Positions 1-64,000 of a DNA stretch of 64,000 bases are shown one piece after another. Location of the stretch: positions 28,050-92,049 of IMG/VR virus record IMGVR_UViG_3300028840_004217. One strand, 5' to 3'. Origin of the DNA: a virus. Each line of letters opens with the position of its first letter. Positions within the stretch are counted from its first letter, which is position 1. Both the position numbers and the translations under genes were made by a program. The notes under the pieces are model-generated. The model saw nothing but the letters and a program-made list of their open reading frames with translations, was not told the origin of the DNA and did no database searches.

Positions 1-2010
1 CGGGGCAAATACTACATCAAATACTGGAACGAGTCGGGCGAGGAACGCGTGCCCGTCGTCGCCGGGTACCGCGTCAAGAATGGCGCGAAGTGGCTCCGCA
101 TGAGCCTCAAGAAAACGCTCCAGGTGGTCGATCACGTCTGCATCCTCGACGACGGCAGCACCGACAGCACACCCCGCATCATCAACAGCCTGAAAAAGAA
201 ACACCCCGGCATGATCACCAACGTCCGGTACAACAGGCCGTTCCAGGAACTGCGCGACAGGAACGAGCTGTGGGACATGATGCACGCCGTGGGCAAAGAG
301 CTGCGGCCCGACCTGCCGGGGTGGGGCATCATCCTGGATGCCGACGAAGTGTTCGAGGACAAGGTGACGGCCGACTATCTCCAGATGCTGGCGCGGCCCG
401 TGCATCCCGACGTGCACGGGTATGTGTTCAAGGTGGACACCTTCTGGCGGGGCCGTGAGAAAATCAGGATCGACGGAACCTTCGGCAACCTGAAGGGCGT
501 CCGCATGGTTCGCTTCGGCGCCGAGCAACGCCTGTGGACGCCGCACCCGCAGGGTCTGCACTGCGGCAACACGCCGATGGTGCCGCCCGACTGGCTGGCC
601 CTCACCAACGTGCACCTCAAACACTACGGCTACGAGTCCTACGACCTGGCCAAGAAAAAATTCGAGTTCTATCATGTGACCGACTCGGTGAAGGACCCGG
701 TGAACGTCGGCGGCGACGGCTCCTACCGCCACCTGATCGACGAGACACAGCTGTCGATGGTGGACTGGCATGAGGAGAACACGCTGGGCCTCGGCATGAT
801 GGGCAGGAACGAAGCCGAGTTCCTGCCGCAGTTTTTCGAGCGCAACTTCTGGTGGACCGTGTTCGACCAGATGGTATTCGTGGACTGCGGATCGGAGGAC
901 GACACCAAAAACCTGGCCCTGGCCTACGGATGCCAGGTGTACGACATGCCCAAGAGCATCATCTTTCAGGAGGGTCCGCATGAAGGGAAGCTGAAGCACT
1001 TCGGCCAGGCCCGCAACTTCGTCAAGAGCAAGCTGGGCACGCGGTGGATCCTCATGATGGACGCCGACGAGTGGATAGAACGGGCGGACCACCTGGAGCT
1101 GTTGCGCCTCCTGGAGCATGACATCGTGGCCTACCGCATCAACGTGGCGAACCACCAGCCCAACGGAAGCATCTCCCACTCCGAGTCATTCAGGCTGTAC
1201 CGCAACATAGAGGACGTGTACTGGACGCAGCACGTGCATGAGTCGCTGGAAACGGCGTTGCAGCGCATGGGCCCTGCCGGGCTGACGGGCATCGCCCCGT
1301 TCATCGTTCATCATCTCGGCTACATGCGCGGCCCCGATTATGTGCAGGGCAAGCTGGAGCACTACGCCGACCTGAACAGGCTCGACGTGCGGGCCGACCC
1401 TGCGGACGCGCGGCCCTACTTCAACCTGGCCCTCCACGAACTCAACGAGGGCAACAACGAGGAGGGGGCGGAGCTGCTGTCCAAGGCGTGCGACCTGAAC
1501 CCCAACTTCATGCAGGCGTATAAAGAACTCGGCATGGTCTATTTCCGTCGTTCTCTGCCCCTGTTTGAACACGCCCTCAACGTGGTGTCGCCCGAGCATC
1601 CTGCCGCGCCGGGTCTCAAAGAGATCGTGGACTTCGCACGGAAGGCGGCGATAGAGCCGTTGAAGGTGGGCAACCCGAACAAGCCGTCGCCAGAGGACGC
1701 CGAAGAAACGCAGGAGACTGAAGAAGCGGCGGCGGACGTGGTACCAGAAGGGGAGGACGAGAAAACAGGGATAGACGCGCTGCGAGAGGCCCCTGTCGAT
1801 CCGGTGGCGGAGCAGTTGGGCGAAGCACTCACGGCGGCGGATGAGATCATCGCGGAACACACCGAGGAAGTCGTGAAGGAAATCGGTGAACAAGAGGACC
1901 GCGCCATAACAGGAGAACAGGATGTCATTCATAGCGGCGACGATGATACGGGTGAAGATGGACCCTCTGGACCCCGGAAATCCGACACCGATGATGAAGC
2001 GGCTGGATGA
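1..2010 (+). CDS. Tandem GT2 glycosyltransferase with TPR tail (5' end outside window)
   Basis: Predicted cytoplasmic enzyme moving sugars from nucleotide-sugar donors. The frame is open from base 1, so the start lies upstream; the GTG at 49 is only the first in-window start. Counting from it, a first GT-A domain has DDGSTDS at 34-40 and ILDADE at 95-100. A second has VDCGSEDDT at 278-286 and MMDADE at 336-341, i.e. two DxD-type metal sites. About 440-510 reads as TPR repeats, followed by an acidic tail. This domain order resembles SunS-like and other family 2 enzymes that act on proteins or envelope glycans. It sits just before the tail genes, so tail-protein or host-surface glycosylation is plausible, and sugar transfer to modified DNA cannot be excluded. 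The target is unknown. Confidence 0.85.
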   Translation, partial: RGKYYIKYWNESGEERVPVVAGYRVKNGAKWLRMSLKKTLQVVDHVCILDDGSTDSTPRIINSLKKKHPGMITNVRYNRPFQELRDRNELWDMMHAVGKELRPDLPGWGIILDADEVFEDKVTADYLQMLARPVHPDVHGYVFKVDTFWRGREKIRIDGTFGNLKGVRMVRFGAEQRLWTPHPQGLHCGNTPMVPPDWLALTNVHLKHYGYESYDLAKKKFEFYHVTDSVKDPVNVGGDGSYRHLIDETQLSMVDWHEENTLGLGMMGRNEAEFLPQFFERNFWWTVFDQMVFVDCGSEDDTKNLALAYGCQVYDMPKSIIFQEGPHEGKLKHFGQARNFVKSKLGTRWILMMDADEWIERADHLELLRLLEHDIVAYRINVANHQPNGSISHSESFRLYRNIEDVYWTQHVHESLETALQRMGPAGLTGIAPFIVHHLGYMRGPDYVQGKLEHYADLNRLDVRADPADARPYFNLALHELNEGNNEEGAELLSKACDLNPNFMQAYKELGMVYFRRSLPLFEHALNVVSPEHPAAPGLKEIVDFARKAAIEPLKVGNPNKPSPEDAEETQETEEAAADVVPEGEDEKTGIDALREAPVDPVAEQLGEALTAADEIIAEHTEEVVKEIGEQEDRAITGEQDVIHSGDDDTGEDGPSGPRKSDTDDEAAG

Positions 2011-2452
2011 AGTCGAGTCGCACAAAGATTGGGCCCTGACGCACCAGCTCAACTGGGGCCTCATTCTGACGGACCACGACGCCCTCTACACCGGTCCTAT
2101 CGTCAAGTTCAAGTATGAGGGTGCGATGCTGCCCCTGTGGGCGCATCCCGACCAGCGCCTCGCCTGTCCCGGCAACTACGGCAAAGGGTACCGGTGGGTG
2201 TCGCTCAAGAAACTGGAACCCGGCTCGATCATCTGGTTCGTGGCGGCGGACACCCGGCATCCGGAGCCGCTCAAGACCGTGCGCATCACGGACTACGACG
2301 TGGTGCACGTCAACCACGAGCCTATGATGACCGTGACCGTGATGGAGGAGCTGTCCTTCATAGCGCACGACGTGATCTGTCACCGCAACCCTGAAGGGTT
2401 CAAAGCGGACCGGTCCTTGAGTCCGGCTGCGGCTTTCGGCAACGGGAGGTAA
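1922..2452 (+). CDS. Conserved phage protein of unknown function
   Basis: A 176-residue protein whose first 89 bases overlap the glycosyltransferase gene. An AGGAGA ribosome site six bases before the ATG supports this start. It has no membrane segment or signal peptide and is mixed alpha/beta in appearance, with several Trp and His residues. No family was recognised. Its place immediately before the tail-completion gene suggests a virion or tail-assembly role, but nothing in the residues proves it. Confidence 0.6.
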   Translation: MSFIAATMIRVKMDPLDPGNPTPMMKRLDEVESHKDWALTHQLNWGLILTDHDALYTGPIVKFKYEGAMLPLWAHPDQRLACPGNYGKGYRWVSLKKLEPGSIIWFVAADTRHPEPLKTVRITDYDVVHVNHEPMMTVTVMEELSFIAHDVICHRNPEGFKADRSLSPAAAFGNGR

Positions 2453-2454
2453 TC

Positions 2455-2880
2455 GTGGACAAGGTACGTCAGCTCATACGGTTGTCTATCGTGAACGAAA
2501 CGGGCGCGTCGGCGATCACGAACGTGGTGGCCGACCGGGTGTACCCGTCGCAGGTGGCGGCGCAGCCCAACCCGGTCTACCCGTGCCTGTGCTTTCAGAT
2601 ACAGGCGGGCGTGGGTGAGGCGGTGACGAACGTGTGGCAGGGCACGATGCGGACGTGGTGCTGGTCCGACCAGAATGAAGTGGGCACGTATGACGACGCG
2701 GTGGCTCTGCACCAGGCATTGGAGACCTACTGGCACCGCCAGTCGTTCAATGACGCGACCCTGTTGCGGGCGGTGGCCTTGTCGATCCTGGGTGTGCCGA
2801 CGCAATTTTTCGATCCTGACGTGCGGGCCTACGCCGCCGTCGCTGACTGGAACCTGTTCGCCTCGGAGCTGACTTCATGA
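2455..2880 (+). CDS. Tail completion / tail terminator-like protein (DUF3168-like)
   Basis: A 141-residue protein starting with GTG behind GGGAGG. The pattern of an N-terminal helix, a VADRVYPSQ segment and a short repetitive beta core is like DUF3168 tail-terminator proteins, which cap the tail tube and join it to the head. It is two genes upstream of the tail tube protein, the usual place. The family call rests on overall pattern and position, not on catalytic residues. It overlaps the next gene by four bases (ATGA). Confidence 0.55.
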   Translation: MDKVRQLIRLSIVNETGASAITNVVADRVYPSQVAAQPNPVYPCLCFQIQAGVGEAVTNVWQGTMRTWCWSDQNEVGTYDDAVALHQALETYWHRQSFNDATLLRAVALSILGVPTQFFDPDVRAYAAVADWNLFASELTS

Positions 2881-3191
2881 CGGAGCCACAGCGACCCCAC
2901 CACGAGGTCATCCTGGAGGCCACGCATGCCAAACTGCGCAACCGGTTCGGATCACGCGTGTGGGGATGCAAGCAGTGTGATGCCGTCCTGGGTGTGTTCA
3001 ACGAGGACTTCACCGCGCTGGAGATCGCTTCACAGCGCGTCAACATGACCATCGCCGGAGGGCAGATACAGCGCACCTGCTACCGGTGTGATACGGTCAA
3101 CCAGCTGGCGACACGGGGACACGACACCGTGGCCAGCTATTTGAAAGAGAACGATATTCGCCCCGTGTATGAGTCAAACGACGACTCATGA
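2877..3191 (+). CDS. Com-like zinc-ribbon protein
   Basis: A 104-residue protein with two cysteine knuckles, CKQC near residue 31 and CYRC near 67, that should bind one zinc ion. The phrasing CKQCDAVLGVF ... CYRCDTVNQL resembles the Mu Com family, small RNA-binding zinc proteins that act on translation of a DNA-modification gene. Com proteins are shorter; here about 35 residues separate the knuckles. The resemblance is by eye. Its location between tail-completion and tail-tube genes gives no further clue. Confidence 0.45.
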   Translation: MTEPQRPHHEVILEATHAKLRNRFGSRVWGCKQCDAVLGVFNEDFTALEIASQRVNMTIAGGQIQRTCYRCDTVNQLATRGHDTVASYLKENDIRPVYESNDDS

Positions 3192-3244
3192 CACGCTCGT
3201 ACTGACGTACTGGCCTCTGCTCATATCAGTGAAAGGTGAGAGCG

Positions 3245-3826
3245 ATGGCACAGAACGTAAACACCAATGATGTATACCAGCTCGGATTCGGGCCGTGGAC
3301 GCTCAACATAGGGGCCTACAACCCGACGGCGGCGGGCGGCACGCCCGCCACCAGCGTGGGCGCAGTGTCGGGTCCCGCGACGTTGACGCCGAACCGGACG
3401 GTGGTGCCCGTCATGCAGGGTGCGCCGGCGAAGGAGATCGACGCCTTCGTGTCCGAGGAATCGCTGGAGGTCGCCTTCACGGGCATCCAGTGGAACCTGC
3501 CGCTGATACAGCAGGCCCTCGGCGGCGGACCGACACCGACGGTCAGCGGTGACGCCACCACGTTCGACATGGGCAACGACGTCCTGATGACGCAGCTTTC
3601 GTTGCAGGCGACGCACGTGATGCCCAACGGCGGAACCGTGGTGCTCAACGTCTGGAAGGCGCGCGGAAACGGAACGGTGCCCATCACGATACCGCCCGAC
3701 AACGTGCACCAGGCGTCCTACACGTTCATGGCCGTGGAAGGGCTGTCCGACTGGACCAATGCGGCGTTGGCAGCCAAGAGCAAGCTGTTCCAGATCGTGT
3801 ACACCAAGCCACCCGCAGCACCATAA
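3245..3826 (+). CDS. Major tail (tube) protein
   Basis: A 193-residue protein rich in Gly, Thr, Val and Asn with alternating beta pattern, as expected for the tube subunit of a long non-contractile tail. The ATG at 3245 is chosen because AAAGGTGAG lies just upstream; a GTG nine bases earlier is less well placed. Position supports the call: it follows the tail-completion gene and precedes the chaperone pair and tape measure, the standard siphovirus order. Confidence 0.7.
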   Translation: MAQNVNTNDVYQLGFGPWTLNIGAYNPTAAGGTPATSVGAVSGPATLTPNRTVVPVMQGAPAKEIDAFVSEESLEVAFTGIQWNLPLIQQALGGGPTPTVSGDATTFDMGNDVLMTQLSLQATHVMPNGGTVVLNVWKARGNGTVPITIPPDNVHQASYTFMAVEGLSDWTNAALAAKSKLFQIVYTKPPAAP

Positions 3827-3841
3827 GGAAGGTGAAACAGA

Positions 3842-4294
3842 ATGACTCGTACACCAAAGGACAAGGCCGTGGACGACGCGTTCGCCCGGTCGTCCTCGTA
3901 CATCACCACTCTCGACGGCGAACAGGTCGAAGTGATCGGCTCGGCACGACAGACGATACGGTTCACGCAGACGCTGGGCACGCAGATCGACGTGATCAAG
4001 AAGGCCCTCCCTCTGCCCAAGGACATCACCGGGGTCAAGGCGAAAGACCTGCTGGAGATGTTGCCCGCCATCGCGCAGACGCTGCCTGAAACGATCCTGG
4101 CCCTGGCCGCCGCCGTACTCGACAGGGACGGGGAGGAAGTCGCGGACACGTTCAGCATGAACGAACTGTTCGACATGCTCGTCCCTTTTTTTCAGTCACA
4201 GCAGAAGATGATCATGACGATCGTGCAGGCCGTCAACCAGGCACAGGGACGGCAGGCGCGGACGCCACCGGCGACGCCAGAAGCAGAAGCATAG
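3842..4294 (+). CDS. Tail assembly chaperone, short form (lambda gpG-like)
   Basis: A 150-residue mainly helical protein between tail tube and tape measure. It should bind the tape measure during tail assembly and is not expected in the finished virion. AAGGTG before the ATG gives the start. Near its end, VPFFQ is encoded by a slippery CCCTTTTTTTC run, after which the -1 frame stays open to 4512, so this short product and a longer fusion are both expected, as for G/GT of lambda. Confidence 0.8.
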   Translation: MTRTPKDKAVDDAFARSSSYITTLDGEQVEVIGSARQTIRFTQTLGTQIDVIKKALPLPKDITGVKAKDLLEMLPAIAQTLPETILALAAAVLDRDGEEVADTFSMNELFDMLVPFFQSQQKMIMTIVQAVNQAQGRQARTPPATPEAEA

Positions 4295-4512
4295 ATTCAA
4301 CGGCCGATCTGGTCGAGTTCTTCGCGGAGGTCTACGGTTGGACCGCCACGGAGACCCTGGACCAGCACACGATGCGCGAACTCCGCGCCATCCTCGACGC
4401 TCGTCACCGACGCGCCAACCCCCAGGCGGCGCAACCGCAGCATGAGTTGACCGAGGAGGACGTGTACGGCCTGATGTCGGCGGGTCTGCCGGTGGAGATC
4501 ATAGAGGAATGA
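3842..4512 (+). CDS. Tail assembly chaperone, frameshifted long form (GT-like)
   Basis: If ribosomes slip back one base at 4183-4192, translation continues in the -1 frame past the short-form stop at 4292-4294 and ends with TGA at 4510-4512. The extension is protein-like (STADLVEFFAEVYGW, then MRELRAILDARHRR, ending in an acidic segment) and has no start codon or ribosome site of its own near its beginning, so frameshifting is the natural way to express it. The long form would tether the tape measure to tail tube subunits. The ratio of products cannot be judged from sequence. Confidence 0.8.
4183..4192 (+). other. -1 programmed ribosomal frameshift site
   Basis: The run CCCTTTTTTT is read in frame as C-CCT-TTT-TTT. 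Both C-CCT-TTT and T-TTT-TTT fit the canonical X-XXY-YYZ heptamer, so tandem slippage is possible. The -1 frame is open from here for about 320 bases while the zero frame stops 100 bases downstream. Confidence 0.8.
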
Positions 4513-4515
4513 TCG

Positions 4516-4968
4516 ATGCCGCTCCGCGGACAAGAAAAAGTACTGGCGAACTTCGACAGAGAACGCCAACGCCTCATCACCTCCGTAGAGAAGAACGCCC
4601 GCGAGATGGCGGAATTTCTTCTCAAGAAGATACGCGAGAACGCTTCCCTCACAGACCACACCCTGGATGACCTGCGGCAGCTGGGCCACCCCTATGCGAA
4701 GCGCAACCCGCGCCCGCCGCACACCCCCTGGTGGCTCATACACAGACAGTCGGGTACACTCGTGGACGCCCTGGAGATGGACAACCCCGCGCCCGGTCAC
4801 TACCGCGTCGGGTTCGATGAAAACAGAGCGCCGCACGTACCCTATGTACTGCTCGGCACCCGCACGATGATAGGCCGTGACATACTCAATGAGACGGTCC
4901 GCGCGGAGGCCGAGAATCTGCGCAAGATATTCGCGAAGGACATACGGGCATTCAGGAGGGTATCATGA
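4516..4968 (+). CDS. Putative minor tail component (HK97 gp10-like)
   Basis: A 150-residue protein with a helical N-terminus and a GHPYAKRNP ... VGFDENRAPHVPYVLLGT segment that recalls gp10-type tail components (a short segment facing a compact beta core). Those genes normally lie before the tail-completion gene, so the position between chaperone and tape measure is unusual and the call is tentative. It overlaps the tape measure start by four bases. Confidence 0.4.
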   Translation: MPLRGQEKVLANFDRERQRLITSVEKNAREMAEFLLKKIRENASLTDHTLDDLRQLGHPYAKRNPRPPHTPWWLIHRQSGTLVDALEMDNPAPGHYRVGFDENRAPHVPYVLLGTRTMIGRDILNETVRAEAENLRKIFAKDIRAFRRVS

Positions 4969-7900
4969 GCCTCGGCCAGTGGTTGATCGACATCGACGTG
5001 GGCCTGTCGTCCTTGGGCAGCAAACTCGGGCAGGCGCGGACGCAGATCGTCAAGTTCGGAAACGACGCGTCAGCGGCGATCCTGAAAAACGAACAGGCGT
5101 TCCAGTCGGCGGGCATCGCCATAGCGGGGTTCGGCGCGGCCATCACGGGCGCCCTCGCCGTGGCCGTCAAGTTCGGTTCCGACTTCGACCAGAGCATGGC
5201 CAAGGTCAGAGCCGTGACGCAGGCCACGGGCAAGGACTTCACGGACCTGCGTGAGATGGCGATACAGCTCGGTATCGACACGGAGTTCAGCGCGAAGCAG
5301 GCGGCGGACGGCATCGCCATCCTGGGCCGCGCCGGTTTCGAGACCACCGAGATCATGGACGCCCTGCCGGGCGTCCTCGACCTGGCTGCGGCGGGTGAGC
5401 TGGCTCTGGCTGACGCCGCCGACATCGCGGCGTCCTCGCTCGGCGGCTTCAACGAAGAATCCTCGGAGGCCGCACGGCTGGCCGACATCCTGGCGGCAGC
5501 GGCGTCCAGCGCGAACACCACCGTGGCAAACATGGGCCAGGCATTCGTGTTCGCCGCTCCCATCGCTGGCACCCTCGGCATAGAGATGGAGGAGGTCGCC
5601 GCGGCCATCGGTCTGTTGGGCGACGCGGGTATACAGGCGACGATGGCCGGTACGGGTCTGCGCCGTATGCTCACCTCCCTGCTGAACCCCTCGAAAGAGA
5701 ACAAAGAGCTGATGCAGGAGTTGGGGCTGTCGGCCACCAACCTGGACGGCTCCTACAAGTCGCTCACCGAGATCGTGTCCGACCTGGAGGACGCGAACAT
5801 ATCTGCGGGCGACGCGTTCAAGATATTCGGGGAACGGGGCGGCAACATAGCGACCATCCTCAAGAACACGGGATCGCCCGCCCTCCAGCAGTTCACGCGT
5901 GACCTGGAGAACAGCGAGGGCGAGGCGCGGCGCATGGCCGAAACCTTGCTCGACTCGCTGGCGGGTTCCTTCCGGCTGTTGGGATCCTCGATAGAGACCT
6001 TCATGATCGCCCTGTCGGGTACGGGCCAGACCGGGCTGCAGGGCGGACTCCGCAGGGTCGTCGATACGGTGATCGAAGTGATCAACGCTATGACGCAGTG
6101 GATGACGCAGAATCCGGAGCTGACGCGCATCATCGTCGTGACCGTGGGCGTGATCGGCACGATGGCGACGGCGTTGGGCGCGGTCCTCCTCATCATTCCC
6201 AAATTAGCGGCGGCGTGGGTCGCCTTCGCCACCCTGCTCGGCACGTCTACAGCATTGACGGGGCCTATCGGGATCGCTCTGGCCGCGATCACCGCCATAG
6301 GTGTGGCTATAGGGTTGTGGCTCACGCGGACAGACGAGATGATCGACGCCTCCGCGCAGGGGGCCATAGCGATGGACAGGCAGGCCAAGGAGCTGTCCAA
6401 CCTGTTGCTGCGCTATGACGAGCTGAACGAAAAGACGGCCCTGACCAAAGAGGAGCAGAAGGAGCTGGCCAGCATCACCAAGACCCTCTCGCGTGAGGTG
6501 GGCGTGGAGGCCACCACGTTCAACGACGCGGGCGAGGCCGTCGCCGTCAACACGAAGGCGGTGAAGGCGCTCATTCTTGAGAAGCAGGAGCTGCGCGACG
6601 CGATGCTGGCCGAACTGAACCGCCAGGAGGCGGAGACGGAGGAGCGGCTCGTCGAGGTGCGGGAACAGCGTGCCCAGGTGACGGCGGACCTCACGAAGGC
6701 GGAGGCCGACCTGGTGACGGCGCAGGCGGCGGTGAACAAAGGGTTGGGCGGCGGGTTCGATGCGGTGAAACTCTACGAAGGCAAAGTCAAGACCCTCAAG
6801 AACGAGCACACCGGCCTCACCAATGAGATGCTGGAGCTGAACAAAACGCTGGACGACACGCGGGCCGAGATCGATGTGGTGACGGAGAAGGGCGACGAGT
6901 TCAGCCGGGTGTTGCAGCAACTCCAGGAGAACGCGGAGGACCTGGCGGACACGGCGGACATGGGCGTGGCCCCCACCCTGCGCGAGCTGGCCGTCAAGAC
7001 GCTGCCCAACACCACGGACATGGTGGGCCAGTTGGACCGCAAGATCGAAGAACTCGGTGAGGACGCGCCCCGCAAGTTGAAGCTGGTGGGTAGTGCCGCC
7101 GAGGACATGAGGGACGAAGTTGTGGAGGCGGCGGAGGCCATACAGCGGTCTATGTCGGCCAAGTTCGTGGACGGGTTCCTGGATGCCTACGTGGAGATCG
7201 TGTCCAAGTGGGGTGACACCACACAACAGCTTGAGGACCTGGGTGCGGGTACGGCCAGGGCGTTGGGCGACTTCTTCAAGGAGGGTTTCATCTCCGTCCT
7301 CAAACTCGACCTGGACGGCCTCCTGGATGCGTTCAAGAATTTCTTTGGCCGCGTGTTCGACATGTTCATCAACATGGTGGCCGAGATGCTGGCGGCGCGG
7401 GCGTTCACTGCTCTGCTCAATGCGATGTCGAGCATCTTCGGCGGCGGTGGTGGCGGTGGCGGCGGCGCAGGCAGCGTCGCGCAGACCGTGGTGGAAGCGG
7501 GCGCGAGTGCCGGGACCACGGCGGCGATAGGCGCACTGACCGGTGGTGGTGCGGCGGCTGCGGCTGGCGCGGGCGGTGGTGCGGCGGCGGCAGGAGCGAC
7601 GACGGCTGCGGCTGGCGGTGGTGCGACGGCTGCTGGTGGAGGTGGTGCGGCGGCGGCGGGTGCAGGCGCACTCGGCGGATTGGCGGCGGGCGCGGGTGGC
7701 CTTGTGTTCGGCGCACTCCTCGACGCATTTCTGCCGTCGGGCATCTCCCTCGAAGAACGCATCGCGGCGGGCAAGCTGCGCAACCAGGACTTCATGAAAC
7801 AGCGGACCATACAGGCCGAGGGCGTCGTCAGCGGTACGCTCAACGTGCTGCGCAAGATGTTCGAGGGCGGACAGCTCACGATGGCCCTTGCCAACGACCA

Positions 7901-8339
7901 GATCAACAACATGACGTCGCAGTTCGAACAGCTTCCGTTCAGCGTCGCCGGGTTCACCCTGTGGAAGCCGTTTGGCACGTTCGCGGAGTGGGTGACAGAC
8001 CTGCGGAGTAAGATCGCCATGTCGCTGGCCGAAGGAGAGCTGATGTTCCGGCGCGGCGGTGTGGTAACGAGTCCGTTCCGCGGCATGGTGTCTATGGCCG
8101 AGGACGAACCCGAGATCGTGGCCCCCCTGTCGCGCCTGGGTGAAGTGGTGGACCAGCTCGCGTCTGCGGGCGGCGGCGCGGGCACGACGGTCAACCTGAC
8201 CATACAGACGCTCGACATAGACCGGAACGCACCCGACATCATCCGGTTCGTCAGAGAGGATCTTATGCCGATCATTCGCGATGAGACGCACGACGGCACG
8301 CCCCTCGCTTTCGAGCAGGGCATCGAGGAGGACCTGTAA
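4965..8339 (+). CDS. Tail tape measure protein, TP901 family
   Basis: A 1,124-residue protein that sets tail length and is ejected with the DNA. Residues about 60-330 carry the TP901 core (FDQSMAKVRAVTQATGKDF, then AADGIAILGRAGF). A hydrophobic stretch near 385-425 is a likely membrane-penetrating segment. About 470-700 is charged coiled coil, and about 825-925 is extremely Gly/Ala rich, coded by GCG/GGT/GGC repeats. The start follows GGAGGG at good spacing. No lysozyme or peptidase motif was seen. At about 1.5 angstrom per residue, a rule of thumb, the tail would be near 170 nm. Confidence 0.9.
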   Translation: MSLGQWLIDIDVGLSSLGSKLGQARTQIVKFGNDASAAILKNEQAFQSAGIAIAGFGAAITGALAVAVKFGSDFDQSMAKVRAVTQATGKDFTDLREMAIQLGIDTEFSAKQAADGIAILGRAGFETTEIMDALPGVLDLAAAGELALADAADIAASSLGGFNEESSEAARLADILAAAASSANTTVANMGQAFVFAAPIAGTLGIEMEEVAAAIGLLGDAGIQATMAGTGLRRMLTSLLNPSKENKELMQELGLSATNLDGSYKSLTEIVSDLEDANISAGDAFKIFGERGGNIATILKNTGSPALQQFTRDLENSEGEARRMAETLLDSLAGSFRLLGSSIETFMIALSGTGQTGLQGGLRRVVDTVIEVINAMTQWMTQNPELTRIIVVTVGVIGTMATALGAVLLIIPKLAAAWVAFATLLGTSTALTGPIGIALAAITAIGVAIGLWLTRTDEMIDASAQGAIAMDRQAKELSNLLLRYDELNEKTALTKEEQKELASITKTLSREVGVEATTFNDAGEAVAVNTKAVKALILEKQELRDAMLAELNRQEAETEERLVEVREQRAQVTADLTKAEADLVTAQAAVNKGLGGGFDAVKLYEGKVKTLKNEHTGLTNEMLELNKTLDDTRAEIDVVTEKGDEFSRVLQQLQENAEDLADTADMGVAPTLRELAVKTLPNTTDMVGQLDRKIEELGEDAPRKLKLVGSAAEDMRDEVVEAAEAIQRSMSAKFVDGFLDAYVEIVSKWGDTTQQLEDLGAGTARALGDFFKEGFISVLKLDLDGLLDAFKNFFGRVFDMFINMVAEMLAARAFTALLNAMSSIFGGGGGGGGGAGSVAQTVVEAGASAGTTAAIGALTGGGAAAAAGAGGGAAAAGATTAAAGGGATAAGGGGAAAAGAGALGGLAAGAGGLVFGALLDAFLPSGISLEERIAAGKLRNQDFMKQRTIQAEGVVSGTLNVLRKMFEGGQLTMALANDQINNMTSQFEQLPFSVAGFTLWKPFGTFAEWVTDLRSKIAMSLAEGELMFRRGGVVTSPFRGMVSMAEDEPEIVAPLSRLGEVVDQLASAGGGAGTTVNLTIQTLDIDRNAPDIIRFVREDLMPIIRDETHDGTPLAFEQGIEEDL

Positions 8340-9133
8340 TGCCTGCGACCCTGACGGGTATCAAGCCCCGTTTCCTCTATGACACGTCGGTGTTCGACGG
8401 AGCCACGGTGACGACCAACAGCGACACCACGGACCTGCCGGCGACCAACCTTCAAAACGCCATCGTGCGGCGACCCTGGCGCACCGCAGGCACGACGCAG
8501 ATGGCGTGGGCCGTCTACGACCTCGGCACGGCCACCGCCGTCGACATGATCGCCGTGTTCGGCCACAACCTGACCAGCGTGGCCCTCCTGACGATACAGG
8601 GGAACGCATCTGACAGCTGGGGGTCGCCCTCGCTCAACGTGGGCCTCACCATACCGGCCAACGCGGACAGCGTGCTGTTCGAGAAGGCCGTGTCCTTCGC
8701 CACCGGCACGTACCGGTACTGGCGGCTGGCTGTCCAGGGTGCGAATGACGGTACCTATTGGGAGGTGGGCCGCCTGATGGCAGGCCAGTACTTCGAGCCT
8801 ACCGTACCGCAAGACCTGCGGGCACAGCGCAGCATAGAGGACCCGTCGATCACGGACCGCGCCGACGGGATGCAGACCTACAGCCGAGAGGTGGACCAGT
8901 TCTACGTGTACCGCATCAACCAGACCAACCTGTCCCAGGGGGACCGCGACTCGTGGCTGGCCATGTTTCAGAACAGGGGGACACGCCTCCCCATGGCGAT
9001 CGCGTTCGACCCGACCAATGACCATAGATTCAACAGGGACACGATATACGGTAAGATAGCAAGCCCGTTGAAGGAAAGCCTCATACAACTCGAATACGGC
9101 ACCCTACGAATGAATTTCGCGGAGCAATGGTAA
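8339..9133 (+). CDS. Distal tail protein-like, galactose-binding fold
   Basis: A 264-residue protein right after the tape measure, the place of distal tail (Dit-like) proteins. The N-terminal half resembles a discoidin-type jelly roll (AWAVYDLGTATAVDMIAVFG, then TYRYWRLAV), which could bind carbohydrate or serve as a structural ring domain. The C-terminal half is beta rich. It shares a TAATG stop-start with the tape measure gene. Function is inferred from order and fold pattern. Confidence 0.55.
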   Translation: MPATLTGIKPRFLYDTSVFDGATVTTNSDTTDLPATNLQNAIVRRPWRTAGTTQMAWAVYDLGTATAVDMIAVFGHNLTSVALLTIQGNASDSWGSPSLNVGLTIPANADSVLFEKAVSFATGTYRYWRLAVQGANDGTYWEVGRLMAGQYFEPTVPQDLRAQRSIEDPSITDRADGMQTYSREVDQFYVYRINQTNLSQGDRDSWLAMFQNRGTRLPMAIAFDPTNDHRFNRDTIYGKIASPLKESLIQLEYGTLRMNFAEQW

Positions 9134-11331
9134 TGGCCCTCGACACCACAGCTGTCAGTCTCAAGACGCACGTCCTCGTCACGATCAAACTGACGGGCAA
9201 GACCTTGCGCATCGCAGAACGGCACGTCACGCTGGACGACGGCTTCCCGTATGACGGGCGGCTCGACATCAAATCGACCGCCGACCTCCAGCAGTTTCAA
9301 TCGACCTACCAGCCCATCCCGCGTGTGAGTTCGTTCACCCTCAAACTCGACAACCGGGACCAGGGGCTGAGCGACGACCTGGACAACTACATCTGGGGCA
9401 ACAGGGACGTCGAGATACGGGCGGGTGAAGGCACGACGGTGGACGATTACTCCTTGATATTCACCGGCTTCATCGAGTTCCCCACCGGCATCAGCCGGTC
9501 CGAGGACTACGTGTGGGTCCGCGTCGTCAACGCGATGTCGCGCGACAACACCAAGTTTCCCACGGGGCAGTACACAGAGGATGACTTCCCCGACATCGAC
9601 CCGTTCCACGCGGGCCGTGTGGTGCCCATCCTGTACGGCGACTTCACGGACAGCCCGACGAACACCACGCCCTGCACCTGCATAGACACGACCACCAACC
9701 TGTTCGAGTGCTCCGGATCGAGCATCGTGTCCGTGGGCCAGGTGTTTCACAACGGCGTGGCCGTGGCCCACAGCCTGGTGTCCACGGCTCCGCAGGGGCG
9801 GTTCACCATCACGACCTATACGGCGTCGTCCGACATCGTGACGGCACGCATCGCGGGCAAGACCGGATCGGGCGTCGATCTGCCCGGCTCCTTCTCGGAC
9901 GCGATGACGCATCCCGTCGATCAGCTCTATGACATGATGAACGTGGAGGCCGCCATACCCGCGGCCCGCATCGACCTTCAGAGTTTCATAGACACCAAGA
10001 ACGTGGACACCACGCTCAAAGGACGCCGGTTCCTGGACGAGTCGAAAAACATCATGGCGTGGGCCGCAGAGGTCGCCAACGAGTTCAGCTACGACCTGTA
10101 CGTGACGGGCGGGTGCTATACGCTGGCCTTCCGCGAACCCGCCGCACCGTCGGGCACGCTCCTGCGGCAGGAGGACATGGTGGGCGGCTTCACTCAGCAC
10201 GACGACCCCAACCGCCAGTTCGCCAACCGCATCAAAGCCCGGTACAACTACGACCCGGCCCACCTGTCGTTCAACGGGTCCTTCACCGTGGACGGGACGA
10301 CCAGCCAGACAGACTACGATGTGATCACGGGCCGCACCGTCCGGTATTACTGGCAGTATGACACGTCGAAAGCCGAGAACCAGGCGCGGCGTGAACTGCT
10401 CATCAACAAGCGGGTCACGTCGCTGGTGACCGCCGAGTTCAAACACCGGGCCATGCTCCTGGAGTTGACGGACAGCGTGGTGTTCGACAGGGCCCACTTC
10501 TCGGAGGTGCCGATGCTGGTGCGCGGGGTGGACCGCGACTGGAACCGGCTGCGGTCACGCCTGACCCTGTGGAACGTGCCTTCCTTCGCGGACACGGCGC
10601 GGTGGAGCGCGGACAGTGAGTTCTCATACTTCGCCAACACGATACCCAAGCAGCAGGAGTTGGGCTTTTGGGCGGACGAGATCGGAACCGTCGGCCTGAC
10701 GCACACGATCCTCGACACGTTCACAGGTTCACCAGGTACGGCCATCGATGGTCGCCTGATGGACAGGGGCGGCACCTGGAAACAGATTTCGGCGCAGGGT
10801 GCGGCCACGCCCGACTTCCAGATCGTGGGCAACAACATTTGTTCCGGCATCATACCGTTCAGCGCGAACACGACGGCGGGCGCCATCGTTCTGTCGTCCG
10901 TCCTCGTGGGTGAAGTGGTCTGCACATTCCCGGTGCTGAACGACTCGGGCGTGCCCGCCTCCGGACTGCTCATACGGTGGGTCAGTCCGAGCCAACACTG
11001 GCGCGTCCAGATAGAGGACGCCTCCTCCAGTTTCTACATGATCAAGTTCGCCAACGGCCTTCAGGTCTCTGTGGGCGTGACCAACACGATGAACGTGAAC
11101 GCGGGCGACTCGATCCTGGTGACGTGCCTCATGACGGCCACGGGCGTCAGTGCCAAGGCGCACAACCTGAACGACGGCTCCAGCGCGGAGGTGGCGGAGC
11201 AGGCGGACACGACGGACAGCAAGTGGCACGGCATCTATCATCAGGCCCGATCCGGCTCGGGCGACATAGGATTCAATGACTTCAAGGTTATACCGGGCGC
11301 GAGTGGCCTAGGACAATCATACTGGTATTGA
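9127..11331 (+). CDS. Tail hub/tip protein with C-terminal lectin-like domain
   Basis: A 734-residue protein. The first about 530 residues look like a tail-hub or tip protein: beta-rich, with FIEFPTGISRSEDYVWVRV and a long DESKNIMAWAAEVANEF helix. Residues about 540-734 form a concanavalin/LamG-like module (LDTFTGSPGTAIDGRLMDR at its start and IGFNDFKVI at its end). Either ATG 9127 or ATG 9133 may be used; the second forms a TAATG junction with the upstream gene. Probably involved in host contact; the sugar ligand is unknown. Confidence 0.6.
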   Translation: MVMALDTTAVSLKTHVLVTIKLTGKTLRIAERHVTLDDGFPYDGRLDIKSTADLQQFQSTYQPIPRVSSFTLKLDNRDQGLSDDLDNYIWGNRDVEIRAGEGTTVDDYSLIFTGFIEFPTGISRSEDYVWVRVVNAMSRDNTKFPTGQYTEDDFPDIDPFHAGRVVPILYGDFTDSPTNTTPCTCIDTTTNLFECSGSSIVSVGQVFHNGVAVAHSLVSTAPQGRFTITTYTASSDIVTARIAGKTGSGVDLPGSFSDAMTHPVDQLYDMMNVEAAIPAARIDLQSFIDTKNVDTTLKGRRFLDESKNIMAWAAEVANEFSYDLYVTGGCYTLAFREPAAPSGTLLRQEDMVGGFTQHDDPNRQFANRIKARYNYDPAHLSFNGSFTVDGTTSQTDYDVITGRTVRYYWQYDTSKAENQARRELLINKRVTSLVTAEFKHRAMLLELTDSVVFDRAHFSEVPMLVRGVDRDWNRLRSRLTLWNVPSFADTARWSADSEFSYFANTIPKQQELGFWADEIGTVGLTHTILDTFTGSPGTAIDGRLMDRGGTWKQISAQGAATPDFQIVGNNICSGIIPFSANTTAGAIVLSSVLVGEVVCTFPVLNDSGVPASGLLIRWVSPSQHWRVQIEDASSSFYMIKFANGLQVSVGVTNTMNVNAGDSILVTCLMTATGVSAKAHNLNDGSSAEVAEQADTTDSKWHGIYHQARSGSGDIGFNDFKVIPGASGLGQSYWY

Positions 11332-11343
11332 GGAGGATTTCGT

Positions 11344-11586
11344 ATGGCATGGGCAGAAGTGACGGTGGGCGACGCGATCAAAGCGTCGGACCTCAACAAC
11401 CTGATCACGGCACTCGAAAACATGTTGTTGAGTACGGGGTATCTGGACACGTCGAACAAACCAGCGGCCACCGGGTCATCAGGCACGGCGGGTCACATCA
11501 CGTATGGCGATGATGCCGGTACGTCCTATATCTATGTCTGTACGGCAACCGACACCTGGAAGCGGGTGGCACTGGCCACGTGGTGA
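11344..11586 (+). CDS. Small tail-tip associated protein
   Basis: An 80-residue protein behind GAGGAGG. The N-terminal helix (DAIKASDLNNLITALENM) followed by a Gly/Ser linker and a compact IYVCTATDTWKRVAL end resembles short trimeric fibre modules found next to tail-tip genes. No enzymatic motif. The assignment is by context only. Confidence 0.55.
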   Translation: MAWAEVTVGDAIKASDLNNLITALENMLLSTGYLDTSNKPAATGSSGTAGHITYGDDAGTSYIYVCTATDTWKRVALATW

Positions 11587-11592
11587 TGCGTC

Positions 11593-11811
11593 ATGAAACG
11601 GACACGAATACTCGTCTCCCCAAACATGAGTCCCCGGTACCCGGCCAACACGAAGGTCCAGGCTCCGCAGCCGAGAGAAACCGTTGTCGCGGAGCTGGTG
11701 TTCGACGCGGAACCCGTCGCGCCCCGCAGGTGGTATCGGCGGTGGTGGTGGTGGGCGATCACGGGTGGCGGTGGTGGCCTGGGGTATCTACTGTACAACC
11801 TGATATTTTGA
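11593..11811 (+). CDS. Small protein with C-terminal membrane anchor
   Basis: A 72-residue protein: a basic, Pro-rich N-terminus, then RRWWWWAITGGGGGLGYLL, a Trp- and Gly-rich hydrophobic end that could insert into a membrane. Another frame is open over the same bases (11580-11825), but this one ends in an overlap with the next gene and has the more protein-like composition. The ribosome site is weak. Unknown function. Confidence 0.4.
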   Translation: MKRTRILVSPNMSPRYPANTKVQAPQPRETVVAELVFDAEPVAPRRWYRRWWWWAITGGGGGLGYLLYNLIF

Positions 11812-11821
11812 GAGGCGGACC

Positions 11822-12751
11822 ATGAACCGACGAGGACCGAGAGTTTTATACAACACCGAGTATGCCGGCATGATACGCCCCGCCTTTGGCACGTACCCGG
11901 TCACGCAGTTGCGCAACCCTGGTCAAGCTTCACCCTTCGATCCGCGTGACTTCGGAACGACGGAGGACAACCTGATCCTCTTCTTGAAGTGCGGTGACAA
12001 CAACCAGTGGAGCGACGAAGAACGGACGAACCCGGCGACGGACGACGGCAACTGGGTATACACTATCGAGAACCTGAATCAGGTGTCGCCCGACCCGCTT
12101 GTTTACGGTGAGGCCATCAGTGATGCGACACGCGCCCGGTATTACATCGATGCCTACAGCAGCGGCTATCCGGCGTGGTACTTCGACGGGGTGGGCGACA
12201 TTATACGGTGGCTGAACGTCAGCCTGGCCTTCGAGGACATGAACGACAACGGGGCCACCGTCATCTTCGTGTTCAACAGCGTCACGCAGTACAGCACCTA
12301 CGGCGTGGGCGGGCTGTCCTCGATACCGAACAAAGATCAGTACGGCGCGGGCGTGTGGCACGATCCCGACGGCAACCTTCAACTCAACAGTCTCGACTCG
12401 GAGAGCGAACCGGGCCTGGCGAACGTGTCTCGGTGGAACCCCGAAGTCGGCGAGTACGATTACATCGACACGGACGGCCCGCATTACGCCGCAGTCACGC
12501 TCGACAACAAAACAAACAAGTGGCACCACACGTACAGCTACAACGACAAGCAGCTCGTGGGTACGCAGGCCGCCAACAACATGGCGATCGCGGAGAACTG
12601 GTCGACGTTCACCATCGGCGCGGTATCGTGGCAGGAGGGCACGAACTATGGTGAAGGCTATGTGCACGCCGTATTGGTGTATGACGAAGCCCTGGCCGCA
12701 GCGACCATCGTGAATCTTATTAACACGATGAAACGAGAATGGTACCCGTAA
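11822..12751 (+). CDS. LamG/concanavalin-like tail protein, receptor-binding candidate
   Basis: A 309-residue protein behind GAGAGGCGG. From about residue 60 it follows the plan of LamG/ConA-type lectins: YPAWYFDGVGDIIRWL early, ATVIFVFNSV strand, HYAAVTLDNKTNKWHHTY, and a closing VHAVLVYDEALAAATIVNLI helix that is typical of these folds. Such domains on phage tails bind surface glycans. It is the second of three lectin-like proteins in this cluster. Confidence 0.65.
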   Translation: MNRRGPRVLYNTEYAGMIRPAFGTYPVTQLRNPGQASPFDPRDFGTTEDNLILFLKCGDNNQWSDEERTNPATDDGNWVYTIENLNQVSPDPLVYGEAISDATRARYYIDAYSSGYPAWYFDGVGDIIRWLNVSLAFEDMNDNGATVIFVFNSVTQYSTYGVGGLSSIPNKDQYGAGVWHDPDGNLQLNSLDSESEPGLANVSRWNPEVGEYDYIDTDGPHYAAVTLDNKTNKWHHTYSYNDKQLVGTQAANNMAIAENWSTFTIGAVSWQEGTNYGEGYVHAVLVYDEALAAATIVNLINTMKREWYP

Positions 12752-12763
12752 AAGGAGTATATT

Positions 12764-13120
12764 ATGCCGCCGCCAGTTGACAACGTATTCTATTTCATCA
12801 TCGTGCCCGTGGCCCACCGATACACCATCATCGAGCAGGGTCCGTTCATCGCCGTGTTCGGTCCCAAGAAATCAGAGGAGTGGTACGATGAGTATATGCA
12901 GTGTGAACTGGTGGGTGCTGCTGATGCGGTGGACGCGGCGGCGACCCACGTATGTGACGCCGGTGGAACGACGCGGGGCAAGTTCAACGCCCTGAACGGC
13001 GTGGTGGGCGCGTTCCCAGGCACGGTCTTTTTCGAGTATGACCCTGACACGCCGGGCGCGATACAGTCCCTACTGACGGCGCAGGGTCTGAAGAAGCGCA
13101 TCGTTCAACCCCCACCGTGA
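12764..13120 (+). CDS. Tail-cluster protein of unknown function
   Basis: A 118-residue protein with AAAAGGAG before the ATG. The start is hydrophobic (VFYFIIVPVAHRYTIIEQG) but reads as strand rather than signal peptide. Two Cys at about 43 and 64. No family recognised. It lies between a lectin-like gene and another virion-type gene, so a structural role is possible. Confidence 0.55.
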   Translation: MPPPVDNVFYFIIVPVAHRYTIIEQGPFIAVFGPKKSEEWYDEYMQCELVGAADAVDAAATHVCDAGGTTRGKFNALNGVVGAFPGTVFFEYDPDTPGAIQSLLTAQGLKKRIVQPPP

Positions 13121-13128
13121 GGTGAATC

Positions 13129-13302
13129 ATGGCCCCGATCAAAAGCACGATCATATCACCGGGCCGCGCCGGAATGGTGCAGCCCGCCTTGAACACGATC
13201 CGGACGCCGGGTGAAGGCAGCGTGTCCGCGGGCGCACCGGAACCAGAGGAACAGACCTATTACTTCACGCCTGTATTACTCGCGTTGATGGTGGCCGACT
13301 AA
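13129..13302 (+). CDS. Short protein of unknown function (57 residues)
   Basis: The reading frame begins with ATG at 13129, six bases after a GAGGTG ribosome site, and ends with TAA at 13300-13302. It is Pro/Gly rich in the middle and closes with a hydrophobic YYFTPVLLALMVAD. It fills the gap between two genes with tight spacing on both sides, which supports it being real. No function can be assigned. Confidence 0.45.
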   Translation: MAPIKSTIISPGRAGMVQPALNTIRTPGEGSVSAGAPEPEEQTYYFTPVLLALMVAD

Positions 13303-13317
13303 ACATAGAGGTGCATG

Positions 13318-14373
13318 ATGGCCGTAGCAAAGCAGGTACAATTCACGGACGGCTCTACACTGTGGGTGCAGTTCGCCAGCGGTACGGGCGACGCTGAGGG
13401 CGACCCCCTGATACTGGTGACGGACCGCGCCTCGGAAACGACCCTGGCCTTGATCGACGCCGCCGTGGGTGACGTCGATGATGCGGCGATAACCTCCGAC
13501 TCGGACGGGACGCTCACCGGGTTCCTGCGCGGCCTGGTCAAGTGGGCCTATGAGCGCATGCCCGCCTCGCTCGGACAGAAAACCAAAGCCGCCTCCTTCC
13601 CCGTCACCCTGGCCAGCAATGAAGATACCGTCACGGTGTCCGGTACGGTGACGGCCAACGCCGGGTCGGGCAACTTTGCGACGACGGTGGCGAACGGGGC
13701 GAACGTCCCGTTGGGTTCCACCGCAGATGCGGCGGTAATCACGGACACCACCGGAACCGTGTCGGGCAAACTACGCGGTCTGGTCAAGTGGGCGTTCGAG
13801 CGTATGCCCGCCAGCCTGGGACAAAAAACGAAGTCGGCGTCGCTGCCCGTCACGCTCGCCTCCGATGAAGATACCGTCAACACGGCGGCGACGGCCACGG
13901 AGGTGCACGGCCAGAACGTGGGCGGTGAAGCGATCGTCAAAGAGGTCACGCTGACCCTCGACACGTCGGCCTACGCGGATGGGGATGTGCTGGCGGACAC
14001 GCAGGAGGTCGCCAACGCGATCCGCGTCAACAACGGGACCGGGATGCTGCACAGCATCGTCCTGCTCGACAAGGACGATCAGGGCGAGGCCCTCGACATC
14101 GTGATCCTGAAAACCAACGTGTCGATAGGTACGGAGAACTCGGCGGTGTCGATCACGGATGCCAACGCGGACGAGATACAGGGCATCATAGAGATACAGA
14201 CCGGCGACTATGTGGACCTGGTGGGTTCGCAGCTCGTCACCAAGCAGGGGCTGGCCATCTGCGTGCAGGCCGACACGTCGGCCACCAGCCTGTGGGTCGC
14301 CGCGATCAGCCGGGGCACGGGTACCTACACCGCCTCGGGCATCACCCTCAAACTCGGATTCCTCCAGAACTGA
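13318..14373 (+). CDS. Virion-associated repeat protein
   Basis: About 352 residues. Two internal repeats of about 90 residues each contain LRGLVKWA(Y/F)ERMPASLG and the phrase LAS(N/D)EDTV. This phrase is widespread in structural proteins of unrelated tailed phages. The C-terminal 150 residues are beta rich and end in TASGITLKLGFLQ. ATGs at 13315 and 13318 are both behind AGAGGTG. Probably a fibre or baseplate-like component; no enzymatic motif. Confidence 0.6.
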   Translation: MAVAKQVQFTDGSTLWVQFASGTGDAEGDPLILVTDRASETTLALIDAAVGDVDDAAITSDSDGTLTGFLRGLVKWAYERMPASLGQKTKAASFPVTLASNEDTVTVSGTVTANAGSGNFATTVANGANVPLGSTADAAVITDTTGTVSGKLRGLVKWAFERMPASLGQKTKSASLPVTLASDEDTVNTAATATEVHGQNVGGEAIVKEVTLTLDTSAYADGDVLADTQEVANAIRVNNGTGMLHSIVLLDKDDQGEALDIVILKTNVSIGTENSAVSITDANADEIQGIIEIQTGDYVDLVGSQLVTKQGLAICVQADTSATSLWVAAISRGTGTYTASGITLKLGFLQN

Positions 14374-14382
14374 GAAACGGCC

Positions 14383-15072
14383 ATGTCACTCATACTCCCG
14401 ACAGTCTTCGGACGGGCGGTGCAGACGGCTCCGCGATGGCGCACCATTCTGTTCGATGATTTCACAGTCACTTCGGATATAGCTATCACATCGCGGTTGC
14501 CGAACAAGAGCGTGTTCGGTACGAATTGGACGGAGTTATGGCGCGATGCTCAAATCTTGGCTACCAATGACTATGCAGAGGTTGACCCTTCATCGGCCAT
14601 TGGAGAAGCGCAATACAATGCCCTCGACGTCGGCGAGGAAAATATGTTGCGCGTGACGGCGCGCGTGGGGTTGTTTGATGCGAGTGACGATCAGGGATGT
14701 TCTGTGGCTGTATCGTTGCGAGAAAACGGTAGTTACGAAGGCTGGTCATTGTGGTTGGCCTCTGATGCTTACCCTGACATCGGTGGTTATATGATCTTGT
14801 ATCAGATGACCGACCTGGGGGCCACATTCACGCCGAGGGCATCGGTTGAGATACCGGGTGTCGTGGGAAACAACGAGTGGCATAATATCCGGTTGATCGC
14901 AGTGAACGATACACTGATCGGGGTTCATTTTCAAACCGGTTCCGTCATCAGTTACACGTCGAATTTTCATAGGGGGGAAACGCAGGTCGGTATACTTGGC
15001 GTCGATCTCGACGGCGCGGCGTGGACACCGATCCCCCGGTGGGATAATTTCAGGGTGGAGGTGTTGCGCTGA
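14383..15072 (+). CDS. Concanavalin-like lectin domain protein, probable recent import
   Basis: A 229-residue protein with a single jelly-roll-type domain (ILFDDFTVTSD at the start, NEWHNIRLIAVND in the middle, WDNFRVEVL at the end). It may be a receptor-binding module. Its base composition is visibly poorer in G+C than the flanking genes and it uses TTG, AAT and GAT codons its neighbours avoid, which suggests recent horizontal gain, as often seen for host-range modules. It overlaps the next gene (TGATG). Confidence 0.55.
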   Translation: MSLILPTVFGRAVQTAPRWRTILFDDFTVTSDIAITSRLPNKSVFGTNWTELWRDAQILATNDYAEVDPSSAIGEAQYNALDVGEENMLRVTARVGLFDASDDQGCSVAVSLRENGSYEGWSLWLASDAYPDIGGYMILYQMTDLGATFTPRASVEIPGVVGNNEWHNIRLIAVNDTLIGVHFQTGSVISYTSNFHRGETQVGILGVDLDGAAWTPIPRWDNFRVEVLR

Positions 15073-15320
15073 TGCCCAAGAAACCAAAGAAATATGAACG
15101 CATGCCCCTGCTCATTGAAACGAAGTGGGACCGCGACAAGCTGCCCCACGGGTTCTGTCAGATACCGCGCATCATGAAGAAATACCAGGTCCGCCGTTAT
15201 GAAGACAAGAGCAAAGTGGACATCGTACCTGGCGTCACGGTGTCCGATGTTCTGGTGGAATTCATCGACAAGAAAAATGAAGATGACGCCAAAAACGACC
15301 CTGATTTCAAGGTCAAATGA
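15072..15320 (+). CDS. Small basic protein of unknown function
   Basis: An 82-residue Lys-rich protein starting in the TGATG overlap with the previous gene. It has no Cys pair or membrane segment and ends in an acidic/basic tail (NEDDAKNDPDFKVK). No family recognised; it lies in the late transcript next to the receiver-domain gene. Confidence 0.55.
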   Translation: MPKKPKKYERMPLLIETKWDRDKLPHGFCQIPRIMKKYQVRRYEDKSKVDIVPGVTVSDVLVEFIDKKNEDDAKNDPDFKVK

Positions 15321-15333
15321 GAAGGTGATGGTA

Positions 15334-15816
15334 ATGAACCGCGAATGTTCAGACAACTATGTGGACATGCTGTTCATCGAAGACTCCCCGGTATTGGGCA
15401 AGATGCTGACCATGCGGTTTGAGATCATGACGGAGGGCGTGGTACAGTGTCATTCACGCGGCACGCTCGAAGACGCGTTCCTGTTTCTACTCGACCATGA
15501 AGCGGCGGCGATCGTTCTCGACCTGAATCTGGAAACCTCGAAGGGTGCGGACACGCTCAAAGAGGTCGAAGGTTTTCTGGCACGCCAGAACATGACGGAT
15601 GTACCGGTGATCATCTTCACGGGCAGCACCAATGAAACCGTGTTGCGCCAGGTGCGGCAGCGACGGCCCGTGTTCATCAAGGGCGACGACGCGGAGCTGA
15701 ACGGGCTGACGGAGGCTGTATACCAGGCGTTGGGTACGCATCTCAAAAAGGCCACGAAGGGTTTGACGAATGACGACATCACGCTGGCCGAACTCAACGT
15801 CAGATTGGGAGCCTAA
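15334..15816 (+). CDS. CheY-like response-regulator receiver domain protein
   Basis: A 160-residue stand-alone receiver domain. Numbered from the ATG at 15334, the acidic pair is E16/D17 (MLFIEDSPV), the predicted phospho-acceptor is D63 in IVLDLNLETS, the switch Thr is T96 in IIFTGS and the conserved Lys is K116 in VFIKGDD, so all the usual receiver residues are present. AAGGTG lies six bases before this ATG. An in-frame ATG at 15328 has no spacing to the ribosome site. There is no output domain. It may mimic or titrate host phosphorelay proteins late in infection. Receiver proteins are rare in phage structural operons. Confidence 0.75.
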   Translation: MNRECSDNYVDMLFIEDSPVLGKMLTMRFEIMTEGVVQCHSRGTLEDAFLFLLDHEAAAIVLDLNLETSKGADTLKEVEGFLARQNMTDVPVIIFTGSTNETVLRQVRQRRPVFIKGDDAELNGLTEAVYQALGTHLKKATKGLTNDDITLAELNVRLGA

Positions 15817-16391
15817 TGACCGAGGACAAACACCTCACGATCACCGGAGCCGAAAGCAACGGAGACCGCATCTCGCTGGAGGATACGGTTCGCATACAGG
15901 CGTTGCTCACCAAGCTGATCGGCGACACGGAGAAGAACTGCCAGGCGGTGATCGCGCTCGACAGGCTCATCAACGGGCGCAAGGACGACATGGAAACCGC
16001 GTCGCCGCCTCTGAAGGCTCTGGTCAACAATCATCAGCGCGTGTGTGAGGAGCTGAATGACCACCACATTCTATCCCGCGTGGACACGATGTGGGCACGC
16101 CACGAGAAGGAACAGAACGGCAAGGGCGTGTCCCACAAGTTCCTCTGGACGACGCTCGGCGGTACGGTGGGCATCCTGGTCGTCGTGTTCGGGTTGCTGT
16201 ATAACGGCCTGTCGAGCAAGGTGGACGGCGTGGACAAAGAGGTGGAACGCCGGGCCTTCATCATCGAGAGCAACACCACGATGAACGCGGAGCAGAAAGA
16301 GGACATCAAGAAATTGCAGGGTGATCTCGAAACTACGCGGCAGCACTTCCGGGACCACGAGACAGACAACAGCCACAACAGATCGAGGTGA
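15816..16391 (+). CDS. Single-pass membrane protein with coiled coil
   Basis: A 191-residue protein with helices at 20-100, a membrane segment at about 110-130 (WTTLGGTVGILVVVFGLLYN) and a charged coiled coil to the C-terminus. It starts in a TAATG overlap and directly precedes the holin, so a lysis role (spanin- or holin-regulator-like) is possible. No lipobox is visible. Function is not proven. Confidence 0.55.
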   Translation: MTEDKHLTITGAESNGDRISLEDTVRIQALLTKLIGDTEKNCQAVIALDRLINGRKDDMETASPPLKALVNNHQRVCEELNDHHILSRVDTMWARHEKEQNGKGVSHKFLWTTLGGTVGILVVVFGLLYNGLSSKVDGVDKEVERRAFIIESNTTMNAEQKEDIKKLQGDLETTRQHFRDHETDNSHNRSR

Positions 16392-16394
16392 CAC

Positions 16395-16853
16395 ATGGGC
16401 TTTCCGAATCCGCTGAAACTGATCGCAAAGGTAGGGTCCCTCATTCCCGGCCCTATCGGTGCGGTGGTCAATACGTTCCTCAATAAAGAAGGGGTCGCCC
16501 TCGATCCCGAACAGCGTGCCGCACTTGAAATGAAGATCAAAGAGCAGGTGATGGCAACGATGGACGAGGCGGGCCAGGCCGACGCGGACTGGCGTGACTT
16601 CATGCTCGCTTATGAAGGGGCGGCAGACGATCAGCACGTCGCCATAAAACTGCTGCGGGGATCGGTCCGTCCTATCATAACCTACGCGGTCATCATCGAG
16701 CTGTTCATTCTGCTGAACGGGTGGACGTCGATCACGATTGACAATGTGCCGGCGCAATTCTGGACCGTCGTACAGATGGTCCTCGGTTTTTGGTTCGGCG
16801 GCCGTATGCTCGAAGGGGTGATACAGTCCGTCAAGCAGGGGAGGAAAACCTGA
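16395..16853 (+). CDS. Holin, GTA three-segment family
   Basis: A 152-residue protein resembling the GTA_holin_3TM family: an N-terminal PNPLKLIAKVGSLIPGPIG segment, a DWRDFMLAYEGAADD helix, then LLRGSVRPIITYAVIIELF and WTVVQMVLGFWFGGRML membrane segments. Such proteins open the inner membrane at the end of infection. It is flanked by other small membrane proteins, which supports a lysis cassette. No endolysin lies next to it. Confidence 0.75.
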   Translation: MGFPNPLKLIAKVGSLIPGPIGAVVNTFLNKEGVALDPEQRAALEMKIKEQVMATMDEAGQADADWRDFMLAYEGAADDQHVAIKLLRGSVRPIITYAVIIELFILLNGWTSITIDNVPAQFWTVVQMVLGFWFGGRMLEGVIQSVKQGRKT

Positions 16854-16966
16854 TGCCGTACAGTGAACGAACCAGGCGGATCATGCACGTCGTGATACCG
16901 GGGGCCATCATCATCATCGCGGGCCTGGCCTTCGCCTTCATGATCCTCGGGATAGGCGGTGAGTGA
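16853..16966 (+). CDS. 37-residue single-pass membrane peptide
   Basis: The frame opens with ATG in a TGATG overlap with the holin and ends with TGA at 16964-16966. After nine charged residues, nearly all of it is one membrane helix (VVIPGAIIIIAGLAFAFMIL). GGGGAGG lies upstream. Its coupling to the holin gene suggests a lysis-regulating peptide, but this is inference. Confidence 0.55.
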   Translation: MPYSERTRRIMHVVIPGAIIIIAGLAFAFMILGIGGE

Positions 16967-17297
16967 CGTGGCCTATGAGATGCAGGTGCTGTTCGTGATC
17001 ATCGCCCTCGTCGTGCTGTGGTGCGGCCTGGGTGACGGGTGGCTGGCCCGCATGCCGGGCGGCTATTGGTGGACGGAGCACGCCCACCTGGTGGTCCTCT
17101 GTCTGCTGCCCCTGTCGTGGGGCTGGTGGGTCGTGCCCTTTTGGGCGTTCGGCGTGTACGCCTATGCCGACGATTTCTACCAGCACCGGAGGCGCATCCG
17201 GCCCGGTGAGGAAAACTACCGTTCGCCCCTCCACCTGTGGGCGTGGTATACGCTGCGGCTGGACAAGGTGTACGAGTGGCTGGGCATAGACCGATAG
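16959..17297 (+). CDS. Multi-pass membrane protein of unknown function
   Basis: A 112-residue protein with two or three hydrophobic, Trp-rich segments (VLFVIIALVVLW; LVVLCLLPLSWGWWVVPFWAF) and a basic C-terminus. The GTG at 16959 overlaps the upstream peptide gene; later starts are possible. It sits in the holin cluster. No family recognised. Confidence 0.55.
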   Translation: MSDVAYEMQVLFVIIALVVLWCGLGDGWLARMPGGYWWTEHAHLVVLCLLPLSWGWWVVPFWAFGVYAYADDFYQHRRRIRPGEENYRSPLHLWAWYTLRLDKVYEWLGIDR

Positions 17298-17307
17298 GGG
17301 GCCGTCG

Positions 17308-18138
17308 ATGAACCGGATGGTGTCGCGCGGCCTCATCAGCGATCGCAACAAAGCAACGATACTGAAATTTGAACGCATACGGAGGATGGGCCTGATGTCA
17401 TTCAGTGATTTCGACCTGGCGCGTGGCGCCGATGAAAATGTGGGCCTGGACGGTAAGTTCGGGTATTTCGGAGCCGTCACCACGGGGGGCGACGACATCT
17501 GGACGCTCGGCGGCGCATACTCCGGACATATCACGGCGGGCGCGTCGATAGAGGCCATCAGCGACGACGGCAACGACGACGACGGCGGATCCGGCTGTCA
17601 GATCATCACGGTGCAGGGACTCGCGCCCGTCACCCTGGCCGAGATCAGCGCGGACATCAACATGAACGGCACGGACCCCACGGCCTACGCGAACAAGCAG
17701 TTTTTCCGCGTCAACCGGTTCTTCCCGAAGGACGGCGGCGTGGGCACCTACCACGGCAACAATGCGGGCAACATCTGGGTGCGGACGGCTGCTGGCATCA
17801 CCCTCTCCTACATGGAGGCCGGCTTGGGCCAGACGGAGCAGTCGCATTTCTGCGTGCCTGCGGGCAAGCGGGCCTACCTGGACAACCTGGAAGCGTATGT
17901 GGAAACGACCAAGGCGGCGGAGCTGCGCCTATGGCAGTCCCGGAATGCCGACGACGTGACCACGCCGTTCAGCCCGAAGCGGCTGGTGCGCCGGTTCACG
18001 GGTCTCACCGACTACACGCCCCACGACCTGCACCAGTTGGAGATCGAGGAAAAGACGGACGTGTGGTTGGAGGGCATATCATCAGCGGGTACGGCGGCGG
18101 TGGCGACGGTGCTCGATTATAAGTTGAGCAACATTTAA
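17308..18138 (+). CDS. Probable virion protein of unknown function
   Basis: Up to 276 residues. The ATG at 17308 has a poor ribosome site, whereas GGAGG precedes an in-frame ATG at 17395 (MSFSDFDLARGADENVG), which is probably the real start and gives about 247 residues. The sequence is Gly/Asp/Thr rich and beta-like (VTLAEISADINMNGTDPTAYA), resembling decoration or tail-surface proteins. No catalytic motif. Confidence 0.5.
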   Translation: MNRMVSRGLISDRNKATILKFERIRRMGLMSFSDFDLARGADENVGLDGKFGYFGAVTTGGDDIWTLGGAYSGHITAGASIEAISDDGNDDDGGSGCQIITVQGLAPVTLAEISADINMNGTDPTAYANKQFFRVNRFFPKDGGVGTYHGNNAGNIWVRTAAGITLSYMEAGLGQTEQSHFCVPAGKRAYLDNLEAYVETTKAAELRLWQSRNADDVTTPFSPKRLVRRFTGLTDYTPHDLHQLEIEEKTDVWLEGISSAGTAAVATVLDYKLSNI

Positions 18139-18153
18139 ATGAAGGAGGCGTTC

Positions 18154-18513
18154 GTGGACATCGTGATCATCATTCTATACTTCTATTTCTGGAGCGTGGT
18201 GGGTCTGCTGATACACCTGTTTAAGTCGATCAGCGTACGGCGCGGCTACATCAAGGACTACGGCCTGCGGCGGTATCTGGCGGACCACGCCTATGCGCTG
18301 GCGGCCACGCTCCTGTTCCTGCTGGTGGCGGCGCAGCAACACGCTACGGGCGTGCCCGACATATTGGGCAAGGTACTCGTCATCAACGACACCACCAAGG
18401 AGTTCCAGTACGCGGTGATCGGCTTTTTCTCTATGACCATCTTGAAGTGGATAACAGAGGTGGGCAAGACGCGGCTGGAGCGTTTCATCAAGAGTGTTCC
18501 CCAAAAATCCTGA
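18154..18513 (+). CDS. Membrane protein closing the late operon
   Basis: About 120 residues with three predicted membrane segments (VIIILYFYFWSVVGLLIHLF; YALAATLLFLLVA; YAVIGFFSMTILKWI). An ATG at 18139 opens the frame, but AAGGAGG lies inside that extension five bases before the in-frame GTG at 18154, so GTG is the better start. It could be an accessory holin; no family was recognised. Confidence 0.55.
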   Translation: MDIVIIILYFYFWSVVGLLIHLFKSISVRRGYIKDYGLRRYLADHAYALAATLLFLLVAAQQHATGVPDILGKVLVINDTTKEFQYAVIGFFSMTILKWITEVGKTRLERFIKSVPQKS

Positions 18514-18524
18514 TTTAATCGAGA

Positions 18525-18561
18525 AGGGGCCATAAATGCGTTCTAACGGCATTTGGCCCCT
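18525..18561. terminator. Hairpin between convergent operons
   Basis: AGGGGCC at 18525-18531 pairs with GGCCCCT at 18555-18561 and AAATGC with GCATTT, with a two-base bulge. It sits between the end of the plus-strand late operon and the end of the minus-strand early operon, where a bidirectional terminator is expected. The following bases are not a clean T run on either strand. Confidence 0.5.
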
Positions 18562-18605
18562 CAGGTATATAATCACATAGCCACGCGTCCGTTTCTGCTG
18601 TAGCG
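18542..18605. repeat. TATATACCTG element, copy 1
   Basis: Shares 28 of 36 ungapped positions with 61424-61459, and the likeness appears to continue downstream of that block. Read on the minus strand the core is TATATACCTG preceded by TGTGAT. A shorter relative lies at 42833-42842 in the other orientation. Function unknown; see findings. Confidence 0.5.
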
Positions 18606-18627
18606 ATAGGAAAGCGTGGCCGCAATC

Positions 18628-18885
18628 CTACCTTCCGTCCTCCCCCTCCTCGAACTTGCGCGACTTCACGATCTCAGCGATGGCCCGTTCATCCGCCTTG
18701 GACCGCCACGCCAGATAGGTCTGCTCGTCCGACAGGTGTTCCCGCAGTTGCTTGATGGCGCTGGCCTGGCCCTCCCGTATGTTGCGCGCCTCCTTGCTCT
18801 CGGCAGACCGCACCATCCGCTTGTATTGCTCCTCCAGCTCGGACAGATACCGCATGAAATGATTCCAGCTCGCGTAATAGTGCAT
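18628..18885 (-). CDS. Small helical protein of unknown function
   Basis: An 85-residue protein (MHYYASWNHFMRYL at the start) that is almost all charged helix and probably coiled coil. The longer upstream frame is a shadow; the ATG overlaps the TGA of the next gene upstream. It is the last gene of the minus-strand early region. Confidence 0.5.
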   Translation of the reverse strand: MHYYASWNHFMRYLSELEEQYKRMVRSAESKEARNIREGQASAIKQLREHLSDEQTYLAWRSKADERAIAEIVKSRKFEEGEDGR

Positions 18886-19082
18886 CAGTGTTTTCCTCCC
18901 GTCAGCCGGTCCCACTGTCTGTGGAACGCGGGTTCCCAACGCTTCTTGGTCATGACCGTGAATACGAGCAGCACCGCCAGGGCCGACAGCTTCAGCGGAT
19001 GCGTCTGGTAGGCGGGGAAGCCGTAGTAGGCCGACGCCCCGCACATGGCCCCTATGATTATACACTTGATGAAGTACAACAT
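18885..19082 (-). CDS. Small two-pass membrane protein
   Basis: A 65-residue protein with two hydrophobic segments (YFIKCIIIGAMCGASAYYGF; LSALAVLLVFTVM) and a basic end. Its stop and start codons overlap both neighbours (TGATG), which supports the boundaries. No family recognised. Confidence 0.5.
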   Translation of the reverse strand: MLYFIKCIIIGAMCGASAYYGFPAYQTHPLKLSALAVLLVFTVMTKKRWEPAFHRQWDRLTGGKH

Positions 19083-19303
19083 CAAAGCCTCCGTATGTGG
19101 GACATGGCGTTCTCGACCGTCAGGATGGTGAAATCCTGGAGGCCGCTGTGCTTGCACATGTCTATGATCTGATCGTCCGGTACACCGGCGGTCATCATCT
19201 CCTCGACGGCCTCCAGCAGACCGGGCATGTTGTTCTGCAAGGTCTCATAGCTGATCCGCTCGACCTGCTCGGTCAGCGTGGGGTTCAGGATGGGCTCCGT
19301 CAT
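19082..19303 (-). CDS. Small acidic protein of unknown function
   Basis: A 73-residue helical, acidic protein without Cys pairs or membrane segments. It overlaps the gene upstream by four bases, so it is translationally coupled inside the early operon driven from about 20761. Confidence 0.55.
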   Translation of the reverse strand: MTEPILNPTLTEQVERISYETLQNNMPGLLEAVEEMMTAGVPDDQIIDMCKHSGLQDFTILTVENAMSHIRRL

Positions 19304-19875
19304 GACGCCTCCTCTTTGAGGGGTACCAGGTGCGGGTAGTGCGTGATCAGGTGGCGCAGCAAGCCCTCGGCCTCCTCGCGGCTCAGCCGGTTGATCTTGA
19401 GGGCCACGTCGGTCGCCGTCCGCTTCTCGAACATGAACGTATTGGCCAGGTTGTACGCGCCCTCTATGTCCTCCAGCCAGGCCATGTAGTCCTGGTGCTC
19501 GGCGTGCTGTTGCTCGAAGGCCCGCTCGGACGCCTTCTCATTCTCCCAATGTTCGAGGATGACGTCCGCGAATCGGTCGGCCGTCTGCGCCAGCGACTCC
19601 TTCTTGCGTTCCCGGTACTGCTTGCGACTGCCGTAGTTGCCTATGGTCAGGTGGGCCGTGTTCTCATATTGGGTGCGCCAGCCCGTGCCCCGGTTGATCG
19701 GCTTGAACTCGGTCCACACCAACGTGCCGTCGATGCGGTCGACGCGGAGGGGGCTGCGCTCCACCTCATGGCCGTGTGCCTGGAGGACGTGAACCACCAT
19801 GTCGACCACGCCCTTGACATAGGACCGTGCGGCGGCGTTGTTCGCGTCGCGTTCCTTCTGATCATAGATTGTCAT
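19300..19875 (-). CDS. Early protein of unknown function
   Basis: A 191-residue protein starting MTIYDQKERD behind GAGGAGA. It has a mixed N-terminal domain (VDMVVHVLQAHGHEVE, then TAHLTIGNYGSR) and a long charged helical C-terminus. No family recognised. It is preceded by a structured hairpin element (19901-19971) that recurs near 62500. Confidence 0.55.
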   Translation of the reverse strand: MTIYDQKERDANNAAARSYVKGVVDMVVHVLQAHGHEVERSPLRVDRIDGTLVWTEFKPINRGTGWRTQYENTAHLTIGNYGSRKQYRERKKESLAQTADRFADVILEHWENEKASERAFEQQHAEHQDYMAWLEDIEGAYNLANTFMFEKRTATDVALKINRLSREEAEGLLRHLITHYPHLVPLKEEAS

Positions 19876-19900
19876 GATGCTCTCCTCGTGCTTGGTTGTG

Positions 19901-19971
19901 CTATGCCGACGGTTCTTTCGAGCCGCCCCCGTTGTTTCGGGCGGGCCGCTGATCGCGGCCCCGCACACTCA
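19901..19971 (-). ncRNA. Structured intergenic RNA element, copy A
   Basis: On the minus strand GGGCCGC-GATCA-GCGGCCC forms a 7-bp hairpin, followed by CCGCCC/GGGCGG pairing and a third weak hairpin, ending in GTCGGCATAG. Copy B at 62486-62551 has the same layout with changed but still paired bases (GGGCCGG/CCGGCCC; CCACC/GGTGG). Both lie between a stop codon and the next ribosome site. Confidence 0.5.
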
Positions 19972-19976
19972 CACAG

Positions 19977-20456
19977 CTACGGATGCTCGTCGCCGGTTTC
20001 GGGTTCCGGTTCCTCTATCTCACCGACTTTGACTTCCACCGGCAGTTCGGGCGGGTTTTCGACGTCGTACTTGGCCTCAAGAAACCGGGCCAACTCGATG
20101 GCGGTGTTCACGAGGGCCATATACTTCTCGGCCTCATCGATGCTGCGTGAGCCTTGCGCCGACCAGTTGACGGCGGCGGTCCGCATCGGCTGGCCGTAGC
20201 GAATTTCACCGGGCCGGTTGACGGTGACGCGGTTAGTCCGATCATCTGTGTTCTCGATGTCGATGTGGCTGTCATACACCCGCATCGTCACGTTGTTGTC
20301 GGCGTCCTCTACGAGATGCTTGGCGAACTCATCGATGCGGTTCACCTGATTAAGATATTCAAACACCGTGGACAGTGAATCGGAGGTGTTGAAGTATTCC
20401 TCTGGTCCGACCTCTTCGTCGGTGCGGTAGGTGCTGCGGATTCTGAAACGTAACAT
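19977..20456 (-). CDS. Early protein of unknown function
   Basis: A 159-residue protein starting MLRFRIRST behind AAGGAGA. Mixed alpha/beta with a long amphipathic helix (IDEAEKYMALVNTAIELARF) and an acidic Pro/Glu tail. No family recognised. Second gene after promoter 20761-20789. Confidence 0.55.
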   Translation of the reverse strand: MLRFRIRSTYRTDEEVGPEEYFNTSDSLSTVFEYLNQVNRIDEFAKHLVEDADNNVTMRVYDSHIDIENTDDRTNRVTVNRPGEIRYGQPMRTAAVNWSAQGSRSIDEAEKYMALVNTAIELARFLEAKYDVENPPELPVEVKVGEIEEPEPETGDEHP

Positions 20457-20487
20457 GATTTGGTTCTCCTTGTGTCTGCTGCGTTGA

Positions 20488-20715
20488 TTAAAGGGCTCTG
20501 AGCGTGTCGATGAAAACTTTGTGAAACAGCGGATAATTCTGGCCGGGCCGCAGTTCGTCAGCGTTGAACTCTTTCCACTTGGCTATGGCCACCTGCTTGT
20601 CGTCTGTGAAATAATAGTCGTTCCAGGCTTTGTTGTACACCGCGTACTCGGTGGTTTCTGTTTCCCGGTTGTGTGACTCGGGGCTGTAGTGAATCGTGAG
20701 TTCCTGGCGTGTCAT
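20488..20715 (-). CDS. First gene of an early minus-strand unit, unknown function
   Basis: A 75-residue protein, aromatic rich (TEYAVYNKAWNDYYF), with AAGGAG seven bases before its ATG. It is the first gene downstream of a near-consensus sigma-70 promoter, so it should be expressed early and strongly. No family recognised. Confidence 0.6.
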   Translation of the reverse strand: MTRQELTIHYSPESHNRETETTEYAVYNKAWNDYYFTDDKQVAIAKWKEFNADELRPGQNYPLFHKVFIDTLRAL

Positions 20716-20760
20716 CTGTCTGCTCCTTGTGTCGTGTGGTTTCCTCTTTGTTCTATATAC

Positions 20761-20789
20761 AATATAACATATATTGATTACTTTGTCAA
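20761..20789 (-). promoter_or_regulatory. Sigma-70 promoter with A-tract UP element
   Basis: Read on the minus strand: TTGACA (20784-20789), 17 bases, TATATT (20761-20766). Upstream, three A-tracts of seven to eight bases at 20801-20832 form a likely UP element for the RNA polymerase alpha subunit. Drives 20488-20715 and the genes beyond. Confidence 0.85.
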
Positions 20790-20842
20790 GAGGGCAAGGG
20801 CATTTTTTTTCATTTTTTTACGATTTTTTTTCAGGCAGGAAA

Positions 20843-20924
20843 GTGCTTTCGCACCAGGTGGGAAAATGCGTTCGCAGTCGGCGGGGGCAGTGCGAAGGCA
20901 CATCAGAGGCGCGTGCGAAGGCGC
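20843..20924. repeat. Four regularly spaced 10-12 bp palindromes
   Basis: GTGCTTTCGCAC at 20843, TGCGTTCGCA at 20867, GTGCGAAGGCAC at 20890 and an imperfect GTGCGAAGGCGC at 20913. Spacing is 24, 23 and 23 bases. They lie between the end of one early gene and the A-tracts of the next promoter, so they could be protein-binding sites or mini-hairpins that end transcription. Confidence 0.6.
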
Positions 20925-21334
20925 TAAAACAGGCTGGTCTGCTCGGCGTCCTTGTCCTCCGGTATGTCCTCGCTCTCGAAGGTCAGCAGGGCGCGGTGAT
21001 CCTCGCCCTCGATGATGATGTAGTCGTCCGACCACAGACACCGCCACTTGCCGTCTTTGAAATGATAGTGGCCGAGCCAGGAAAAGTCATTTTTCTGATA
21101 TTTCTTCTTGGGCGGCGCGTCGGCGTCGATGCAGGTGATGTGTATGTGGGGCGGGCTTTCGGGCGGCTCCACATAGTACCACTCGAAGGAGCCGTCCGGC
21201 AACTCACGCCGTCGGTGCGCGTTGATGATGTCATGGTATCGCGGGCAGGTACAGTCGGCCTTGATCTCACGTACCTTGTAAGGCCCGGTGTCATAGGACG
21301 TTCGTATGATACTGCCCACCTTCAGTTCGGGCAT
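20924..21334 (-). CDS. Early protein of unknown function
   Basis: A 136-residue protein starting MPELKVGSIIRTSYDTGPYK, which reads as a small beta-barrel with a Cys pair (CTCPRYHD). The middle is rich in His and aromatic residues (SPPHIHITCIDADAPPKK). Last gene of the unit from promoter 23975-24003. No family recognised. Confidence 0.55.
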   Translation of the reverse strand: MPELKVGSIIRTSYDTGPYKVREIKADCTCPRYHDIINAHRRRELPDGSFEWYYVEPPESPPHIHITCIDADAPPKKKYQKNDFSWLGHYHFKDGKWRCLWSDDYIIIEGEDHRALLTFESEDIPEDKDAEQTSLF

Positions 21335-21606
21335 CAGTCATTCTCCAGGTGATCGCGGGGCAACAGACTGTTCTTCTTGATGACCTCGCTCAACTTGACC
21401 ATGCGCCACTTCGGTGGCACGTCGTACTCATCGGGACACACCTCTTTGCACTTGGCCACCGGCTGTCCGTTCGGAAAACCGAATGAACGGCAGTTCGGGC
21501 AGTCGTATATCTCACCCCAGTGATTCGTGCCGGTCTCGAATTCGTGGCCGCAGTTCTGACACTCATAGGGCTTGATGCTGTACTTTCCGGTCGTGGGTTT
21601 GCTCAC
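21334..21606 (-). CDS. Small zinc-ribbon protein
   Basis: A 90-residue protein starting with GTG (MSKPTTGKYS) behind GGAGGTG; the longer upstream frame is a shadow of the next gene. CQNCGHEFETG and CPNCRSFGF give a four-Cys zinc ribbon like those of small nucleic-acid-binding proteins. Two further Cys lie downstream. Target unknown. Confidence 0.6.
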   Translation of the reverse strand: MSKPTTGKYSIKPYECQNCGHEFETGTNHWGEIYDCPNCRSFGFPNGQPVAKCKEVCPDEYDVPPKWRMVKLSEVIKKNSLLPRDHLEND

Positions 21607-21608
21607 GG

Positions 21609-21857
21609 TTACACCTCCCAATGACAGGCATACTTCGCCAGGAAAACGGCATAGGGCCGGTATAGGGTGGTCGCCAGTGTCCGCAGGGTACCCTTGGGTC
21701 CTGGCGCCACGCGGAACACGTTCCAGTTTCTGACGACCTGCGGAGAGCCTTTGGCCTGCTGCGCCACGTACGTGATGCGCCGTCCAGGGTACTGAAACTC
21801 GACGTATTTGCCCCCGGCGTTCTCGCCGGTTCGTTTGATCAGCTTCACCTTTGCCAC
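21609..21857 (-). CDS. Small basic protein of unknown function
   Basis: An 82-residue basic protein, beta-like (GKYVEFQYPGRRITYVAQQ), with no recognised family. It overlaps the end of the nuclease gene upstream and is followed two bases later by the zinc-ribbon gene, so it is part of the same transcript. Confidence 0.5.
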   Translation of the reverse strand: MAKVKLIKRTGENAGGKYVEFQYPGRRITYVAQQAKGSPQVVRNWNVFRVAPGPKGTLRTLATTLYRPYAVFLAKYACHWEV

Positions 21858-22618
21858 AGGTTGCTCCTCTCGATTTCGTCCTCACACGGATGGCCGGGGA
21901 ACAGGTTCAATCCGGTCAGACGCTCCACCGTGTTAATGGTCACGCGGTACGCCGACAGATCATCGAACACATTGCCGGGCGGCTTCTGCGGTATCACATA
22001 GGCCAGGCGTTCCAGCGTCTCAGGGTCGAAGACCACCTTGAAAAAGGCCACCGGAACCCGCACCCTGTTCTTACCTATCCGAATGACAGAACTGCCGCCG
22101 ATATGCACCGGACCGGTCACGACGTGTATCGTGTCGCGGTTCACCGCCGCCTGACGCACCCGCCCCTCCAGGACGCGCCAGATGCCCCGGTTGAACTTGG
22201 GCAGTTGCGGGCTGGCGTTGGACATCAGATACCCCTGCTTCATCACGACCTCGGACCACCGCAGGTCGGCGGCGGGCACCAGGTGGCCCCTGTCGAATCC
22301 CGTGTTGCGGTAGTCGTCCGGATGTGCGGAGCCGGTCCAGATGCGCGGGTCGAACCGGAACCGCCCCTTGCGTTCCTCTGTGCCGGCGACCTCCTCGGCC
22401 GTCAGCTCGTAGACCACCCAGGCCGCTTGCTCGTTGCCCTCGTCATAGGCCAGGACGAAACCCTCATAGGTCACGACCTGGAACGTGCCGCCGTCGGGCT
22501 GGTACGCGCCGTCCTGCGGATGGGCCGGATAGGTCCAGAGAAACAGTATCGTGCCGACCAGTATGATCGCGTATATGATGAACAGGCCGGTCAGCCTGCG
22601 CCTACTCTGTGGGTGCAT
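21845..22618 (-). CDS. Membrane-anchored DNA/RNA non-specific endonuclease (NUC1 family)
   Basis: A 257-residue protein with an N-terminal anchor at 10-29 (TGLFIIYAIILVGTILFLW) and a NUC1-type domain: DRGH at 109-112 holds the catalytic His, and downstream SNASPQ, FNRGIW and the Glu after it match the metal and structural positions of the family. It should cut DNA and RNA without sequence preference and, given the anchor, act outside or at the inner membrane. In an early operon it may degrade incoming competitor DNA or supply nucleotides. That role is inference; the family call is strong. Confidence 0.85.
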   Translation of the reverse strand: MHPQSRRRLTGLFIIYAIILVGTILFLWTYPAHPQDGAYQPDGGTFQVVTYEGFVLAYDEGNEQAAWVVYELTAEEVAGTEERKGRFRFDPRIWTGSAHPDDYRNTGFDRGHLVPAADLRWSEVVMKQGYLMSNASPQLPKFNRGIWRVLEGRVRQAAVNRDTIHVVTGPVHIGGSSVIRIGKNRVRVPVAFFKVVFDPETLERLAYVIPQKPPGNVFDDLSAYRVTINTVERLTGLNLFPGHPCEDEIERSNLWQR

Positions 22619-23276
22619 CAGCTTCCTCCTTGGGGTGAAAGGCGGCGTATTTCTCGTCGTACATCTCGTCGCCTATGATGTACACGCCCCACGGGTTCCA
22701 CAGTACGTACTGCGGCAACTCCTTCTCCGTGGGTGCGTGGGACGCCGTGGCATACCTGTCGAACTGCTGGAACATGTCGGTGTCGTCCTCCAGCCGCCAC
22801 TCGCCCCGCGTGTATTTCGTGCCGGGCGTCCACAGCCTGTGGGCTTTGGGCGTACCCGTCACCTGAAGGTCCACCTGAACGATCCGGTCACCGGCGCGAC
22901 GGTAGAACTCTACGGTCGACTTGTGGCCGTAGTCCAGGCGGTAGATGAACGGCTCGATCTGCTGAACGAACTTCTCGCGCCAGTGCTTTTTCTTCATGCC
23001 CGTGATCGGCACGAAGGAGAGGAACGTGCCCCGCACCCTGACCATCGGGATCGGGTCGCTTTCGTGGACGATCGCCTTGGCCTCCTCGGGATCGTGCACC
23101 TGGAATTGTACGGTGGCGTCAGCGTGGCTGGTGTGCATGAACCCCGACGGGATGTTGGCGTCCGCGAGGTCGGGCATCGCCGCTTTCAGTTCCTCGATCA
23201 ACGCCAGGGCCGCGACGAACTTCTCACGGTCCCTGGCCTGCCGTCTGTCGAACTCCTCGATTGTCGTGATGGTCAT
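22602..23276 (-). CDS. Early protein of unknown function
   Basis: A 224-residue soluble protein: helical start (AALALIEELKAAMPDLAD), then a beta-rich core with many aromatic residues and an acidic tail. It overlaps the nuclease gene by 17 bases, so the two are probably co-translated. No family or catalytic motif recognised. Confidence 0.55.
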   Translation of the reverse strand: MTITTIEEFDRRQARDREKFVAALALIEELKAAMPDLADANIPSGFMHTSHADATVQFQVHDPEEAKAIVHESDPIPMVRVRGTFLSFVPITGMKKKHWREKFVQQIEPFIYRLDYGHKSTVEFYRRAGDRIVQVDLQVTGTPKAHRLWTPGTKYTRGEWRLEDDTDMFQQFDRYATASHAPTEKELPQYVLWNPWGVYIIGDEMYDEKYAAFHPKEEADAPTE

Positions 23277-23285
23277 GTGGCCTCC

Positions 23286-23477
23286 TCAGGAAAGCATCAG
23301 CTTCGTGCCGTGGGCGTACCGGGCGATGTCGATGATGCCCGGCGCGAACTGTACGAGGTCACCGTCGTCGGTCGTCCAGATGACCCCCTTGTAATCCTCT
23401 GTGAACGTCGGAAACAGCGTGCCCTTCTCTATGCGTTGAAGGGCGTCACCCAGGTTGTTGATCGTGACGGTCGCCAT
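23286..23477 (-). CDS. Small protein of unknown function
   Basis: A 63-residue protein (MATVTINNLGDALQRIEKG at the start) with AAGGAG before its ATG. Compact alpha/beta, no Cys. Second gene after promoter 23975-24003. Confidence 0.55.
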   Translation of the reverse strand: MATVTINNLGDALQRIEKGTLFPTFTEDYKGVIWTTDDGDLVQFAPGIIDIARYAHGTKLMLS

Positions 23478-23495
23478 GTCGTACTCTCCTTGTGT

Positions 23496-23930
23496 TTAGT
23501 ACACCGTGATTTTGACGGTCGGGGCTTTGACTTTCGCCAGCCTGCTCGTCGTGACTGCCGGTACGGGTGACGTGCCGAACACGTAGGCGCAGCCACCGTC
23601 GATGAACACGTTGTTGATGACGCCCGCGTCACCCTCGAAGATCCGCTTGGCCACGTCGTACATCGCGTGGGCTATGCGGCGTGCCCGGCGCAGGTCGCGG
23701 AACGTCAGCTTCATCGTGACCCGGTGCTGGTGCTCTGCCGTGGGCGGTGTGTGACGCAGGTGCTCTACGCGGTCCTTCTCGAAATCCTGAACCGTGACCA
23801 CCGCTGTGGGATCCTCGGACCAGATTTCGTCGGCGAACTCGCGGACGGCTTTCATGCTGTTGTGAAGCTGGCCTGCTTCGATCTGGCGTGTGCCTGATGT
23901 GTAAGTCGTTGTCGTTTCGTACCGGGCCAT
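23496..23930 (-). CDS. First gene of an early minus-strand unit, unknown function
   Basis: A 144-residue protein behind AAGGAG, with a charged centre and a helix (LRRARRIAHAMYDVAKRIF), basic overall. It directly follows a near-consensus promoter, so early expression is expected. No family recognised. Confidence 0.6.
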   Translation of the reverse strand: MARYETTTTYTSGTRQIEAGQLHNSMKAVREFADEIWSEDPTAVVTVQDFEKDRVEHLRHTPPTAEHQHRVTMKLTFRDLRRARRIAHAMYDVAKRIFEGDAGVINNVFIDGGCAYVFGTSPVPAVTTSRLAKVKAPTVKITVY

Positions 23931-23974
23931 GATGCTCTCCTTGTGAGTGGTCGCTTTCCTCTCTGTCTATATAC

Positions 23975-24003
23975 AATATAACATATCTATGTTACTTTGT
24001 CAA
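23975..24003 (-). promoter_or_regulatory. Sigma-70 promoter with A/T tracts upstream
   Basis: Minus strand: TTGACA (23998-24003), 17 bases, TATATT (23975-23980). A-tracts of six to seven bases lie just upstream (24018-24033). The stretch from -10 to -35 closely repeats the promoter at 20761. Confidence 0.85.
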
Positions 24004-24055
24004 GAGGGCGACAGAAGTTTTTTGCATTTTTTTCAAACTTTTCTCACAAAGGGAA

Positions 24056-24079
24056 GCGGGGGCCGGGAGTGGCCCCCGC
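24056..24079 (-). terminator. Strong GC hairpin after the 24083 gene
   Basis: GCGGGGGCC at 24056-24064 and GGCCCCCGC at 24071-24079 form a perfect 9-bp stem with a 6-base loop, immediately after the stop codon. The following bases are TTCCCTTT, so it is a plausible though imperfect intrinsic terminator that insulates the next promoter. Confidence 0.6.
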
Positions 24080-24082
24080 AGG

Positions 24083-24520
24083 TCACGCTGTCTCGGCGAA
24101 TCCGACCTGGATGCTGGTGTGCACCCTGTGGCGTCCTCTGCGGACGATTTCGGATGTGACCAGGCCGTGACGTATCAGAACGCGGAGCGTCTTGTAGGGG
24201 CGTGACCCTTCCACCACGTCGGGCTGCACGCCTTCTTGTATGCGGTTCATCATCTCATGTTGCGTGATCGAGAGCTGGACGCCCCGCCGCTGTCGCGGCT
24301 TGGTTTTCCACGGCTGACTCTTGCGGTTCCAGTCGCTGCGGAACAGGGGGTTGCCCTTAACCGGCATCTTGAAATTGCGCACGTCCTCCTCGTTGAAATA
24401 ATAGTCGTGCCTGTCGCCGCCGACCTGCGGTTTGAGCCACCCCTTCTTCACGTACCGGGCGATGGTCGCGGGCGTCCTATGTAGTATCTGGCACGCCTGT
24501 CGTGTCGTTATCAGCTTCAT
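24083..24520 (-). CDS. MerR/excisionase-type HTH DNA-binding protein
   Basis: A 145-residue protein with an N-terminal helix-turn-helix (TTRQACQILHRTPATIARYV at 5-24, then a wing WLKPQVGG) of the excisionase/MerR-like kind. The C-terminal 60 residues look like a second winged helix (LRVLIRHGLVTSEIVRRG). Probably a transcription regulator. It is the second gene after promoter 24799-24827 and is followed by a strong hairpin. Confidence 0.7.
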   Translation of the reverse strand: MKLITTRQACQILHRTPATIARYVKKGWLKPQVGGDRHDYYFNEEDVRNFKMPVKGNPLFRSDWNRKSQPWKTKPRQRRGVQLSITQHEMMNRIQEGVQPDVVEGSRPYKTLRVLIRHGLVTSEIVRRGRHRVHTSIQVGFAETA

Positions 24521-24782
24521 GTTGATGTCCTCTCATCTTGATGGCGCTCTGGCACGCCTGCAATGCTTCGATCAGGTGGGCCAGCATATCCGTCGGAACG
24601 GCTCCTGCCATGTTGAGCGGCCACAGCGTCACCGACGCCGACGGAGCCGTGGTGATGTCCGTCTGTGCCGGCTGCATGATGTGTACCGTGACGGATGCCG
24701 GTGATGTGCCGTGGGCGTCCACGCGGATCGTGGTGTCCCGCCCGTCCTGTAGCGCCTTGGTCACTGTGATGACGTTTTTCAT
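24477..24782 (-). CDS. Early protein of unknown function
   Basis: A 101-residue protein, beta-like with many Thr, Ala and Val, ending in an acidic tail. Its last 44 bases overlap the HTH gene. First gene after the promoter at 24799. No family recognised. Confidence 0.5.
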   Translation of the reverse strand: MKNVITVTKALQDGRDTTIRVDAHGTSPASVTVHIMQPAQTDITTAPSASVTLWPLNMAGAVPTDMLAHLIEALQACQSAIKMRGHQHEADNDTTGVPDTT

Positions 24783-24798
24783 ATCTGCGGACCTCCGT

Positions 24799-24827
24799 AA
24801 AATGATAAATCTGTCTTACTTTGTCAA
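24799..24827 (-). promoter_or_regulatory. Sigma-70-like promoter, weak -10
   Basis: Minus strand: TTGACA (24822-24827) followed by AAGTAAG as in the other early promoters, but at 17 bases the -10 is CATTTT. It overlaps the last codons of the upstream gene (24824). Probably weaker or activator dependent. Confidence 0.55.
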
Positions 24828-25012
24828 GCGGTTCTTGGCGGCTCGTCCTCTGTGATCTCCTCGAATTGGGCGTGGCTGATGTGCTCGAAAGCATCATAGA
24901 GGTTCAGCAACGCCTGTTCCTCGTCCTCCCCCTCGACGATCGTGCGGCACCAGTGTATCACGCCGAGCGCACCGCGTGACCGCCCGTAGAAACCGGCCCT
25001 GTATCGTTTCAT
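24824..25012 (-). CDS. Small protein of unknown function
   Basis: A 62-residue protein with a basic start (MKRYRAGFYGRSRG) and an acidic helical end. Its stop codon lies inside the -35 region of the promoter for the next unit. No family recognised. Confidence 0.5.
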   Translation of the reverse strand: MKRYRAGFYGRSRGALGVIHWCRTIVEGEDEEQALLNLYDAFEHISHAQFEEITEDEPPRTA

Positions 25013-25326
25013 ATATCACCGTCCCAACCGTTGTCGATGGCCTCCCGCCTGTACTGGTTGAACAGGGGCATGCAGCACCCTGCGCCTATGTCAAGTTGGC
25101 CCGCGTCGACGAGGCCGTCATCGACCAGGCCGCAACTGTAGAACCCCGGCCTGTCACCCCGCAGGAATGAACACGGGCCACCGCCGACAGGAGCCGGTTC
25201 ACCGTGACGCATACCGACCACGCAGACGGCCGTCTTGCAGCAGAGGCCGGAGCGCACACACGGGCGCCAGCGCGGTTCGTCGTCCGGGTTCAGTCGCTCC
25301 AGCTCCTCTATCATTCGGTCCTCCAC
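25009..25326 (-). CDS. Cys-rich YkgJ-like metal-binding protein
   Basis: A 105-residue protein with eight Cys, including CVRSGLCCKTAVC near residues 23-35, PCSFL near 52 and CGLV near 65. The CxxxxCC plus later Cys pattern recalls the YkgJ family, thought to bind zinc or an iron-sulfur cluster. The match is by eye. Downstream residues include a GCC pair. Function in phage is unknown. Confidence 0.5.
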   Translation of the reverse strand: MEDRMIEELERLNPDDEPRWRPCVRSGLCCKTAVCVVGMRHGEPAPVGGGPCSFLRGDRPGFYSCGLVDDGLVDAGQLDIGAGCCMPLFNQYRREAIDNGWDGDI

Positions 25327-25595
25327 CTCTGTAACACGGCGTATGTGTACTCGTCAAAATCACCGTCGCCGTGGGTGACGCGGTACGTGATCATCGGGGG
25401 CACGATCTCGAACCCGTGCTTGCCCAAGTCCTTCACCTCCGTCATGTCCACGAACTCGCGCCACCTCTCTTTGTCATCGACCACATTGCCCTCATTCGAC
25501 ACCCAGGTCAGTTTGCCGAAGATGTCGATGCGGACCATGGCCGTCTCGCGGCGGATGCGACCTTCCGATGTGAACTGCACTTCATGATGCTGCAT
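25311..25595 (-). CDS. Small protein of unknown function
   Basis: A 94-residue protein starting MQHHEVQFTSEG at 25595; upstream in-frame residues are shadow. Mixed alpha/beta with a YRVTHGDGDFDEYTY end. Its ATG overlaps the stop of the next gene upstream. No family recognised. Confidence 0.5.
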   Translation of the reverse strand: MQHHEVQFTSEGRIRRETAMVRIDIFGKLTWVSNEGNVVDDKERWREFVDMTEVKDLGKHGFEIVPPMITYRVTHGDGDFDEYTYAVLQRWRTE

Positions 25596-25804
25596 CAGCT
25601 GACCTCCGTGATGCGCGGGATCGCGGCCCAAAGCTGCTGGCATATACGGTCGAACTGCGCGTGGCTTTTGATCTCGTACATACCCGCATTAAATGCGGTC
25701 TGATAGGTCTGGACGCCGGTTTCACCCGTCATGATGTTCAGCAGGTGGCGCAACAGATACGCCTCCTCGTCGTTCATGTGCAGCGTGACCTCTCCGCGTG
25801 CCAT
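25595..25804 (-). CDS. Small helical protein of unknown function
   Basis: A 69-residue protein starting MARGEVTLHM, with a consensus AAGGAGG six bases before the ATG. The helix DEEAYLLRHLLNIMTG could mediate dimerisation. No family recognised. Confidence 0.55.
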   Translation of the reverse strand: MARGEVTLHMNDEEAYLLRHLLNIMTGETGVQTYQTAFNAGMYEIKSHAQFDRICQQLWAAIPRITEVS

Positions 25805-25805
25805 G

Positions 25806-25979
25806 TCATTCCTCCTTGTGTGAAAATACGAATCGCTTGATCTGATGCGGATATATACCGTACTCCTTGCAGTATTCGTACAGCGCGGCTTCCACGCTGG
25901 ACGTGTCCGGATCGGTACCCACCGGCACGTCATGCTCGTCGCCGTCTTTGAGCGTCAGACGGTAGATGAACTCAGGCAT
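25806..25979 (-). CDS. 57-residue protein of unknown function
   Basis: The ATG is at 25977-25979 and the TGA at 25806-25808. The product (MPEFIYRLTLKDGDEHDVPV at its start) reads as a small beta-alpha fold. It is tightly spaced with both neighbours: its end contains the ribosome site of the next gene and its start overlaps the DUF4314 gene. Too short for most gene callers but convincing. Confidence 0.55.
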   Translation of the reverse strand: MPEFIYRLTLKDGDEHDVPVGTDPDTSSVEAALYEYCKEYGIYPHQIKRFVFSHKEE

Positions 25980-26187
25980 CTGTCACCACCTCGAACTGAT
26001 CGGGCGGGCAGACCAGCGGCAGGCTGTACGGTCCGTCCCAATCGACCCACACCTGGTTGAACTTGTCGTCACGGGCCAGCTCGACCGGCGTCACCTCCGT
26101 CACCGTACCCAACGTGCCGGGCGGCACCGGCGTCGGGTCATCGACCATCGTGATCAGCTTGATACGCGTTCCTCTTTTCAACTTCAT
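25972..26187 (-). CDS. DUF4314 family protein
   Basis: A 71-residue protein starting MKLKRGTRIKLITM at 26187. The whole length fits DUF4314: a small beta barrel with PPGTLGTVTEV and VDWD ... SLPL ... FEVV. This family is common in phages and mobile elements and resembles SH3-like barrels; its role is unknown. Overlaps the next gene upstream by four bases. Confidence 0.75.
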   Translation of the reverse strand: MKLKRGTRIKLITMVDDPTPVPPGTLGTVTEVTPVELARDDKFNQVWVDWDGPYSLPLVCPPDQFEVVTDA

Positions 26188-26564
26188 TTCGATACCCCCT
26201 CCTCTTTGGCTCGATTCCGCTGTATCCAGCTCACGCAGTTGCCGTGTGCCCTGCGGGAATTCGACCAGTACTTCTCCAGACCGGTGGCCGTTTCTATGAC
26301 GGCCCACCCGTCACGGCGTCCGCGTATTTCATAGCGGCGACGCGGACCCCCTCCTGTGCGCTCGATCTTCGGAACCGGGTACCGTCGCTCGAAATGCGGC
26401 CTGCCGCAGAACGACTCCCACTGACCACTCTTGGTCACGTTGGGGTGTACCGACAGCCCGCTCCGGACGGGAACGTGAGCCCCGCAGATCCTGCACCGCA
26501 CCGCGATCTTGTTCGGGAAACAGGGCGGTGCGCCGATGTACTTGACGTCCTCACTCATGGTCAT
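26184..26564 (-). CDS. Zinc-knuckle protein, first gene of an early unit
   Basis: A 126-residue basic protein with CRICGAH at about 24 and further Cys and His downstream, suggesting a metal-binding fold, then a C-terminal Arg-rich half. Two starts (26564 and 26558) lie behind AAGGAG. It is the first gene after promoter 26606-26634. No family recognised. Confidence 0.55.
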   Translation of the reverse strand: MTMSEDVKYIGAPPCFPNKIAVRCRICGAHVPVRSGLSVHPNVTKSGQWESFCGRPHFERRYPVPKIERTGGGPRRRYEIRGRRDGWAVIETATGLEKYWSNSRRAHGNCVSWIQRNRAKEEGVSK

Positions 26565-26605
26565 TCGCTCCTTGTGTCTGGTTGCGACGTCATCTATCTT
26601 GTAAC

Positions 26606-26634
26606 AATATAATATCTATTGTTTATTTTGTCAA
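26606..26634 (-). promoter_or_regulatory. Sigma-70 promoter
   Basis: Minus strand: TTGACA (26629-26634), 17 bases, TATATT (26606-26611). The bases after the -35 (AAAATAAACA) differ from the 20761/23975 pair and resemble the half-sites at 37786 and 43434. Confidence 0.85.
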
Positions 26635-26653
26635 GAGGTTTTTAGTGAGGACA

Positions 26654-26681
26654 GCGGCCCGCCCGAGGACGAACGGGCCGC
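26654..26681 (-). terminator. GC hairpin after the 26729 gene
   Basis: GCGGCCCG at 26654-26661 and CGGGCCGC at 26674-26681 form a perfect 8-bp stem about 50 bases beyond the stop codon and just upstream of the next promoter. No clear T run follows, so this is a probable, not certain, terminator. Confidence 0.45.
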
Positions 26682-26728
26682 CCCACCGGAACGTGGTGTA
26701 CGAGGCCGAGCGTACGAGTGTCCGGTGG

Positions 26729-27181
26729 TCATTCTTTGGGGTGCAGGAGCTGTCGGAATCTGTCGTAGGGAACCTTGATCGTGTACCGGCCCACCACGCC
26801 GTTCTCATAGTATTCGATCACGGTGTGGTCCGCGCTGTTCGACGCCTTGTGACCGCGTATCAACAACAGGTCATACCGGCGCGGTGCGTAGTGCTCCACG
26901 TTGTCCACGATCAGACCGAGTGTACGGGCCCACAGAATCCGGTGGCCGGTGCTGTCGGCGTACACGGCGACGGTGAGGGCATCATTGAGCTGTTCGTAGA
27001 TCAGGACGGCCTCCTCCACCGACAGGTACAGCATCGAGTTGTCGGCACGCTGAACCGTGATCTTGTCTGCCCGTTCGACGGCCTGGAGGCGGGCGATCTC
27101 CGAGAAGAAAACCCACTGTATGCCGATGATGAAGATCACCACGCCGATGAACAGCAGCTTCAATTTATTCTTGCGCGTCAT
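26729..27181 (-). CDS. Membrane-anchored protein of unknown function
   Basis: A 150-residue protein with an N-terminal anchor (LLFIGVVIFIIGIQWVFF at about 9-26) and a soluble domain that should lie outside the membrane if inserted as a type II protein. No catalytic motif recognised. It overlaps the next gene upstream by 17 bases. Confidence 0.55.
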   Translation of the reverse strand: MTRKNKLKLLFIGVVIFIIGIQWVFFSEIARLQAVERADKITVQRADNSMLYLSVEEAVLIYEQLNDALTVAVYADSTGHRILWARTLGLIVDNVEHYAPRRYDLLLIRGHKASNSADHTVIEYYENGVVGRYTIKVPYDRFRQLLHPKE

Positions 27182-27449
27182 CGTTTTCCTTCTCTACCGC
27201 CGCCATCGCCTCCGAGTAATCCCCGCCGTTCGGGAGGGCACTCAGGTCGAGGCGGCGTTTGATCTGGTCGAGGTAGTTGCCCACCAGACGCATCGCGCCG
27301 AAGTGTTCGGGGATGAAGTCGGACGCGTTGATGTTCTCGTGGTTCATCACGCACATGGCCATCTGGAGTCCGTTGTAGAACCCGTGGGACCAGTCGGGGT
27401 TTTTGAATTGCTTTTTGAGTACCGCTTCAAATTGCTCTGCATCAGTCAA
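27165..27449 (-). CDS. Early protein with TTG start
   Basis: A 94-residue protein (MTDAEQFEAVLKKQFKNP at the start). The frame has no ATG or GTG at the right place; TTG at 27447-27449 lies seven bases after GGAGG and overlaps the stop of the upstream gene (TTGA), so TTG is the likely start. Mostly helical. No family recognised. Confidence 0.5.
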   Translation of the reverse strand: MTDAEQFEAVLKKQFKNPDWSHGFYNGLQMAMCVMNHENINASDFIPEHFGAMRLVGNYLDQIKRRLDLSALPNGGDYSEAMAAVEKENDDAQE

Positions 27450-28060
27450 AACGAAGCCTCCGTGAAAAGCGTATACGTGAACGTGGTCCCGTGGCCGTGC
27501 TCGACCTGTCGCTGCGCCAGGCTGATGATCAGGTCGAACACGTCGGGGTCGGGAATCACCTGGCAGGCCGCAGACCACTTGCCGATCCTGACGGACCGCC
27601 GCAGTTCGGATGCCCGGTGTATATTGGCACCGATCACCGCCTTGTCCCACTCATGCATGTCGATATAGGAAACCTCCCCGGCATCAAGTCTCTGCCAGAA
27701 GTCGGGCTGCACACGCCAGAACTCTATCGGCGCGGCCTGCGTCAATGCCCGGTACTTGCCTCTGTGAAAACCGAGCTGGTACGCCGACCGATACTGGCCT
27801 GGCCGCATGATGGCCGTTCCACGCACGTTGAGGGGGTTCTGACGGTAGTACACGCCGGGGTCCGTAGTGCAGGGTGTCTGAATCATATTCCAGTCACCTG
27901 CGGCCTTCCAGACCACAAAAAACAGATCGTTGAACGTATCGGCCGTCAGGTCATTCGACCGGATGCCGCCGATGTTCAGATCGTAGTCGTCGCCCTCGAA
28001 AAAGGCATACATGGCGTTCTGGTATGCGGCCCGTATCTCGTCAAACGTCACCAGGTGCAT
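27446..28060 (-). CDS. Possible L,D-transpeptidase-like cell-wall enzyme
   Basis: A 204-residue protein whose second half has YIDMHEWDKAVIGANIHRAS and then IGKWSAACQVIPDPDVF. This fits a phage family in which IHR ... WSAGCQV carries a His and a catalytic Cys, akin to the HxxG/SxGC signature of L,D-transpeptidases; predicted H148 and C166. The Gly before the Cys is Ala here. It could process peptidoglycan and serve as the endolysin, although it sits in an early unit far from the holin and has no signal peptide. Moderate confidence. Confidence 0.45.
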   Translation of the reverse strand: MHLVTFDEIRAAYQNAMYAFFEGDDYDLNIGGIRSNDLTADTFNDLFFVVWKAAGDWNMIQTPCTTDPGVYYRQNPLNVRGTAIMRPGQYRSAYQLGFHRGKYRALTQAAPIEFWRVQPDFWQRLDAGEVSYIDMHEWDKAVIGANIHRASELRRSVRIGKWSAACQVIPDPDVFDLIISLAQRQVEHGHGTTFTYTLFTEASF

Positions 28061-28221
28061 CAGCCAGCTCCTTTCGTGGTGTCTGCCGGTGCGCTGGTCG
28101 TGTCGGGCGGCGCAGGTGCGGGTTTCGGCTTTTCAGCCCAAAACATGCCCTCGATCGTCTTGCAGCACCCCGGCTCGTTCTGCTTGTTGTAGCTGCCCCG
28201 CTTTATGATGATGAATTTCAT
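28060..28221 (-). CDS. 53-residue protein of unknown function
   Basis: ATG at 28219-28221, TGA at 28060-28062, overlapping both neighbours (TGATG at one end, four bases at the other). It starts MKFIIIKRGSYNKQNEPGCC and ends in a Pro/Ala/Thr-rich tail. The tight overlaps support it. No function assigned. Confidence 0.5.
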   Translation of the reverse strand: MKFIIIKRGSYNKQNEPGCCKTIEGMFWAEKPKPAPAPPDTTSAPADTTKGAG

Positions 28222-29174
28222 AGGACGTTCCTTTCCACTCTGTCGGCCCGCGCCTCGTCGTCGGGATCGGGTTTCAGGCCGAGTTCTATGAACCAGTCGC
28301 AGGTGGACCCGCTGTGCTCCGTCAGGAACCGGGCCACCGCCTCCAGCTTGCGGGCCTCATGCTCGAACGTCACGCGTGCCCGTTCCAGGTGCTCCTCGTT
28401 GTGCTTGACGTCGGACGCGCAACCGGCCACCTTGTCCTTCTGCTGGTAGGCCGCCTCCTGCATGACCAGGATGACGTTCTCCTCCACCAGAGCCAGCCCC
28501 GTGATCTCGTCCTTCGGATCCTCCGCCTGTTGAGACACGACGGCCACCTCACCCGTACCCGAACACACTGAGCAGTGTACGTCACCGCCGCCGATGATAC
28601 CCGTCCCCCCGCACTCCGGACACTCCGTTGTTTTCATGATGGGCACTTCTCCTTTCCCTTGACATTGACAACACTCGTCGGCGCCCGTACCGTCACAGGC
28701 CGGGCATTTGATGAACTCCAGGATGCTGGCCACGCCCTTCGAGCTGGCCCACGGTATCACGCCGCGCCCGCCGCACCAGGTACAGGCCGTCTGCCCGACC
28801 TTCCCGCCTTCATGCCCGCAGGCGGGACACGGGATGGTCTGTCCGCAGCCGTTGCAGACGTAACACCTTTCGTCCGGCTCCTCCTCATCGGTACTCCCCT
28901 TCAGTATGCCCTCACCCCGGCATTTGTAGCACGCCGTCGTCTTGCCGGGATCGAGGACGACGGGTACGCACCCCAGGCCGCGACAGAACGGACACAGGGT
29001 ATCCAGGGGCGTGGCTTTCGTCGTGCGGCCCATGCCCTCACACGGCGTACAGAAAACCAGCCCGCCCTTGCCCCCGCATTTGTAGCAGACCTGCGGCGCG
29101 CCGTCGTCATCGACCTGGCCCGTACCGTCACAGTTATTGCAGACCTCGGGTATAGGCAACGTACTGCTGCACAT
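28218..29174 (-). CDS. Multi-CxxCxGxG DnaJ-type zinc-finger protein without J domain
   Basis: A 318-residue protein. Its first 210 residues carry twelve CxxC motifs, most followed by xGxG (CNNCDGTG, CYKCGGKG, CTPCEGMG, CPFCRGLG, CYKCRGEG, CPACDGTG, CPECGGTG, CSVCSGTG and others). DnaJ has four such motifs binding two zinc ions, so about six zinc sites are possible. There is no J domain (no HPD). The last 100 residues are charged helix with more Cys. It may be a holdase or an RNA-binding scaffold. The length and repeat number are far above the usual. Confidence 0.75.
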   Translation of the reverse strand: MCSSTLPIPEVCNNCDGTGQVDDDGAPQVCYKCGGKGGLVFCTPCEGMGRTTKATPLDTLCPFCRGLGCVPVVLDPGKTTACYKCRGEGILKGSTDEEEPDERCYVCNGCGQTIPCPACGHEGGKVGQTACTWCGGRGVIPWASSKGVASILEFIKCPACDGTGADECCQCQGKGEVPIMKTTECPECGGTGIIGGGDVHCSVCSGTGEVAVVSQQAEDPKDEITGLALVEENVILVMQEAAYQQKDKVAGCASDVKHNEEHLERARVTFEHEARKLEAVARFLTEHSGSTCDWFIELGLKPDPDDEARADRVERNVL

Positions 29175-29364
29175 AGGACCTCCTTTTCTGTGGGAACCCG
29201 TAAAACCCGCACACGATGATGAAGCTGATGCAGTCGAGGTTGGACGGAAAGCCGTACCAGGTGAACGGCATCAACGGCCTGATGAGAGGTTCGATACTGA
29301 TGGTCACGCTGAATATGACTATCCCCAACCAGAGCAGCTTGAACAATCCGAATACCTTACTCAC
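29134..29364 (-). CDS. Small membrane protein
   Basis: A 76-residue protein with two hydrophobic segments (LFKLLWLGIVIFSVTI; LDCISFIIVCGFYGF). It overlaps the following zinc-protein gene by 41 bases and the upstream nuclease-like gene by four. No family recognised. Confidence 0.5.
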   Translation of the reverse strand: MSKVFGLFKLLWLGIVIFSVTISIEPLIRPLMPFTWYGFPSNLDCISFIIVCGFYGFPQKRRSYVQQYVAYTRGLQ

Positions 29365-30479
29365 GAAACCCTCCCCATGCAGGCGTCATTGAAATACTTC
29401 AGGTCGTCATAGGCCAGTGGGTATTTCTCTCCGTAGTGCGCGTCCGTCATCGAGTTGATGATGAACTTGATGTCGCGCACCGACCCTATGAGGCGGCACA
29501 TCGACCACGGGATGATCAGGCGGTCCGTCCGCGTGTCCTCGCCGTGCATGCCCTGTATGCCGAGCGTGGTGTGCTCGAACTGCAACGCGCTGTCGTGATC
29601 GAGGGGTACGTGCACCCACCGCACCCACTGGTCTTTGGGAGCCTCCAGGATCGGAAGGGGGCTGGCCCGCTTGTTCCAGATCGGATCGACCATGAACACG
29701 GTATGCAGGCACCGGTTCATCTGCTGGAGCAGTTCGAGGTACAGCATCTTGTGCGGCTCGAACAGGAATGACTTCGCCGGACAGCCGGGGTTGACGCGCT
29801 TGGTCTCGAAGAACTCGACCCTGCCGTTCACGATGGCCACGCCGTCCACGTCGGCGGGCCACCCGCAGTACCACGGGTGGAGGACGTGATACACGAACAG
29901 CCTGTTGTGTATCAGGCTTTCACGCTCCGCGTCGTCCAGCTTGGTCAGCACCGTTTCGAGGGCGGTAATACGCTGGTCCTCGGTGCGGTCCTTCTCCTCA
30001 TGCTGTCGGGCGCCCTCCCACGGGCGCACCAGGGGCCGGTGATCTCTGGTCAGCCTGTAGGTCGTCAGAAGCTGGTCGATGGGCATTTTGTCCTCCCACC
30101 CTCCGTTCTGGTACAGGCGGCCTGTGAAGTCCTTCCGCTTCGCGTCGTACTGCGCGGCTACGACGACCTGGTTGTACTGTGACAGGGTGCGGGCCACGTG
30201 GGAATCGACCTGCATACGCCACGGCTCCGTCTTGGTGACGACGCGGAACCAGTACCGGGGCGGGCCGTCCTTCTCGTCGGGCATGTAATACCAGTTCGAC
30301 GATACCAGGGACCCGTCGCCCACGGCGACGGCCAGGGACCGCAGGAACACGTCCTCGAATAGGAATGATTCGAGTCGCCGGCAGTTCTCATGCTGGAGCA
30401 GCTTGCGGGCGTCGTAGTGGCTGGCCGGGTCGAACTTGCCGTCCCTGAACTCCTGTATCACGTCACGCAGGGTATTCAT
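29361..30479 (-). CDS. Putative PD-(D/E)XK-type nuclease
   Basis: A 372-residue protein. The segment around 210-230 (DVDGVAIVNGRVEFFETKRV) matches the PD-(D/E)XK core: D212, then E225-T-K227 on the next strand, followed by a helix. Family members include RecB/Cas4-like exonucleases and Holliday-junction resolvases. The rest (helical N-terminus, beta-rich C-terminus) was not recognised. CAGGAGG precedes the ATG, behind a conserved leader box. A role in recombination with the ERF protein is plausible. Confidence 0.5.
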   Translation of the reverse strand: MNTLRDVIQEFRDGKFDPASHYDARKLLQHENCRRLESFLFEDVFLRSLAVAVGDGSLVSSNWYYMPDEKDGPPRYWFRVVTKTEPWRMQVDSHVARTLSQYNQVVVAAQYDAKRKDFTGRLYQNGGWEDKMPIDQLLTTYRLTRDHRPLVRPWEGARQHEEKDRTEDQRITALETVLTKLDDAERESLIHNRLFVYHVLHPWYCGWPADVDGVAIVNGRVEFFETKRVNPGCPAKSFLFEPHKMLYLELLQQMNRCLHTVFMVDPIWNKRASPLPILEAPKDQWVRWVHVPLDHDSALQFEHTTLGIQGMHGEDTRTDRLIIPWSMCRLIGSVRDIKFIINSMTDAHYGEKYPLAYDDLKYFNDACMGRVS

Positions 30480-30663
30480 CAGTCCTCCTGTGGTTTGGTT
30501 TGGCTCGCATCACTTTACTCCGCGGAACGCTGCGACGGTGCGCGTTGGTCTGCGTGGAATGTGCTTGGCATTGCGCCGCTCCGGTCCGCCGTGCTTCGGT
30601 AGACATGGCAGGGTAGGGCAGTGGTACGCGACGCGTGAGTTGACATTGGTTTGCTCCGAATGA
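30480..30663 (-). promoter_or_regulatory. Leader L1 (no gene)
   Basis: This 184-base gap holds no credible frame. Next to the ribosome site of the downstream gene it has the box CCAAACCAAACCACAGGAGG (minus strand), shared in outline by four other leaders in this region. Beyond it the sequence is full of short GCTTTG/TTGGC-type words. No promoter was recognised. Confidence 0.4.
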
Positions 30664-30951
30664 TCATCTGGTGATCGCTTTTCTCAACATCGCCATCTCG
30701 ACTTCGAGCAGAATGACCTTTTCTACGAGTTTCGTTATACCCGACACCCGCATCGGTTCTCCCGGCTTCAACTCGTATTCATCTATGAAAGCATTGATCG
30801 CTCGGTAGGCGTCGGCCTCCGTGGGTTGCGTCGGACCGGACAGGACATCGAGGGCCTTGCCGGTACCGACTGTCACCGCGCCCGTGAGCAGGTTCTTCAG
30901 AAAGGCCCGGCGTTCGGTGATGTCTTCATCGGTGAACATGATCTTGCGCAT
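30664..30951 (-). CDS. Small helical protein of unknown function
   Basis: A 95-residue protein starting MRKIMFTDEDITERRAFLK at 30951; residues upstream in the frame are leader shadow. The start looks like a Tat-type RRxFLK motif followed by a Gly/Ala stretch (RRAFLKNLLTGAVTVGTG), but the hydrophobic part is short. It ends in a leucine-rich helix (VEKVILLEVEMAMLRKAI). No family recognised. Confidence 0.5.
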   Translation of the reverse strand: MRKIMFTDEDITERRAFLKNLLTGAVTVGTGKALDVLSGPTQPTEADAYRAINAFIDEYELKPGEPMRVSGITKLVEKVILLEVEMAMLRKAITR

Positions 30952-31290
30952 TGTAGATACCTCTGCTGTGGTTCGGTCAGCCCTGGAAAGGTCATGGTTG
31001 GCCTTGGTTTGGCACGCTATACAACGGGATGGTGCGCGAAACAGTGAAACGCTCCGGTTGGCTTCGGGTAGGTATGGCGTGCCGTGAACGCTGTATGTTG
31101 TCCTCCGTTCCTCCGATGTCCGCTTCGCTTGGGATTGCTCCGCTTTGGCGTGCAAAGCGCCGCAGCACTGCGCGAGGCCGAGGCTTGGTTATCTGCGCGT
31201 TGCCGGGGGCAGCTCTGATGTGCTCAGGTGCGCGTGGTTTCACTTTGGCGTGGACAGCTCCGCAAGGCAAAGGGGAGCGGAGGTACGTTG
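30952..31290 (-). promoter_or_regulatory. Leader L2 (no gene)
   Basis: A 339-base stretch without a credible gene; open frames across it have no ribosome site and poor composition. It begins, next to the downstream ribosome site, with CCGAACCACAGCAGAGGT on the minus strand and then shows repeated short words (GGTTTGGCACGC, GCTTTGGCGTGC). No promoter seen. Confidence 0.4.
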
Positions 31291-31848
31291 TCATTTGCCC
31301 GGCTTCAGTATCACCGGCTCCCACCCCACGACGAGGAAACGACCGAAGGAGCCTTTCTTGGCGGGCCGGTATGCGCCGACACCCACCAGGCGGCCTGAGT
31401 CGTCGACCACCTTCTTCAACTGCTGCTCAGTGATCAGCTCGTCGTCGTACTCTACCTGGAATTTCAAACGCCACTCGTCGAAGCGCGGCCTGTAGCACCA
31501 GACCCTGCCGCCGCCTATGAACTTGTTGACGACGGTGCGCTCGTCGATGGCATACTCGGTGACGCCCAGGAACAGCTTCTCGGGCGTGATGAAGATGCAG
31601 GCCGCGGCGATCTTGGCGAGGGTGGCGCGGCCCTTGCCCTTGCTGTAGGCCCCGCCGTCGATCACGCACCGCTTCACGTTCTCTGCGGGCACGTACAGCT
31701 CCTGCGTGTCCTCGTCGCGGTAGGCGGCGTGTTCGGCCTGTTCGTCTTTGGGCAGTTTGTCGAAGTTCTCGATGGGCTGTGAGGGAAAAGCGTGCATCAG
31801 CAACCCTGGCGGCAATCCTCTGATTTCAACATCGACTTTCGCTATCAT
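31291..31848 (-). CDS. Conserved phage protein of unknown function
   Basis: A 185-residue protein with a distinctive end (DDSGRLVGVGAYRPAKKGSF followed by GRFLVVGWE) and a Gly/Lys-rich loop (GGAYSKGKGRATLAK) that could contact nucleic acid. The same arrangement is familiar from unannotated proteins in other phages, but I cannot name the family. CAGGAGGT precedes the ATG behind the leader box. Confidence 0.55.
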   Translation of the reverse strand: MIAKVDVEIRGLPPGLLMHAFPSQPIENFDKLPKDEQAEHAAYRDEDTQELYVPAENVKRCVIDGGAYSKGKGRATLAKIAAACIFITPEKLFLGVTEYAIDERTVVNKFIGGGRVWCYRPRFDEWRLKFQVEYDDELITEQQLKKVVDDSGRLVGVGAYRPAKKGSFGRFLVVGWEPVILKPGK

Positions 31849-32347
31849 GGTGCGGTACCTCCTGGCGGTGGTTCGGTTTGGTGTGATCTGCGTTGCGCAG
31901 GATCACAGGGGTTGGCAGAACAAAGGTACGTCTGGCTTTGCTGTACATTGGTTTGCGTTGCCGTTGATCGCGACGGCAGGCCGCGCTGTGATCGTATGAT
32001 TTATGTCATGTGGTCGCTCCCCCCTCTCGGACTGTGCTTTGGCAGGCGTCGGTCGGGCCAGCGTAGGCTTGCAGCGACATGGCCTGGAACGCTTTGACGT
32101 GCTCGGCAATACTCTGCTTGGATACGCAATGATTGAGTTGGCAATGAAAGGCTTCGCTCGGCTTCGCTGATCGTGGCCTTGCCGTGGCACGCCACGCAAT
32201 GCGATGCGTCTGCCGTGGCACGCGACGCTTTGGTTCTCTATGCACTGGTATGGCGTACTCCGCTGTGGCTGTCGTTGGGACGCTTTGCTTTGCAGGTCTA
32301 TGAATAGGTTGGCACTGCTGCGTTTCGGGGTGCAGCGCATTGTTACG
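31849..32347 (-). promoter_or_regulatory. Leader L3 (no gene), long and repetitive
   Basis: The longest gene-free gap in the minus-strand region (499 bases). It has the leader box CCAAACCGAACCACCGCC, a hairpin at 31883-31906 (GTGATCTGCG/CGCAGGATCAC with one bulge), and a 17-base direct repeat with one mismatch at 32181-32197 and 32212-32228 (GCCGTGGCACGC then C/G then ACGC). No protein-like frame and no promoter were found. Confidence 0.45.
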
Positions 32348-32809
32348 CTACGCATCGTAATCCTCATGATCTTCAAGGTCTCCGAGAACCCGGCGACGCT
32401 GTTCACGGAGAATCCAGCCCTTCAACGACAGACCCTCCGGTATGGCACCCGTCGCTTTCAGCGCGTCGTATTCCTGTATCGTTTCCTTCCGGTGTATATC
32501 GGCCCACGAATCGACCGTGTGGTCCTTCGGTATCTCGCCGGCACGCTGCGCCGCCAGAAAACTCACGAAGGTGCGGACCCGGTTCGACACCTGTTCTACG
32601 GACAGGCCGGGCGGCAGGCACGTCTGCGCGCACATGTAGCCGACTTCATCATCCGCCTGAAACCGGGTCCAGCCGCTTTCCACGTTCGGGTCGCTCTGTT
32701 GCTCCCGCCCGCAGACGCCGCACCGCATCATCTCACCGGAGAACAGGCCGGTGGAGAAGGTGGGTTTCGATTTCCGTTTCTTCTTTTTCCTGCGTTTCGG
32801 CTTGATCAC
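32348..32809 (-). CDS. Zinc-knuckle protein of unknown function
   Basis: A 153-residue protein. The open frame extends to an ATG at 32881, but a GTG at 32807-32809 has CGGGAG at good spacing and the conserved leader box lies just upstream, so translation probably starts there (MIKPKRRKKKKRKSK). A very basic N-terminus is followed by MRCGVCGRE and a later CAQTC, suggesting one zinc site. Possibly nucleic-acid binding. Confidence 0.5.
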   Translation of the reverse strand: MIKPKRRKKKKRKSKPTFSTGLFSGEMMRCGVCGREQQSDPNVESGWTRFQADDEVGYMCAQTCLPPGLSVEQVSNRVRTFVSFLAAQRAGEIPKDHTVDSWADIHRKETIQEYDALKATGAIPEGLSLKGWILREQRRRVLGDLEDHEDYDA

Positions 32810-33003
32810 TATGTACTCCCGTCTGAACTGTGGTTTGCAGTACTCGGCTTTACCTCGCATATCAAGACGTCGGATCGCCAAACACCGCCCTGCTATGGCC
32901 TGCTTTGCTCGGGTTCGCCATGCTGCTCTATGCTACGCAAAGCGTCACCGCGCTATGCCCCGCAAAAGTTCACCTGGGCTGGCCTCGACCAGCATCACTG
33001 TAA
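32810..33003 (-). promoter_or_regulatory. Leader L4 (no gene)
   Basis: A 194-base gap. Minus-strand bases next to the GTG start read GCAAACCACAGTTC, the same box as the other leaders. The rest is made of ten-base words such as CTATGGCCTG, TTTGCTCGGG and CTATGCTACG (plus strand). Nothing coding is visible apart from the N-terminal extension of the downstream frame. Confidence 0.35.
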
Positions 33004-33249
33004 TCACAAGTCAATAACTTCATCCTGGGGTGTCAGGTCCTCCAGCACCACGTCGGGCGGCTGGCTGTATACCCCCTCACCCGCCGTCAGCTTCCACAGG
33101 GTGTCCTCGAAGGTCACATAGACACTTCGATTGTTGTTCACCTGGAGGGCATTGAACACCTTGCCGCATACCTGGTGAAAGTTCTTCTTGGCGGCTTCGA
33201 GCGCGTTCAGCATTTCAAAATACTCTTTGGCGAGTTCAGGAGTCAGCAT
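33004..33249 (-). CDS. Small protein of unknown function
   Basis: An 81-residue protein starting MLTPELAKEYFEMLNALEAA at 33249; helical first half, beta second half (RSVYVTFEDTLWKLT). Overlaps the upstream gene by 14 bases. No family recognised. Confidence 0.5.
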   Translation of the reverse strand: MLTPELAKEYFEMLNALEAAKKNFHQVCGKVFNALQVNNNRSVYVTFEDTLWKLTAGEGVYSQPPDVVLEDLTPQDEVIDL

Positions 33250-34687
33250 CAGCCGTTGCCTCCGTGAACGGGTCGATCCTGCCGCCCGCGATCTCACGCC
33301 ACCCTATGTTCTCCTTCACCGCCGCCTGTACCGTGTCATACAGCCACGACAGGATCGAATGACGATGTGCGCCCCAGAAGGCGGCCCTGTTCTTCTGGCC
33401 CTCCTCCAGACACGCCTGGCATACGCCCAACCTATGGTGGTCGGGCCGGTCGGGGTTGTCGTCCGGAAACGACAGCAAGCCCACGGACGGATCCCCGCAG
33501 CCGGTGCAGGGGCGCGTGATGATGAACTCGTACACCCTCGCCGTCAGGTCGCCTTCATAGGGTATGTCCTGAAAGGTGATGGCCTGCGCGGGTCGCGCCG
33601 GTTCCTGCTCGTCCTCACCGTCGGGTGACGTGACGTGGCTGAAGATGACGCCCGGTTCAATCTCCTCGGCCAGGGGCACGCCCTCCAGGGAGAACTGCGC
33701 GATGGCCCCGGCGACCTCCGTTCGGTATTCCTCCGGTATGCCGTGGTCCTTGTATTTCACCAGCGCATCCTTGGCCACTTCGAGGGACCGGATGAGGTGG
33801 TCCACCTGTGCGTCACGCCCACCCACCTTGTCGGCCTGCTTCGGGTCGGTGATCGGGTCGGGTGCGCCGAGCAGCCTGTGGCGGTTCCGTACGGACGTCC
33901 AGGTGCGGGAGAACCCCGCCGCCTCCAGGTTGTCCAGGAGGCCCAGGGCGTCGTTCCACGTGCCGAAGTCGTTGGCGAAGTCCACGGCCTGATACAGACT
34001 CTGGCGGTGGAGCTGCGCGTCGGCGGCGAACTGGTTGACCACGTTGTCACCGTAGGCCCCCAGGCGTCCGCCGTCCTTCCGGTACTCCAGGAGGACGGAA
34101 CCGACCATCCAGTATCCTTCGACCAGCATTTCCTGTCCGTTGCGTATGCGGCGCACACCGTCGCGACACCGTTTGCACATCTCGGCCCACGCTTCTGTTT
34201 CCGTCAGTTTGGGCAGCAGTTGATCAGGAGTCGTCACTTTTTCTTTCCTTTCTGAGCGCGGCCGTTCCAGTTCTATCGTTTCAATGATCTGCTCGGTCCC
34301 TCCGGTTTGACCGAGTTTACCTTCACAGAATTGATACTTCTTGGCTTTATATCTACCGTCGATCTGCACGCTGCCTTGTCCCAGGCCGTACCGTTTACCG
34401 GTGACGCCGCAGCGTTTACACCGCATCTTGTCATAGCCGCCGGCCTCCGTGACCAGCGACGTTTTTTCCCACTCATGCGGTGTCTCGTCAGCCCCGCTGT
34501 ACAGAACGATCTTGAGGGGCTTGCGTCTGTTCTCCCCTGGCCGCAGGGTTTGGTTAAAATGACTGAACATCGTCATGGCGTCCGTCGTGGCGGATTCCTG
34601 ACTCGTCACCTGCATCTCCTCCTCGACGGGTGTTCCTATCGGCTTGTTGTCGTCATCAAGTTTGGTGTACGTCACCACCGCTTTCAT
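33236..34687 (-). CDS. Large early protein with YhcG-like segment and zinc ribbons
   Basis: A 483-residue protein. CKRCGVTG near 90 and CTGCGDP ... CQACLEEG near 400-430 are zinc-ribbon pairs. The middle (VEGYWMVGSVLLEYRKDGGR, then YGDNVVNQFAADAQL) recalls the N-terminal helical domain of YhcG/DUF1016 proteins, which are linked to PD-(D/E)XK nucleases, but no nuclease core was seen here. The ATG overlaps the next gene upstream by 32 bases. Function unknown. Confidence 0.5.
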   Translation of the reverse strand: MKAVVTYTKLDDDNKPIGTPVEEEMQVTSQESATTDAMTMFSHFNQTLRPGENRRKPLKIVLYSGADETPHEWEKTSLVTEAGGYDKMRCKRCGVTGKRYGLGQGSVQIDGRYKAKKYQFCEGKLGQTGGTEQIIETIELERPRSERKEKVTTPDQLLPKLTETEAWAEMCKRCRDGVRRIRNGQEMLVEGYWMVGSVLLEYRKDGGRLGAYGDNVVNQFAADAQLHRQSLYQAVDFANDFGTWNDALGLLDNLEAAGFSRTWTSVRNRHRLLGAPDPITDPKQADKVGGRDAQVDHLIRSLEVAKDALVKYKDHGIPEEYRTEVAGAIAQFSLEGVPLAEEIEPGVIFSHVTSPDGEDEQEPARPAQAITFQDIPYEGDLTARVYEFIITRPCTGCGDPSVGLLSFPDDNPDRPDHHRLGVCQACLEEGQKNRAAFWGAHRHSILSWLYDTVQAAVKENIGWREIAGGRIDPFTEATADADS

Positions 34688-35159
34688 CAGTGACTCCTCT
34701 CGATTCTATCAGGCGTATTGTGTTCATGATGATCGCGGCCAGTTGGTCATCTATCTCAAATCGCTCGAAACACTTCTCTGCCGACTTGAGGATATTCCCG
34801 TTGCGGTTGCGCAGGGCGGCGGCGCACCAGTCGCAGACCATCTCGGTCACGTCGATCAACGTCATGTCCCACACGCCGTTTTCAAAGTGCTCCGGATGAT
34901 GACGCGAGTGTGCGTTGTGATGATCGATGGCGGGCCGTATGCTGGCAAGCTGTGCCCGGTATTCGGGTGAGCCGTACTCCGTGCCCTTCATCAGAGGCGT
35001 CACCCTGGCGAACGCGGACATCTCGGGTTCGAGCAGCTTGGTCGCGTCATGCGTTTCACCGCGCACGATCAGGTGGGCGATGACGTGGTTCAGCCGCTTC
35101 TGCACTTCGCGGACGTGCTGCAGGGTCTCGAAATGCACGGCCTTCTGTTCTTCAGTCAT
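34656..35159 (-). CDS. DUF5662-like HD-type protein
   Basis: A 167-residue helical protein with a striking His/Asp pattern: ETHDATKLLEPE near 35-46 and DHHNAHSRHHPEHF near 79-92, then DVTEMVCDWCAA. This is the layout of DUF5662, a phage family that looks like a small metal-dependent HD-type phosphohydrolase. The substrate is unknown. The family assignment is by pattern. Confidence 0.6.
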   Translation of the reverse strand: MTEEQKAVHFETLQHVREVQKRLNHVIAHLIVRGETHDATKLLEPEMSAFARVTPLMKGTEYGSPEYRAQLASIRPAIDHHNAHSRHHPEHFENGVWDMTLIDVTEMVCDWCAAALRNRNGNILKSAEKCFERFEIDDQLAAIIMNTIRLIESRGVTDESGGDVHQT

Positions 35160-35169
35160 GTGACACCTC

Positions 35170-35346
35170 TCAAAATTCAGGCCAGATCAAGTTGTCCTCC
35201 CAGGTAGGCAAGGCCACCACGACATCGCTGCCAAGCGGTTCAGCGTACAGGCACTGAATGTAAAACCAGTTGACAGGCTTGCCCCGTTTCCAGTAATCAT
35301 ACTGTGCGGTCATAGCGGGTCCTATGAACACTTCACCCTGCGTCAT
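35170..35346 (-). CDS. 58-residue protein of unknown function
   Basis: ATG at 35344-35346, TGA at 35170-35172, with GGGAGGT about ten bases upstream. The product is aromatic rich (YDYWKRGKPVNWFYIQC) and ends acidic. It fits the gap exactly between neighbours. No family recognised. Confidence 0.5.
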   Translation of the reverse strand: MTQGEVFIGPAMTAQYDYWKRGKPVNWFYIQCLYAEPLGSDVVVALPTWEDNLIWPEF

Positions 35347-35398
35347 AGTGTTTTATACCTCCCCTGTTGCGTTCGTCCGTTAGACTGCGTGTTTGGGG

Positions 35399-35447
35399 CC
35401 CGGTGCGCGGAGCCTGTGTCAAGCAGAACCTGTTATCGCGCACCGGG
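35399..35447 (-). promoter_or_regulatory. 11-bp inverted repeat in a leader
   Basis: CCCGGTGCGCG at 35399-35409 and CGCGCACCGGG at 35437-35447 are perfect complements with 27 bases between. One arm overlaps the end of a 12-codon frame with a consensus ribosome site (35433-35471), an arrangement like transcription attenuators or leader-peptide control. Confidence 0.5.
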
Positions 35448-35471
35448 CTGACAATCCCCCGTTTGCTTCAT
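35433..35471 (-). CDS. Candidate 12-residue leader peptide
   Basis: ATG at 35469-35471 lies six bases after a perfect AGGAGG and the frame stops after twelve codons (MKQTGDCQPGAR). The last codons fall in one arm of the 35399-35447 inverted repeat. The strength of the ribosome site for so short a frame suggests a regulatory peptide; without comparison to relatives this is uncertain. Confidence 0.35.
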   Translation of the reverse strand: MKQTGDCQPGAR

Positions 35472-35506
35472 AGGCAGCCTCCTCTCTGTCTCATAGTGCA
35501 TCCGAA

Positions 35507-35710
35507 TCAGTCGAGCAAATTCAAAGCCTGTGGCGGCACGCGGCGCAGGAACGGACGGATGCCGCAGTGGGGACACGGGTCGGAGATGAGGTCCAGCCCG
35601 CCGAACTTGCGCTGGACGGTCAGGACCGTCCCTGCCGGTACCCGTATCTGGCCCGTCTGCAAATCGCGGGTCGCCACGACGCGCCGCCCTTTAAGCTGCG
35701 CCTCCGTCAT
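35507..35710 (-). CDS. Small protein with CPHC knuckle
   Basis: A 67-residue protein starting MTEAQLKGRRVVATRDLQ at 35710, chosen because longer starts overlap the upstream methyltransferase end. It reads as a small beta barrel (VPAGTVLTVQRKFGGLDL) with a DPCPHCGIRP knuckle near the end. Function unknown. Confidence 0.5.
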   Translation of the reverse strand: MTEAQLKGRRVVATRDLQTGQIRVPAGTVLTVQRKFGGLDLISDPCPHCGIRPFLRRVPPQALNLLD

Positions 35711-35733
35711 CTTGCGGTACCAGTTCGTGTTGT

Positions 35734-36369
35734 TCAAACCCAGAATCCTCCCTGTCGTTGTTCGGCGCGCCGCTCGGACCGCAGGAACGACTGCATCCAG
35801 GAGCCCATCCAGCACTTCTCGTTCTCACGGTTGAGCGCGTACTTGTACCGTTGGTGCAGCCGGGCGATCTCCTTCAGGTTGTCCTCGCAGATGTCCGGCC
35901 AGATGTCGAAATAAATCGTATCGTATTTGATACTTCTGTCACGGTCCCACTCGAAGATGTCCGCGCAGATGACCGTCACCGGCTTGCCGTTCGGCAGGGT
36001 GGGCTGTATCAGGTCGATCACGTCGGGCGATCGCTCCACCACGGTCACCGTGCTCACGTCGTCGTTCGACATGAGGGGATGTACGATCATGCCGAGGCCC
36101 AACCCGCCTATGAGGACGTGGCCGTTCGCGTTCAGTATGAACGTCAGGTTGGAGGACCTCTCCATCTGTGTGTCCGACATGACGAGATAACCGTCAACGA
36201 TCAACTTGCAGTAGCGTCCTTCGGGCACGTGGGTGAGGCCGGGCCGGTGGGAAAGCATCGTCCGAAAGCTGTCGCCCTTGCCCACGTCATAGTGTTTGAC
36301 TTTGGCGGTACCCTTTTCACCTTCCGGTACAATCGTGTGCATGTCGGGGAATCCTGTGAAGTCACGCAT
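35734..36369 (-). CDS. Spermidine-synthase-like class I methyltransferase
   Basis: A 211-residue protein starting MRDFTGFPDMHT at 36369. VLIGGLGLGM is the glycine-rich SAM loop, VTVVERSPDVIDL the acidic strand-2 end, VICADIFEW strand 3 and YDTIYFDIWPD strand 4, the order seen in spermidine-synthase-fold enzymes. No polyamine-site motif is certain, so the substrate is open. It overlaps the HTH gene upstream by eight bases. Confidence 0.7.
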   Translation of the reverse strand: MRDFTGFPDMHTIVPEGEKGTAKVKHYDVGKGDSFRTMLSHRPGLTHVPEGRYCKLIVDGYLVMSDTQMERSSNLTFILNANGHVLIGGLGLGMIVHPLMSNDDVSTVTVVERSPDVIDLIQPTLPNGKPVTVICADIFEWDRDRSIKYDTIYFDIWPDICEDNLKEIARLHQRYKYALNRENEKCWMGSWMQSFLRSERRAEQRQGGFWV

Positions 36370-36649
36370 CGGTCCCTCCGTTTTTATAGGGCCTCCCGCA
36401 CGTCGGACAGGCATTCGCTCTGTGGCCGTTGCTCTGCGTGGCCCCGGTCATCTCGTTATATATCGCCATGATCTCGGTGCGGGCGAAGCGGTGGTGTCCG
36501 CCCGGCGTATTCCAGGCTTTCATCTTACCGGCCTTCACCCAGTTCTTGACGGTCTCATAGGACACCTCGAACAGGTCGGCCACTTCACCGGACGTCATCA
36601 ACGTCGATGTGGTGTCGCGTTCGCTGTTGGGGTTGGGTCTGCTGGACAT
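36362..36649 (-). CDS. MerR/excisionase-type HTH regulator with zinc ribbon
   Basis: A 95-residue protein. Residues about 18-62 form an excisionase-type winged HTH (MTSGEVADLFEVSYETVKNW, then GGHHRFARTEI, the classic wing). The C-terminus has CPTCGRPY, half of a zinc ribbon that may complete by dimerisation. Likely a transcription regulator or recombination directionality-type factor. AAGGAGG lies before the ATG behind leader L5. Confidence 0.75.
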   Translation of the reverse strand: MSSRPNPNSERDTTSTLMTSGEVADLFEVSYETVKNWVKAGKMKAWNTPGGHHRFARTEIMAIYNEMTGATQSNGHRANACPTCGRPYKNGGTDA

Positions 36650-36946
36650 CTGTTGCCTCCTTGTGGTTGGTGATTGCGGCGCCCGCCCACCGACGCCACG
36701 TAACGCGCCCTCCTATGTCCTCGTGTTGCGCGTACCCGCATCGCCCGGCTTTGTTCTCCCAGGACTGCGCCGGACTGATTGTATGTGATGCCTGCCCACC
36801 GACATCACGCAACGCGTCTCCCAAAACACTCAACCTTCTACGCGCACCCCCGTCCTGCACTGCTGCCCCGGTGGGACCGCCGCCGCGCGGTGGCGTGCCG
36901 ACGAAGGTTTTGGCCGCGACGACTACGACCACACCGGGGCCGATAA
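36650..36946 (-). promoter_or_regulatory. Leader L5 with 33-bp direct repeat (no gene)
   Basis: A 297-base gap between the ERF gene and the HTH regulator. A 33-base unit at 36681-36713 recurs at 36790-36822 with a few changes (shared core GCCCACCGAC and AACGCG). The leader box next to the ribosome site is CCAACCACAAGGAGG. No frame with a ribosome site was found. Confidence 0.45.
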
Positions 36947-37708
36947 TCAGAAGGGCAAATCGTCATCCGCATCGAATGACTTGGGTTCCTCGTCACCGGG
37001 TTCAGCCGTGGCCGTACCCTCCGGTGTCTCGTCAACCGGGTCGGCGTCCGCCGCTTCCTTCGCGGCCTTGTCCTTCGCCTGGAAGTGGTCTATGATTTCC
37101 GATGCGTCGCCCTTCGACAGCGTGCCCGCCAGCTTCGCCTTCAGGCGTGACCGTTGTTCATCTGTGAGGTCCTTGCGGTTCGCGATCTTCTCGACCCACG
37201 CCCTCTGCTTGTCCGTGGCCGGGTCGTCGGGTTTGCGTACCGTACGGCCGTTGCTGGAGCCGCCGCGCTGTCCCGCCGTCGATGCGTCGTCATCCTCCTG
37301 CGCGATGTTGAGGATGCCGTTCATAGAATACCGTCGGGCATAGCTGATGATCTTGCCCGCCACCTGGCCGAGTGACAACGCCTCCTTGCCCTCGTCCGTC
37401 AGTTCGGGCTGAACGTGCATCACGATGCGTTCCGACAGCCACTGTCCGGACGTGTGCGACACGATCGTTTCGATGCCGGCGAAGGCCATCGGCGTGCCGT
37501 CGTGGGTGCTGATCTGCATCTCGGACACCGGGAACTGGCTGATGGCCAGCCCGTGCTTCGTCCAGATCGGACGGGCCATGTTGAGCACCTGTTCGAGATT
37601 GGCGTATTTGCCGTAGTAACTCTTTTGATCGGCGACCACGTTTTTAACCTCTGCCTGCACTGCGGTCAGCGCGGTAGACAGTTCACCGATCTCTGCGGAC
37701 ATGTTCAT
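36947..37708 (-). CDS. ERF-family single-strand annealing protein
   Basis: A 253-residue protein for homologous recombination by strand annealing. The ERF domain covers about 1-150: KYANLEQVLNMARPIWTKHG, then QVAGKIISYARRYSMNGILN and the closing IAQEDDDA. A variable acidic linker follows, and the last residues (FDADDDLPF) match the acidic tip of single-strand-binding proteins, which recruits partner proteins. It is the first gene after promoter 37788-37816 and so probably the first early gene. Confidence 0.85.
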   Translation of the reverse strand: MNMSAEIGELSTALTAVQAEVKNVVADQKSYYGKYANLEQVLNMARPIWTKHGLAISQFPVSEMQISTHDGTPMAFAGIETIVSHTSGQWLSERIVMHVQPELTDEGKEALSLGQVAGKIISYARRYSMNGILNIAQEDDDASTAGQRGGSSNGRTVRKPDDPATDKQRAWVEKIANRKDLTDEQRSRLKAKLAGTLSKGDASEIIDHFQAKDKAAKEAADADPVDETPEGTATAEPGDEEPKSFDADDDLPF

Positions 37709-37729
37709 GGTCTTGCCTCCTTGTGTTCA

Positions 37730-37748
37730 GGACACCGTGGCGGTGTCC
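37730..37748 (-). promoter_or_regulatory. Hairpin at the ERF ribosome site
   Basis: GGACACCG and CGGTGTCC form a perfect 8-bp stem with a TGG loop, placed just upstream of the AAGGAGG of the ERF gene. It may limit translation or stabilise the message. Confidence 0.45.
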
Positions 37749-37785
37749 GGGTGGGTTCGGTTGATGAAATCGTATCATCACTATC

Positions 37786-37813
37786 ACAAAATAATATGAT
37801 TGTATTATTTTGT
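37786..37813. promoter_or_regulatory. 11-bp inverted-repeat operator over the ERF promoter
   Basis: ACAAAATAATA at 37786-37796 and TATTATTTTGT at 37803-37813 are perfect complements separated by six bases. The palindrome spans the -10 and reaches the -35 of the minus-strand promoter, so a bound dimer would block it. The Cro-like protein encoded divergently at 37900 is the natural candidate. Confidence 0.65.
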
Positions 37814-37816
37814 CAA
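37788..37816 (-). promoter_or_regulatory. Sigma-70 promoter for the ERF unit
   Basis: Minus strand: TTGACA (37811-37816), 17 bases, TATTTT (37788-37793). Overlapped by the operator at 37786-37813 and divergent from the promoter at 37848. Confidence 0.7.
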
Positions 37817-37847
37817 GAGAAAAAACGCTATGAGGTTGTGTTTTATC

Positions 37848-37877
37848 TTGACGGATAGACCTATCAAGTTCTATTAT
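37848..37877 (+). promoter_or_regulatory. Sigma-70-like promoter for the Cro-like gene
   Basis: TTGACG (37848-37853), 18 bases, TATTAT (37872-37877), 23 bases before the Cro-like ATG. Together with 37788-37816 it forms a divergent switch-like region. Confidence 0.65.
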
Positions 37878-37899
37878 CCTATATCAAAAGGGGGAACGC

Positions 37900-38109
37900 A
37901 TGACATTCACGGAGTTTTGGGACGGTTTGAAATACGGCGAACGGACGGCGATGGCAGATCGCCTCGACCGCCACGTGATGTACCTGGAGGCGGTGGCCCA
38001 CCGAAGAAAGCGTCCGTCCTTCGCGCTGGCGCAGGCCATCGCGGACGACACGGGGCAGCAGGTGACGCTGGACAGTTGGGGTGACATTTTGCAGTGGGTG
38101 GGAAAATAA
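37900..38109 (+). CDS. Cro/YdaS-like HTH regulator
   Basis: A 69-residue protein. AMADRLDRHVMYLEAVAHRR and FALAQAIADDTGQQVTLDSW have the helix spacing of small Cro/YdaS-type regulators. The ribosome site AAAGGGGGAAC is nearly identical to that of the HTH gene at 43491, hinting at a shared control scheme. It is divergent from the ERF gene and probably binds the palindrome between them. Confidence 0.6.
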   Translation: MTFTEFWDGLKYGERTAMADRLDRHVMYLEAVAHRRKRPSFALAQAIADDTGQQVTLDSWGDILQWVGK

Positions 38110-38112
38110 ATC

Positions 38113-38141
38113 TTTACAAATTGAGTATAGGATATTATATT
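38113..38141 (+). promoter_or_regulatory. Sigma-70 promoter for the replication region
   Basis: TTTACA (38113-38118), 17 bases, TATATT (38136-38141). It is followed by a 260-base structured leader and then the 38401 and 38630 genes. Confidence 0.75.
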
Positions 38142-38400
38142 GATTACTGTCAGGGCCGCCCTGGTCCTTGACACTCCTTGTGTTTGACACCGGGGTGGCG
38201 GACGCCATGCCGCCCCCCGGTCCGACGTCAGCATAAGGAAAAAATGTGGGGAGTGGCTTTCGTCAAGCCACCCAATTTGTTATCTTTGAATTTGAGGCTC
38301 CGGCTTGCAACCGGAGTGCCGACAGGCTGAAGCCCCGGCGCGGTGCCTGATTCACCCGCCGGGCGCGACTCACGGTCCTTGTCAGGAAGGAGCGCCGATC
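38142..38400 (+). promoter_or_regulatory. Structured 5' leader with five hairpins
   Basis: No gene in this gap. Perfect or near-perfect stems lie at 38151-38163 (CAGGG/CCCTG), 38190-38220 (CCGGGGTGGCGG/CCGCCCCCCGG, one bulge), 38253-38271 (GTGGCTT/AAGCCAC), 38298-38316 (CTCCGG/CCGGAG) and 38334-38363 (CCCGGCG/CGCCGGG). It resembles no riboswitch I know. AAGGAG for the next gene follows at 38387. Confidence 0.5.
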
Positions 38401-38646
38401 ATGCCATCTGCTATTCAATCAGAATTTCCGCAAGATCAATTTATCAAAATTCAAGCACCCTTCGACGGGCCGCTGTTTTACTTCTGTCAAGAAGATATGA
38501 CGCCGCGTTCCGCAGGAGCCGGTCACATACCGTCACATGAACAGGTGCAGTGGTTGATTGACGTTCTGGAGAGGTACCGCGCTACATTCACTGATGCTGA
38601 AATACAGGCTTTCAATGAGGGGCGTGGATATGAGCAAGTCAGATGA
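38401..38646 (+). CDS. Small protein upstream of the replication gene
   Basis: An 81-residue protein starting MPSAIQSEFPQDQFIKI behind AAGGAG; residues upstream in the frame are leader shadow. The end (VQWLIDVLERYRATFTDAEI) is helical. It overlaps the replication-initiator-like gene by 17 bases. No family recognised. Confidence 0.55.
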   Translation: MPSAIQSEFPQDQFIKIQAPFDGPLFYFCQEDMTPRSAGAGHIPSHEQVQWLIDVLERYRATFTDAEIQAFNEGRGYEQVR

Positions 38647-39286
38647 TGATGCCACAGTTGAACTCAGTGATCATCCGATTTTCAACAGACACACGCAAAT
38701 TCCCAATGAACTGATCGACCATCAAGCCGCGTTGGGTTTGCGAAATCCTGTGTTCATACTTATTATTCATTTGTTACGCTATCGCTATAAGGCTACCCGG
38801 TTGCCCTATCCGTCGATGAATACCCTGCGCAAGAAGATGGGCCTTAAAACGCTCGATTCAATAAAGGACTCGACGCATTGGCTGGAGGAAAAAAAGTATC
38901 TGGTGCGACAATATGATCGAACAAAAAATCGCTATACCTGGGACCTATCCGGTCTGTTTGAAGCCGCATTAAAACTACCGCAATATGAGCCAGATAGGGG
39001 GGGGAGGGAAAAACCACCCCCCCCTGATGATGAGGGGGGTGGGAAAAACCATCCCCTGGGGGTGGGAAAAACTACCCCCCCAGGGGGGGAGAAAAATACC
39101 CCCCCAGTAAGAAAAATAGGTGTTACCAAGAATACGAGTAATGATCTTCATTTATCGTCACCTGAAACAGATAAACAAACTACCCCACCCCTGTCACCAG
39201 AGGAGGAGCTGAAACGCATAGCCAGAATGAAAGCCCACCTGAAAGCCACGCAACCCCAAGAGGAGGAGAAAAACGAATCCTCATAA
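38630..39286 (+). CDS. Replication-initiator-like protein with HTH domain (lambda O-like layout)
   Basis: A 218-residue protein starting MSKSDDDATVELSDHPIFNR. The first about 125 residues form a winged HTH of the HTH_36 kind seen at the front of phage and plasmid replication initiators (IPNELIDHQAALGLRNPVFI, then LRKKMGLKTLDSIKDSTHWL). Then comes a low-complexity linker (GGREKPPPPDDEGGGKNHPL) encoded by an iteron-like array, and a charged helical C-terminus. In lambda O the origin iterons lie in the coding sequence in the same way. The gene is visibly poorer in G+C than its surroundings. Confidence 0.65.
   Translation: MSKSDDDATVELSDHPIFNRHTQIPNELIDHQAALGLRNPVFILIIHLLRYRYKATRLPYPSMNTLRKKMGLKTLDSIKDSTHWLEEKKYLVRQYDRTKNRYTWDLSGLFEAALKLPQYEPDRGGREKPPPPDDEGGGKNHPLGVGKTTPPGGEKNTPPVRKIGVTKNTSNDLHLSSPETDKQTTPPLSPEEELKRIARMKAHLKATQPQEEEKNESS
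38997..39105 (+). repeat. Iteron-like array inside the initiator gene, candidate origin
   Basis: Four imperfect copies of a G-tract, (T)GGGAAAAA, (C)ACCCC unit begin at 38997, 39034, 39058 and 39083. Each is roughly self-complementary (G-run then C-run around AAAAA). Spacing is 37, 24 and 25 bases. Position within an initiator gene is the lambda O arrangement. Confidence 0.6.
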
Positions 39287-39318
39287 ACCGAACACTCCTG
39301 GGCAGAGGAGTTACATCA

Positions 39319-39528
39319 ATGTTGAGGGACATCATGGCGAACATCATCGTGGTAGTCGGCGTCATAGTCGCCGCCGGATCACTCGTTTTCGGCACGTTCA
39401 TACTGGAGTGGACGTTGCTGCCTATAGGTATCGGCATCCTGATAGGCATGATCATGATTGTGGTCGGCTCCGCATGGGGCGGGCCGATCTACAGTCAGCA
39501 CAACTACCCGCCGTGGCACAGAAAGTAA
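39319..39528 (+). CDS. Small two-pass membrane protein
   Basis: A 69-residue protein with two adjacent membrane helices (IIVVVGVIVAAGSLVFGTFI; LLPIGIGILIGMIMIVVG). Start at 39319, or 39334 at the in-frame second ATG; GAGGAG lies upstream. No family recognised. Confidence 0.5.
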   Translation: MLRDIMANIIVVVGVIVAAGSLVFGTFILEWTLLPIGIGILIGMIMIVVGSAWGGPIYSQHNYPPWHRK

Positions 39529-39580
39529 ACGGCGGTATACTTTTCAGGCAGACTATGTGAGAAACGCAAGGAGGTATCGC

Positions 39581-39844
39581 ATGACGCAGGAAATGAGCCG
39601 CTTGATACGGAAAATGTCGCCCAACAAAGGCATGACCAAGAGGCAGAAAGCGGAGCAGGTGCGCATCTCCCTCTGGCGTGGTTTTGAGATGTTCGGAGGG
39701 TATGAAACCTGGGACGACGGTTTCATTATCACGCTCTACGATGATGCCGGTGAATCAATCGGCAGTGTTCAGTCCTCGAAACTCGACGTGGCCCTGGTGC
39801 GCGCACAAGGGCTGTATGACAGGTGGAAGGCGGGACAGACATGA
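39581..39844 (+). CDS. Small protein of unknown function
   Basis: An 87-residue basic protein starting MTQEMSRLIRKMSPNKG behind a perfect AAGGAGG. Helical first half, beta-like second half (GFIITLYDDAGESIGSVQ). Overlaps the next gene by four bases. Confidence 0.55.
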   Translation: MTQEMSRLIRKMSPNKGMTKRQKAEQVRISLWRGFEMFGGYETWDDGFIITLYDDAGESIGSVQSSKLDVALVRAQGLYDRWKAGQT

Positions 39845-40389
39845 CCGGAGAAACCAAACGCCACAACCCCGCCTATGCCTGGCACAAGCAGATCGTCATA
39901 GCCGCCCTGGAGCAGCAGGCACGCCTACCCACACCCGACTACATCGAGCAGTGCATCGACTGTGTGATCACCATGACCGAGCCGCCCTTTAACTACACGA
40001 TGGCGGACATAGAGCGTCTGGTGCCCGCCGTGATCACGGCGGAACACGCCCACTCGGAGAACACCGGGTTCACGGTCCTGTTCCGCACGGAGCGCCGGCA
40101 GCCGTGGCAGCACCCGGTGGGCCGCATGCTCAGGGACGAGCGTGAGCGCGAGGAGGCGAAGCGAAAGGCGAGTGAACCGCGATTCAAGAACCTGTCCGAC
40201 CTGCCGGACGAGCAGGCGGCGGCGGCGATTAAAGAGCTGGCCGACAGCTTCGGCGTCAAGGCAAAGGTGGCCGTCAGCCACGCCCCCACGACAGAACGGG
40301 CGCCCACGGACGCAGAGGTGGAGAAGGCGGACGCCGCACGCCAGAAGATCAAACAGCAGCTTGAACTGCTGACAGGAGGTACACCGTGA
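39841..40389 (+). CDS. Accessory protein of unknown function
   Basis: A 182-residue protein starting MTGETKRHNPAYAWHKQ at 39841 in an ATGA overlap. The N-terminal 90 residues are a mixed domain; the rest is charged helix (LRDEREREEAKRKASE). No catalytic motif or family recognised. Confidence 0.55.
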   Translation: MTGETKRHNPAYAWHKQIVIAALEQQARLPTPDYIEQCIDCVITMTEPPFNYTMADIERLVPAVITAEHAHSENTGFTVLFRTERRQPWQHPVGRMLRDEREREEAKRKASEPRFKNLSDLPDEQAAAAIKELADSFGVKAKVAVSHAPTTERAPTDAEVEKADAARQKIKQQLELLTGGTP

Positions 40390-40646
40390 TACCCCAGGTT
40401 AAAATAATCGGAGCTGCACCGTATAAAATCGTATTCTGCGCACAGGACCTACCGATGGTTATTATCTTTATGACCATGTTTATGCTGATCGTCCTGGCCT
40501 ATGCCCGTCTGCGCGGATTCACATTCGGTATACCGGAGTTCGCGGCAGCACTGGAACGAAGGGAACGTCTTTGTGATCGAGGTACAGAAAAGTCCCGACA
40601 TGTGTCCGGAGTGCGGGCACACCAGAATACTCGTCATGATCGGTGA
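40386..40646 (+). CDS. Small membrane protein, overlapping frame
   Basis: Begins with GTG at 40386, coupled to the upstream stop, and has one clear membrane segment (VIIFMTMFMLIVLAYA). Its last 74 bases overlap the zinc-ribbon frame at 40573 in another register, and its C-terminus looks like that gene's shadow (RLCDRGTEKSRHVSG). The N-terminal half is the convincing part. Confidence 0.4.
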   Translation: MIPQVKIIGAAPYKIVFCAQDLPMVIIFMTMFMLIVLAYARLRGFTFGIPEFAAALERRERLCDRGTEKSRHVSGVRAHQNTRHDR

Positions 40647-40740
40647 GTCATACAATTGGGACAGCGCGACGACCTTCATCTGCGCGGACTGTCTCAGACA
40701 CGCCCTCAGGATGCTGGAGGGAAAAGAGGAAAGCAGATGA
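40573..40740 (+). CDS. Small zinc-ribbon protein
   Basis: Start GTG at 40573, eight bases after AAGGGA; 55 residues. CPECGHTR and CADCLRHA form a four-Cys zinc ribbon. It overlaps the membrane-protein frame upstream and the next gene by four bases. Probably nucleic-acid or protein binding. Confidence 0.5.
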   Translation: MIEVQKSPDMCPECGHTRILVMIGESYNWDSATTFICADCLRHALRMLEGKEESR

Positions 40741-40940
40741 CCATGAATACATTAATAGGCATCACTTTATTCGTGGGTATGATTATCATCGTTGTTCTGA
40801 CACTGTTTCTATCATGCAAGAAACCGGTGGGTAGTCGGGAGGCTGGCAACGTCGAAATTATCGGAACGATGCTGCTGATGTTTTTCGTATTGGTATTCAT
40901 ACCTATGATGTTTGCATTATTTGGAGAATGGCCTGAATAG
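40737..40940 (+). CDS. Small two-pass membrane protein
   Basis: A 67-residue protein starting MTMNTLIGITLFVG in an ATGA overlap, with two membrane helices (TLIGITLFVGMIIIVVLTLF; MLLMFFVLVFIPMMFALF). No family recognised. Confidence 0.5.
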   Translation: MTMNTLIGITLFVGMIIIVVLTLFLSCKKPVGSREAGNVEIIGTMLLMFFVLVFIPMMFALFGEWPE

Positions 40941-40948
40941 GAGGCGAC

Positions 40949-41260
40949 ATGAGAAACCCCTTTCGTTACCGATTCAAAGTCGTACAGCGCAAGTCCCACA
41001 GTACGTTTGATCCGGTGTGGTGCGTGAAGCGGTCCCGGTTCGGCATCATCTGGTTCCTGCTCAAGAGCACGCATACCGTAGGCGGCGATACATCACGGCC
41101 CCACGACTACCACGATTTCTTTTACCCGCTCAGCAACACCTACCTCTGCGGGCATCAGGTGGAGTGGTCGTCAGAGGGCGGAGCCAAACGGTTCGCCAAA
41201 GAGATGAACGACCACAAATACCTCGGCAGCACCAGCGCCTTCACCCAAGCATCGAATTGA
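40949..41260 (+). CDS. Small protein of unknown function
   Basis: A 103-residue basic, aromatic-rich protein (MRNPFRYRFKVVQRK; FGIIWFLLKSTHTVGGD) behind GGAGGCG. The middle has a HDYHDFFYPL His cluster. No family recognised. Confidence 0.55.
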   Translation: MRNPFRYRFKVVQRKSHSTFDPVWCVKRSRFGIIWFLLKSTHTVGGDTSRPHDYHDFFYPLSNTYLCGHQVEWSSEGGAKRFAKEMNDHKYLGSTSAFTQASN

Positions 41261-41269
41261 GGAGGACAG

Positions 41270-41710
41270 ATGAATTTCACGCCCATCCCGCCCGACCAAT
41301 ATGAGCAGACGAATGTGCCCGATGCGGCCCTCATCATCGACGCCCACCTGGAGAACAGGCGCGACCCGGTGGCCGACGTACTGCGCATGACCGTGTGGTA
41401 CTATTTCGGGGAGCAACGGCACTGGCTCGGCATGTGTCGTATCTTCGTGGAAACGGAGGACCGGCTGTATACCGCGATCCTGTCCCTGTCATTTACGATG
41501 AACACGATAGAGAACATAGACACCGTGGAGGCGGACCTGGCGCAGTTGCTGGAGGAGATCAGCAACGGCTGCATGTACTACCCGGCTGCCGCGCCGTTCC
41601 GGTTCAAGACGGCCTATGTCCAGCACGGCCGGTTTCATCTGCGGGAAGTGGAGATCATAGAATCAGAAATCGCAATCGAACTGCTCGGAGAGGAGAATGA
41701 CGATGAGTGA
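41270..41710 (+). CDS. Accessory protein of unknown function
   Basis: A 146-residue acidic protein with GAGGAGG before its ATG. Mixed alpha/beta, no Cys pair or membrane segment. It overlaps the DUF4326 gene by 14 bases. No family recognised. Confidence 0.55.
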   Translation: MNFTPIPPDQYEQTNVPDAALIIDAHLENRRDPVADVLRMTVWYYFGEQRHWLGMCRIFVETEDRLYTAILSLSFTMNTIENIDTVEADLAQLLEEISNGCMYYPAAAPFRFKTAYVQHGRFHLREVEIIESEIAIELLGEENDDE

Positions 41711-42014
41711 GCCCGTGCGTGTCCAGAGGGAACGCGGCAAAGGCAAGAAACTGACTTCGCCCAATGAGTTGCCCGTCAAATACGTGGGCCGTCCCACGCC
41801 CTTCGGCAACCCGTTCAAAGTGGGCAAAGACCTGACGCCCGAACAGGCGGTGTACCAGTACCGCAAGTGGGTGCGCTCGAAGCACCATCAACAGGTGGCC
41901 CTGCGTGAGAAGATACGGACCGAGCTGAAGGGCGTCAATCTTGCTTGCTGGTGCAGTCTGTCCGACCCGTGTCATGCGGACGTACTGCTGGAGATCGCCA
42001 ATGAGCAAGAATGA
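41697..42014 (+). CDS. DUF4326 family protein
   Basis: A 105-residue protein fitting DUF4326 along its length: YVGRPTPFGNPFKVG, an EQAVYQYRKWVR helix and GVNLACWCSLSDPCHADVLL. The conserved Cys and His at the end (CWC ... CHAD) suggest a metal or catalytic site. The family is frequent in phages and has no settled role. Starts at 41697 or the in-frame ATG at 41703. Confidence 0.8.
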   Translation: MTMSEPVRVQRERGKGKKLTSPNELPVKYVGRPTPFGNPFKVGKDLTPEQAVYQYRKWVRSKHHQQVALREKIRTELKGVNLACWCSLSDPCHADVLLEIANEQE

Positions 42015-42225
42015 GAAGTGGATGGTGGACCTCGACTGTAGCGTCAAGAAAATCAAGTGGCCTATAGAGGTGGGCAGTCGTAGCGTGCATGACACGGAAG
42101 CGGAAGCCTACCGTGTCGCCTTGGAGTCGCTGTCCACGCGTGTTGTGGTTCACGAAAGGGCATTGAACAGTCTCAAACAACAACGCATCGACATGATGAA
42201 ACTCATGTTAAACAACGGATGGTGA
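42001..42225 (+). CDS. Small protein of unknown function
   Basis: A 74-residue protein starting MSKNEKWMVDLDCSVKKIKW in an overlap with the DUF4326 gene. The C-terminus is one helix. No family recognised. Confidence 0.5.
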   Translation: MSKNEKWMVDLDCSVKKIKWPIEVGSRSVHDTEAEAYRVALESLSTRVVVHERALNSLKQQRIDMMKLMLNNGW

Positions 42226-42452
42226 TGATGGCCTACTTGATTCTCGATCAAGCGTTTGAGAATGAGAAGCGGCGAGCGGAGGAGCTGGTGATCGCCAAAG
42301 CGGATCAGCTGGTCACCTTCAAAGGGGTTAACCCGAAGGCGGAAAGCGACCTGGTGTACGCGATAGGCCGGTGGCGTATGATACTGGAGATCGAGAAGCT
42401 GGCCCGCCGCGTCGATGACCTCTATGACAGGAAAAAGAAGGATGAGAGTTGA
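42219..42452 (+). CDS. Small helical protein of unknown function
   Basis: A 77-residue, almost entirely helical charged protein (possible coiled coil) starting at 42219 or the in-frame ATG at 42228. Overlaps both neighbours. No family recognised. Confidence 0.5.
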   Translation: MVMMAYLILDQAFENEKRRAEELVIAKADQLVTFKGVNPKAESDLVYAIGRWRMILEIEKLARRVDDLYDRKKKDES

Positions 42453-42804
42453 ATACACCCGCGAACCCAATGCCGGGTGCTACAGTACCGCGTCCGTCAC
42501 GCACTGCTGCGACGACATGAAGGACGCCTGGGACGGCGGCGCGATACACTTCGGATCCGACTTTCCCAACTTCTCGGACTGTGACGTCAACATCTGGAAG
42601 TGGAACTGCTGGCCCGAAGGGGCGGGCCTTGATGAATACCCGATCCGGTTCTGCCCTTTCTGCGCGGAACCCGTCGAGGTCGTCGGCCCGGCCCGTTGTC
42701 CCGACTGCCGGGGTACCGGCAAAGACAAAGGGCCACCCCGCCCCGTGTTCCGGTACAGCGATCGTCCGTGTCCGACGTGCGGCGGATCAGGAAATACGCA
42801 ATAG
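42442..42804 (+). CDS. Cys-rich protein with DnaJ-type zinc motif
   Basis: A 120-residue protein starting MRVEYTREPNAGCYST. The C-terminal part has CPFCAEP, CPDCRGTG and CPTCGGSG, two of the CxxCxGxG kind, so at least one zinc site. The N-terminal part has THCC and further Cys. Related in motif to the protein at 28218-29174 and the regulator at 43491. Confidence 0.6.
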   Translation: MRVEYTREPNAGCYSTASVTHCCDDMKDAWDGGAIHFGSDFPNFSDCDVNIWKWNCWPEGAGLDEYPIRFCPFCAEPVEVVGPARCPDCRGTGKDKGPPRPVFRYSDRPCPTCGGSGNTQ

Positions 42805-42832
42805 ACCCTTGCAAGACAGCCACCCGTATGTT

Positions 42833-42842
42833 TATATACCTG
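42833..42842. repeat. TATATACCTG element, copy 3 core
   Basis: The plus strand reads TATATACCTG followed by TGAG and CCGTTCGTCC. The core and flanking CCGTT match copies at 18542-18605 and 61424-61487 in the opposite orientation. It lies between two genes. Confidence 0.4.
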
Positions 42843-42899
42843 TGAGTCCGTTCGTCCGAGAGACGACAGCTATGGCCCCCAAAAAACGGAGCACAGGTC

Positions 42900-43133
42900 A
42901 TGCCTCAACTACCCACCGAACAGATCAAGGCGCTCGAACGTGTCGCCGCCGCCCGCAAGCGGGGCGATAGAGAAGCGGCCCGCCGTCACGCGAGAAAGGC
43001 GGAGGCCCTCACCAAAGACACGCCCACCAGCAAAGACCTACCGCCCGACATAGACATCGAGAAGATCGAGGCACAGCAACACGAACAGAAAGGAGGCGCG
43101 CATGCTGTGAAACGACGCCGACGGCGGCGGTGA
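42900..43133 (+). CDS. Small basic helical protein
   Basis: A 77-residue protein, mostly charged helix (IKALERVAAARKRGDREAAR), ending in a run of Arg (VKRRRRRR). Possibly nucleic-acid binding. The ribosome site is weak. It is the last gene before the 25-bp repeat array. Confidence 0.5.
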   Translation: MPQLPTEQIKALERVAAARKRGDREAARRHARKAEALTKDTPTSKDLPPDIDIEKIEAQQHEQKGGAHAVKRRRRRR

Positions 43134-43200
43134 ACCGCGGTCAGTGGAAGGCGCGATAATTCGGGACCGGGTGTAGGTAGGACCTATCACCGCCGTCGTC

Positions 43201-43429
43201 AGCGTGTACGCCGTGTAGAAGTGTCAGCGTGTACGCCGTGTAGAAATGTAGACGTGTACGCCGTGTAGAAATGTAGACGTGTAGACCGTGCGGAAATGTA
43301 GACGTGTAGACCGTGTAGAAATGTACGCCGTGTGGAATTGTCGAGATGTAGACCGTGTAGAATTGTCGAGATGTAGACCGTGTAGAACAATTCACTCGTA
43401 GACCGTGTAGAAATGTCGAAGTGTAGGCA
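43201..43429 (+). repeat. 25-bp direct-repeat array, nine cores
   Basis: The core CCGTG(T/C)(A/G)GAA begins at 43211, 43236, 43261, 43286, 43311, 43328, 43353, 43378 and 43403: spacing 25 except one of 17. A full unit reads about CCGTGTAGAAATGTAGACGTGTA. Together with its flanks it fills most of the 357-base gene-free gap 43134-43490 and ends directly at the -35 of the promoter at 43431. Period 25 is not a multiple of three and there are no unique spacers, so it is neither coding nor CRISPR. Iteron-type origin, partition site or operator array are the options. Confidence 0.85.
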
Positions 43430-43430
43430 C

Positions 43431-43459
43431 TTGACAAAATAAACTCTATTTGTTATATT
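43431..43459 (+). promoter_or_regulatory. Sigma-70 promoter next to the repeat array
   Basis: TTGACA (43431-43436), 17 bases, TATATT (43454-43459). Within it ACAAAATA (43434-43441) and TATTTGT (43447-43453) form an imperfect palindrome related to the 37786 operator half-sites. Drives the 43491 gene and probably the modification island. Confidence 0.85.
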
Positions 43460-43490
43460 GACATGAGGGAGATATGAAAGGGGGAACCTC

Positions 43491-43817
43491 ATGTCGAATC
43501 GCAAACATCTGATCTGTCCCGATTGCGTCGGTGTCGGCACACTGCCGACCGAGGAACGGGCACAGTGTCCGCGCTGCAAAGGTGAAGGTTACGTATCGCC
43601 CGAGATGCGGAGCTGGATCACGCTTGGGTATGCACTTAGGACGGCCCGCACGGACGCGGGTATCAGCGCAGCCGACCTGTCCGTCTATCTCCGCATACCG
43701 CTCAATGACTACCTCGCGCAGGAGCGCGGCATGGCCGCGCCGGAGATCACGGTGCTGGACATTCACGCCGTGGCCCGCATACAGCGACGGCAGACGGCGG
43801 TGAAAGAAACGGCTTGA
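43491..43817 (+). CDS. Zinc-ribbon / HTH regulator
   Basis: A 108-residue protein. CPDCVGVGTL and CPRCKGEGYV at the N-terminus are two CxxCxGxG knuckles forming one zinc site. Residues about 45-85 are an XRE-like HTH (ALRTARTDAGISAADLSVYL). The ribosome site AAAGGGGGAAC matches that of the Cro-like gene at 37900. Located behind the repeat array and promoter, it may bind one or both and control the downstream island. Confidence 0.7.
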   Translation: MSNRKHLICPDCVGVGTLPTEERAQCPRCKGEGYVSPEMRSWITLGYALRTARTDAGISAADLSVYLRIPLNDYLAQERGMAAPEITVLDIHAVARIQRRQTAVKETA

Positions 43818-43888
43818 CGCCTCCGCAGACGCCACGTATGTTTTCGGGCATAGCACAACCAACAGCATCTGACCGGGAGGACATCACG

Positions 43889-44197
43889 ATGACCATCAAT
43901 CACGATTACACTGCTTTCTGGTTCTCGGACGCGGACGTGCGCAGCCTGCTCGCTACGGGCAAGGCCGACAGCTCTGCCTGTCCGGAGGGCGTGTGGAAGC
44001 CGTTTCACGTGGAGGTGGGTGAAGCCGCCAAATTCGACAAACGGAAGTTCGCCCTCACCATCACCCAGGAGGACGTCGAGTACCTGCACGTCCACCGCCG
44101 CATCGACGCGAAGGAGATCGCGCATGGCAACCGCAAAAAAGAAGCAACCCTCATCGTCGACGACATCTGCGCAGAAAGAGGCACCCCCCCAGGCTGA
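43889..44197 (+). CDS. Accessory protein of unknown function
   Basis: A 102-residue protein starting MTINHDYTAFWFSDADVRSL behind GGGAGG. Mixed fold with a basic/acidic C-terminus. Its end overlaps the ParB-like gene by 74 bases. No family recognised. Confidence 0.5.
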   Translation: MTINHDYTAFWFSDADVRSLLATGKADSSACPEGVWKPFHVEVGEAAKFDKRKFALTITQEDVEYLHVHRRIDAKEIAHGNRKKEATLIVDDICAERGTPPG

Positions 44198-44810
44198 CAC
44201 GGAGGTGCTGAACATCACGCGGGGCGACGACGGCAGCATCACCGTCGCTATGCCGGACATCAACGACAACCCGCTCGCCCGCTTCCGGTCCCGCATCGTG
44301 GCCACCGGATTCAAGCCCGCCAACCAGTTCACGGCCAACCCCCTGAACTGGCGTGAGCACCCGCCCGAACAGCGACAGGCCATGCAGGAGATACTGGCCA
44401 TGTTCGGCTGGATCGCTGGCGTGATCGAGAACCAGCGCACGGGCAACCTGATCGACGGCCACGAACGGATATGGGACGCACTGGACCAGGACGAGCAGAC
44501 CCTGGTGCCCTTCACGCTCGTCGACGTGAGCGAGGAGGAGGAAAAGCAACTGCTGGTGTTCTTCGACAAGGTGGGCGAGATGATCTACGCCAACCGGGAG
44601 AACCTGCGGCTGCTGATGGGGTCTGTCGGTGAAGAAGTGACCAACGAGAACGACGGCCTGCGCCTCCTGGCCAATATGATACAGCACCAACACCTGGAGA
44701 ACGAAAAAGCCTATGAGCCGCCCGACGAATTCCCGGAACACGACGAAGAAATCGACACGGAGTACTGCTGCCCCAAGTGCGGGTACGAATGGTCCGGCAA
44801 AGCCAGTTGA
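44124..44810 (+). CDS. ParB/sulfiredoxin-fold protein with zinc-ribbon tail
   Basis: A 228-residue protein starting MATAKKKQPSSSTTSAQKE. Residues about 70-170 match the ParB-like (ParBc) domain of phage proteins: NPLNWREHPPEQRQAMQEIL, then NLIDGHERIWDAL, where GHER is the usual nucleotide-binding/catalytic patch, and PFTLVDVSEEEEKQLL. The C-terminus has YCCPKCGYEW, half a zinc ribbon. Such proteins often sit beside phage DNA methyltransferases. It overlaps the C5-methyltransferase frame. Confidence 0.75.
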   Translation: MATAKKKQPSSSTTSAQKEAPPQADTEVLNITRGDDGSITVAMPDINDNPLARFRSRIVATGFKPANQFTANPLNWREHPPEQRQAMQEILAMFGWIAGVIENQRTGNLIDGHERIWDALDQDEQTLVPFTLVDVSEEEEKQLLVFFDKVGEMIYANRENLRLLMGSVGEEVTNENDGLRLLANMIQHQHLENEKAYEPPDEFPEHDEEIDTEYCCPKCGYEWSGKAS

Positions 44811-46122
44811 CAAGCCCCCCTTCGTCGTGCCCTCTATGTCAGAGATAGAAGCGACGCCGCCCAACGGGTACACCGTCGTCAGCACTTTCAGCGGTGCGGG
44901 CGGCTCCTGTCTCGGCATGCGGATGGCCGGGTTTCGTGTGGCGTGGGCCTCTGAATTCGTGGAGGCGGCCCAAGAGGTGTACCGGATGAACCACCCTATG
45001 ACGCCCCTCGACCACCGCGACATACGGGAGGTCAAGGGCCAGGACATCCTCGACACGCTCGGCATCAAAGTGGGTGAACTCGATCTCCTGGAGGGGTCGC
45101 CCCCCTGCGCCTCCTTCTCGCTGGCCGGCAAGCGTGAGAAGGGGTGGGGCAAGGTGAACGCCTATTCGGACACCAAACAGCGCGTGGACGACCTGTTCCT
45201 GGAGTTCGCCCGCCTGATCAAAGAGATGCAGCCCAAGGTGTTCCTGGCCGAGAACGTGCGGGGCCTCATATCAGGTGTGTCGAAGGGCATGTTCAAGGAG
45301 TTCCTCAAGACGTTCAAAGCACTCGGCTATGACACCAAAGCGTGTCTGCTCAACGCCAAGTGGCTCGGCGTTCCGCAGAACAGGGAGCGCGTGTTCTTCA
45401 TGGGCGTCCGCAACGACCTGAAGGTGCGTCCCGTTTTTCCCAAGCCCCTGCCCTATTACTACACGGTGCGGGAGGCCATACCCTGGATCGTGCGTCACAG
45501 CAAGAGCAAGTCGTCCGGACAGTGGAACACCGACGTGCCGTGCATAGAGCAGGCGCAGATGGTGCCGAGTGATCAGGAGGTCAGTTCGACGCTCCTGCAG
45601 GGCGGCAGCATGAAGGCGGCCCACTTCGCGGAGACCACGAAGGACGCGCCCGACGTGCCGGGCACCCGCCTGGTGATGGACAGCTCGGGCCAGTGGAAAA
45701 CGATAGACTTCACGGACGACGCCTCCCCCTGCGTCCGCGCCAGCGGCGTGGGCCACCTGTTCGTGGTGGAGGATGAATCGGAGATCAAAGAGGGTACGGC
45801 CCTGGCCGGTGAGTGGGACAAACTCGCGCCGGGACAGAAGGGCAAGTTCCTCAACTTCATCAAGGCGCGGCCCGACCTGCCGTGTCCCACGGTGACCGCG
45901 ATGGGCGGACAGCCCGCCGCCAGCGTCGCCCACCCGTACCAGCGTCGCAAATTCTCGATGGCCGAGCTGCGGCGCATCTGTGCTTTCCCTGACGACTTCA
46001 AGCTCACCGGATCCTACTCACAGCAGTGGGAACGCCTCGGACGCGCCGTCCCGCCGGTCATGATGTACCACATAGCCTCTGCCGTGCGCGATGGCGTCCT
46101 GCGGAGGATAGACCGTGGATGA
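44713..46122 (+). CDS. DNA cytosine-C5 methyltransferase with Arg in motif X; candidate carboxymethyltransferase
   Basis: A 469-residue enzyme with the full C5-methyltransferase order: motif I FSGAGG (59-64), motif IV GSPPC with catalytic C132, motif VI ENV (180-182), motif VIII PQNRERV (221-227), a recognition region about 240-390, and motif X LGRAVPPVMMYHIASAV (442-458). Family members nearly always read GN(A/S)V in motif X; here R444 (codon at 46042-46044) replaces Asn. In M.MpeI the engineered N374K/R change at that Asn permits use of carboxy-SAM. A CmoA-like gene lies in the same island. The ATG at 44836 is an alternative start; neither has a clear ribosome site. Confidence 0.85.
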   Translation: MSRPTNSRNTTKKSTRSTAAPSAGTNGPAKPVDKPPFVVPSMSEIEATPPNGYTVVSTFSGAGGSCLGMRMAGFRVAWASEFVEAAQEVYRMNHPMTPLDHRDIREVKGQDILDTLGIKVGELDLLEGSPPCASFSLAGKREKGWGKVNAYSDTKQRVDDLFLEFARLIKEMQPKVFLAENVRGLISGVSKGMFKEFLKTFKALGYDTKACLLNAKWLGVPQNRERVFFMGVRNDLKVRPVFPKPLPYYYTVREAIPWIVRHSKSKSSGQWNTDVPCIEQAQMVPSDQEVSSTLLQGGSMKAAHFAETTKDAPDVPGTRLVMDSSGQWKTIDFTDDASPCVRASGVGHLFVVEDESEIKEGTALAGEWDKLAPGQKGKFLNFIKARPDLPCPTVTAMGGQPAASVAHPYQRRKFSMAELRRICAFPDDFKLTGSYSQQWERLGRAVPPVMMYHIASAVRDGVLRRIDRG

Positions 46123-46954
46123 CGTCGCCGCCCTGTGGCGTGAAAAACTCCTCACCACGATGCAGCCCTACATCGACCTGCCCATCATGCTGTCGGGCGG
46201 CGTGGATTCGGGCACGCTCCTGTGTGCCGCCCTCGAACTCGGCGGCAGGCCACCCTGCTATTCTTTCAAGCTGACCGGACCCGACATACCGGACGTACAG
46301 GTGGCCCGTAAGATGGCCAACGACTTCGACCTTCCTTTTACCCTTATCGTCATACCCCGAAACGAAGAACAGCTCTTAAACGACATCAGAGAGGTCATCT
46401 CGCTGCTCGGCGTGTCCAAGAAGGCCAGCGTCCAGTGCAGCCAGCCCGTCATGTACATGTGCCGCCAGATGAAGGCCGACGGTTTCGACCGGGCCATCGT
46501 CGGGACGGGCGCCGTGTGTCTGGACGACAAGAAGGTGGCGATGCTGTGGGCCAAGGAGGGTGAGGAATCGGCCCGCGCCTACCGCGCGGCCAAGCTGAAT
46601 GACAAGAACACGAACTGCGGCACGGGCAACATGCACCGCATGGGCCGCATCTGCGGCGTCCCGCTCGTGGAACCGTACTCGGAGGAGCCCCTGGTGAGTC
46701 ACGCCCTGGCCCTCGACTATGCGGAGCTGAACAGGCCCAAGCAGAAGGGCATCGCCCTCCGCGCCTTTCCCGACTTCTGGAAACGGGGGTACTACCGTCG
46801 CAACTCGCCCCTCCAGGTGAACAGCGGCGTGCGTGAGTGGCACGACACGCTCCTGAAGTCGCCCGTCAACAACGGACACCAGGCGGTCGTCGCCATCTAC
46901 AACGAGATCCGAAAAGAACTGGAGGCCAAAGGTGAACTGGCCGAACCTCTATGA
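46115..46954 (+). CDS. Stand-alone asparagine-synthase-type ATP-pyrophosphatase ligase
   Basis: A 279-residue protein with the PP-loop SGGVDSG at 27-33 and the later pattern VPLVEPYSEEPLVSHALALD ... KQKGIALR of the AsnB C-terminal domain. Such domains adenylate a carboxylate and pass it to an amine. The N-terminal glutaminase domain of AsnB is absent, so the amine is probably not glutamine-derived ammonia, as in beta-lactam synthetase relatives. It starts with GTG overlapping the methyltransferase by eight bases and overlaps the aminotransferase by 23. It could form an amide on a carboxylated base; this is inference. Confidence 0.7.
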   Translation: MDDVAALWREKLLTTMQPYIDLPIMLSGGVDSGTLLCAALELGGRPPCYSFKLTGPDIPDVQVARKMANDFDLPFTLIVIPRNEEQLLNDIREVISLLGVSKKASVQCSQPVMYMCRQMKADGFDRAIVGTGAVCLDDKKVAMLWAKEGEESARAYRAAKLNDKNTNCGTGNMHRMGRICGVPLVEPYSEEPLVSHALALDYAELNRPKQKGIALRAFPDFWKRGYYRRNSPLQVNSGVREWHDTLLKSPVNNGHQAVVAIYNEIRKELEAKGELAEPL

Positions 46955-48062
46955 TATGGCCTATCTCGAAGCCGCCGAGCGGGTGTTGCGATCGCAACGG
47001 TACACGCAGGGGGCGGAACAAGCGGCTCTGGAAGCTGAATTCGTCCGGTGGCTCGGCGTGGACGATATGCACGCGGTGGCTGTCACGAACGGGACGGCGG
47101 CGTTGCAGGCCGCGCTGCTGGCCCACGGCATCCTGCCCGGTGATGAGGTGATCGTGCCGGCGCTCACGTTCACCGCCACCGGCCTGGCCGTCAAGCGCGT
47201 CGGTGCCGTACCCGTGTTCGTGGACATCGACCCGCAGACCCTCACCATCGACGTGGACCAACTCAACTATGCGGTGACGCCGCGCACAAAGGCGGTCATA
47301 GCGGTCGACCTGGACGGCCACCCGGCGCACTACGACGCACTGGAACCGTTCTGTGAAGGGCGCGGCCTGTTCCTCCTGGAGGATGCCTGTCCCGCCCACG
47401 GCTCGGTCCTCGACGGCCGCATCTGCGGGACCTTCGGTGACGCCGCCGCCTTCTCTATGAACCAGACCAAGATACACGGCGTGGGTGAGGGCGGCATGGT
47501 CGTGACGCGCCACGCACACCTGGCAGTGCGGGTACGGGCCCTCCGCGACTTCGGAGAAGTGGAGCGGCGCAAGCTGCGGGTGTCCACCCTGATGGGCGAC
47601 AACTGGAAGCTGGATGAGATGGGCGCGGCCATGGCCCGCGTGAGCCTCGCCTTCCTCGAGGAGCGCATCCGGACGTGCGTGGAGAACTGCGGCGTGCTGG
47701 ACGAAGCGATGAACGGGTTGCACTGGATACGACGGCCCCACATCAGGCCGGGTGCGTATGTGGTGCGCCACAAGTACCGCGCCAGAATCAACGGCAAGCG
47801 GGAAGCGATAGAGAATGAGATGACCGTGGCCGGGATACCGGTGACCGTGACGGACGTGCTGCCCCTGCCGCACCATCCGGTTTTCGAGCATGAACAGGCT
47901 GACGTGCCCCAGGCCGACCTCGCCGTGGAGAACACGGTGGTGATCGGATCACGTGAGTCACCACTGTGGGCTGTGTCCCGCGATGCCGTCGCCGTGTGGG
48001 GCGACAAGCTGCGGGGCGTTGAGACGAGGTTGTGGTCAACGATGAAAGGAGCGAACCGTTGA
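46932..48062 (+). CDS. DegT/DnrJ/StrS-family PLP aminotransferase
   Basis: A 376-residue enzyme with the DegT layout: TNGTAALQAALLAHGILPGD for phosphate binding, GDEVIVPALTFTATG, EDACPAHGS with D151, and FSMNQTKIHGVGEGG where K180 should carry PLP. Family members aminate keto-sugars or inososes (StsC in streptomycin synthesis). It starts with GTG inside the previous gene. With the inositol-phosphate synthase next door, an inosose-derived amine is an attractive product, but an oxidising enzyme for inositol is not seen here. Confidence 0.85.
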   Translation: MNWPNLYDMAYLEAAERVLRSQRYTQGAEQAALEAEFVRWLGVDDMHAVAVTNGTAALQAALLAHGILPGDEVIVPALTFTATGLAVKRVGAVPVFVDIDPQTLTIDVDQLNYAVTPRTKAVIAVDLDGHPAHYDALEPFCEGRGLFLLEDACPAHGSVLDGRICGTFGDAAAFSMNQTKIHGVGEGGMVVTRHAHLAVRVRALRDFGEVERRKLRVSTLMGDNWKLDEMGAAMARVSLAFLEERIRTCVENCGVLDEAMNGLHWIRRPHIRPGAYVVRHKYRARINGKREAIENEMTVAGIPVTVTDVLPLPHHPVFEHEQADVPQADLAVENTVVIGSRESPLWAVSRDAVAVWGDKLRGVETRLWSTMKGANR

Positions 48063-48210
48063 ACCTGCGTGTACCACATACACGGGGCAGGGTGAACCGC
48101 ACATTTCGCACCCGGTCCTACGCAGGACGCTGGAAATGGGCAAATCGTCAACCTGGGTGCCAGGCATCACGGATGGCCCCGCAGGAGTAGGTAACGAAAG
48201 GAAACATCTC

Positions 48211-49371
48211 ATGAGCAATCTCACGGAAGTCAAACACGATCATCCTCGGGTGGCCATCGTCGGCGTGGGCAACTGTGCCAGCGCCCTGGTGCAGGGCACG
48301 CAATACTACGCGGACAACGACACGAAGGAAGGGCTGGTGCGCCACATGATCGGCCCCTATGCGCCGGAGCACGTCCAGTTCAGTGCGGCCTTCGACGTGG
48401 ACCCGCGCAAAGTGGGTCACGACCTCGGACGCGCCATCAACCTGGGTGAGAACAACACCTGGCAGATGGTGCGCGACCCGTGGCACCGCAACGTACAGGT
48501 GGTCGAAAGCCCGGTGATGGACGGCCTGGGCAGAACCTACCGATCGGTGCTGCCCGCCCTGAACGGACGCGGGGATCGACCCACCTCCGAGGAGGACGTC
48601 GAATTCTATGCCGACATCCTGAGTGAATCGGACACCACCGTCCTGGTCAACTACCTCCCGGTGGGTTCCGAAGTCGCCACCCGCTTCTGGGCCGACGTGT
48701 GCCTGACGGCGGGCGTGGGTATGGTGAACGCGATCCCGGTGTTCATAGCGTCCGACCCGCAGTATCAAGCCGCCTTCGAGGAGCGCAACCTGCCCCTCAT
48801 GGGCGACGACATCAAGAGTCAGTTCGGGGCGACGATACTGCATCGCCTTCTGGCTCGCCTCGTGGGTGCCAGGGGCTACACCCTGGACAAGACCTACCAG
48901 CTCAATTTCGGCGGCAACATGGACTTCCGCAACATGCTCGACCATGAACGCCTCGCCTCGAAAAAGAAAAGCAAGACGGGCGCGGTGCAGGCCGAGTATG
49001 ACATAGAGGACGACCTGGTGCACATCTCTCCGTCCGACTATGTGCCGTGGCTCAAAGACGAGAAGTGGTGCTACATCAACATGCACCTGTCGGGATTCGG
49101 CGGCGCGCCGTCCGAGCTGGAGTTGAAGCTGAAGGTGTGGGACAGTCCCAACAGCGCGGGGTGCGTGATCGACTGCGTGCGCATCTGCCACCTGGCACTG
49201 CGGTGCGGCCTGGGCGGCACGCTCAACTACCCGTCCGCCGTGTACATGAAGTCGCCGCCCGAACAGATCGCGGACAGTCAGGCCGACATCAACCTGGATG
49301 CCTGGATAGAGGCCATGATGAACATCCTCGATCCGGTCACAAGCAACCATGAGTATGAAATCGTCGAATGA
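48211..49371 (+). CDS. myo-Inositol-1-phosphate synthase (short bacterial type)
   Basis: A 386-residue NAD-dependent enzyme converting glucose 6-phosphate to inositol 3-phosphate. VAIVGVGNCASALVQG is the NAD loop; VNYLPVGSEVATRFWAD, LMGDDIKSQFGATILHRLLA and TYQLNFGGNMDFRNM with the LKLKVWDSPNSAG region match the actinobacterial-type synthases. The ATG at 48211 follows AAAGGAA; an upstream ATG at 48136 gives a non-conserved extension. The 148-base gap before it has no gene. The enzyme is rare in phages and suggests the phage makes a cyclitol. Confidence 0.85.
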   Translation: MSNLTEVKHDHPRVAIVGVGNCASALVQGTQYYADNDTKEGLVRHMIGPYAPEHVQFSAAFDVDPRKVGHDLGRAINLGENNTWQMVRDPWHRNVQVVESPVMDGLGRTYRSVLPALNGRGDRPTSEEDVEFYADILSESDTTVLVNYLPVGSEVATRFWADVCLTAGVGMVNAIPVFIASDPQYQAAFEERNLPLMGDDIKSQFGATILHRLLARLVGARGYTLDKTYQLNFGGNMDFRNMLDHERLASKKKSKTGAVQAEYDIEDDLVHISPSDYVPWLKDEKWCYINMHLSGFGGAPSELELKLKVWDSPNSAGCVIDCVRICHLALRCGLGGTLNYPSAVYMKSPPEQIADSQADINLDAWIEAMMNILDPVTSNHEYEIVE

Positions 49372-49867
49372 CATCGCAATGAACGGCGTGATTGCCAAAG
49401 AGATACGGGAGCCCGTCAACGCAGGCCGCCCGTTCTTCGTGGGGCAGGCACCGGGGCGTGACGGAGGCCGCCCACTCCTGGGGGCGGCATACCGCCGCTT
49501 CGGCGCACCCCACGGTATGACCGTCGAAGAATTCGCAGCCGCCACGGACCGGGCCAACCTGATACCCTACTGGCCCGGCAAGTCGGGCAAAGGCGATGCC
49601 TTCCCCAAAGGCGAGGCCAGGACGGAAGCCTGTCGCCTACCTTTGCACGGACGTCACCGCGTCCTCCTGCTCGGACAGAACGTGGCGTCCTGTTTCAACA
49701 TAGCGGGCGGTGACATGCTGGAGTGGTTCGTACACCCGCGCGGATTCATCTGCGCCGTCCTGCCGCACCCGTCCGGCATCAACAGGCAGTGGAACGACGC
49801 GGCCACCGTCGACCAGGTGAACGACTTCATGGCCCGCGTGTGGGACAATGCGAAGGAGAGATCATGA
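49349..49867 (+). CDS. Uracil-DNA-glycosylase-superfamily-like protein
   Basis: A 172-residue protein. FVGQAPGRDGG (30-40) corresponds to the GEAPG motif A and LPHPSGINRQWND (138-150) to the HPS motif B of the UDG superfamily. The remaining core VLLLGQNVASCF fits the central strand and helix. Instead of excising uracil it may act on an unmodified or modified base in the phage's own chemistry. The start is uncertain (49349, 49355 or 49379); the first overlaps the inositol synthase by 23 bases. Confidence 0.65.
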   Translation: MSMKSSNDIAMNGVIAKEIREPVNAGRPFFVGQAPGRDGGRPLLGAAYRRFGAPHGMTVEEFAAATDRANLIPYWPGKSGKGDAFPKGEARTEACRLPLHGRHRVLLLGQNVASCFNIAGGDMLEWFVHPRGFICAVLPHPSGINRQWNDAATVDQVNDFMARVWDNAKERS

Positions 49868-50586
49868 GTAAAGAAACCGGCACGGACCATGTGATGCCCG
49901 AGGACAAGTGGGCGTTCGACGACGAAGTGACCGACGTGTTCGATGACATGCTCGCACGCTCTATACCGCAGTATGACGTGATGCGCGAACTCACGTTTCA
50001 ACTGGCCGCACACTTCCAGCAGGACAAGACGGACATCCTCGACATGGGATGCTCACGCGGGGAAGCCGTCGCCGCCCTGATCGACAAGTTCGGCGCCAGC
50101 AACCGGTTCACGGGCATCGACGTGTCGGAGCCTATGCTGAAAGCGGCCACCGACAGATTCCAGGGCTACATCAACTGCGGCGTGGTCGACATACGGCACT
50201 GTGACCTGCGTACCGACTTCCCGAACGTGTCCGCCTCCGTCGTCCTCTGCGTTCTCACGCTCCAGTTCACGCCGATAGAATACAGGCTCCGCATCATACA
50301 GGACATCTATGACCATCTCGTTCCAGGCGGGGCCCTATTACTGGTCGAGAAGGTACTTGGGGCCTCAGCCCGTATAGATACCCTGATGGTAGATGAATAC
50401 CTCCTGATGAAGTCTACGCAGGGTTATTCAAGAGATGAGATAGACCGGAAGCGGCTTTCACTGGAAGGCGTACTCGTACCGGTGACGGCGCGTATGAACG
50501 AGGAATTCCTTCAGTCGGCAGGCTTCAGAGAGATCGACTGTTACTGGCGGTGGCTCAACTTCATGGGCTGGCTGGCCGTCAGGTAG
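49864..50586 (+). CDS. CmoA-like carboxy-SAM synthase
   Basis: A 240-residue SAM-dependent protein whose whole length follows E. coli CmoA: KWAFDDEVTDVFDDMLARSI near the start, ILDMGCSRGEA as SAM loop, VVLCVLTLQFTPIEYRLRII, DHLVPGGALLLVEKV, GYSRDEIDRKR and a closing CYWRWLNFMGWLAV. R197 aligns with CmoA R199, which holds the extra carboxylate. CmoA makes carboxy-SAM from SAM and prephenate, normally for tRNA with CmoB; no CmoB is seen here. The ATG at 49864 overlaps the glycosylase-like gene (ATGA) behind AAGGAGAG. Confidence 0.75.
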   Translation: MSKETGTDHVMPEDKWAFDDEVTDVFDDMLARSIPQYDVMRELTFQLAAHFQQDKTDILDMGCSRGEAVAALIDKFGASNRFTGIDVSEPMLKAATDRFQGYINCGVVDIRHCDLRTDFPNVSASVVLCVLTLQFTPIEYRLRIIQDIYDHLVPGGALLLVEKVLGASARIDTLMVDEYLLMKSTQGYSRDEIDRKRLSLEGVLVPVTARMNEEFLQSAGFREIDCYWRWLNFMGWLAVR

Positions 50587-50610
50587 ACGAACACGCGGGG
50601 GATAGCACGC

Positions 50611-51393
50611 ATGGCCAACAGCGGCGGCATCACGACAGATGAAAAAGGGCGGCGGTATTTGAACGGAGCCCCGCTGTGTACGCACGTATTTCGTAAGGGG
50701 CGACGCAAGGGCGAACCCTGTCGTCGCATAGCGGTCAAGAACAGGCCGTACTGCAAGGACCACGGCGGACGCAACCCGGTGGGTATCGACACGCCCATGT
50801 ACATTCACGGCCGTCGCTCGAAATACTCGCCCGCCACCATAGCGGCCACCATCGACGAGATCATGGCCGACCCGCCACAGCGGATTCTCGACATACGGGA
50901 GGACATCGCCACGACGGAAGGCCTCCTGCGTGACGCCCTTGAAAAGCTGGAGACCGGAGAAGGGCCCAATGCCTGGAAGCAGGTGCAGACGCACTACAGG
51001 GCGATGCAGACCGCGCTACGGACGGGTGACATAGAGGGGGCGCAGCGACACCTGAATGAGATGGGCCCGCCCCTGGCCGAAGGCGCGTCGGATTCGGAGG
51101 CGCGACAGCAAGTCGCTGCACTCACACGCCAGAGCGCGGATCTGCGGGGCCGACTGTTCAACATGATGAAAGAACACGACGAGATCATCACAACCAAGCA
51201 GCTCCTCGCCTTCCTCTCCACGCAGATGGTGCGCCTCGGAGAGCGTGTGGCCGCGTTCGACTTCGGCGACGAGTTCATAGACACGGTGGGACGCGACATT
51301 GAAGAACTCCTCTCAACAACATTTAAAGACCCTGTTCCTCGACCAAGCCAGAACGGGCCTGGCGAAATTCCAGCGGCCAACAGCGGGGCCTGA
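50611..51393 (+). CDS. Terminase small subunit (putative)
   Basis: A 260-residue protein just before the large terminase. The N-terminus has a zinc-type motif common in this position (LCTHVFRKGRRKGEPCRR, then YCKDHGG), followed by long helices (ILDIREDIATTEGLLRDALE) suited to ring oligomers. It should bind phage DNA at packaging initiation. Its last 95 bases overlap the large-subunit frame. Call rests on motif style and position. Confidence 0.6.
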   Translation: MANSGGITTDEKGRRYLNGAPLCTHVFRKGRRKGEPCRRIAVKNRPYCKDHGGRNPVGIDTPMYIHGRRSKYSPATIAATIDEIMADPPQRILDIREDIATTEGLLRDALEKLETGEGPNAWKQVQTHYRAMQTALRTGDIEGAQRHLNEMGPPLAEGASDSEARQQVAALTRQSADLRGRLFNMMKEHDEIITTKQLLAFLSTQMVRLGERVAAFDFGDEFIDTVGRDIEELLSTTFKDPVPRPSQNGPGEIPAANSGA

Positions 51394-52933
51394 TGTATAC
51401 CGGCGGTGGGAAGCGTCTGCCAAAGACCTGGGGCTGGACGAAGCGCCCTGGTGTGACTTCCTACTCAAATACTTCTATCCTTCGTTCATAGACGCGACGG
51501 GCCACTGCTTTGAACCCGCCGTGTTTCACCATCTGTTTTGGGCGTGGGTGTGGGACGTGCAGCGCGGAGAGCGTCCGCAGCCGCTCGTCAACTGCTGGTT
51601 CCGCGGCTCCTCGAAATCGACCAACGCCGAGATCATACCCTGTGTGTTCGGCGCGTATGACAAACGCTCCTACGGCATCTACGTGTGCAATACGCAGGCA
51701 CAGGCCGATGACCACGTTCAGAACATCGCAGACAAACTCTCCTCCCGCCCCTTTGCCGACGACTACCCCGCCCTGGCGGATCGCGCCGTCGGAGCCTTCG
51801 GCCACTCGAAGGGCTGGCGCAGAAACAGGCTCCGCACCAGATCGGGCATGACGATCGATGCCCTCGGCCTCGACACGGGCCGCATCCGCGGACTCAAGAT
51901 CGAGGATCAGCGTCCGGATTTCCTCGTCCTCGATGACATCGACGACATCACGGACAGTACGGGCACGATAGAGAAGAACACCGCCGTACTGACCAAGAGC
52001 ATCCTGCCCGCAGGCGCGGACGACCTGGCTGTGTGCGTCATTCAGAACAAGGTGCGCGACGACGGCATCATGGGCAGCCTGGTCAACGGCAACGCGGATT
52101 ATCTGCGGGACCGGTTTCTGAACGGCCCTATCCCGGCGATACAGAACTTCGAGTTCGAGCACCGGGCGAACCGCAACGTGATCGTCGCCGGCATCAGCAC
52201 CTGGAGCGGCAAGTCGCTGGCCCGGTGCCAGAAGGAAATCGACGACGAAGGCATCAGCGCGTTCCTCGAGGAGAACCAGCACGCCACCGCCACGATCAAG
52301 GGCGGCATCTTCGACCTGGTGCACTACCGCCACTGCAACCCTGGTGACGTACCCACGCCAGAGTTCACGTCCGTGTGGGTCGATCCCGCCGTGTCCGATA
52401 CGGACAACAGCGACGCCCACGGTGTCCAGGCGTCCTCGATGGACGCCAACGGGCTGGTGTACAAACGTCGCTCCTGGGAGCAACGGGCCACGCCGGAGCA
52501 GGCACTGATGCGGGCCATCATGTGGGCCGACGAGTTGAACGCCGACTGCGTGGGTGTCGAAACCGATCAGGGGGGCGACCTGTGGAAAGGAACCTACCGG
52601 CGCATGTGCGCCGAGCTGGGCAAACCGCGCAGGCCGTTCCGATCTGCGAAGGCGGGTTCGTCGCGGCAGAGCAAGACGGGCCGCGTGGGGCAGCAGGTGA
52701 CGGACTATGAAACCGGCCTGGTGGTTCACGTCCTCGGGACGCACCACGTCCTTGAGAACGCCCTGGACCGCTTTCCCAAGCAGAAGCCGTTCGACCTGGC
52801 CGACGCGGATTACTGGTGCTGGAAGGACCTGACGCAGTTCAGGGAGTCCGAGTCGAGTTCCTACTACGAGGAAACGACGCTCGAAGACGAGCTGGACGAA
52901 ATCGAGCGTCTGGAAGCGGAAGGGACGTTATAG
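51299..52933 (+). CDS. terL: Terminase large subunit
   Basis: A 544-residue packaging motor. ATPase: FRGSSKST at 101-108 (Walker A type) and FLVLDDIDD at 208-216 (Walker B with catalytic acidic residue). Nuclease: VWVDPAVSDTDN with D362, GVETDQGGD at 419-427, and FDLADADYWC near 505. The frame has no ATG or GTG at its start; TTG at 51299 is the only reasonable start and lies inside the small-subunit gene. No intein or truncation is visible. Confidence 0.9.
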   Translation: MKNSSQQHLKTLFLDQARTGLAKFQRPTAGPDVYRRWEASAKDLGLDEAPWCDFLLKYFYPSFIDATGHCFEPAVFHHLFWAWVWDVQRGERPQPLVNCWFRGSSKSTNAEIIPCVFGAYDKRSYGIYVCNTQAQADDHVQNIADKLSSRPFADDYPALADRAVGAFGHSKGWRRNRLRTRSGMTIDALGLDTGRIRGLKIEDQRPDFLVLDDIDDITDSTGTIEKNTAVLTKSILPAGADDLAVCVIQNKVRDDGIMGSLVNGNADYLRDRFLNGPIPAIQNFEFEHRANRNVIVAGISTWSGKSLARCQKEIDDEGISAFLEENQHATATIKGGIFDLVHYRHCNPGDVPTPEFTSVWVDPAVSDTDNSDAHGVQASSMDANGLVYKRRSWEQRATPEQALMRAIMWADELNADCVGVETDQGGDLWKGTYRRMCAELGKPRRPFRSAKAGSSRQSKTGRVGQQVTDYETGLVVHVLGTHHVLENALDRFPKQKPFDLADADYWCWKDLTQFRESESSSYYEETTLEDELDEIERLEAEGTL

Positions 52934-53161
52934 AATGGTGATCGTGAAGGCGGGCGGGTTGATCTGCCTGATGGCGTGTTCGAGATCGCCGGGAGATGTA
53001 GAGTGACCCACGATGAATATGTCGGCACCCGTACTGTAGTAGGTCGGCGGTTCGCCCCCGTGGTCGAGATAGAGGGCAGCGATCTTGGCGTAGATGGCGG
53101 GGATCATCCCCTTGCCGTATCCTCCGCGTTTGCGTTTCAGTCTGACTGTTGTGGTCGTCAT
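52928..53161 (-). CDS. Isolated minus-strand gene between terminase and portal
   Basis: A 77-residue protein starting MTTTTVRLKRKRGGYGKGMI at 53161 behind a perfect AAGGAGG; the longer frame runs into the promoter. The start is basic and Gly rich, with a compact rest. It has its own near-consensus promoter, so it is expressed early although it sits inside the late region. No family recognised. Confidence 0.6.
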   Translation of the reverse strand: MTTTTVRLKRKRGGYGKGMIPAIYAKIAALYLDHGGEPPTYYSTGADIFIVGHSTSPGDLEHAIRQINPPAFTITIL

Positions 53162-53184
53162 CTGTTCCTCCTTGTGTTGTATAC

Positions 53185-53213
53185 AATATAATATCATTTA
53201 TTCACATTGTCAA
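53185..53213 (-). promoter_or_regulatory. Sigma-70 promoter of the isolated gene
   Basis: Minus strand: TTGACA (53208-53213), 17 bases, TATATT (53185-53190), with A/T tracts upstream. Same type as the early-region promoters. Confidence 0.85.
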
Positions 53214-53269
53214 GAGGGTCGCCTGAAAAAAATTCATAAAAAGTTGTACGCTTTTGCGCGGCCCGTGCA

Positions 53270-53275
53270 TATAAT
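53270..53275 (+). promoter_or_regulatory. Possible -10 box (TATAAT)
   Basis: A perfect TATAAT nine bases before the next ATG. The best -35 is TTGTAC at 53244-53249, 20 bases away, which is too far for a normal promoter, so this is tentative. An activator could be needed. Confidence 0.3.
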
Positions 53276-53284
53276 GAGTTCACC

Positions 53285-53512
53285 ATGACCGTCATATTCT
53301 ACTTCGTGCTTTGCGCATACATCTCATTCACGGGATTTTCCTGGTGGTGGGCCTTCAAGACAGCCAAACCCTCGAACACGACGACGGTGTTCGGCGTGAC
53401 CCTGTTCTGGCACGGGGTCGTGTCTATCGTCGTGCTGTTCGCGTTCGTCATCTGGACGCTGGCCCACGCCGCCGGACACATCATGGCGCACTCGCTCATT
53501 CAAGGATGGTGA
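53285..53512 (+). CDS. Small membrane protein before the portal
   Basis: A 75-residue protein with two membrane helices (FYFVLCAYISFTGFSWWWAF; GVVSIVVLFAFVIWTLAHAA). Ribosome site weak. It overlaps nothing and precedes the portal by three bases. No family recognised. Confidence 0.5.
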   Translation: MTVIFYFVLCAYISFTGFSWWWAFKTAKPSNTTTVFGVTLFWHGVVSIVVLFAFVIWTLAHAAGHIMAHSLIQGW

Positions 53513-53515
53513 TTT

Positions 53516-55840
53516 ATGTTCGGTGAAACTCTCCTCCGCGAACACTCGCGGCTGGACGTGGACCTGCTGCGACAGTCCACCGAGGCGCAAGGCATATCGA
53601 CGGGCATGACCGAGGAGGTCGCCCGCCACCCTATCCAGACGGGACCGGGCGGGGCACTCAAACCTGAAACGCTCCGCAGGCTGGCCGAGAGTTCGTCAGC
53701 GGTGCGGCCCGCCGTGGAGACCATCAAGCGCACCATCGCCTTCATGCGGTGGGACATCGTGTTGAAGGACGAGGAGGCGGAGGAAACGGACGACATCAAG
53801 GCGCGGCGCGATGAACTGCGCGCCCTGTTCAGCCAGCCCAACGTCAACCCGTTCCCGTTCTCGAACCTGCTCTCGATGGTCCTCGACGACCTGCTCATCC
53901 TGGACAAGTACACGATAGAGGTCGTCAAGAACCGGGCGGGCGACAAGGTGGTGGAGCTGTGGGAACGCGACGCGGCCACCATCACGCCCGACATCGACGA
54001 GCAGGGTGTCTGGACCGGCTTCACGCAGAAGATACCGAACAAGCTGGGGCAGACCAAAAAAGTCATTCCGTTCACGCCGGAGCAGATCATATTCTGCTCT
54101 ATGTTCCCCCGCAGCAACAGACCGACCGGCACGCCCATAATAGAGACCATCATCAACGAGGTCACGTCCCTCCTGTTCATGATACAGCACATCGGCGTCA
54201 CGTTCACGGAGGACGAGATACCGCCCGGCATCCTGTGGCTCGGCGACGGCATAGCGCGTGAGGTGTTCGCCCGCGTCACCGCCTCGCTCAAGCAGGGACG
54301 CCGCCGCAAATTCGAGGACCTCAAGTTCCGCGTGTACGGCGGCGGACAGCAGGCACCGAAGTGGGTCGAACTGAAACGGGCCAACCGGGACGAGCAGATG
54401 CGGGAGCTGCGCCACGACATCGAAGACATCGTGTTCATCAACTTCGGTGTGATGCCCGCCCGCATGGGCCGCACCGACCGCGTGAACCGAAGCAACATAG
54501 AACAGCAGGCCCGGTGGGAGGAATCGACCCTCATCCGACCGATCATGAAGCTGCTGGAGTTCGCCGTCACCCTGGCCGTCATAGAACGCGGCTACGGATA
54601 CAACGACCTCGCCTGGCGGCTCATACCCGACCGGGAGGAGACCGAGGAGAGCCGCGCCGAAGTCGCCAACAAGATGCTCGGTCCCGACATCCCGGTGTTC
54701 ACCATCAACGGCGTTCGGGCCAAGCTGTACGACGAGGAGCCGTGGGACATCATCGCCGCCAATGAGCCGTTCATCATGACACCCACCGGCCCTATGTTCC
54801 TCAAGGACATGATGCCCCTGGCCGATCAGCCGGATGACGAAGGCGACGATGACGGCGACACGGACGGCGACGACGACGACACGCAGGGACCGGACGGGGC
54901 GGGACCGGAGGAAGGACCCGACGCGGAACCGGCGGACGGCGATGCGGCGGCGAGTGTGAACGGCCGTCGTCTGCCGCCAGCGGCGGTTTCAATGTCGGTA
55001 GACGCATTTCTGGAACGGGCGCAGAGTACTCAAACGGTTGACGTATCGAACTGGCACTCGATGCAGTCTATGGCCGTTTTCGAGCAGATACGGCCTATGG
55101 TCGAGAAACAGGAGATCGAAGGCCGCCGATTCCTCACGACACTGACGGGCACGATCTTCACCGCCTATTCGCTGACCATGCTTGCCGCCTGGAACGAGGC
55201 GCGGAAGAACATAGCGGACAGCCTGGCGGCGCAGACGCAGCTGGTGGGTGACAACCTGATCATTGCCGACCCGCAGACGCGGCAGGAGGAGATGGCCCTG
55301 GTGCTGGCGGGCATGCTGACCCTGTTTCAGCAGGCCGCAGGCGAGGCGTTCTCTATGGCGGGCGTGGTGGGACGCAACGCGGCCCAATCTATAGAAGCGG
55401 GCGCGGCCCTGACGCCGCGTGACCTGGCCGACCTGGTGCGCGAACACGAACTGGACAACAGCACGTTCCTCCGCAACAGGCTCGTCCGCAAAGTGGGCAC
55501 TGCCCTGTGGGCCGTATCTCGGAATACGTTCGACACGTCCGAGGCGGCGCGGGATGCGGCGCGCAAGGCGTTCGACAGCCAGGTGTACCGCCTGGACCGG
55601 TATGCCCGGCGTGTACATTCTATAGGGACGGACATATATGTGCGGGCCCTCGACCTGACGCGCAAGTACCGGTGGCGGTGGTGGGATGTGGGGGACGACG
55701 TGGAGTGTTCGGCGTGCGTGGACGCCCAGGCCCGGTCGCCCTACGCCAACCGAGGAGAGATGCCGTTCCTGCCCGGCCAGAGTCCCGAATGCAACGGCAA
55801 CTGCCGGTGTGAAATCGAAGCGGAGGTCCTGCCGACCTGA
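53516..55840 (+). CDS. Portal protein fused to MuF-like C-terminal domain
   Basis: A 774-residue protein. Residues 1 to about 440 are portal-like: VRPAVETIKRTIAFMRWDIV, the stem region LDKYTIEVVKNRAGD, IVFINFGVMPARMG and QQARWEESTLIRPIM. About 440-485 is an acidic Asp/Gly linker. From about 500 comes a helical minor-head-type domain ending in CSACVDAQARSPYANRGEMP and CNGNCRCEI, the Cys pattern typical of MuF ends. Separate genes in most phages, here one chain. The portal forms the dodecamer through which DNA passes; MuF-like parts are ejected or internal. Confidence 0.8.
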   Translation: MFGETLLREHSRLDVDLLRQSTEAQGISTGMTEEVARHPIQTGPGGALKPETLRRLAESSSAVRPAVETIKRTIAFMRWDIVLKDEEAEETDDIKARRDELRALFSQPNVNPFPFSNLLSMVLDDLLILDKYTIEVVKNRAGDKVVELWERDAATITPDIDEQGVWTGFTQKIPNKLGQTKKVIPFTPEQIIFCSMFPRSNRPTGTPIIETIINEVTSLLFMIQHIGVTFTEDEIPPGILWLGDGIAREVFARVTASLKQGRRRKFEDLKFRVYGGGQQAPKWVELKRANRDEQMRELRHDIEDIVFINFGVMPARMGRTDRVNRSNIEQQARWEESTLIRPIMKLLEFAVTLAVIERGYGYNDLAWRLIPDREETEESRAEVANKMLGPDIPVFTINGVRAKLYDEEPWDIIAANEPFIMTPTGPMFLKDMMPLADQPDDEGDDDGDTDGDDDDTQGPDGAGPEEGPDAEPADGDAAASVNGRRLPPAAVSMSVDAFLERAQSTQTVDVSNWHSMQSMAVFEQIRPMVEKQEIEGRRFLTTLTGTIFTAYSLTMLAAWNEARKNIADSLAAQTQLVGDNLIIADPQTRQEEMALVLAGMLTLFQQAAGEAFSMAGVVGRNAAQSIEAGAALTPRDLADLVREHELDNSTFLRNRLVRKVGTALWAVSRNTFDTSEAARDAARKAFDSQVYRLDRYARRVHSIGTDIYVRALDLTRKYRWRWWDVGDDVECSACVDAQARSPYANRGEMPFLPGQSPECNGNCRCEIEAEVLPT

Positions 55841-55860
55841 AGCGGGTCGGAAAAAATAGA

Positions 55861-55889
55861 TTGACAACGTGAGCCGCCCCGTGTATTGA
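55861..55889 (+). promoter_or_regulatory. Sigma-70-like promoter between portal and protease
   Basis: TTGACA (55861-55866), 17 bases, TATTGA (55884-55889). Transcription would begin near 55896 and meet a terminator about 60 bases later. Confidence 0.6.
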
Positions 55890-55923
55890 TTGGGGCATAA
55901 GACAACAACGAAACATCGTGCCC

Positions 55924-55955
55924 AGCGCACTTCTCGTTTGAGAGGTGCGCTTTTT
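55924..55955 (+). terminator. Intrinsic terminator or attenuator before the protease gene
   Basis: AGCGCACTTCTC (55924-55935) pairs with GAGAGGTGCGCT (55940-55951) in a 12-bp stem with one G-T pair and a 4-base loop, followed by five T. With the promoter just upstream it would yield an RNA of about 60 bases, preceded by a smaller hairpin (GGGCA/TGCCC at 55893-55923). Confidence 0.75.
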
Positions 55956-56064
55956 GCGTTTGGAGCGCAGATCAACATGAAAGATGCACCCGACAAAATC
56001 GCCGTCATCGAATGGCCCGACGTCCGGACAAGCGGCCTGGGTGACAAGCAAAAGGTGGCAGAGC

Positions 56065-57657
56065 ATGAAGCGACGCATCGTAAATCTCGACGGCGCACCC
56101 GTAAGGTTCGAGGCGCCCGCTATGATCACGCGGGCCTGGATCGACAAAGAGGACGGGACGCGGAAGGTTGAGATGCTGGCGTCGGGCACCAAGATCGACG
56201 CCTATGACGACCGGTTCTCGCCTGACGCGGTTCGCGCGATGGCCAGTGATTTCATAGGCAAGGATTTCCTGCCCGACCACCGCGCCGAGTGGGACGAAAT
56301 CCTGGGGACCATCGTGGACGGACGCGTGGACGATCAGGTGCAGTACTTCGCCACGGCGCAGCTCGATCCTATGGGGGCCGAAGCGGAGCAGAAAGTGGAC
56401 GCCCTGTTTTCGATGGTGCAGGCGGGCAAGCGTGTGGGCGTGAGCATCGCGGGCTGGATCAAGCGTGTGATGTTCGAGGAGGACGAGGAAACGGGCAAGG
56501 AGATCCGCGTGATCGACAGCCTGGACCCCGACCACATCGCGGTGACGCGCAGGCCGGCCTATGAGGACGCCATGATCACGGGCCTGGTGCGCAGCATGAA
56601 CGAGAAGGACAACGCCGCCCTCATCAATAAGATACTGGCCGACGCGCCCGTGGAGGACGAAGCCACATCCGAACCGGAGCATACCCGCGATACCGACGTG
56701 ACCGACCCACCGCCCACCGACAACGTGACCTTCACCGGAACAGTATCATCGACGCTGCGCGAGCTGGTGCGTGAGGTGCTGGCTGAAGTCACCGTTGAAG
56801 GCGAGGTCGAAGGCGACGGCACCGGTGAGGTGCTGCCCGAGTTCGATCCGGACGTGGAACGTGAGGCCGGGCCCGCCGATGCCGCCGACGAGCTGCGCGA
56901 GTTGATCAGGCGCGTGTTCGGCAAGCGTGACGGGGTGGAGACCGATCTGAGGGACGACTATCAAGAGCTGGTGGCGGCACGTGGAGCACTACGCACCGCG
57001 CCGGAGTTCACTGACATCGAGCCTACGCTCATCAAGTGGCTTGCTCACGTGGAGCAGGCCGATATAACCGAGGACGAGTTGGAGTGCGCCGCAGACCTCA
57101 TGTTGGCCGGTGACCTTCCAGACTGCCTCAAAACAGAGGAGAACGACATGACTCCCGAACAACTCGAAGCACTGCTGACCCGCATCAATCAGCAGAATTC
57201 CGAGACGATCGCGGCGTCCGTTGCTGCGGCGGTCCAGCCCATCACCGAAGGTATGGCGGCCATCCTGCAGAAGCAGGAGGAGATCGACCAGAAGGCCGAC
57301 GGCGCGGTGGAAGCGGCACAGGCGGCACAGCAGAGGGCGGACAGCGTGGCGGACGAGCCCGACCGTCAGGGTGCGTCCACAGCGCGGACGATGCCCGACG
57401 GCTCCCCTATACCGGAGGACCTGATCGACCCGTTCGCCCAGGTCGCCCGTGATGCGAAGTCGCCGGAATTTGACGAAGCGTGCCGGAAGGATCCGCACGG
57501 CATGTTGCGCAACGTACTCACGGCCCTCTCGGATTCTTCGGGGTTCTGCTATCTGGCAGACCGGCTTCGTGAGGAAGGCAAGACCTCTCCGCTCGGCAAT
57601 CTGGCGGAGGGCGTGACGGCGTGGGCACCGAACTCTCACATACCCCCGGCGGCGTAA
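56065..57657 (+). CDS. Prohead protease with C-terminal scaffold region
   Basis: A 530-residue protein starting MKRRIVNLDGAPVRF behind AAGGTGG. The N-terminal about 190 residues are an HK97-type serine protease: catalytic H72 in LPDHRAEWDEILG and S127 in VGVSIAG, then DHIAVTRRPAYEDAM. About 220-360 is acidic and disordered. The last 170 residues are helical and scaffold-like (EQLEALLTRINQQNS) and can also be made separately from an internal start at 57148. The protease trims scaffold and capsid during maturation. Confidence 0.8.
   Translation: MKRRIVNLDGAPVRFEAPAMITRAWIDKEDGTRKVEMLASGTKIDAYDDRFSPDAVRAMASDFIGKDFLPDHRAEWDEILGTIVDGRVDDQVQYFATAQLDPMGAEAEQKVDALFSMVQAGKRVGVSIAGWIKRVMFEEDEETGKEIRVIDSLDPDHIAVTRRPAYEDAMITGLVRSMNEKDNAALINKILADAPVEDEATSEPEHTRDTDVTDPPPTDNVTFTGTVSSTLRELVREVLAEVTVEGEVEGDGTGEVLPEFDPDVEREAGPADAADELRELIRRVFGKRDGVETDLRDDYQELVAARGALRTAPEFTDIEPTLIKWLAHVEQADITEDELECAADLMLAGDLPDCLKTEENDMTPEQLEALLTRINQQNSETIAASVAAAVQPITEGMAAILQKQEEIDQKADGAVEAAQAAQQRADSVADEPDRQGASTARTMPDGSPIPEDLIDPFAQVARDAKSPEFDEACRKDPHGMLRNVLTALSDSSGFCYLADRLREEGKTSPLGNLAEGVTAWAPNSHIPPAA
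57148..57657 (+). CDS. Nested scaffold protein, in-frame internal start
   Basis: Inside the protease gene and in the same frame, AGAGGAGAA ends four bases before an ATG (MTPEQLEALLTRINQQ), a stronger ribosome site than most genes here have. It would yield 169 residues: helical, then a Gln/Ala-rich coiled coil and an acidic end. Lambda Nu3 is made in this way from gene C. It should guide capsid assembly and then be cleaved out. Confidence 0.7.
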   Translation: MTPEQLEALLTRINQQNSETIAASVAAAVQPITEGMAAILQKQEEIDQKADGAVEAAQAAQQRADSVADEPDRQGASTARTMPDGSPIPEDLIDPFAQVARDAKSPEFDEACRKDPHGMLRNVLTALSDSSGFCYLADRLREEGKTSPLGNLAEGVTAWAPNSHIPPAA

Positions 57658-57738
57658 CCGGGCACAGGGACCGCTGCTGACTCTCGTCCCGCAATAGAGG
57701 ACTGGAAGCAGTGCATCACTTCAACGAAAGGACGAACC

Positions 57739-58704
57739 ATGTTTTTCAATGATCCTCAAGACCAGATGGCGATACGCCGTTCCCTGGATGTCCAGCGCGC
57801 CCTTGCTTCGAGTGGTGCGGGGGCCGTTCTGGTGCAGCCCGTGGTCGATCAGGTCATCGCCAATCTGGTGACGTATGACAACCCGCTCCGCGCCAACCTC
57901 CCAAGACGGCCTGGTTCTGGCCAGGCGTGGTTGCTCAATCGCCGGAGCGCACCGGGCACGACACCGGCCTCCTGGGTTGCCGACACGGACACCCTCGTGG
58001 AGGACAACGGGACCTACGCCCGTTCGACGTTCACCTACCGCACGCTGGCTGCACGCGGGAAGGTGACACGACTCCTGCAAGCCACCGGACGGACCTACAT
58101 GGACATCCTGGCCGAGGAGATGGAGTACCGCGCCGAAGATTTGGGCAACACGGAAGACCAGGCGTGGCTCATCGGCAACAACACGGACGACAGCAACCAG
58201 CCCGACGGCTTGTGTGTTTTGATCGCCGCCGCGACGTGCGTGCTCACCACGACAGCCACAGCAGGTGAAGCGCCGACGCTGGAGGAGATCGACGAGACCA
58301 TCGACGCGTGCCGGTACAACCCGAACATGATCATCTGTTCGAAGCGTACCCGCCGTCAGATGCAGACCATCCTGCGTGCCAACCAGATCATCGTCGAGGA
58401 AGTGGAAGTGAACGGCGGGTTCCGGTTGATGTCCTACAACGGCATACCGATCTTCGTGTCCAGCAACATGACGGACACCAAGACGTTCGACGGCTCGGTT
58501 ATCAGCGCGGAGACGGGCGGCTCGATTTCGGAGCTGTACGTGGTGGACACGGCGCGCACCTGGATCGGCGAGTTGACACCGCTGACGATGGCACCGCTGG
58601 CCCGCACATCTTCTCAGTTCGACCAGTTCGATCTGTACGAGGACGTGGTGATGGTGGTCCGCGATGCTGCCGCGAACGCGAAACTCATCGGCCTCGCTCC
58701 GTAA
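57739..58704 (+). CDS. Major capsid protein, HK97 fold
   Basis: A 321-residue protein behind AAAGGA, two steps after the portal and next to the protease. It follows the HK97-fold order: an N-arm, VLVQPVVDQVIANLVTYDNP, an E-loop-like segment around 60-85, a spine helix (DILAEEMEYRAEDLGNTEDQ) and a beta-rich P/A-domain end (VVMVVRDAAANAKLIGLA). The long N-terminal delta domain is absent, fitting a separate nested scaffold. Confidence 0.85.
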   Translation: MFFNDPQDQMAIRRSLDVQRALASSGAGAVLVQPVVDQVIANLVTYDNPLRANLPRRPGSGQAWLLNRRSAPGTTPASWVADTDTLVEDNGTYARSTFTYRTLAARGKVTRLLQATGRTYMDILAEEMEYRAEDLGNTEDQAWLIGNNTDDSNQPDGLCVLIAAATCVLTTTATAGEAPTLEEIDETIDACRYNPNMIICSKRTRRQMQTILRANQIIVEEVEVNGGFRLMSYNGIPIFVSSNMTDTKTFDGSVISAETGGSISELYVVDTARTWIGELTPLTMAPLARTSSQFDQFDLYEDVVMVVRDAAANAKLIGLAP

Positions 58705-58708
58705 CCAA

Positions 58709-58749
58709 GACGGTCACGCCGTCCTGACTGATGGGACGGGCGGCGTCCC
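58709..58749 (+). terminator. Two small hairpins after the capsid gene
   Basis: GACGG/CCGTC (58709-58723) and GGGACG/CGTCCC (58733-58749) lie between capsid gene and the next ribosome site. There is no T run, so partial termination or message stabilisation is more likely than full termination. Confidence 0.4.
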
Positions 58750-58778
58750 GTCACCTACTTGACGAAAGGAGCGATGTA

Positions 58779-59132
58779 ATGCCAAAGGTAACACTCAGAA
58801 ATCTGACGCAGATGCAGCAGAACCACATCTCGGGCATCAACAGCGCGTTGCAGGAGATCGACTTCGGTAAGGCCGTCGCCGACATGGCCACGGGTACCGA
58901 TTCGCTCGATCCCACTGTGGAACGTATACGCGCCCTGTACGGGAACGTGGGTCTGTCGCTGACCGTCGGTAACAGCACGCTGGCCGTGGTCAACGCGGGT
59001 GCGACCATGTTCCTCAACGTCGGCGGCACGAACGCCTTCGGCTCTGACGGCGTGAACACGTTCATCGTGGTCGGTGGACAGACGTATGTGTTCAACCTGA
59101 CCGCCACGGGTTCCACGATCGGCGTCAATTAA
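58779..59132 (+). CDS. Head decoration-type protein (putative)
   Basis: A 117-residue protein starting MPKVTLRNLTQMQQNHISGI behind AAAGGAG. Helical start, then a Gly/Asn/Thr-rich beta half (NAGATMFLNVGGTNAFGSDG). Its place right after the capsid gene and its composition suit a head decoration or fibre-like protein; no firm family. Confidence 0.5.
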   Translation: MPKVTLRNLTQMQQNHISGINSALQEIDFGKAVADMATGTDSLDPTVERIRALYGNVGLSLTVGNSTLAVVNAGATMFLNVGGTNAFGSDGVNTFIVVGGQTYVFNLTATGSTIGVN

Positions 59133-59171
59133 AGATCGCCCGCATCGTGCAGCATAGAAGGATGATCGCAC

Positions 59172-59498
59172 ATGAACACTCCCAAATTTCTCGACAAGCT
59201 CAAACAAACCGTGACGGGCGCAACCGACGAGGATGTTGACGTCCTCGCCGCCGACCCGACCATCGGGGCGGACACCCCGGCGGCGGAGCCGGAGGAGGAG
59301 GTGGCGCGTGAAGACGGCGTGACCCTGCTCCGCGTGCCCGAACATAATCGACAGGCGTACATCACGGCGCGGCGCGTGCCCACCTACGGAGAGATCGTTC
59401 AGATCGACGCCGAAGGTGTGGCCCGTTGCCACACCGTGCCTGCCGTCACGGCCCTGTTGCACCGGGGATTCAAACGTATACACGCGGAGGACGCGTAA
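59172..59498 (+). CDS. Small head-module protein of unknown function
   Basis: A 108-residue protein with an acidic Ala/Pro/Glu middle and a beta-like end (YITARRVPTYGEIVQID). It overlaps the next gene by one base. Probably a minor head or completion protein by position. Confidence 0.5.
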   Translation: MNTPKFLDKLKQTVTGATDEDVDVLAADPTIGADTPAAEPEEEVAREDGVTLLRVPEHNRQAYITARRVPTYGEIVQIDAEGVARCHTVPAVTALLHRGFKRIHAEDA

Positions 59499-59848
59499 TG
59501 CCTGGAGCCGTAGACATAACCTTTCCACGCGATGCAAATGGGGAGCCTATCCCCATCCTGCCGCATGACTTTAATTCGGTTCAGAACGGCCTCGGGCAGC
59601 TCGCGGGCGAATGTCTGTCGGTGGCCGCGGACGGCGTATATCGCATCGTGGCCGACACGGACCTGATGTACAGCTACGGAGACACCACGGTGGCCGCGCT
59701 CACCATCGACAATGCGCCTGGCGCCAAGACCATCAGACTGCCGGCCAACCAGATCGAATACATCTGGATGAAGACGGGGCAGACCACCATCGCCTATGCG
59801 TCGCCGTGGGCCGACGGCGGGTGCGTGTCCCTGATCCGGATGCGATAA
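59498..59848 (+). CDS. Small head-module protein of unknown function
   Basis: A 116-residue protein starting MPGAVDITFPRDANGEPIP at 59498. Beta rich (MYSYGDTTVAALTIDNAPGA; TTIAYASPWADGG), resembling small surface or connector proteins. No family recognised. Confidence 0.5.
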   Translation: MPGAVDITFPRDANGEPIPILPHDFNSVQNGLGQLAGECLSVAADGVYRIVADTDLMYSYGDTTVAALTIDNAPGAKTIRLPANQIEYIWMKTGQTTIAYASPWADGGCVSLIRMR

Positions 59849-59866
59849 AGGCCACAGGAGGAACCG

Positions 59867-60466
59867 ATGTCCGTCGTGGCCATCACCGTGCTGCAAGAAT
59901 ACCTGCGCATCGACCTGACCGACACCAGCCAGAACAGCCTGCTCGGACAGCTGCAAGTGGACGCCGTGGGTATGATCGAAGGATTCCTCGGCCGTCAGCT
60001 GGAGCAGACGACGACCCACGAGCAGTTCGACATCGACGACGAGCAGGACACGATCTGGCTCAAGAACTTTCCCATACAGTCTATCGCCGCCCTCACGAAC
60101 GACGGCTCCCTGGTCGCCAACGCCGACTACAAGGTGTACTCGGACGAAGGCATGATCAAGCTGGCCGACCGCATCAGCCTCCTGACGCGGCGCGGAGAGC
60201 TGACGCCGTTTTTCGATGAAGGCAAGAAAAGCGTGGAGATCACCTATGTGGGCGGGTTCACCACCGTACCCGCAGACATACAGAGCGTGATCAAGCGTAC
60301 CGTGGCCCGCATGTTCAACACGGGCGACAAGCAGGGGTTCAAGTCCGAGGACATCGGCGAGTACGAATATACGCTGGCCGACGGCGGGAAGGACCACGGG
60401 TTCTCTCAGAACGACCTGGCCGTACTCCAGAAGTACAAGCCCGTCCTGTTTTTGGAAGGCTATTGA
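59867..60466 (+). CDS. Head-tail connector (gp6-like)
   Basis: A 199-residue protein with the gp6-type layout: ITVLQEYLRIDLTDTSQNSL near the start, a helical bundle, YKVYSDEGMIKLADRISLL in the middle and VEITYVGGFTTVPADIQSVI before a C-terminal helix. This adaptor ring attaches to the portal. GGAGGA precedes the ATG. It is the last gene of the head module in this direction. Confidence 0.75.
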   Translation: MSVVAITVLQEYLRIDLTDTSQNSLLGQLQVDAVGMIEGFLGRQLEQTTTHEQFDIDDEQDTIWLKNFPIQSIAALTNDGSLVANADYKVYSDEGMIKLADRISLLTRRGELTPFFDEGKKSVEITYVGGFTTVPADIQSVIKRTVARMFNTGDKQGFKSEDIGEYEYTLADGGKDHGFSQNDLAVLQKYKPVLFLEGY

Positions 60467-60492
60467 CATCGCTTGCTGCTGCCGCAGCGACC

Positions 60493-60552
60493 CGCAGACG
60501 TGAGGCGTCTGCGCGAGTGAGGAACCCGGCGTATACTGGGGAACGCCGGGTT
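60493..60552. terminator. Double hairpin between convergent genes
   Basis: CGCAGACG/CGTCTGCG (60493-60513) is followed by AACCCGGCGT/ACGCCGGGTT (60523-60552) with a T run on the plus strand. The second is a good intrinsic terminator for the head operon and may also act on the minus-strand gene that ends at 60564. Confidence 0.75.
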
Positions 60553-60563
60553 TTCTCATGCCG

Positions 60564-61388
60564 TCAGACGCGGCGCAGGGGCATGATATACGCATCCCGC
60601 CCCTGGGCCACCCACCTGCTGATACCCACCGTCGGATCCTCCGGTAAGAAAATCTGTACCTTCCGTTCTACGCCCTTCAGACAGGACAGCACATAATCAG
60701 CCGAGAGAAACAGGGACAGGTCGGCGGTATGCCCGGCGGCGTACATCTCGATCCGGCCTGACATGAACACATCATGATGTTCCGCGTCGATGTGCATCAG
60801 GCTGATGTCACATTCACGGACACCCCGGTTGGCATTGGGAATGTGCATCAGCATCCCGTAGGTCGGGTATTTGGTGGCTGACGATTTATACAGGGCCACG
60901 ATAGCCGACGCCACCTGGCGCAGCCGCGCCGCCTCGATCTCCCAATACCGGTCAGCCTGCATGTTCGGTATGACCTTCTCCGTATCAGGAAATCGCTCAG
61001 TCATGTGTACCTTACGAATAGGGCCGGGTTCACCAGTACCGTAGTTCGGTGCTATCTGGAACTGCGCGGTAGGGCCGTGTACCGGATCGGTCATAAAGGC
61101 AAAAGCAACGCGATCACTCTTGGCTGTTTTCTGCTTGAGGATGGCACCGTCGATCACCCAGGCCATGTCCTCGCCTTCCTTAAGGGCGACACCGTTGACC
61201 TGACAGACACGGGCGGTATAGATGCTGATGACGTGGCCGTTGGTGACGCGGAATTCCAGGTCACCCGTTTGCTCTGTTACCTGGATATGACACATGCCGA
61301 GACGCGTTGCGTCCTTACTGATGGCCCACTGCAATGCCCTCTTGATGTCGTTGAATTCATCGCCGGCAAGCTGATAGGTGCGGTTCAT
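60564..61388 (-). CDS. Sliding-clamp-like (DnaN-type) protein
   Basis: A 274-residue protein. Features that recall the beta clamp are repeated beta-alpha units, LEFRVTNGHVISIYTARV, a LSADYVLSCLKGVERKVQIF segment and above all the C-terminal DAYIMPLRR, close to the family ending in (V/I)MPMR. It is shorter than DnaN (about 370), so two of three domains or a compressed form may be present. A clamp would tether the polymerase; no polymerase gene lies in the window. Moderate confidence. Confidence 0.55.
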   Translation of the reverse strand: MNRTYQLAGDEFNDIKRALQWAISKDATRLGMCHIQVTEQTGDLEFRVTNGHVISIYTARVCQVNGVALKEGEDMAWVIDGAILKQKTAKSDRVAFAFMTDPVHGPTAQFQIAPNYGTGEPGPIRKVHMTERFPDTEKVIPNMQADRYWEIEAARLRQVASAIVALYKSSATKYPTYGMLMHIPNANRGVRECDISLMHIDAEHHDVFMSGRIEMYAAGHTADLSLFLSADYVLSCLKGVERKVQIFLPEDPTVGISRWVAQGRDAYIMPLRRV

Positions 61389-61423
61389 AGATTGATTCCT
61401 CCGATAACAGGGTTTAAATGAAG

Positions 61424-61487
61424 TCTAACGGACGCCGGGCCGTCAGGTATATACTCACACGTCTGACGGCCCGTTCTGCGCCTACGT
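61424..61487. repeat. TATATACCTG element, copy 2, with 10-bp inverted repeat
   Basis: GGGCCGTCAG (61437-61446) and CTGACGGCCC (61463-61472) are perfect complements; the TATATA core lies in the loop. Positions 61424-61459 match 18542-18577 at 28 of 36 bases without gaps. Lies between two minus-strand genes. Confidence 0.55.
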
Positions 61488-61493
61488 GCCCGT

Positions 61494-61850
61494 CTATGAC
61501 GTCACAGATTTGAGATCGTCCTTCACGATCTCCTCATCGTAGTACACCCGCACGTTCTCCAGGTGCGGCCAGATGTCCTCGTATACCGCCAGGGGCACTT
61601 TCCACTCAGGGTCCAGGGTGACGCAGAAATAGTGCTGCTTCCGGTGTCTGTTCAGCCACGCCACGATATGCGCCGGTTTGGTGGACCGGTACAGGCGGGT
61701 CGTCCTGTTCCTGCCGGGCCTCGACTTGATGGCCTTGCCGTAGGACCGTATGTGAAACACCGGCCCCCGAAACCTGTTCGTAAAGTCGCCGTTGTTCTGG
61801 TAGGACACGATCAGGCCGGGAAATATCTTGAGGTGGTCGGTCAGGTTCAT
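61494..61850 (-). CDS. Small protein of unknown function
   Basis: A 118-residue basic protein (MNLTDHLKIFPGLIVSYQ; PAHIVAWLNRHRKQHYFCVT) with an acidic C-terminus. Overlaps the next gene by four bases. No family recognised. Confidence 0.5.
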   Translation of the reverse strand: MNLTDHLKIFPGLIVSYQNNGDFTNRFRGPVFHIRSYGKAIKSRPGRNRTTRLYRSTKPAHIVAWLNRHRKQHYFCVTLDPEWKVPLAVYEDIWPHLENVRVYYDEEIVKDDLKSVTS

Positions 61851-62002
61851 TCGTTCACCTCCGAGTTGACGCGTCTGCGGGCCTCCAGCACCTGGAGGCA
61901 GGACAGGCAGGTGACGTCGCCTTCATTGATGGTGTAGGCGCTCACCTCCGTCAGCCGCTCCCCGCAGAGCGTGTGCTTGTGGTTCTCGGTGTAGTGCATC
62001 AT
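61847..62002 (-). CDS. 51-residue Cys-containing protein
   Basis: Starts MMHYTENHKHTLCGERL at 62002 (or the next ATG). TLCGER and CLSCLQ provide three Cys that with a His could bind zinc. It overlaps both neighbours by four bases. Function unknown. Confidence 0.5.
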   Translation of the reverse strand: MMHYTENHKHTLCGERLTEVSAYTINEGDVTCLSCLQVLEARRRVNSEVNE

Positions 62003-62244
62003 GCGGTATCCTCCCGTGGTTTGAAGCGTTTGATGTGCATGCGCCCGTTGGGAAAAACAGCCCACAGTTCCGGCTGTCCGCGCCGGGCCATCCTGTCGAA
62101 TATGTAATGCACGATGGCCGTGTCCTTTGCCCGTCGCCGGGCCGACCCGAAGGCCGAGCCTTTGTCGCGCATGAATTCGATCACGCCGTCCGTGTCGTTG
62201 CCGATCTCGAAACGTGACGCCGGTGTGCTGATACGGTCCGTCAT
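61999..62244 (-). CDS. Small basic protein of unknown function
   Basis: An 81-residue protein, basic and helical in the middle (FGSARRRAKDTAIVHYIFDR). CAGGGAGG lies upstream. No family recognised. Confidence 0.5.
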   Translation of the reverse strand: MTDRISTPASRFEIGNDTDGVIEFMRDKGSAFGSARRRAKDTAIVHYIFDRMARRGQPELWAVFPNGRMHIKRFKPREDTA

Positions 62245-62259
62245 GTGTCCTCCCTGTGC

Positions 62260-62448
62260 TTATGACTGTCGCCGGGCCATCTCTCTGGCGGCTTGCTCGT
62301 CGCCCTGCGCGGCGTGGTGTTTCAGTTGAAAGAAAGTGGCGACGGCGTAATCGGTTATGGGCCGTGATGCCTCTGCCTCCAGCTTGCGGACGTATGCCTG
62401 CTCTGCGGCCTGCCGTTTAGCGGATAGCTGATTCGGGCGTGTCATCAT
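62260..62448 (-). CDS. Small helical protein of unknown function
   Basis: A 62-residue charged helical protein (LSAKRQAAEQAYVRKLEAEA) behind GAGGAG and downstream of structured element copy B. No family recognised. Confidence 0.5.
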   Translation of the reverse strand: MMTRPNQLSAKRQAAEQAYVRKLEAEASRPITDYAVATFFQLKHHAAQGDEQAAREMARRQS

Positions 62449-62485
62449 GCGCTCCTCGTGTTCGTGTAAATCAACCTCTGGTTGC

Positions 62486-62551
62486 CTATGCCGACCACCT
62501 GACTGGTGGCCCCCGTCGTGTCGGGCGGGCCGGTTGCCCGGCCCCGCACAC
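62486..62551 (-). ncRNA. Structured intergenic RNA element, copy B
   Basis: Minus strand: GGGCCGG-GCAA-CCGGCCC, then CCCG/CGGG pairing and CCACC-AGTCA-GGTGG, ending in GTCGGCATAG. Same layout as copy A (19901-19971) with compensating base changes in the first and third stems. It begins at the stop codon of the upstream gene. Confidence 0.5.
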
Positions 62552-62824
62552 TCAGCTCAGTTCTTCAAGTATGATCATCTTGGCGACGTTGAGGCGTTGC
62601 CGGGCCAGCTCGCGCTGGTCGAGTACGATCAGCTCCTGAACGTCGGACAGCAACGAAACCAGCGTCATGCGCTGTGCGCCTTTCAACTCGTCGTCCGTCG
62701 GCTCGTCGCCACCCGTATAGCAACGGTCCTCGACATCGGCGTTGAACTGATTCAGGACGTCCTCTTTGGTCGTGCCGTAGCAGGCAAGCTGCATCGCGTG
62801 TTGTTCTTCCGGTGTCCGTGGCAT
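62552..62824 (-). CDS. Small acidic helical protein
   Basis: A 90-residue protein (MPRTPEEQHAMQLACYG at the start), acidic and helical. One base separates it from the upstream gene. No family recognised. Confidence 0.5.
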   Translation of the reverse strand: MPRTPEEQHAMQLACYGTTKEDVLNQFNADVEDRCYTGGDEPTDDELKGAQRMTLVSLLSDVQELIVLDQRELARQRLNVAKMIILEELS

Positions 62825-62825
62825 C

Positions 62826-63134
62826 TTAATTCTCCTTGTGCTTGGGGGGATAGAGACCGAACTGCAACAACCGTCGGGCCTCCTGTACTGCTATGTCGAT
62901 GATCTGTGTGCGGACGTTGCGGCTCGGCCAGGGGCAGCAGTCGTCGTCGGTGTCGATACCTTTGAGCCGAAGGTGCAACTCGATGGCCGCGTCGATGATG
63001 CCGTTCTGATCGCGCAGTTGCTTGGGCGTCCCGCCCTCGGACGTCACCTTGAGGGCGAAGTCGATGAAGTCGGTGGCGATCTTGTAGGCTATGATCTGCT
63101 TGTCGAGGCTCTTGATTTGAACGGTGGCTTTCAT
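62826..63134 (-). CDS. First gene of an early minus-strand unit, unknown function
   Basis: A 102-residue protein starting MKATVQIKSLDKQIIAYKIA at 63134 behind AGGAG; the longer frame runs through the promoter. Helical, with a central CC pair (DDDCCPWPSRN). No family recognised. Confidence 0.6.
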   Translation of the reverse strand: MKATVQIKSLDKQIIAYKIATDFIDFALKVTSEGGTPKQLRDQNGIIDAAIELHLRLKGIDTDDDCCPWPSRNVRTQIIDIAVQEARRLLQFGLYPPKHKEN

Positions 63135-63179
63135 CGTAGGCTCCTGGTTGTCTGTCCGCTTTCCTCTCTGTCTATATAC

Positions 63180-63208
63180 AATATAATATATTTGTATCAC
63201 ATTGTCAA
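63180..63208 (-). promoter_or_regulatory. Sigma-70 promoter
   Basis: Minus strand: TTGACA (63203-63208), 17 bases, TATATT (63180-63185), with A/T-rich upstream bases. Same family as 20761 and 23975. Confidence 0.85.
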
Positions 63209-63279
63209 TAGGGCAACGGAAGAAAATTGAAAATAATTCAGAAAAAGTGATAAAAACCGGCGTGCCTCCAGGAACGCAC

Positions 63280-63308
63280 TTGACATAATGATATATGAGT
63301 ATTATCTT
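63280..63308 (+). promoter_or_regulatory. Sigma-70-like promoter for the homing endonuclease
   Basis: TTGACA (63280-63285), 17 bases, TATCTT (63303-63308), divergent from the 63180 promoter. The free-standing endonuclease thus has its own promoter. Confidence 0.55.
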
Positions 63309-63348
63309 GTTTGTATCGGCAATCACCATTCAACCACAAGGAGGTACC

Positions 63349-63855
63349 GTGAACCACACAGAGGAAACCAAGCAGAAACTGTCCGAGATGCGGAAGGGCA
63401 AACGCAACCCGTTCTACGGACGAAAGCACACCGAGGAAACGAAACGCCGCATGGCCGAGTGGAGTCGTAAGGACCATAAGACACGCCGATATATACCAAC
63501 CCCGGCAGACATCACGATTCCTACCGGTCCCGACCTCGGTTATGTAGCGGGCATCATCGACGGTGAAGGATCGATCAGATTCTTGAAGGGTCGTCCCAAC
63601 ATCACCGTATACAACACGGAGGAACAGTTGATGCGGTGGTTGGTATTCAACATCGGCGGTAACTATCGAGTGGGTGACAAGCGCGGTAGGCTTCCGGTTT
63701 GGGAGTGGAATATCGGGTCCGTTATGAATTGCTACACGCTGTGCGTCGCCCTTCTACCCCACCTGATTATCAAAAAGGAGAATGCGGAAGCAGTCATCAA
63801 ATACAAGGAGAATAAATATGGCAGATTACACGAAAATATCGTGGACGGATCATAG
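63349..63855 (+). CDS. LAGLIDADG homing endonuclease with NUMOD3 motifs
   Basis: A 168-residue protein starting with GTG behind AAGGAGG. Two copies of the NUMOD3 DNA-binding phrase come first (HTEETKQKLSEMRKGKRNPF and HTEETKRRMAEWS), then one LAGLIDADG helix (GYVAGIIDGEGSI) whose acidic residues cut DNA; a single motif implies a homodimer. Its end overlaps the DUF5131 gene by 38 bases. Free-standing homing endonucleases usually insert next to the gene they target. Confidence 0.85.
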   Translation: MNHTEETKQKLSEMRKGKRNPFYGRKHTEETKRRMAEWSRKDHKTRRYIPTPADITIPTGPDLGYVAGIIDGEGSIRFLKGRPNITVYNTEEQLMRWLVFNIGGNYRVGDKRGRLPVWEWNIGSVMNCYTLCVALLPHLIIKKENAEAVIKYKENKYGRLHENIVDGS

Positions 63856-64000
63856 TTGGAATCCGTGGAGGGGATGCCGCAAAGTCAGTACCGGGTGCGC
63901 GCAGTGTTACATGTTCCGCGACCAGAAGCGGTACGGAAAGGACCCGACCATGATCGTCCGGAGCAAGGATGGTACGTTCTACCAGCCCCACAAGTACAAG
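63818..64000 (+). CDS. DUF5131 (phage Gp37/Gp68-like) protein, 3' end outside window
   Basis: Only the first 61 codons are present. MADYTKISWTDHSWNPWRG and CRKVSTGCAQCYMFR carry the opening signature of this family, including the three Cys expected to hold an iron-sulfur cluster as in radical-SAM-like enzymes. AAGGAG lies seven bases before the ATG. The family is widespread in phages and its reaction is not settled. Confidence 0.8.
   Translation, partial: MADYTKISWTDHSWNPWRGCRKVSTGCAQCYMFRDQKRYGKDPTMIVRSKDGTFYQPHKYK

What the first reader, a model, noticed from the sequence alone, without database searches (positions are those of the whole stretch)
46027..46083. Motif X Asn replaced by Arg in the C5 methyltransferase
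The enzyme reads LGRAVPPVMMYHIASAV where the family has GN(A/S)V. R444 is coded by CGC at 46042-46044. All other motifs, including catalytic C132, are intact, so this is not decay. The same position is where a single engineered change gives carboxy-SAM use in M.MpeI: a basic side chain there can pair with the extra carboxylate.
Basis: partly seen in the sequence, partly recalled or inferred. Interest (0 to 1): 0.9.

Follow-up and report, generated by a model that had tools for sequence, protein, structure and literature searches.

The report
Phage DNA carboxymethylation operon with aminocyclitol genes
A virus of bacteria carries an enzyme that very probably puts an acidic carboxymethyl group on its DNA (a reaction published in 2025), and beside it, unusually, two genes that probably make a sugar-like amine to be attached to that group, which would be a DNA decoration not yet described.

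Summary
In detail: the C5-methyltransferase at 44713-46122 reads LGRAVPP, with Arg444 (CGC, 46042-46044) where the family has Asn. Yang et al. 2025 (PMC12783734) described this enzyme, CmoX, with a crystal structure (8YF3) in which the equivalent Arg350 (Asn304 of HhaI) holds the carboxylate of carboxy-SAM. Here 8YF3 is the best PDB match by sequence and by fold. What seems new is the operon. Between CmoY (the amide ligase) and CmoA lie a DegT/StrS aminotransferase and a myo-inositol-1-phosphate synthase. The same order, CmoX-CmoY-DegT-MIPS-CmoA, occurs in a divergent phage contig (34-55% identity), and CmoX-CmoY-DegT on a Microbacterium contig that ends there. These three CmoYs share a motif unlike that of the glycine-adding CmoY. 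Most likely the phage supplies an amine, probably an aminocyclitol, to be ligated to 5-carboxymethylcytosine. The Arg-to-cofactor step rests on strong homology; the identity of the amine is inference.

The parts
44019..44810 (+). ParB/Srx-like protein (ORF; the conserved part is the C-terminal half) that usually sits just upstream of CmoX
   Evidence: PHROG ParB-like partition protein E 2e-12; a homologue lies upstream of CmoX in most loci; Yang et al. report ParBc neighbours
44713..46122 (+). CmoX: predicted DNA cytosine C5-carboxymethyltransferase, 469 aa, Cys132 catalytic
   Evidence: PF00145 E 7e-60; 8YF3 best PDB hit, E 9e-62; Foldseek top hit 8YF3
46042..46044 (+). Codon CGC = Arg444, replaces the motif-X Asn (HhaI N304; S-B43 CmoX R350)
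   Evidence: covariation with CmoA
46115..46954 (+). CmoY-like AMP-forming amide ligase, 279 aa, ATP-pyrophosphatase domain only (no glutaminase domain); overlaps the CmoX stop by 8 bases
   Evidence: PF00733 E 8e-11; model pLDDT 91, Foldseek top hits beta-lactam synthetase and asparagine synthetase B
46932..48062 (+). DegT/DnrJ/EryC1/StrS aminotransferase with the PLP lysine kept (SMNQTK..GEGG)
   Evidence: PF01041 E 5e-79; top PDB hit named glutamine--scyllo-inositol transaminase; invariant Lys in L268 and L216
48211..49371 (+). myo-inositol-1-phosphate synthase (MIPS/Ino1), actinobacterial type
   Evidence: PF01658 E 4e-32; M. tuberculosis Ino1 1GR0 E 4e-100; GDDIKSQ, SKKxSKT, DSPNSAG, MKSPP motifs kept
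49349..49867 (+). Uracil-DNA-glycosylase-superfamily-like protein; also found in some other CmoX-type operons, with Arg or Asn motif X
   Evidence: PF03167 E 2e-4, below cut-off; homologues beside CmoX-type genes in L001, L042, L034
49864..50586 (+). CmoA: predicted carboxy-SAM synthase; start codon overlaps the previous stop (ATGA); keeps the Arg199 equivalent
   Evidence: TIGR00740 CmoA 167 bits (cut-off 193; the proven S-B43 CmoA scores 116); E. coli CmoA 4GEK E 8e-29 with KR aligned to KR

Best explanation
The protein is CmoX. It flips out a cytosine, attacks C6 with Cys132 and transfers a carboxymethyl group from carboxy-SAM to C5; Arg444 binds the extra carboxylate and so selects carboxy-SAM over SAM. 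CmoA, encoded at the end of the same operon, makes the carboxy-SAM from SAM and prephenate. CmoY then activates the DNA-borne carboxylate as an acyl-adenylate and joins it to an amine. In this operon the amine is most likely made by the two extra enzymes: MIPS cyclises glucose-6-phosphate to a cyclitol phosphate and the DegT aminotransferase puts an amino group on a keto-cyclitol, giving an aminocyclitol (or its phosphate). The result would be 5-(aminocyclitol-amido-carboxymethyl)cytosine, shielding phage DNA from host nucleases. Status: CmoX and CmoA chemistry inferred from close homology to proven enzymes; amide formation inferred from family and fold; the aminocyclitol is inferred from gene content and order only.
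For: Chemistry of homologues proven with structure 8YF3. Arg444 aligns gap-free with R350. CmoA neighbour in 115/120 Arg enzymes, 0/48 others. CmoA keeps Arg199, which salt-bridges the carboxylate in E. coli CmoA. CmoY has the beta-lactam-synthetase/AsnB ligase fold without a glutaminase domain. Five-gene order CmoX-CmoY-DegT-MIPS-CmoA repeated in L268 at 55/51/34/46/48% identity; CmoX-CmoY-DegT on L216, where the contig ends. The CmoYs of window, L268 and L216 share GTG(A/G)V..D(D/N)(K/R) and NSP(L/M)QVNSG(V/I/L)R(E/D)WH, unlike the H.NLQLGDSGI type. MIPS plus aminotransferase is the proposed aminocyclitol route of hygromycin A (PMC10949010). DegT sits beside MIPS in other phages too (L379, L382-L384). 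Extra genes are overlapping or closely spaced, with the same codon-position GC as their neighbours.
Against: No inositol monophosphatase (PF00459) or Gfo/Idh/MocA dehydrogenase (PF01408) in the 92-kb record, nor the dehydrogenase in the L268 contig, so the route is incomplete unless the host supplies these steps or the MIPS releases its ketone intermediate. DegT substrate cannot be told from sequence: no NCBIfam equivalog is met. DegT pairs are only 34-37% identical, so the substrate may differ. The cassette is rare: MIPS near CmoX in 2 lineages among 236 loci that include many near-duplicates. The CmoX model has low confidence in its variable insert.
Confidence: 0.5

Rival explanations
1. CmoX, CmoY and CmoA work as published, with CmoY adding glycine or free ammonia, while DegT and MIPS serve another purpose (virion or host glycan decoration, inositol or mycothiol supply) and merely share the operon.
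For: The published CmoY adds glycine. The genome also encodes several glycosyltransferases and radical-SAM proteins. Most phage MIPS genes lie outside CmoX operons.
Against: DegT and MIPS sit between CmoY and CmoA in overlapping or closely spaced genes, in two divergent phages in the same order, with a CmoY motif class shared by the loci that have DegT.
Confidence: 0.27
2. The amine is another product of DegT plus MIPS-like enzymes, for example an amino sugar or a five-membered aminocyclitol, since MIPS homologues can make other rings.
For: A close MIPS homologue in the PDB is a five-membered-cyclitol-phosphate synthase (6K96). DegT enzymes act on many nucleotide sugars.
Against: The MIPS is much closer to M. 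tuberculosis Ino1 (339 against 170 bits).
Confidence: 0.15
3. The enzyme is an ordinary SAM-dependent C5-methyltransferase; the Arg is neutral drift and CmoA serves tRNA.
For: The family is mostly SAM-dependent, and CmoA is best known from tRNA cmo5U synthesis (general knowledge).
Against: Arg tracks CmoA; wild-type S-B43 CmoX does not accept SAM; no CmoB-like (PF08003) protein in the record.
Confidence: 0.03

Closest known systems
CmoX/CmoY/CmoA system of Synechococcus phage S-B43 (Yang et al. 2025, PMC12783734; PDB 8YF3)
   Same: Arg at the HhaI-N304 position, SPPC, CmoA and AMP-forming ligase next door; ParB-domain neighbours are reported for the family.
   Different: The window adds DegT, MIPS and a UDG-like gene inside the operon; its CmoY is about 26-27% identical to SpCmoY and lacks the H.NLQLGDSGI-type motif; its CmoA is nearer to canonical bacterial CmoA.
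Streptomyces phage TurkishDelight (NC_073473) CmoX operon
   Same: Closest sequenced isolate CmoX (48% over 94%), ParB upstream, CmoA downstream.
   Different: Its ligase carries a glutamine amidotransferase domain, so ammonia is its likely amine; no DegT or MIPS.
Engineered M.MpeI N374K carboxymethyltransferase (as cited in PMC12783734)
   Same: Basic residue at the same motif-X position gives Cx-SAM use.
   Different: Engineered, CG-specific and Lys; this is natural, Arg, specificity untested.
Hygromycin A aminocyclitol pathway (MIPS Hyg18, phosphatase Hyg25, dehydrogenase Hyg17, aminotransferase Hyg8; PMC10949010)
   Same: MIPS plus aminotransferase logic for an aminocyclitol.
   Different: Here the phosphatase and dehydrogenase are not found in the record; the product would go onto DNA.
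Stenotrophomonas phage Moby MIPS in a 7-deazaguanine DNA-modification cluster (L103)
   Same: Phage MIPS next to DNA-base hypermodification genes (FolE, QueC, DpdA-like, QueE).
   Different: Different base chemistry; MIPS is followed by a small protein with HAD-phosphatase-like motifs, absent here.

Membership tests
CmoX (DNA cytosine C5-carboxymethyltransferase) | Arg at HhaI-N304 / S-B43 R350 position | tested here: met
   Arg444 aligned gap-free with 8YF3, all-Arg column in A1
CmoX (DNA cytosine C5-carboxymethyltransferase) | SPPC catalytic motif and C5-MTase fold | tested here: met
   Cys132, PF00145, Foldseek 8YF3 first
CmoX (DNA cytosine C5-carboxymethyltransferase) | CmoA in the genomic neighbourhood | tested here: met
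   49864-50586, TIGR00740 best
[quoted passage not shown]
   needs the enzyme or phage DNA
CmoA (Cx-SAM synthase) | Arg199 that salt-bridges the carboxylate in E. coli CmoA | tested here: met
   KR aligned to KR in 4GEK and 1IM8; role from PMC3663124; numbering of 4GEK assumes a 14-residue N-terminal tag
CmoA (Cx-SAM synthase) | NCBIfam TIGR00740 score over its cut-off | tested here: not met
   167 against 193 bits; but the experimentally proven phage SpCmoA scores only 116, so the cut-off is too strict for phage members
CmoY (AMP-forming amide ligase of the CmoX system) | Asn-synthetase-like ligase domain beside CmoX | tested here: met
   PF00733, fold, position 46115-46954
CmoY, glycine-adding type | Sequence features of the SpCmoY cluster | tested here: not met
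   H.NLQLGDSGI-type motif replaced by RRNSPLQVNSGVREWHD, and the AD(G) loop by GTGAV; the published glycine-binding residues themselves could not be read
Myo-inositol-1-phosphate synthase | PF01658 and conserved active-site motifs | tested here: met
   below the mycothiol Ino1 equivalog cut-off (373 of 638)
Inosose aminotransferase | Keto-cyclitol as substrate | not testable with these tools
   DegT family met; no equivalog met

The most novel reading that the evidence does not exclude
A natural DNA base in which 5-carboxymethylcytosine is amide-linked to a phage-made aminocyclitol (amino-inositol or its phosphate), made by a conserved five-gene phage cassette CmoX-CmoY-DegT-MIPS-CmoA.
Probability: 0.4. 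Interest if true: 0.85.

Novelty: new variant of a known kind. Interest (0 to 1): 0.5.

Why it matters
The 2025 CmoX paper left open which amines other CmoY ligases attach. If CmoY operons carry the genes that make their own amine, gene content predicts the base, which makes that open question testable: here an aminocyclitol, in L073 perhaps a polyamine-type amine (a SpeD-like gene lies between CmoY and CmoA), in TurkishDelight-like phages ammonia. It would add inositol-type chemistry to DNA and give a ligase for attaching bulky amines to DNA. It also turns the Arg-versus-Asn position into a simple sequence test for carboxymethylation.

Tried and rejected
Neutral drift of motif X: rejected by the Arg/CmoA covariation. 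A tRNA role for CmoA: no CmoB-like protein found. Assembly chimera or stray insertion of DegT and MIPS: rejected, same order in L268 and matching codon-position GC. Single-sequence viral scans with window MIPS, CmoY and DegT found nothing; alignments were needed. DegT near CmoX in L285, L286, L311 and L315 was first taken as more support, but in L285 it lies with genes whose sequence looks like GDP-mannose dehydratase and a sugar epimerase/reductase (read by eye), so these were not counted. Weak CmoA hits (40-60 bits) were checked: CmoA is the best NCBIfam family in all those scanned. No carboxy-SAM docking could be run; 8YF3 answers that question. The supplementary figure with the glycine-binding residues of CmoY could not be read. 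The phage host was not resolved: the terminase has only weak hits.

Full report
Observation. The ORF at 44713-46122 (+) encodes a 469-aa C5-cytosine methyltransferase (PF00145 E 7e-60). Its motif X reads LGRAVPP; codon 444 (46042-46044) is CGC, Arg. The SPPC cysteine is residue 132, and the other signature motifs are present.

What the Arg is. A paper of December 2025 (PMC12783734, read) describes CmoX of Synechococcus phage S-B43, a C5-methyltransferase homologue that uses carboxy-SAM and makes 5-carboxymethylcytosine. In its crystal structure (8YF3) Arg350 stands where HhaI has Asn304 and touches the carboxymethyl group. The wild type takes only carboxy-SAM; R350N takes neither cofactor. The window protein's best PDB match is 8YF3 (E 9e-62), the motif-X stretches align without a gap, and an AlphaFold2 model (pLDDT 71.6, low in the variable insert) has 8YF3 as its first Foldseek match (E 4e-28).

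Relatives were taken from IMG/VR and from one genome per species of GTDB. Aligned, the column is Arg in 120, Asn in 44, Met in 3, Leu in 1. A CmoA-like gene lies nearby in 115 of the 120 Arg rows and in none of the 48 others (Fisher p about 1e-36 without regard to relatedness). Of the five Arg rows without CmoA, L218, L237 and L216 stop within 0.1-1.9 kb after CmoX, L053 is cut 0.6 kb upstream, and L245 has a CmoY. Ten weaker or representative CmoA calls all had CmoA as their best NCBIfam family. On a quick tree Asn rows lie inside the Arg clade, with 6 independent pairs on the best tree but only 1 on well-supported branches. These counts come from the nearest relatives found by motif patterns, not from a random sample, and include related sequences.

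The operon. Downstream of CmoX lie an Asn-synthetase-like ligase (46115-46954), a DegT/StrS aminotransferase (46932-48062), a myo-inositol-1-phosphate synthase (48211-49371), a UDG-like protein (49349-49867) and CmoA (49864-50586), with overlaps or short gaps between them. Large terminase (by position and size) and portal genes follow; the window is bases 28050-92049 of a 92,049-bp virus record. CmoA scores 167 bits against TIGR00740, below the cut-off of 193 but above the proven S-B43 enzyme (116), and keeps the Arg that binds the carboxylate in E. coli CmoA (PMC3663124). No CmoB-like protein is present in the record.

CmoY. The 279-aa ligase is modelled with high confidence (pLDDT 91); Foldseek puts beta-lactam synthetase and asparagine synthetase B first. 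Both activate a carboxylate with ATP and let an amine attack (established knowledge). It has no glutaminase domain, unlike the TurkishDelight ligase, so ammonia from glutamine is unlikely.

The extra genes. In most of the other CmoX loci surveyed CmoA follows CmoX or CmoY directly. Among 236 loci with a CmoX-like gene (many near-duplicate) MIPS occurs only in the window and in L267/L268, two contigs of apparently one phage. L268 repeats the order CmoX-CmoY-DegT-MIPS-CmoA at 55, 51, 34, 46 and 48% identity. L216, a contig from a Microbacterium genome bin, has ParB-CmoX-CmoY-DegT and then ends. The CmoYs of these three share two motifs that differ from the type to which the glycine-adding S-B43 CmoY belongs. 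L073, with a related CmoY, has instead a SET-like and a SpeD-like gene between CmoY and CmoA. This suggests that such operons carry the genes for their own amine; it is an inference from few cases.

Mechanism proposed. MIPS would make a cyclitol phosphate from glucose-6-phosphate; DegT would aminate a keto-cyclitol; CmoY would join the amine to 5-carboxymethylcytosine. MIPS plus aminotransferase is the proposed logic of hygromycin A aminocyclitol synthesis (PMC10949010), which also uses a phosphatase and a dehydrogenase. Neither PF00459 nor PF01408 is found in the 92-kb record, nor PF01408 in the L268 and L073 contigs. Two ways out are the host's enzymes, or release of the inosose-phosphate intermediate that MIPS forms on its way (from general knowledge of the enzyme). 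Other phages place DegT beside MIPS (L379, L382-L384) and MIPS beside 7-deazaguanine DNA-modification genes (L103, L160, L163, L171 and others), which fits a use of cyclitols in phage DNA modification but does not prove it.

Verdict. The Arg is a hallmark of a family published in 2025; this protein is a new member. The CmoY-DegT-MIPS arrangement is a new variant and points to an undescribed amide on carboxymethylcytosine. The first part is nearly certain by homology; the second is a testable inference at about 40%. The combined confidence given for the best explanation (0.5) is for the whole chain with an aminocyclitol or closely similar DegT/MIPS-derived amine.

Noticed in passing
L073:10239-11198 (IMGVR_UViG_3300036818_000127): Between a CmoY and CmoA lie a SET-domain-like ORF (by eye; no PHROG or NCBIfam hit) and a SpeD/AdoMet-decarboxylase-like gene (TIGR03330 69 bits, cut-off 76), a possible polyamine-type amine source for that CmoY.
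   Followed up: partly
L153:7983-10253, L157:7980-10265, L159: Phage contigs with MIPS, a small protein with HAD-like motifs and CmoA in a row; no CmoX-like hit was found in the fetched flanks, so another carboxy-SAM user may exist there.
   Followed up: partly
L103, L160, L163, L165, L171, L177, L180: Phage MIPS plus a conserved small protein (FDIDGV..ITGR..FEDDP, HAD-phosphatase-like by eye, no Pfam hit) beside FolE/QueC/DpdA/QueE: MIPS seems tied to 7-deazaguanine DNA modification too.
   Followed up: partly
L379, L382, L383, L384: DegT next to MIPS without CmoX; in L382 with a ParB-like-looking ORF upstream and a PAPS-reductase-type ATPase (PF01507) downstream; possibly another cyclitol-amine DNA modification cluster.
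   Followed up: partly
L015 (949-2004), L257, L259, L264: Motif X with Leu (GLSVPP) or Met (GMSVPP) in place of Asn and no CmoA nearby; effect on the cofactor unknown.
   Followed up: no
L285, L306, L307, L311, L317, L335: Two CmoX genes in tandem (e.g. GRMVAPKM and GRMVAPKV) with one CmoY and one CmoA; perhaps two DNA specificities.
   Followed up: no
L187-L205 (Verrucomicrobiota genome bins): Several ParB-CmoX-CmoA copies on different contigs of the same genome bin, likely several prophages or binned phages.
   Followed up: no
49349-49867; L001, L042, L034: A UDG-superfamily-like protein (GQAP...PGK..KGDAFP...HPSG(V/I)N) recurs beside CmoX-type genes with Arg and with Asn.
   Followed up: partly
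G000 bases 2434-28500 (L105, L106) and window 100-2007: The same virus encodes three radical-SAM proteins (two with B12-binding domains, one of these with an intein-splicing-like domain) and several glycosyltransferases.
   Followed up: no
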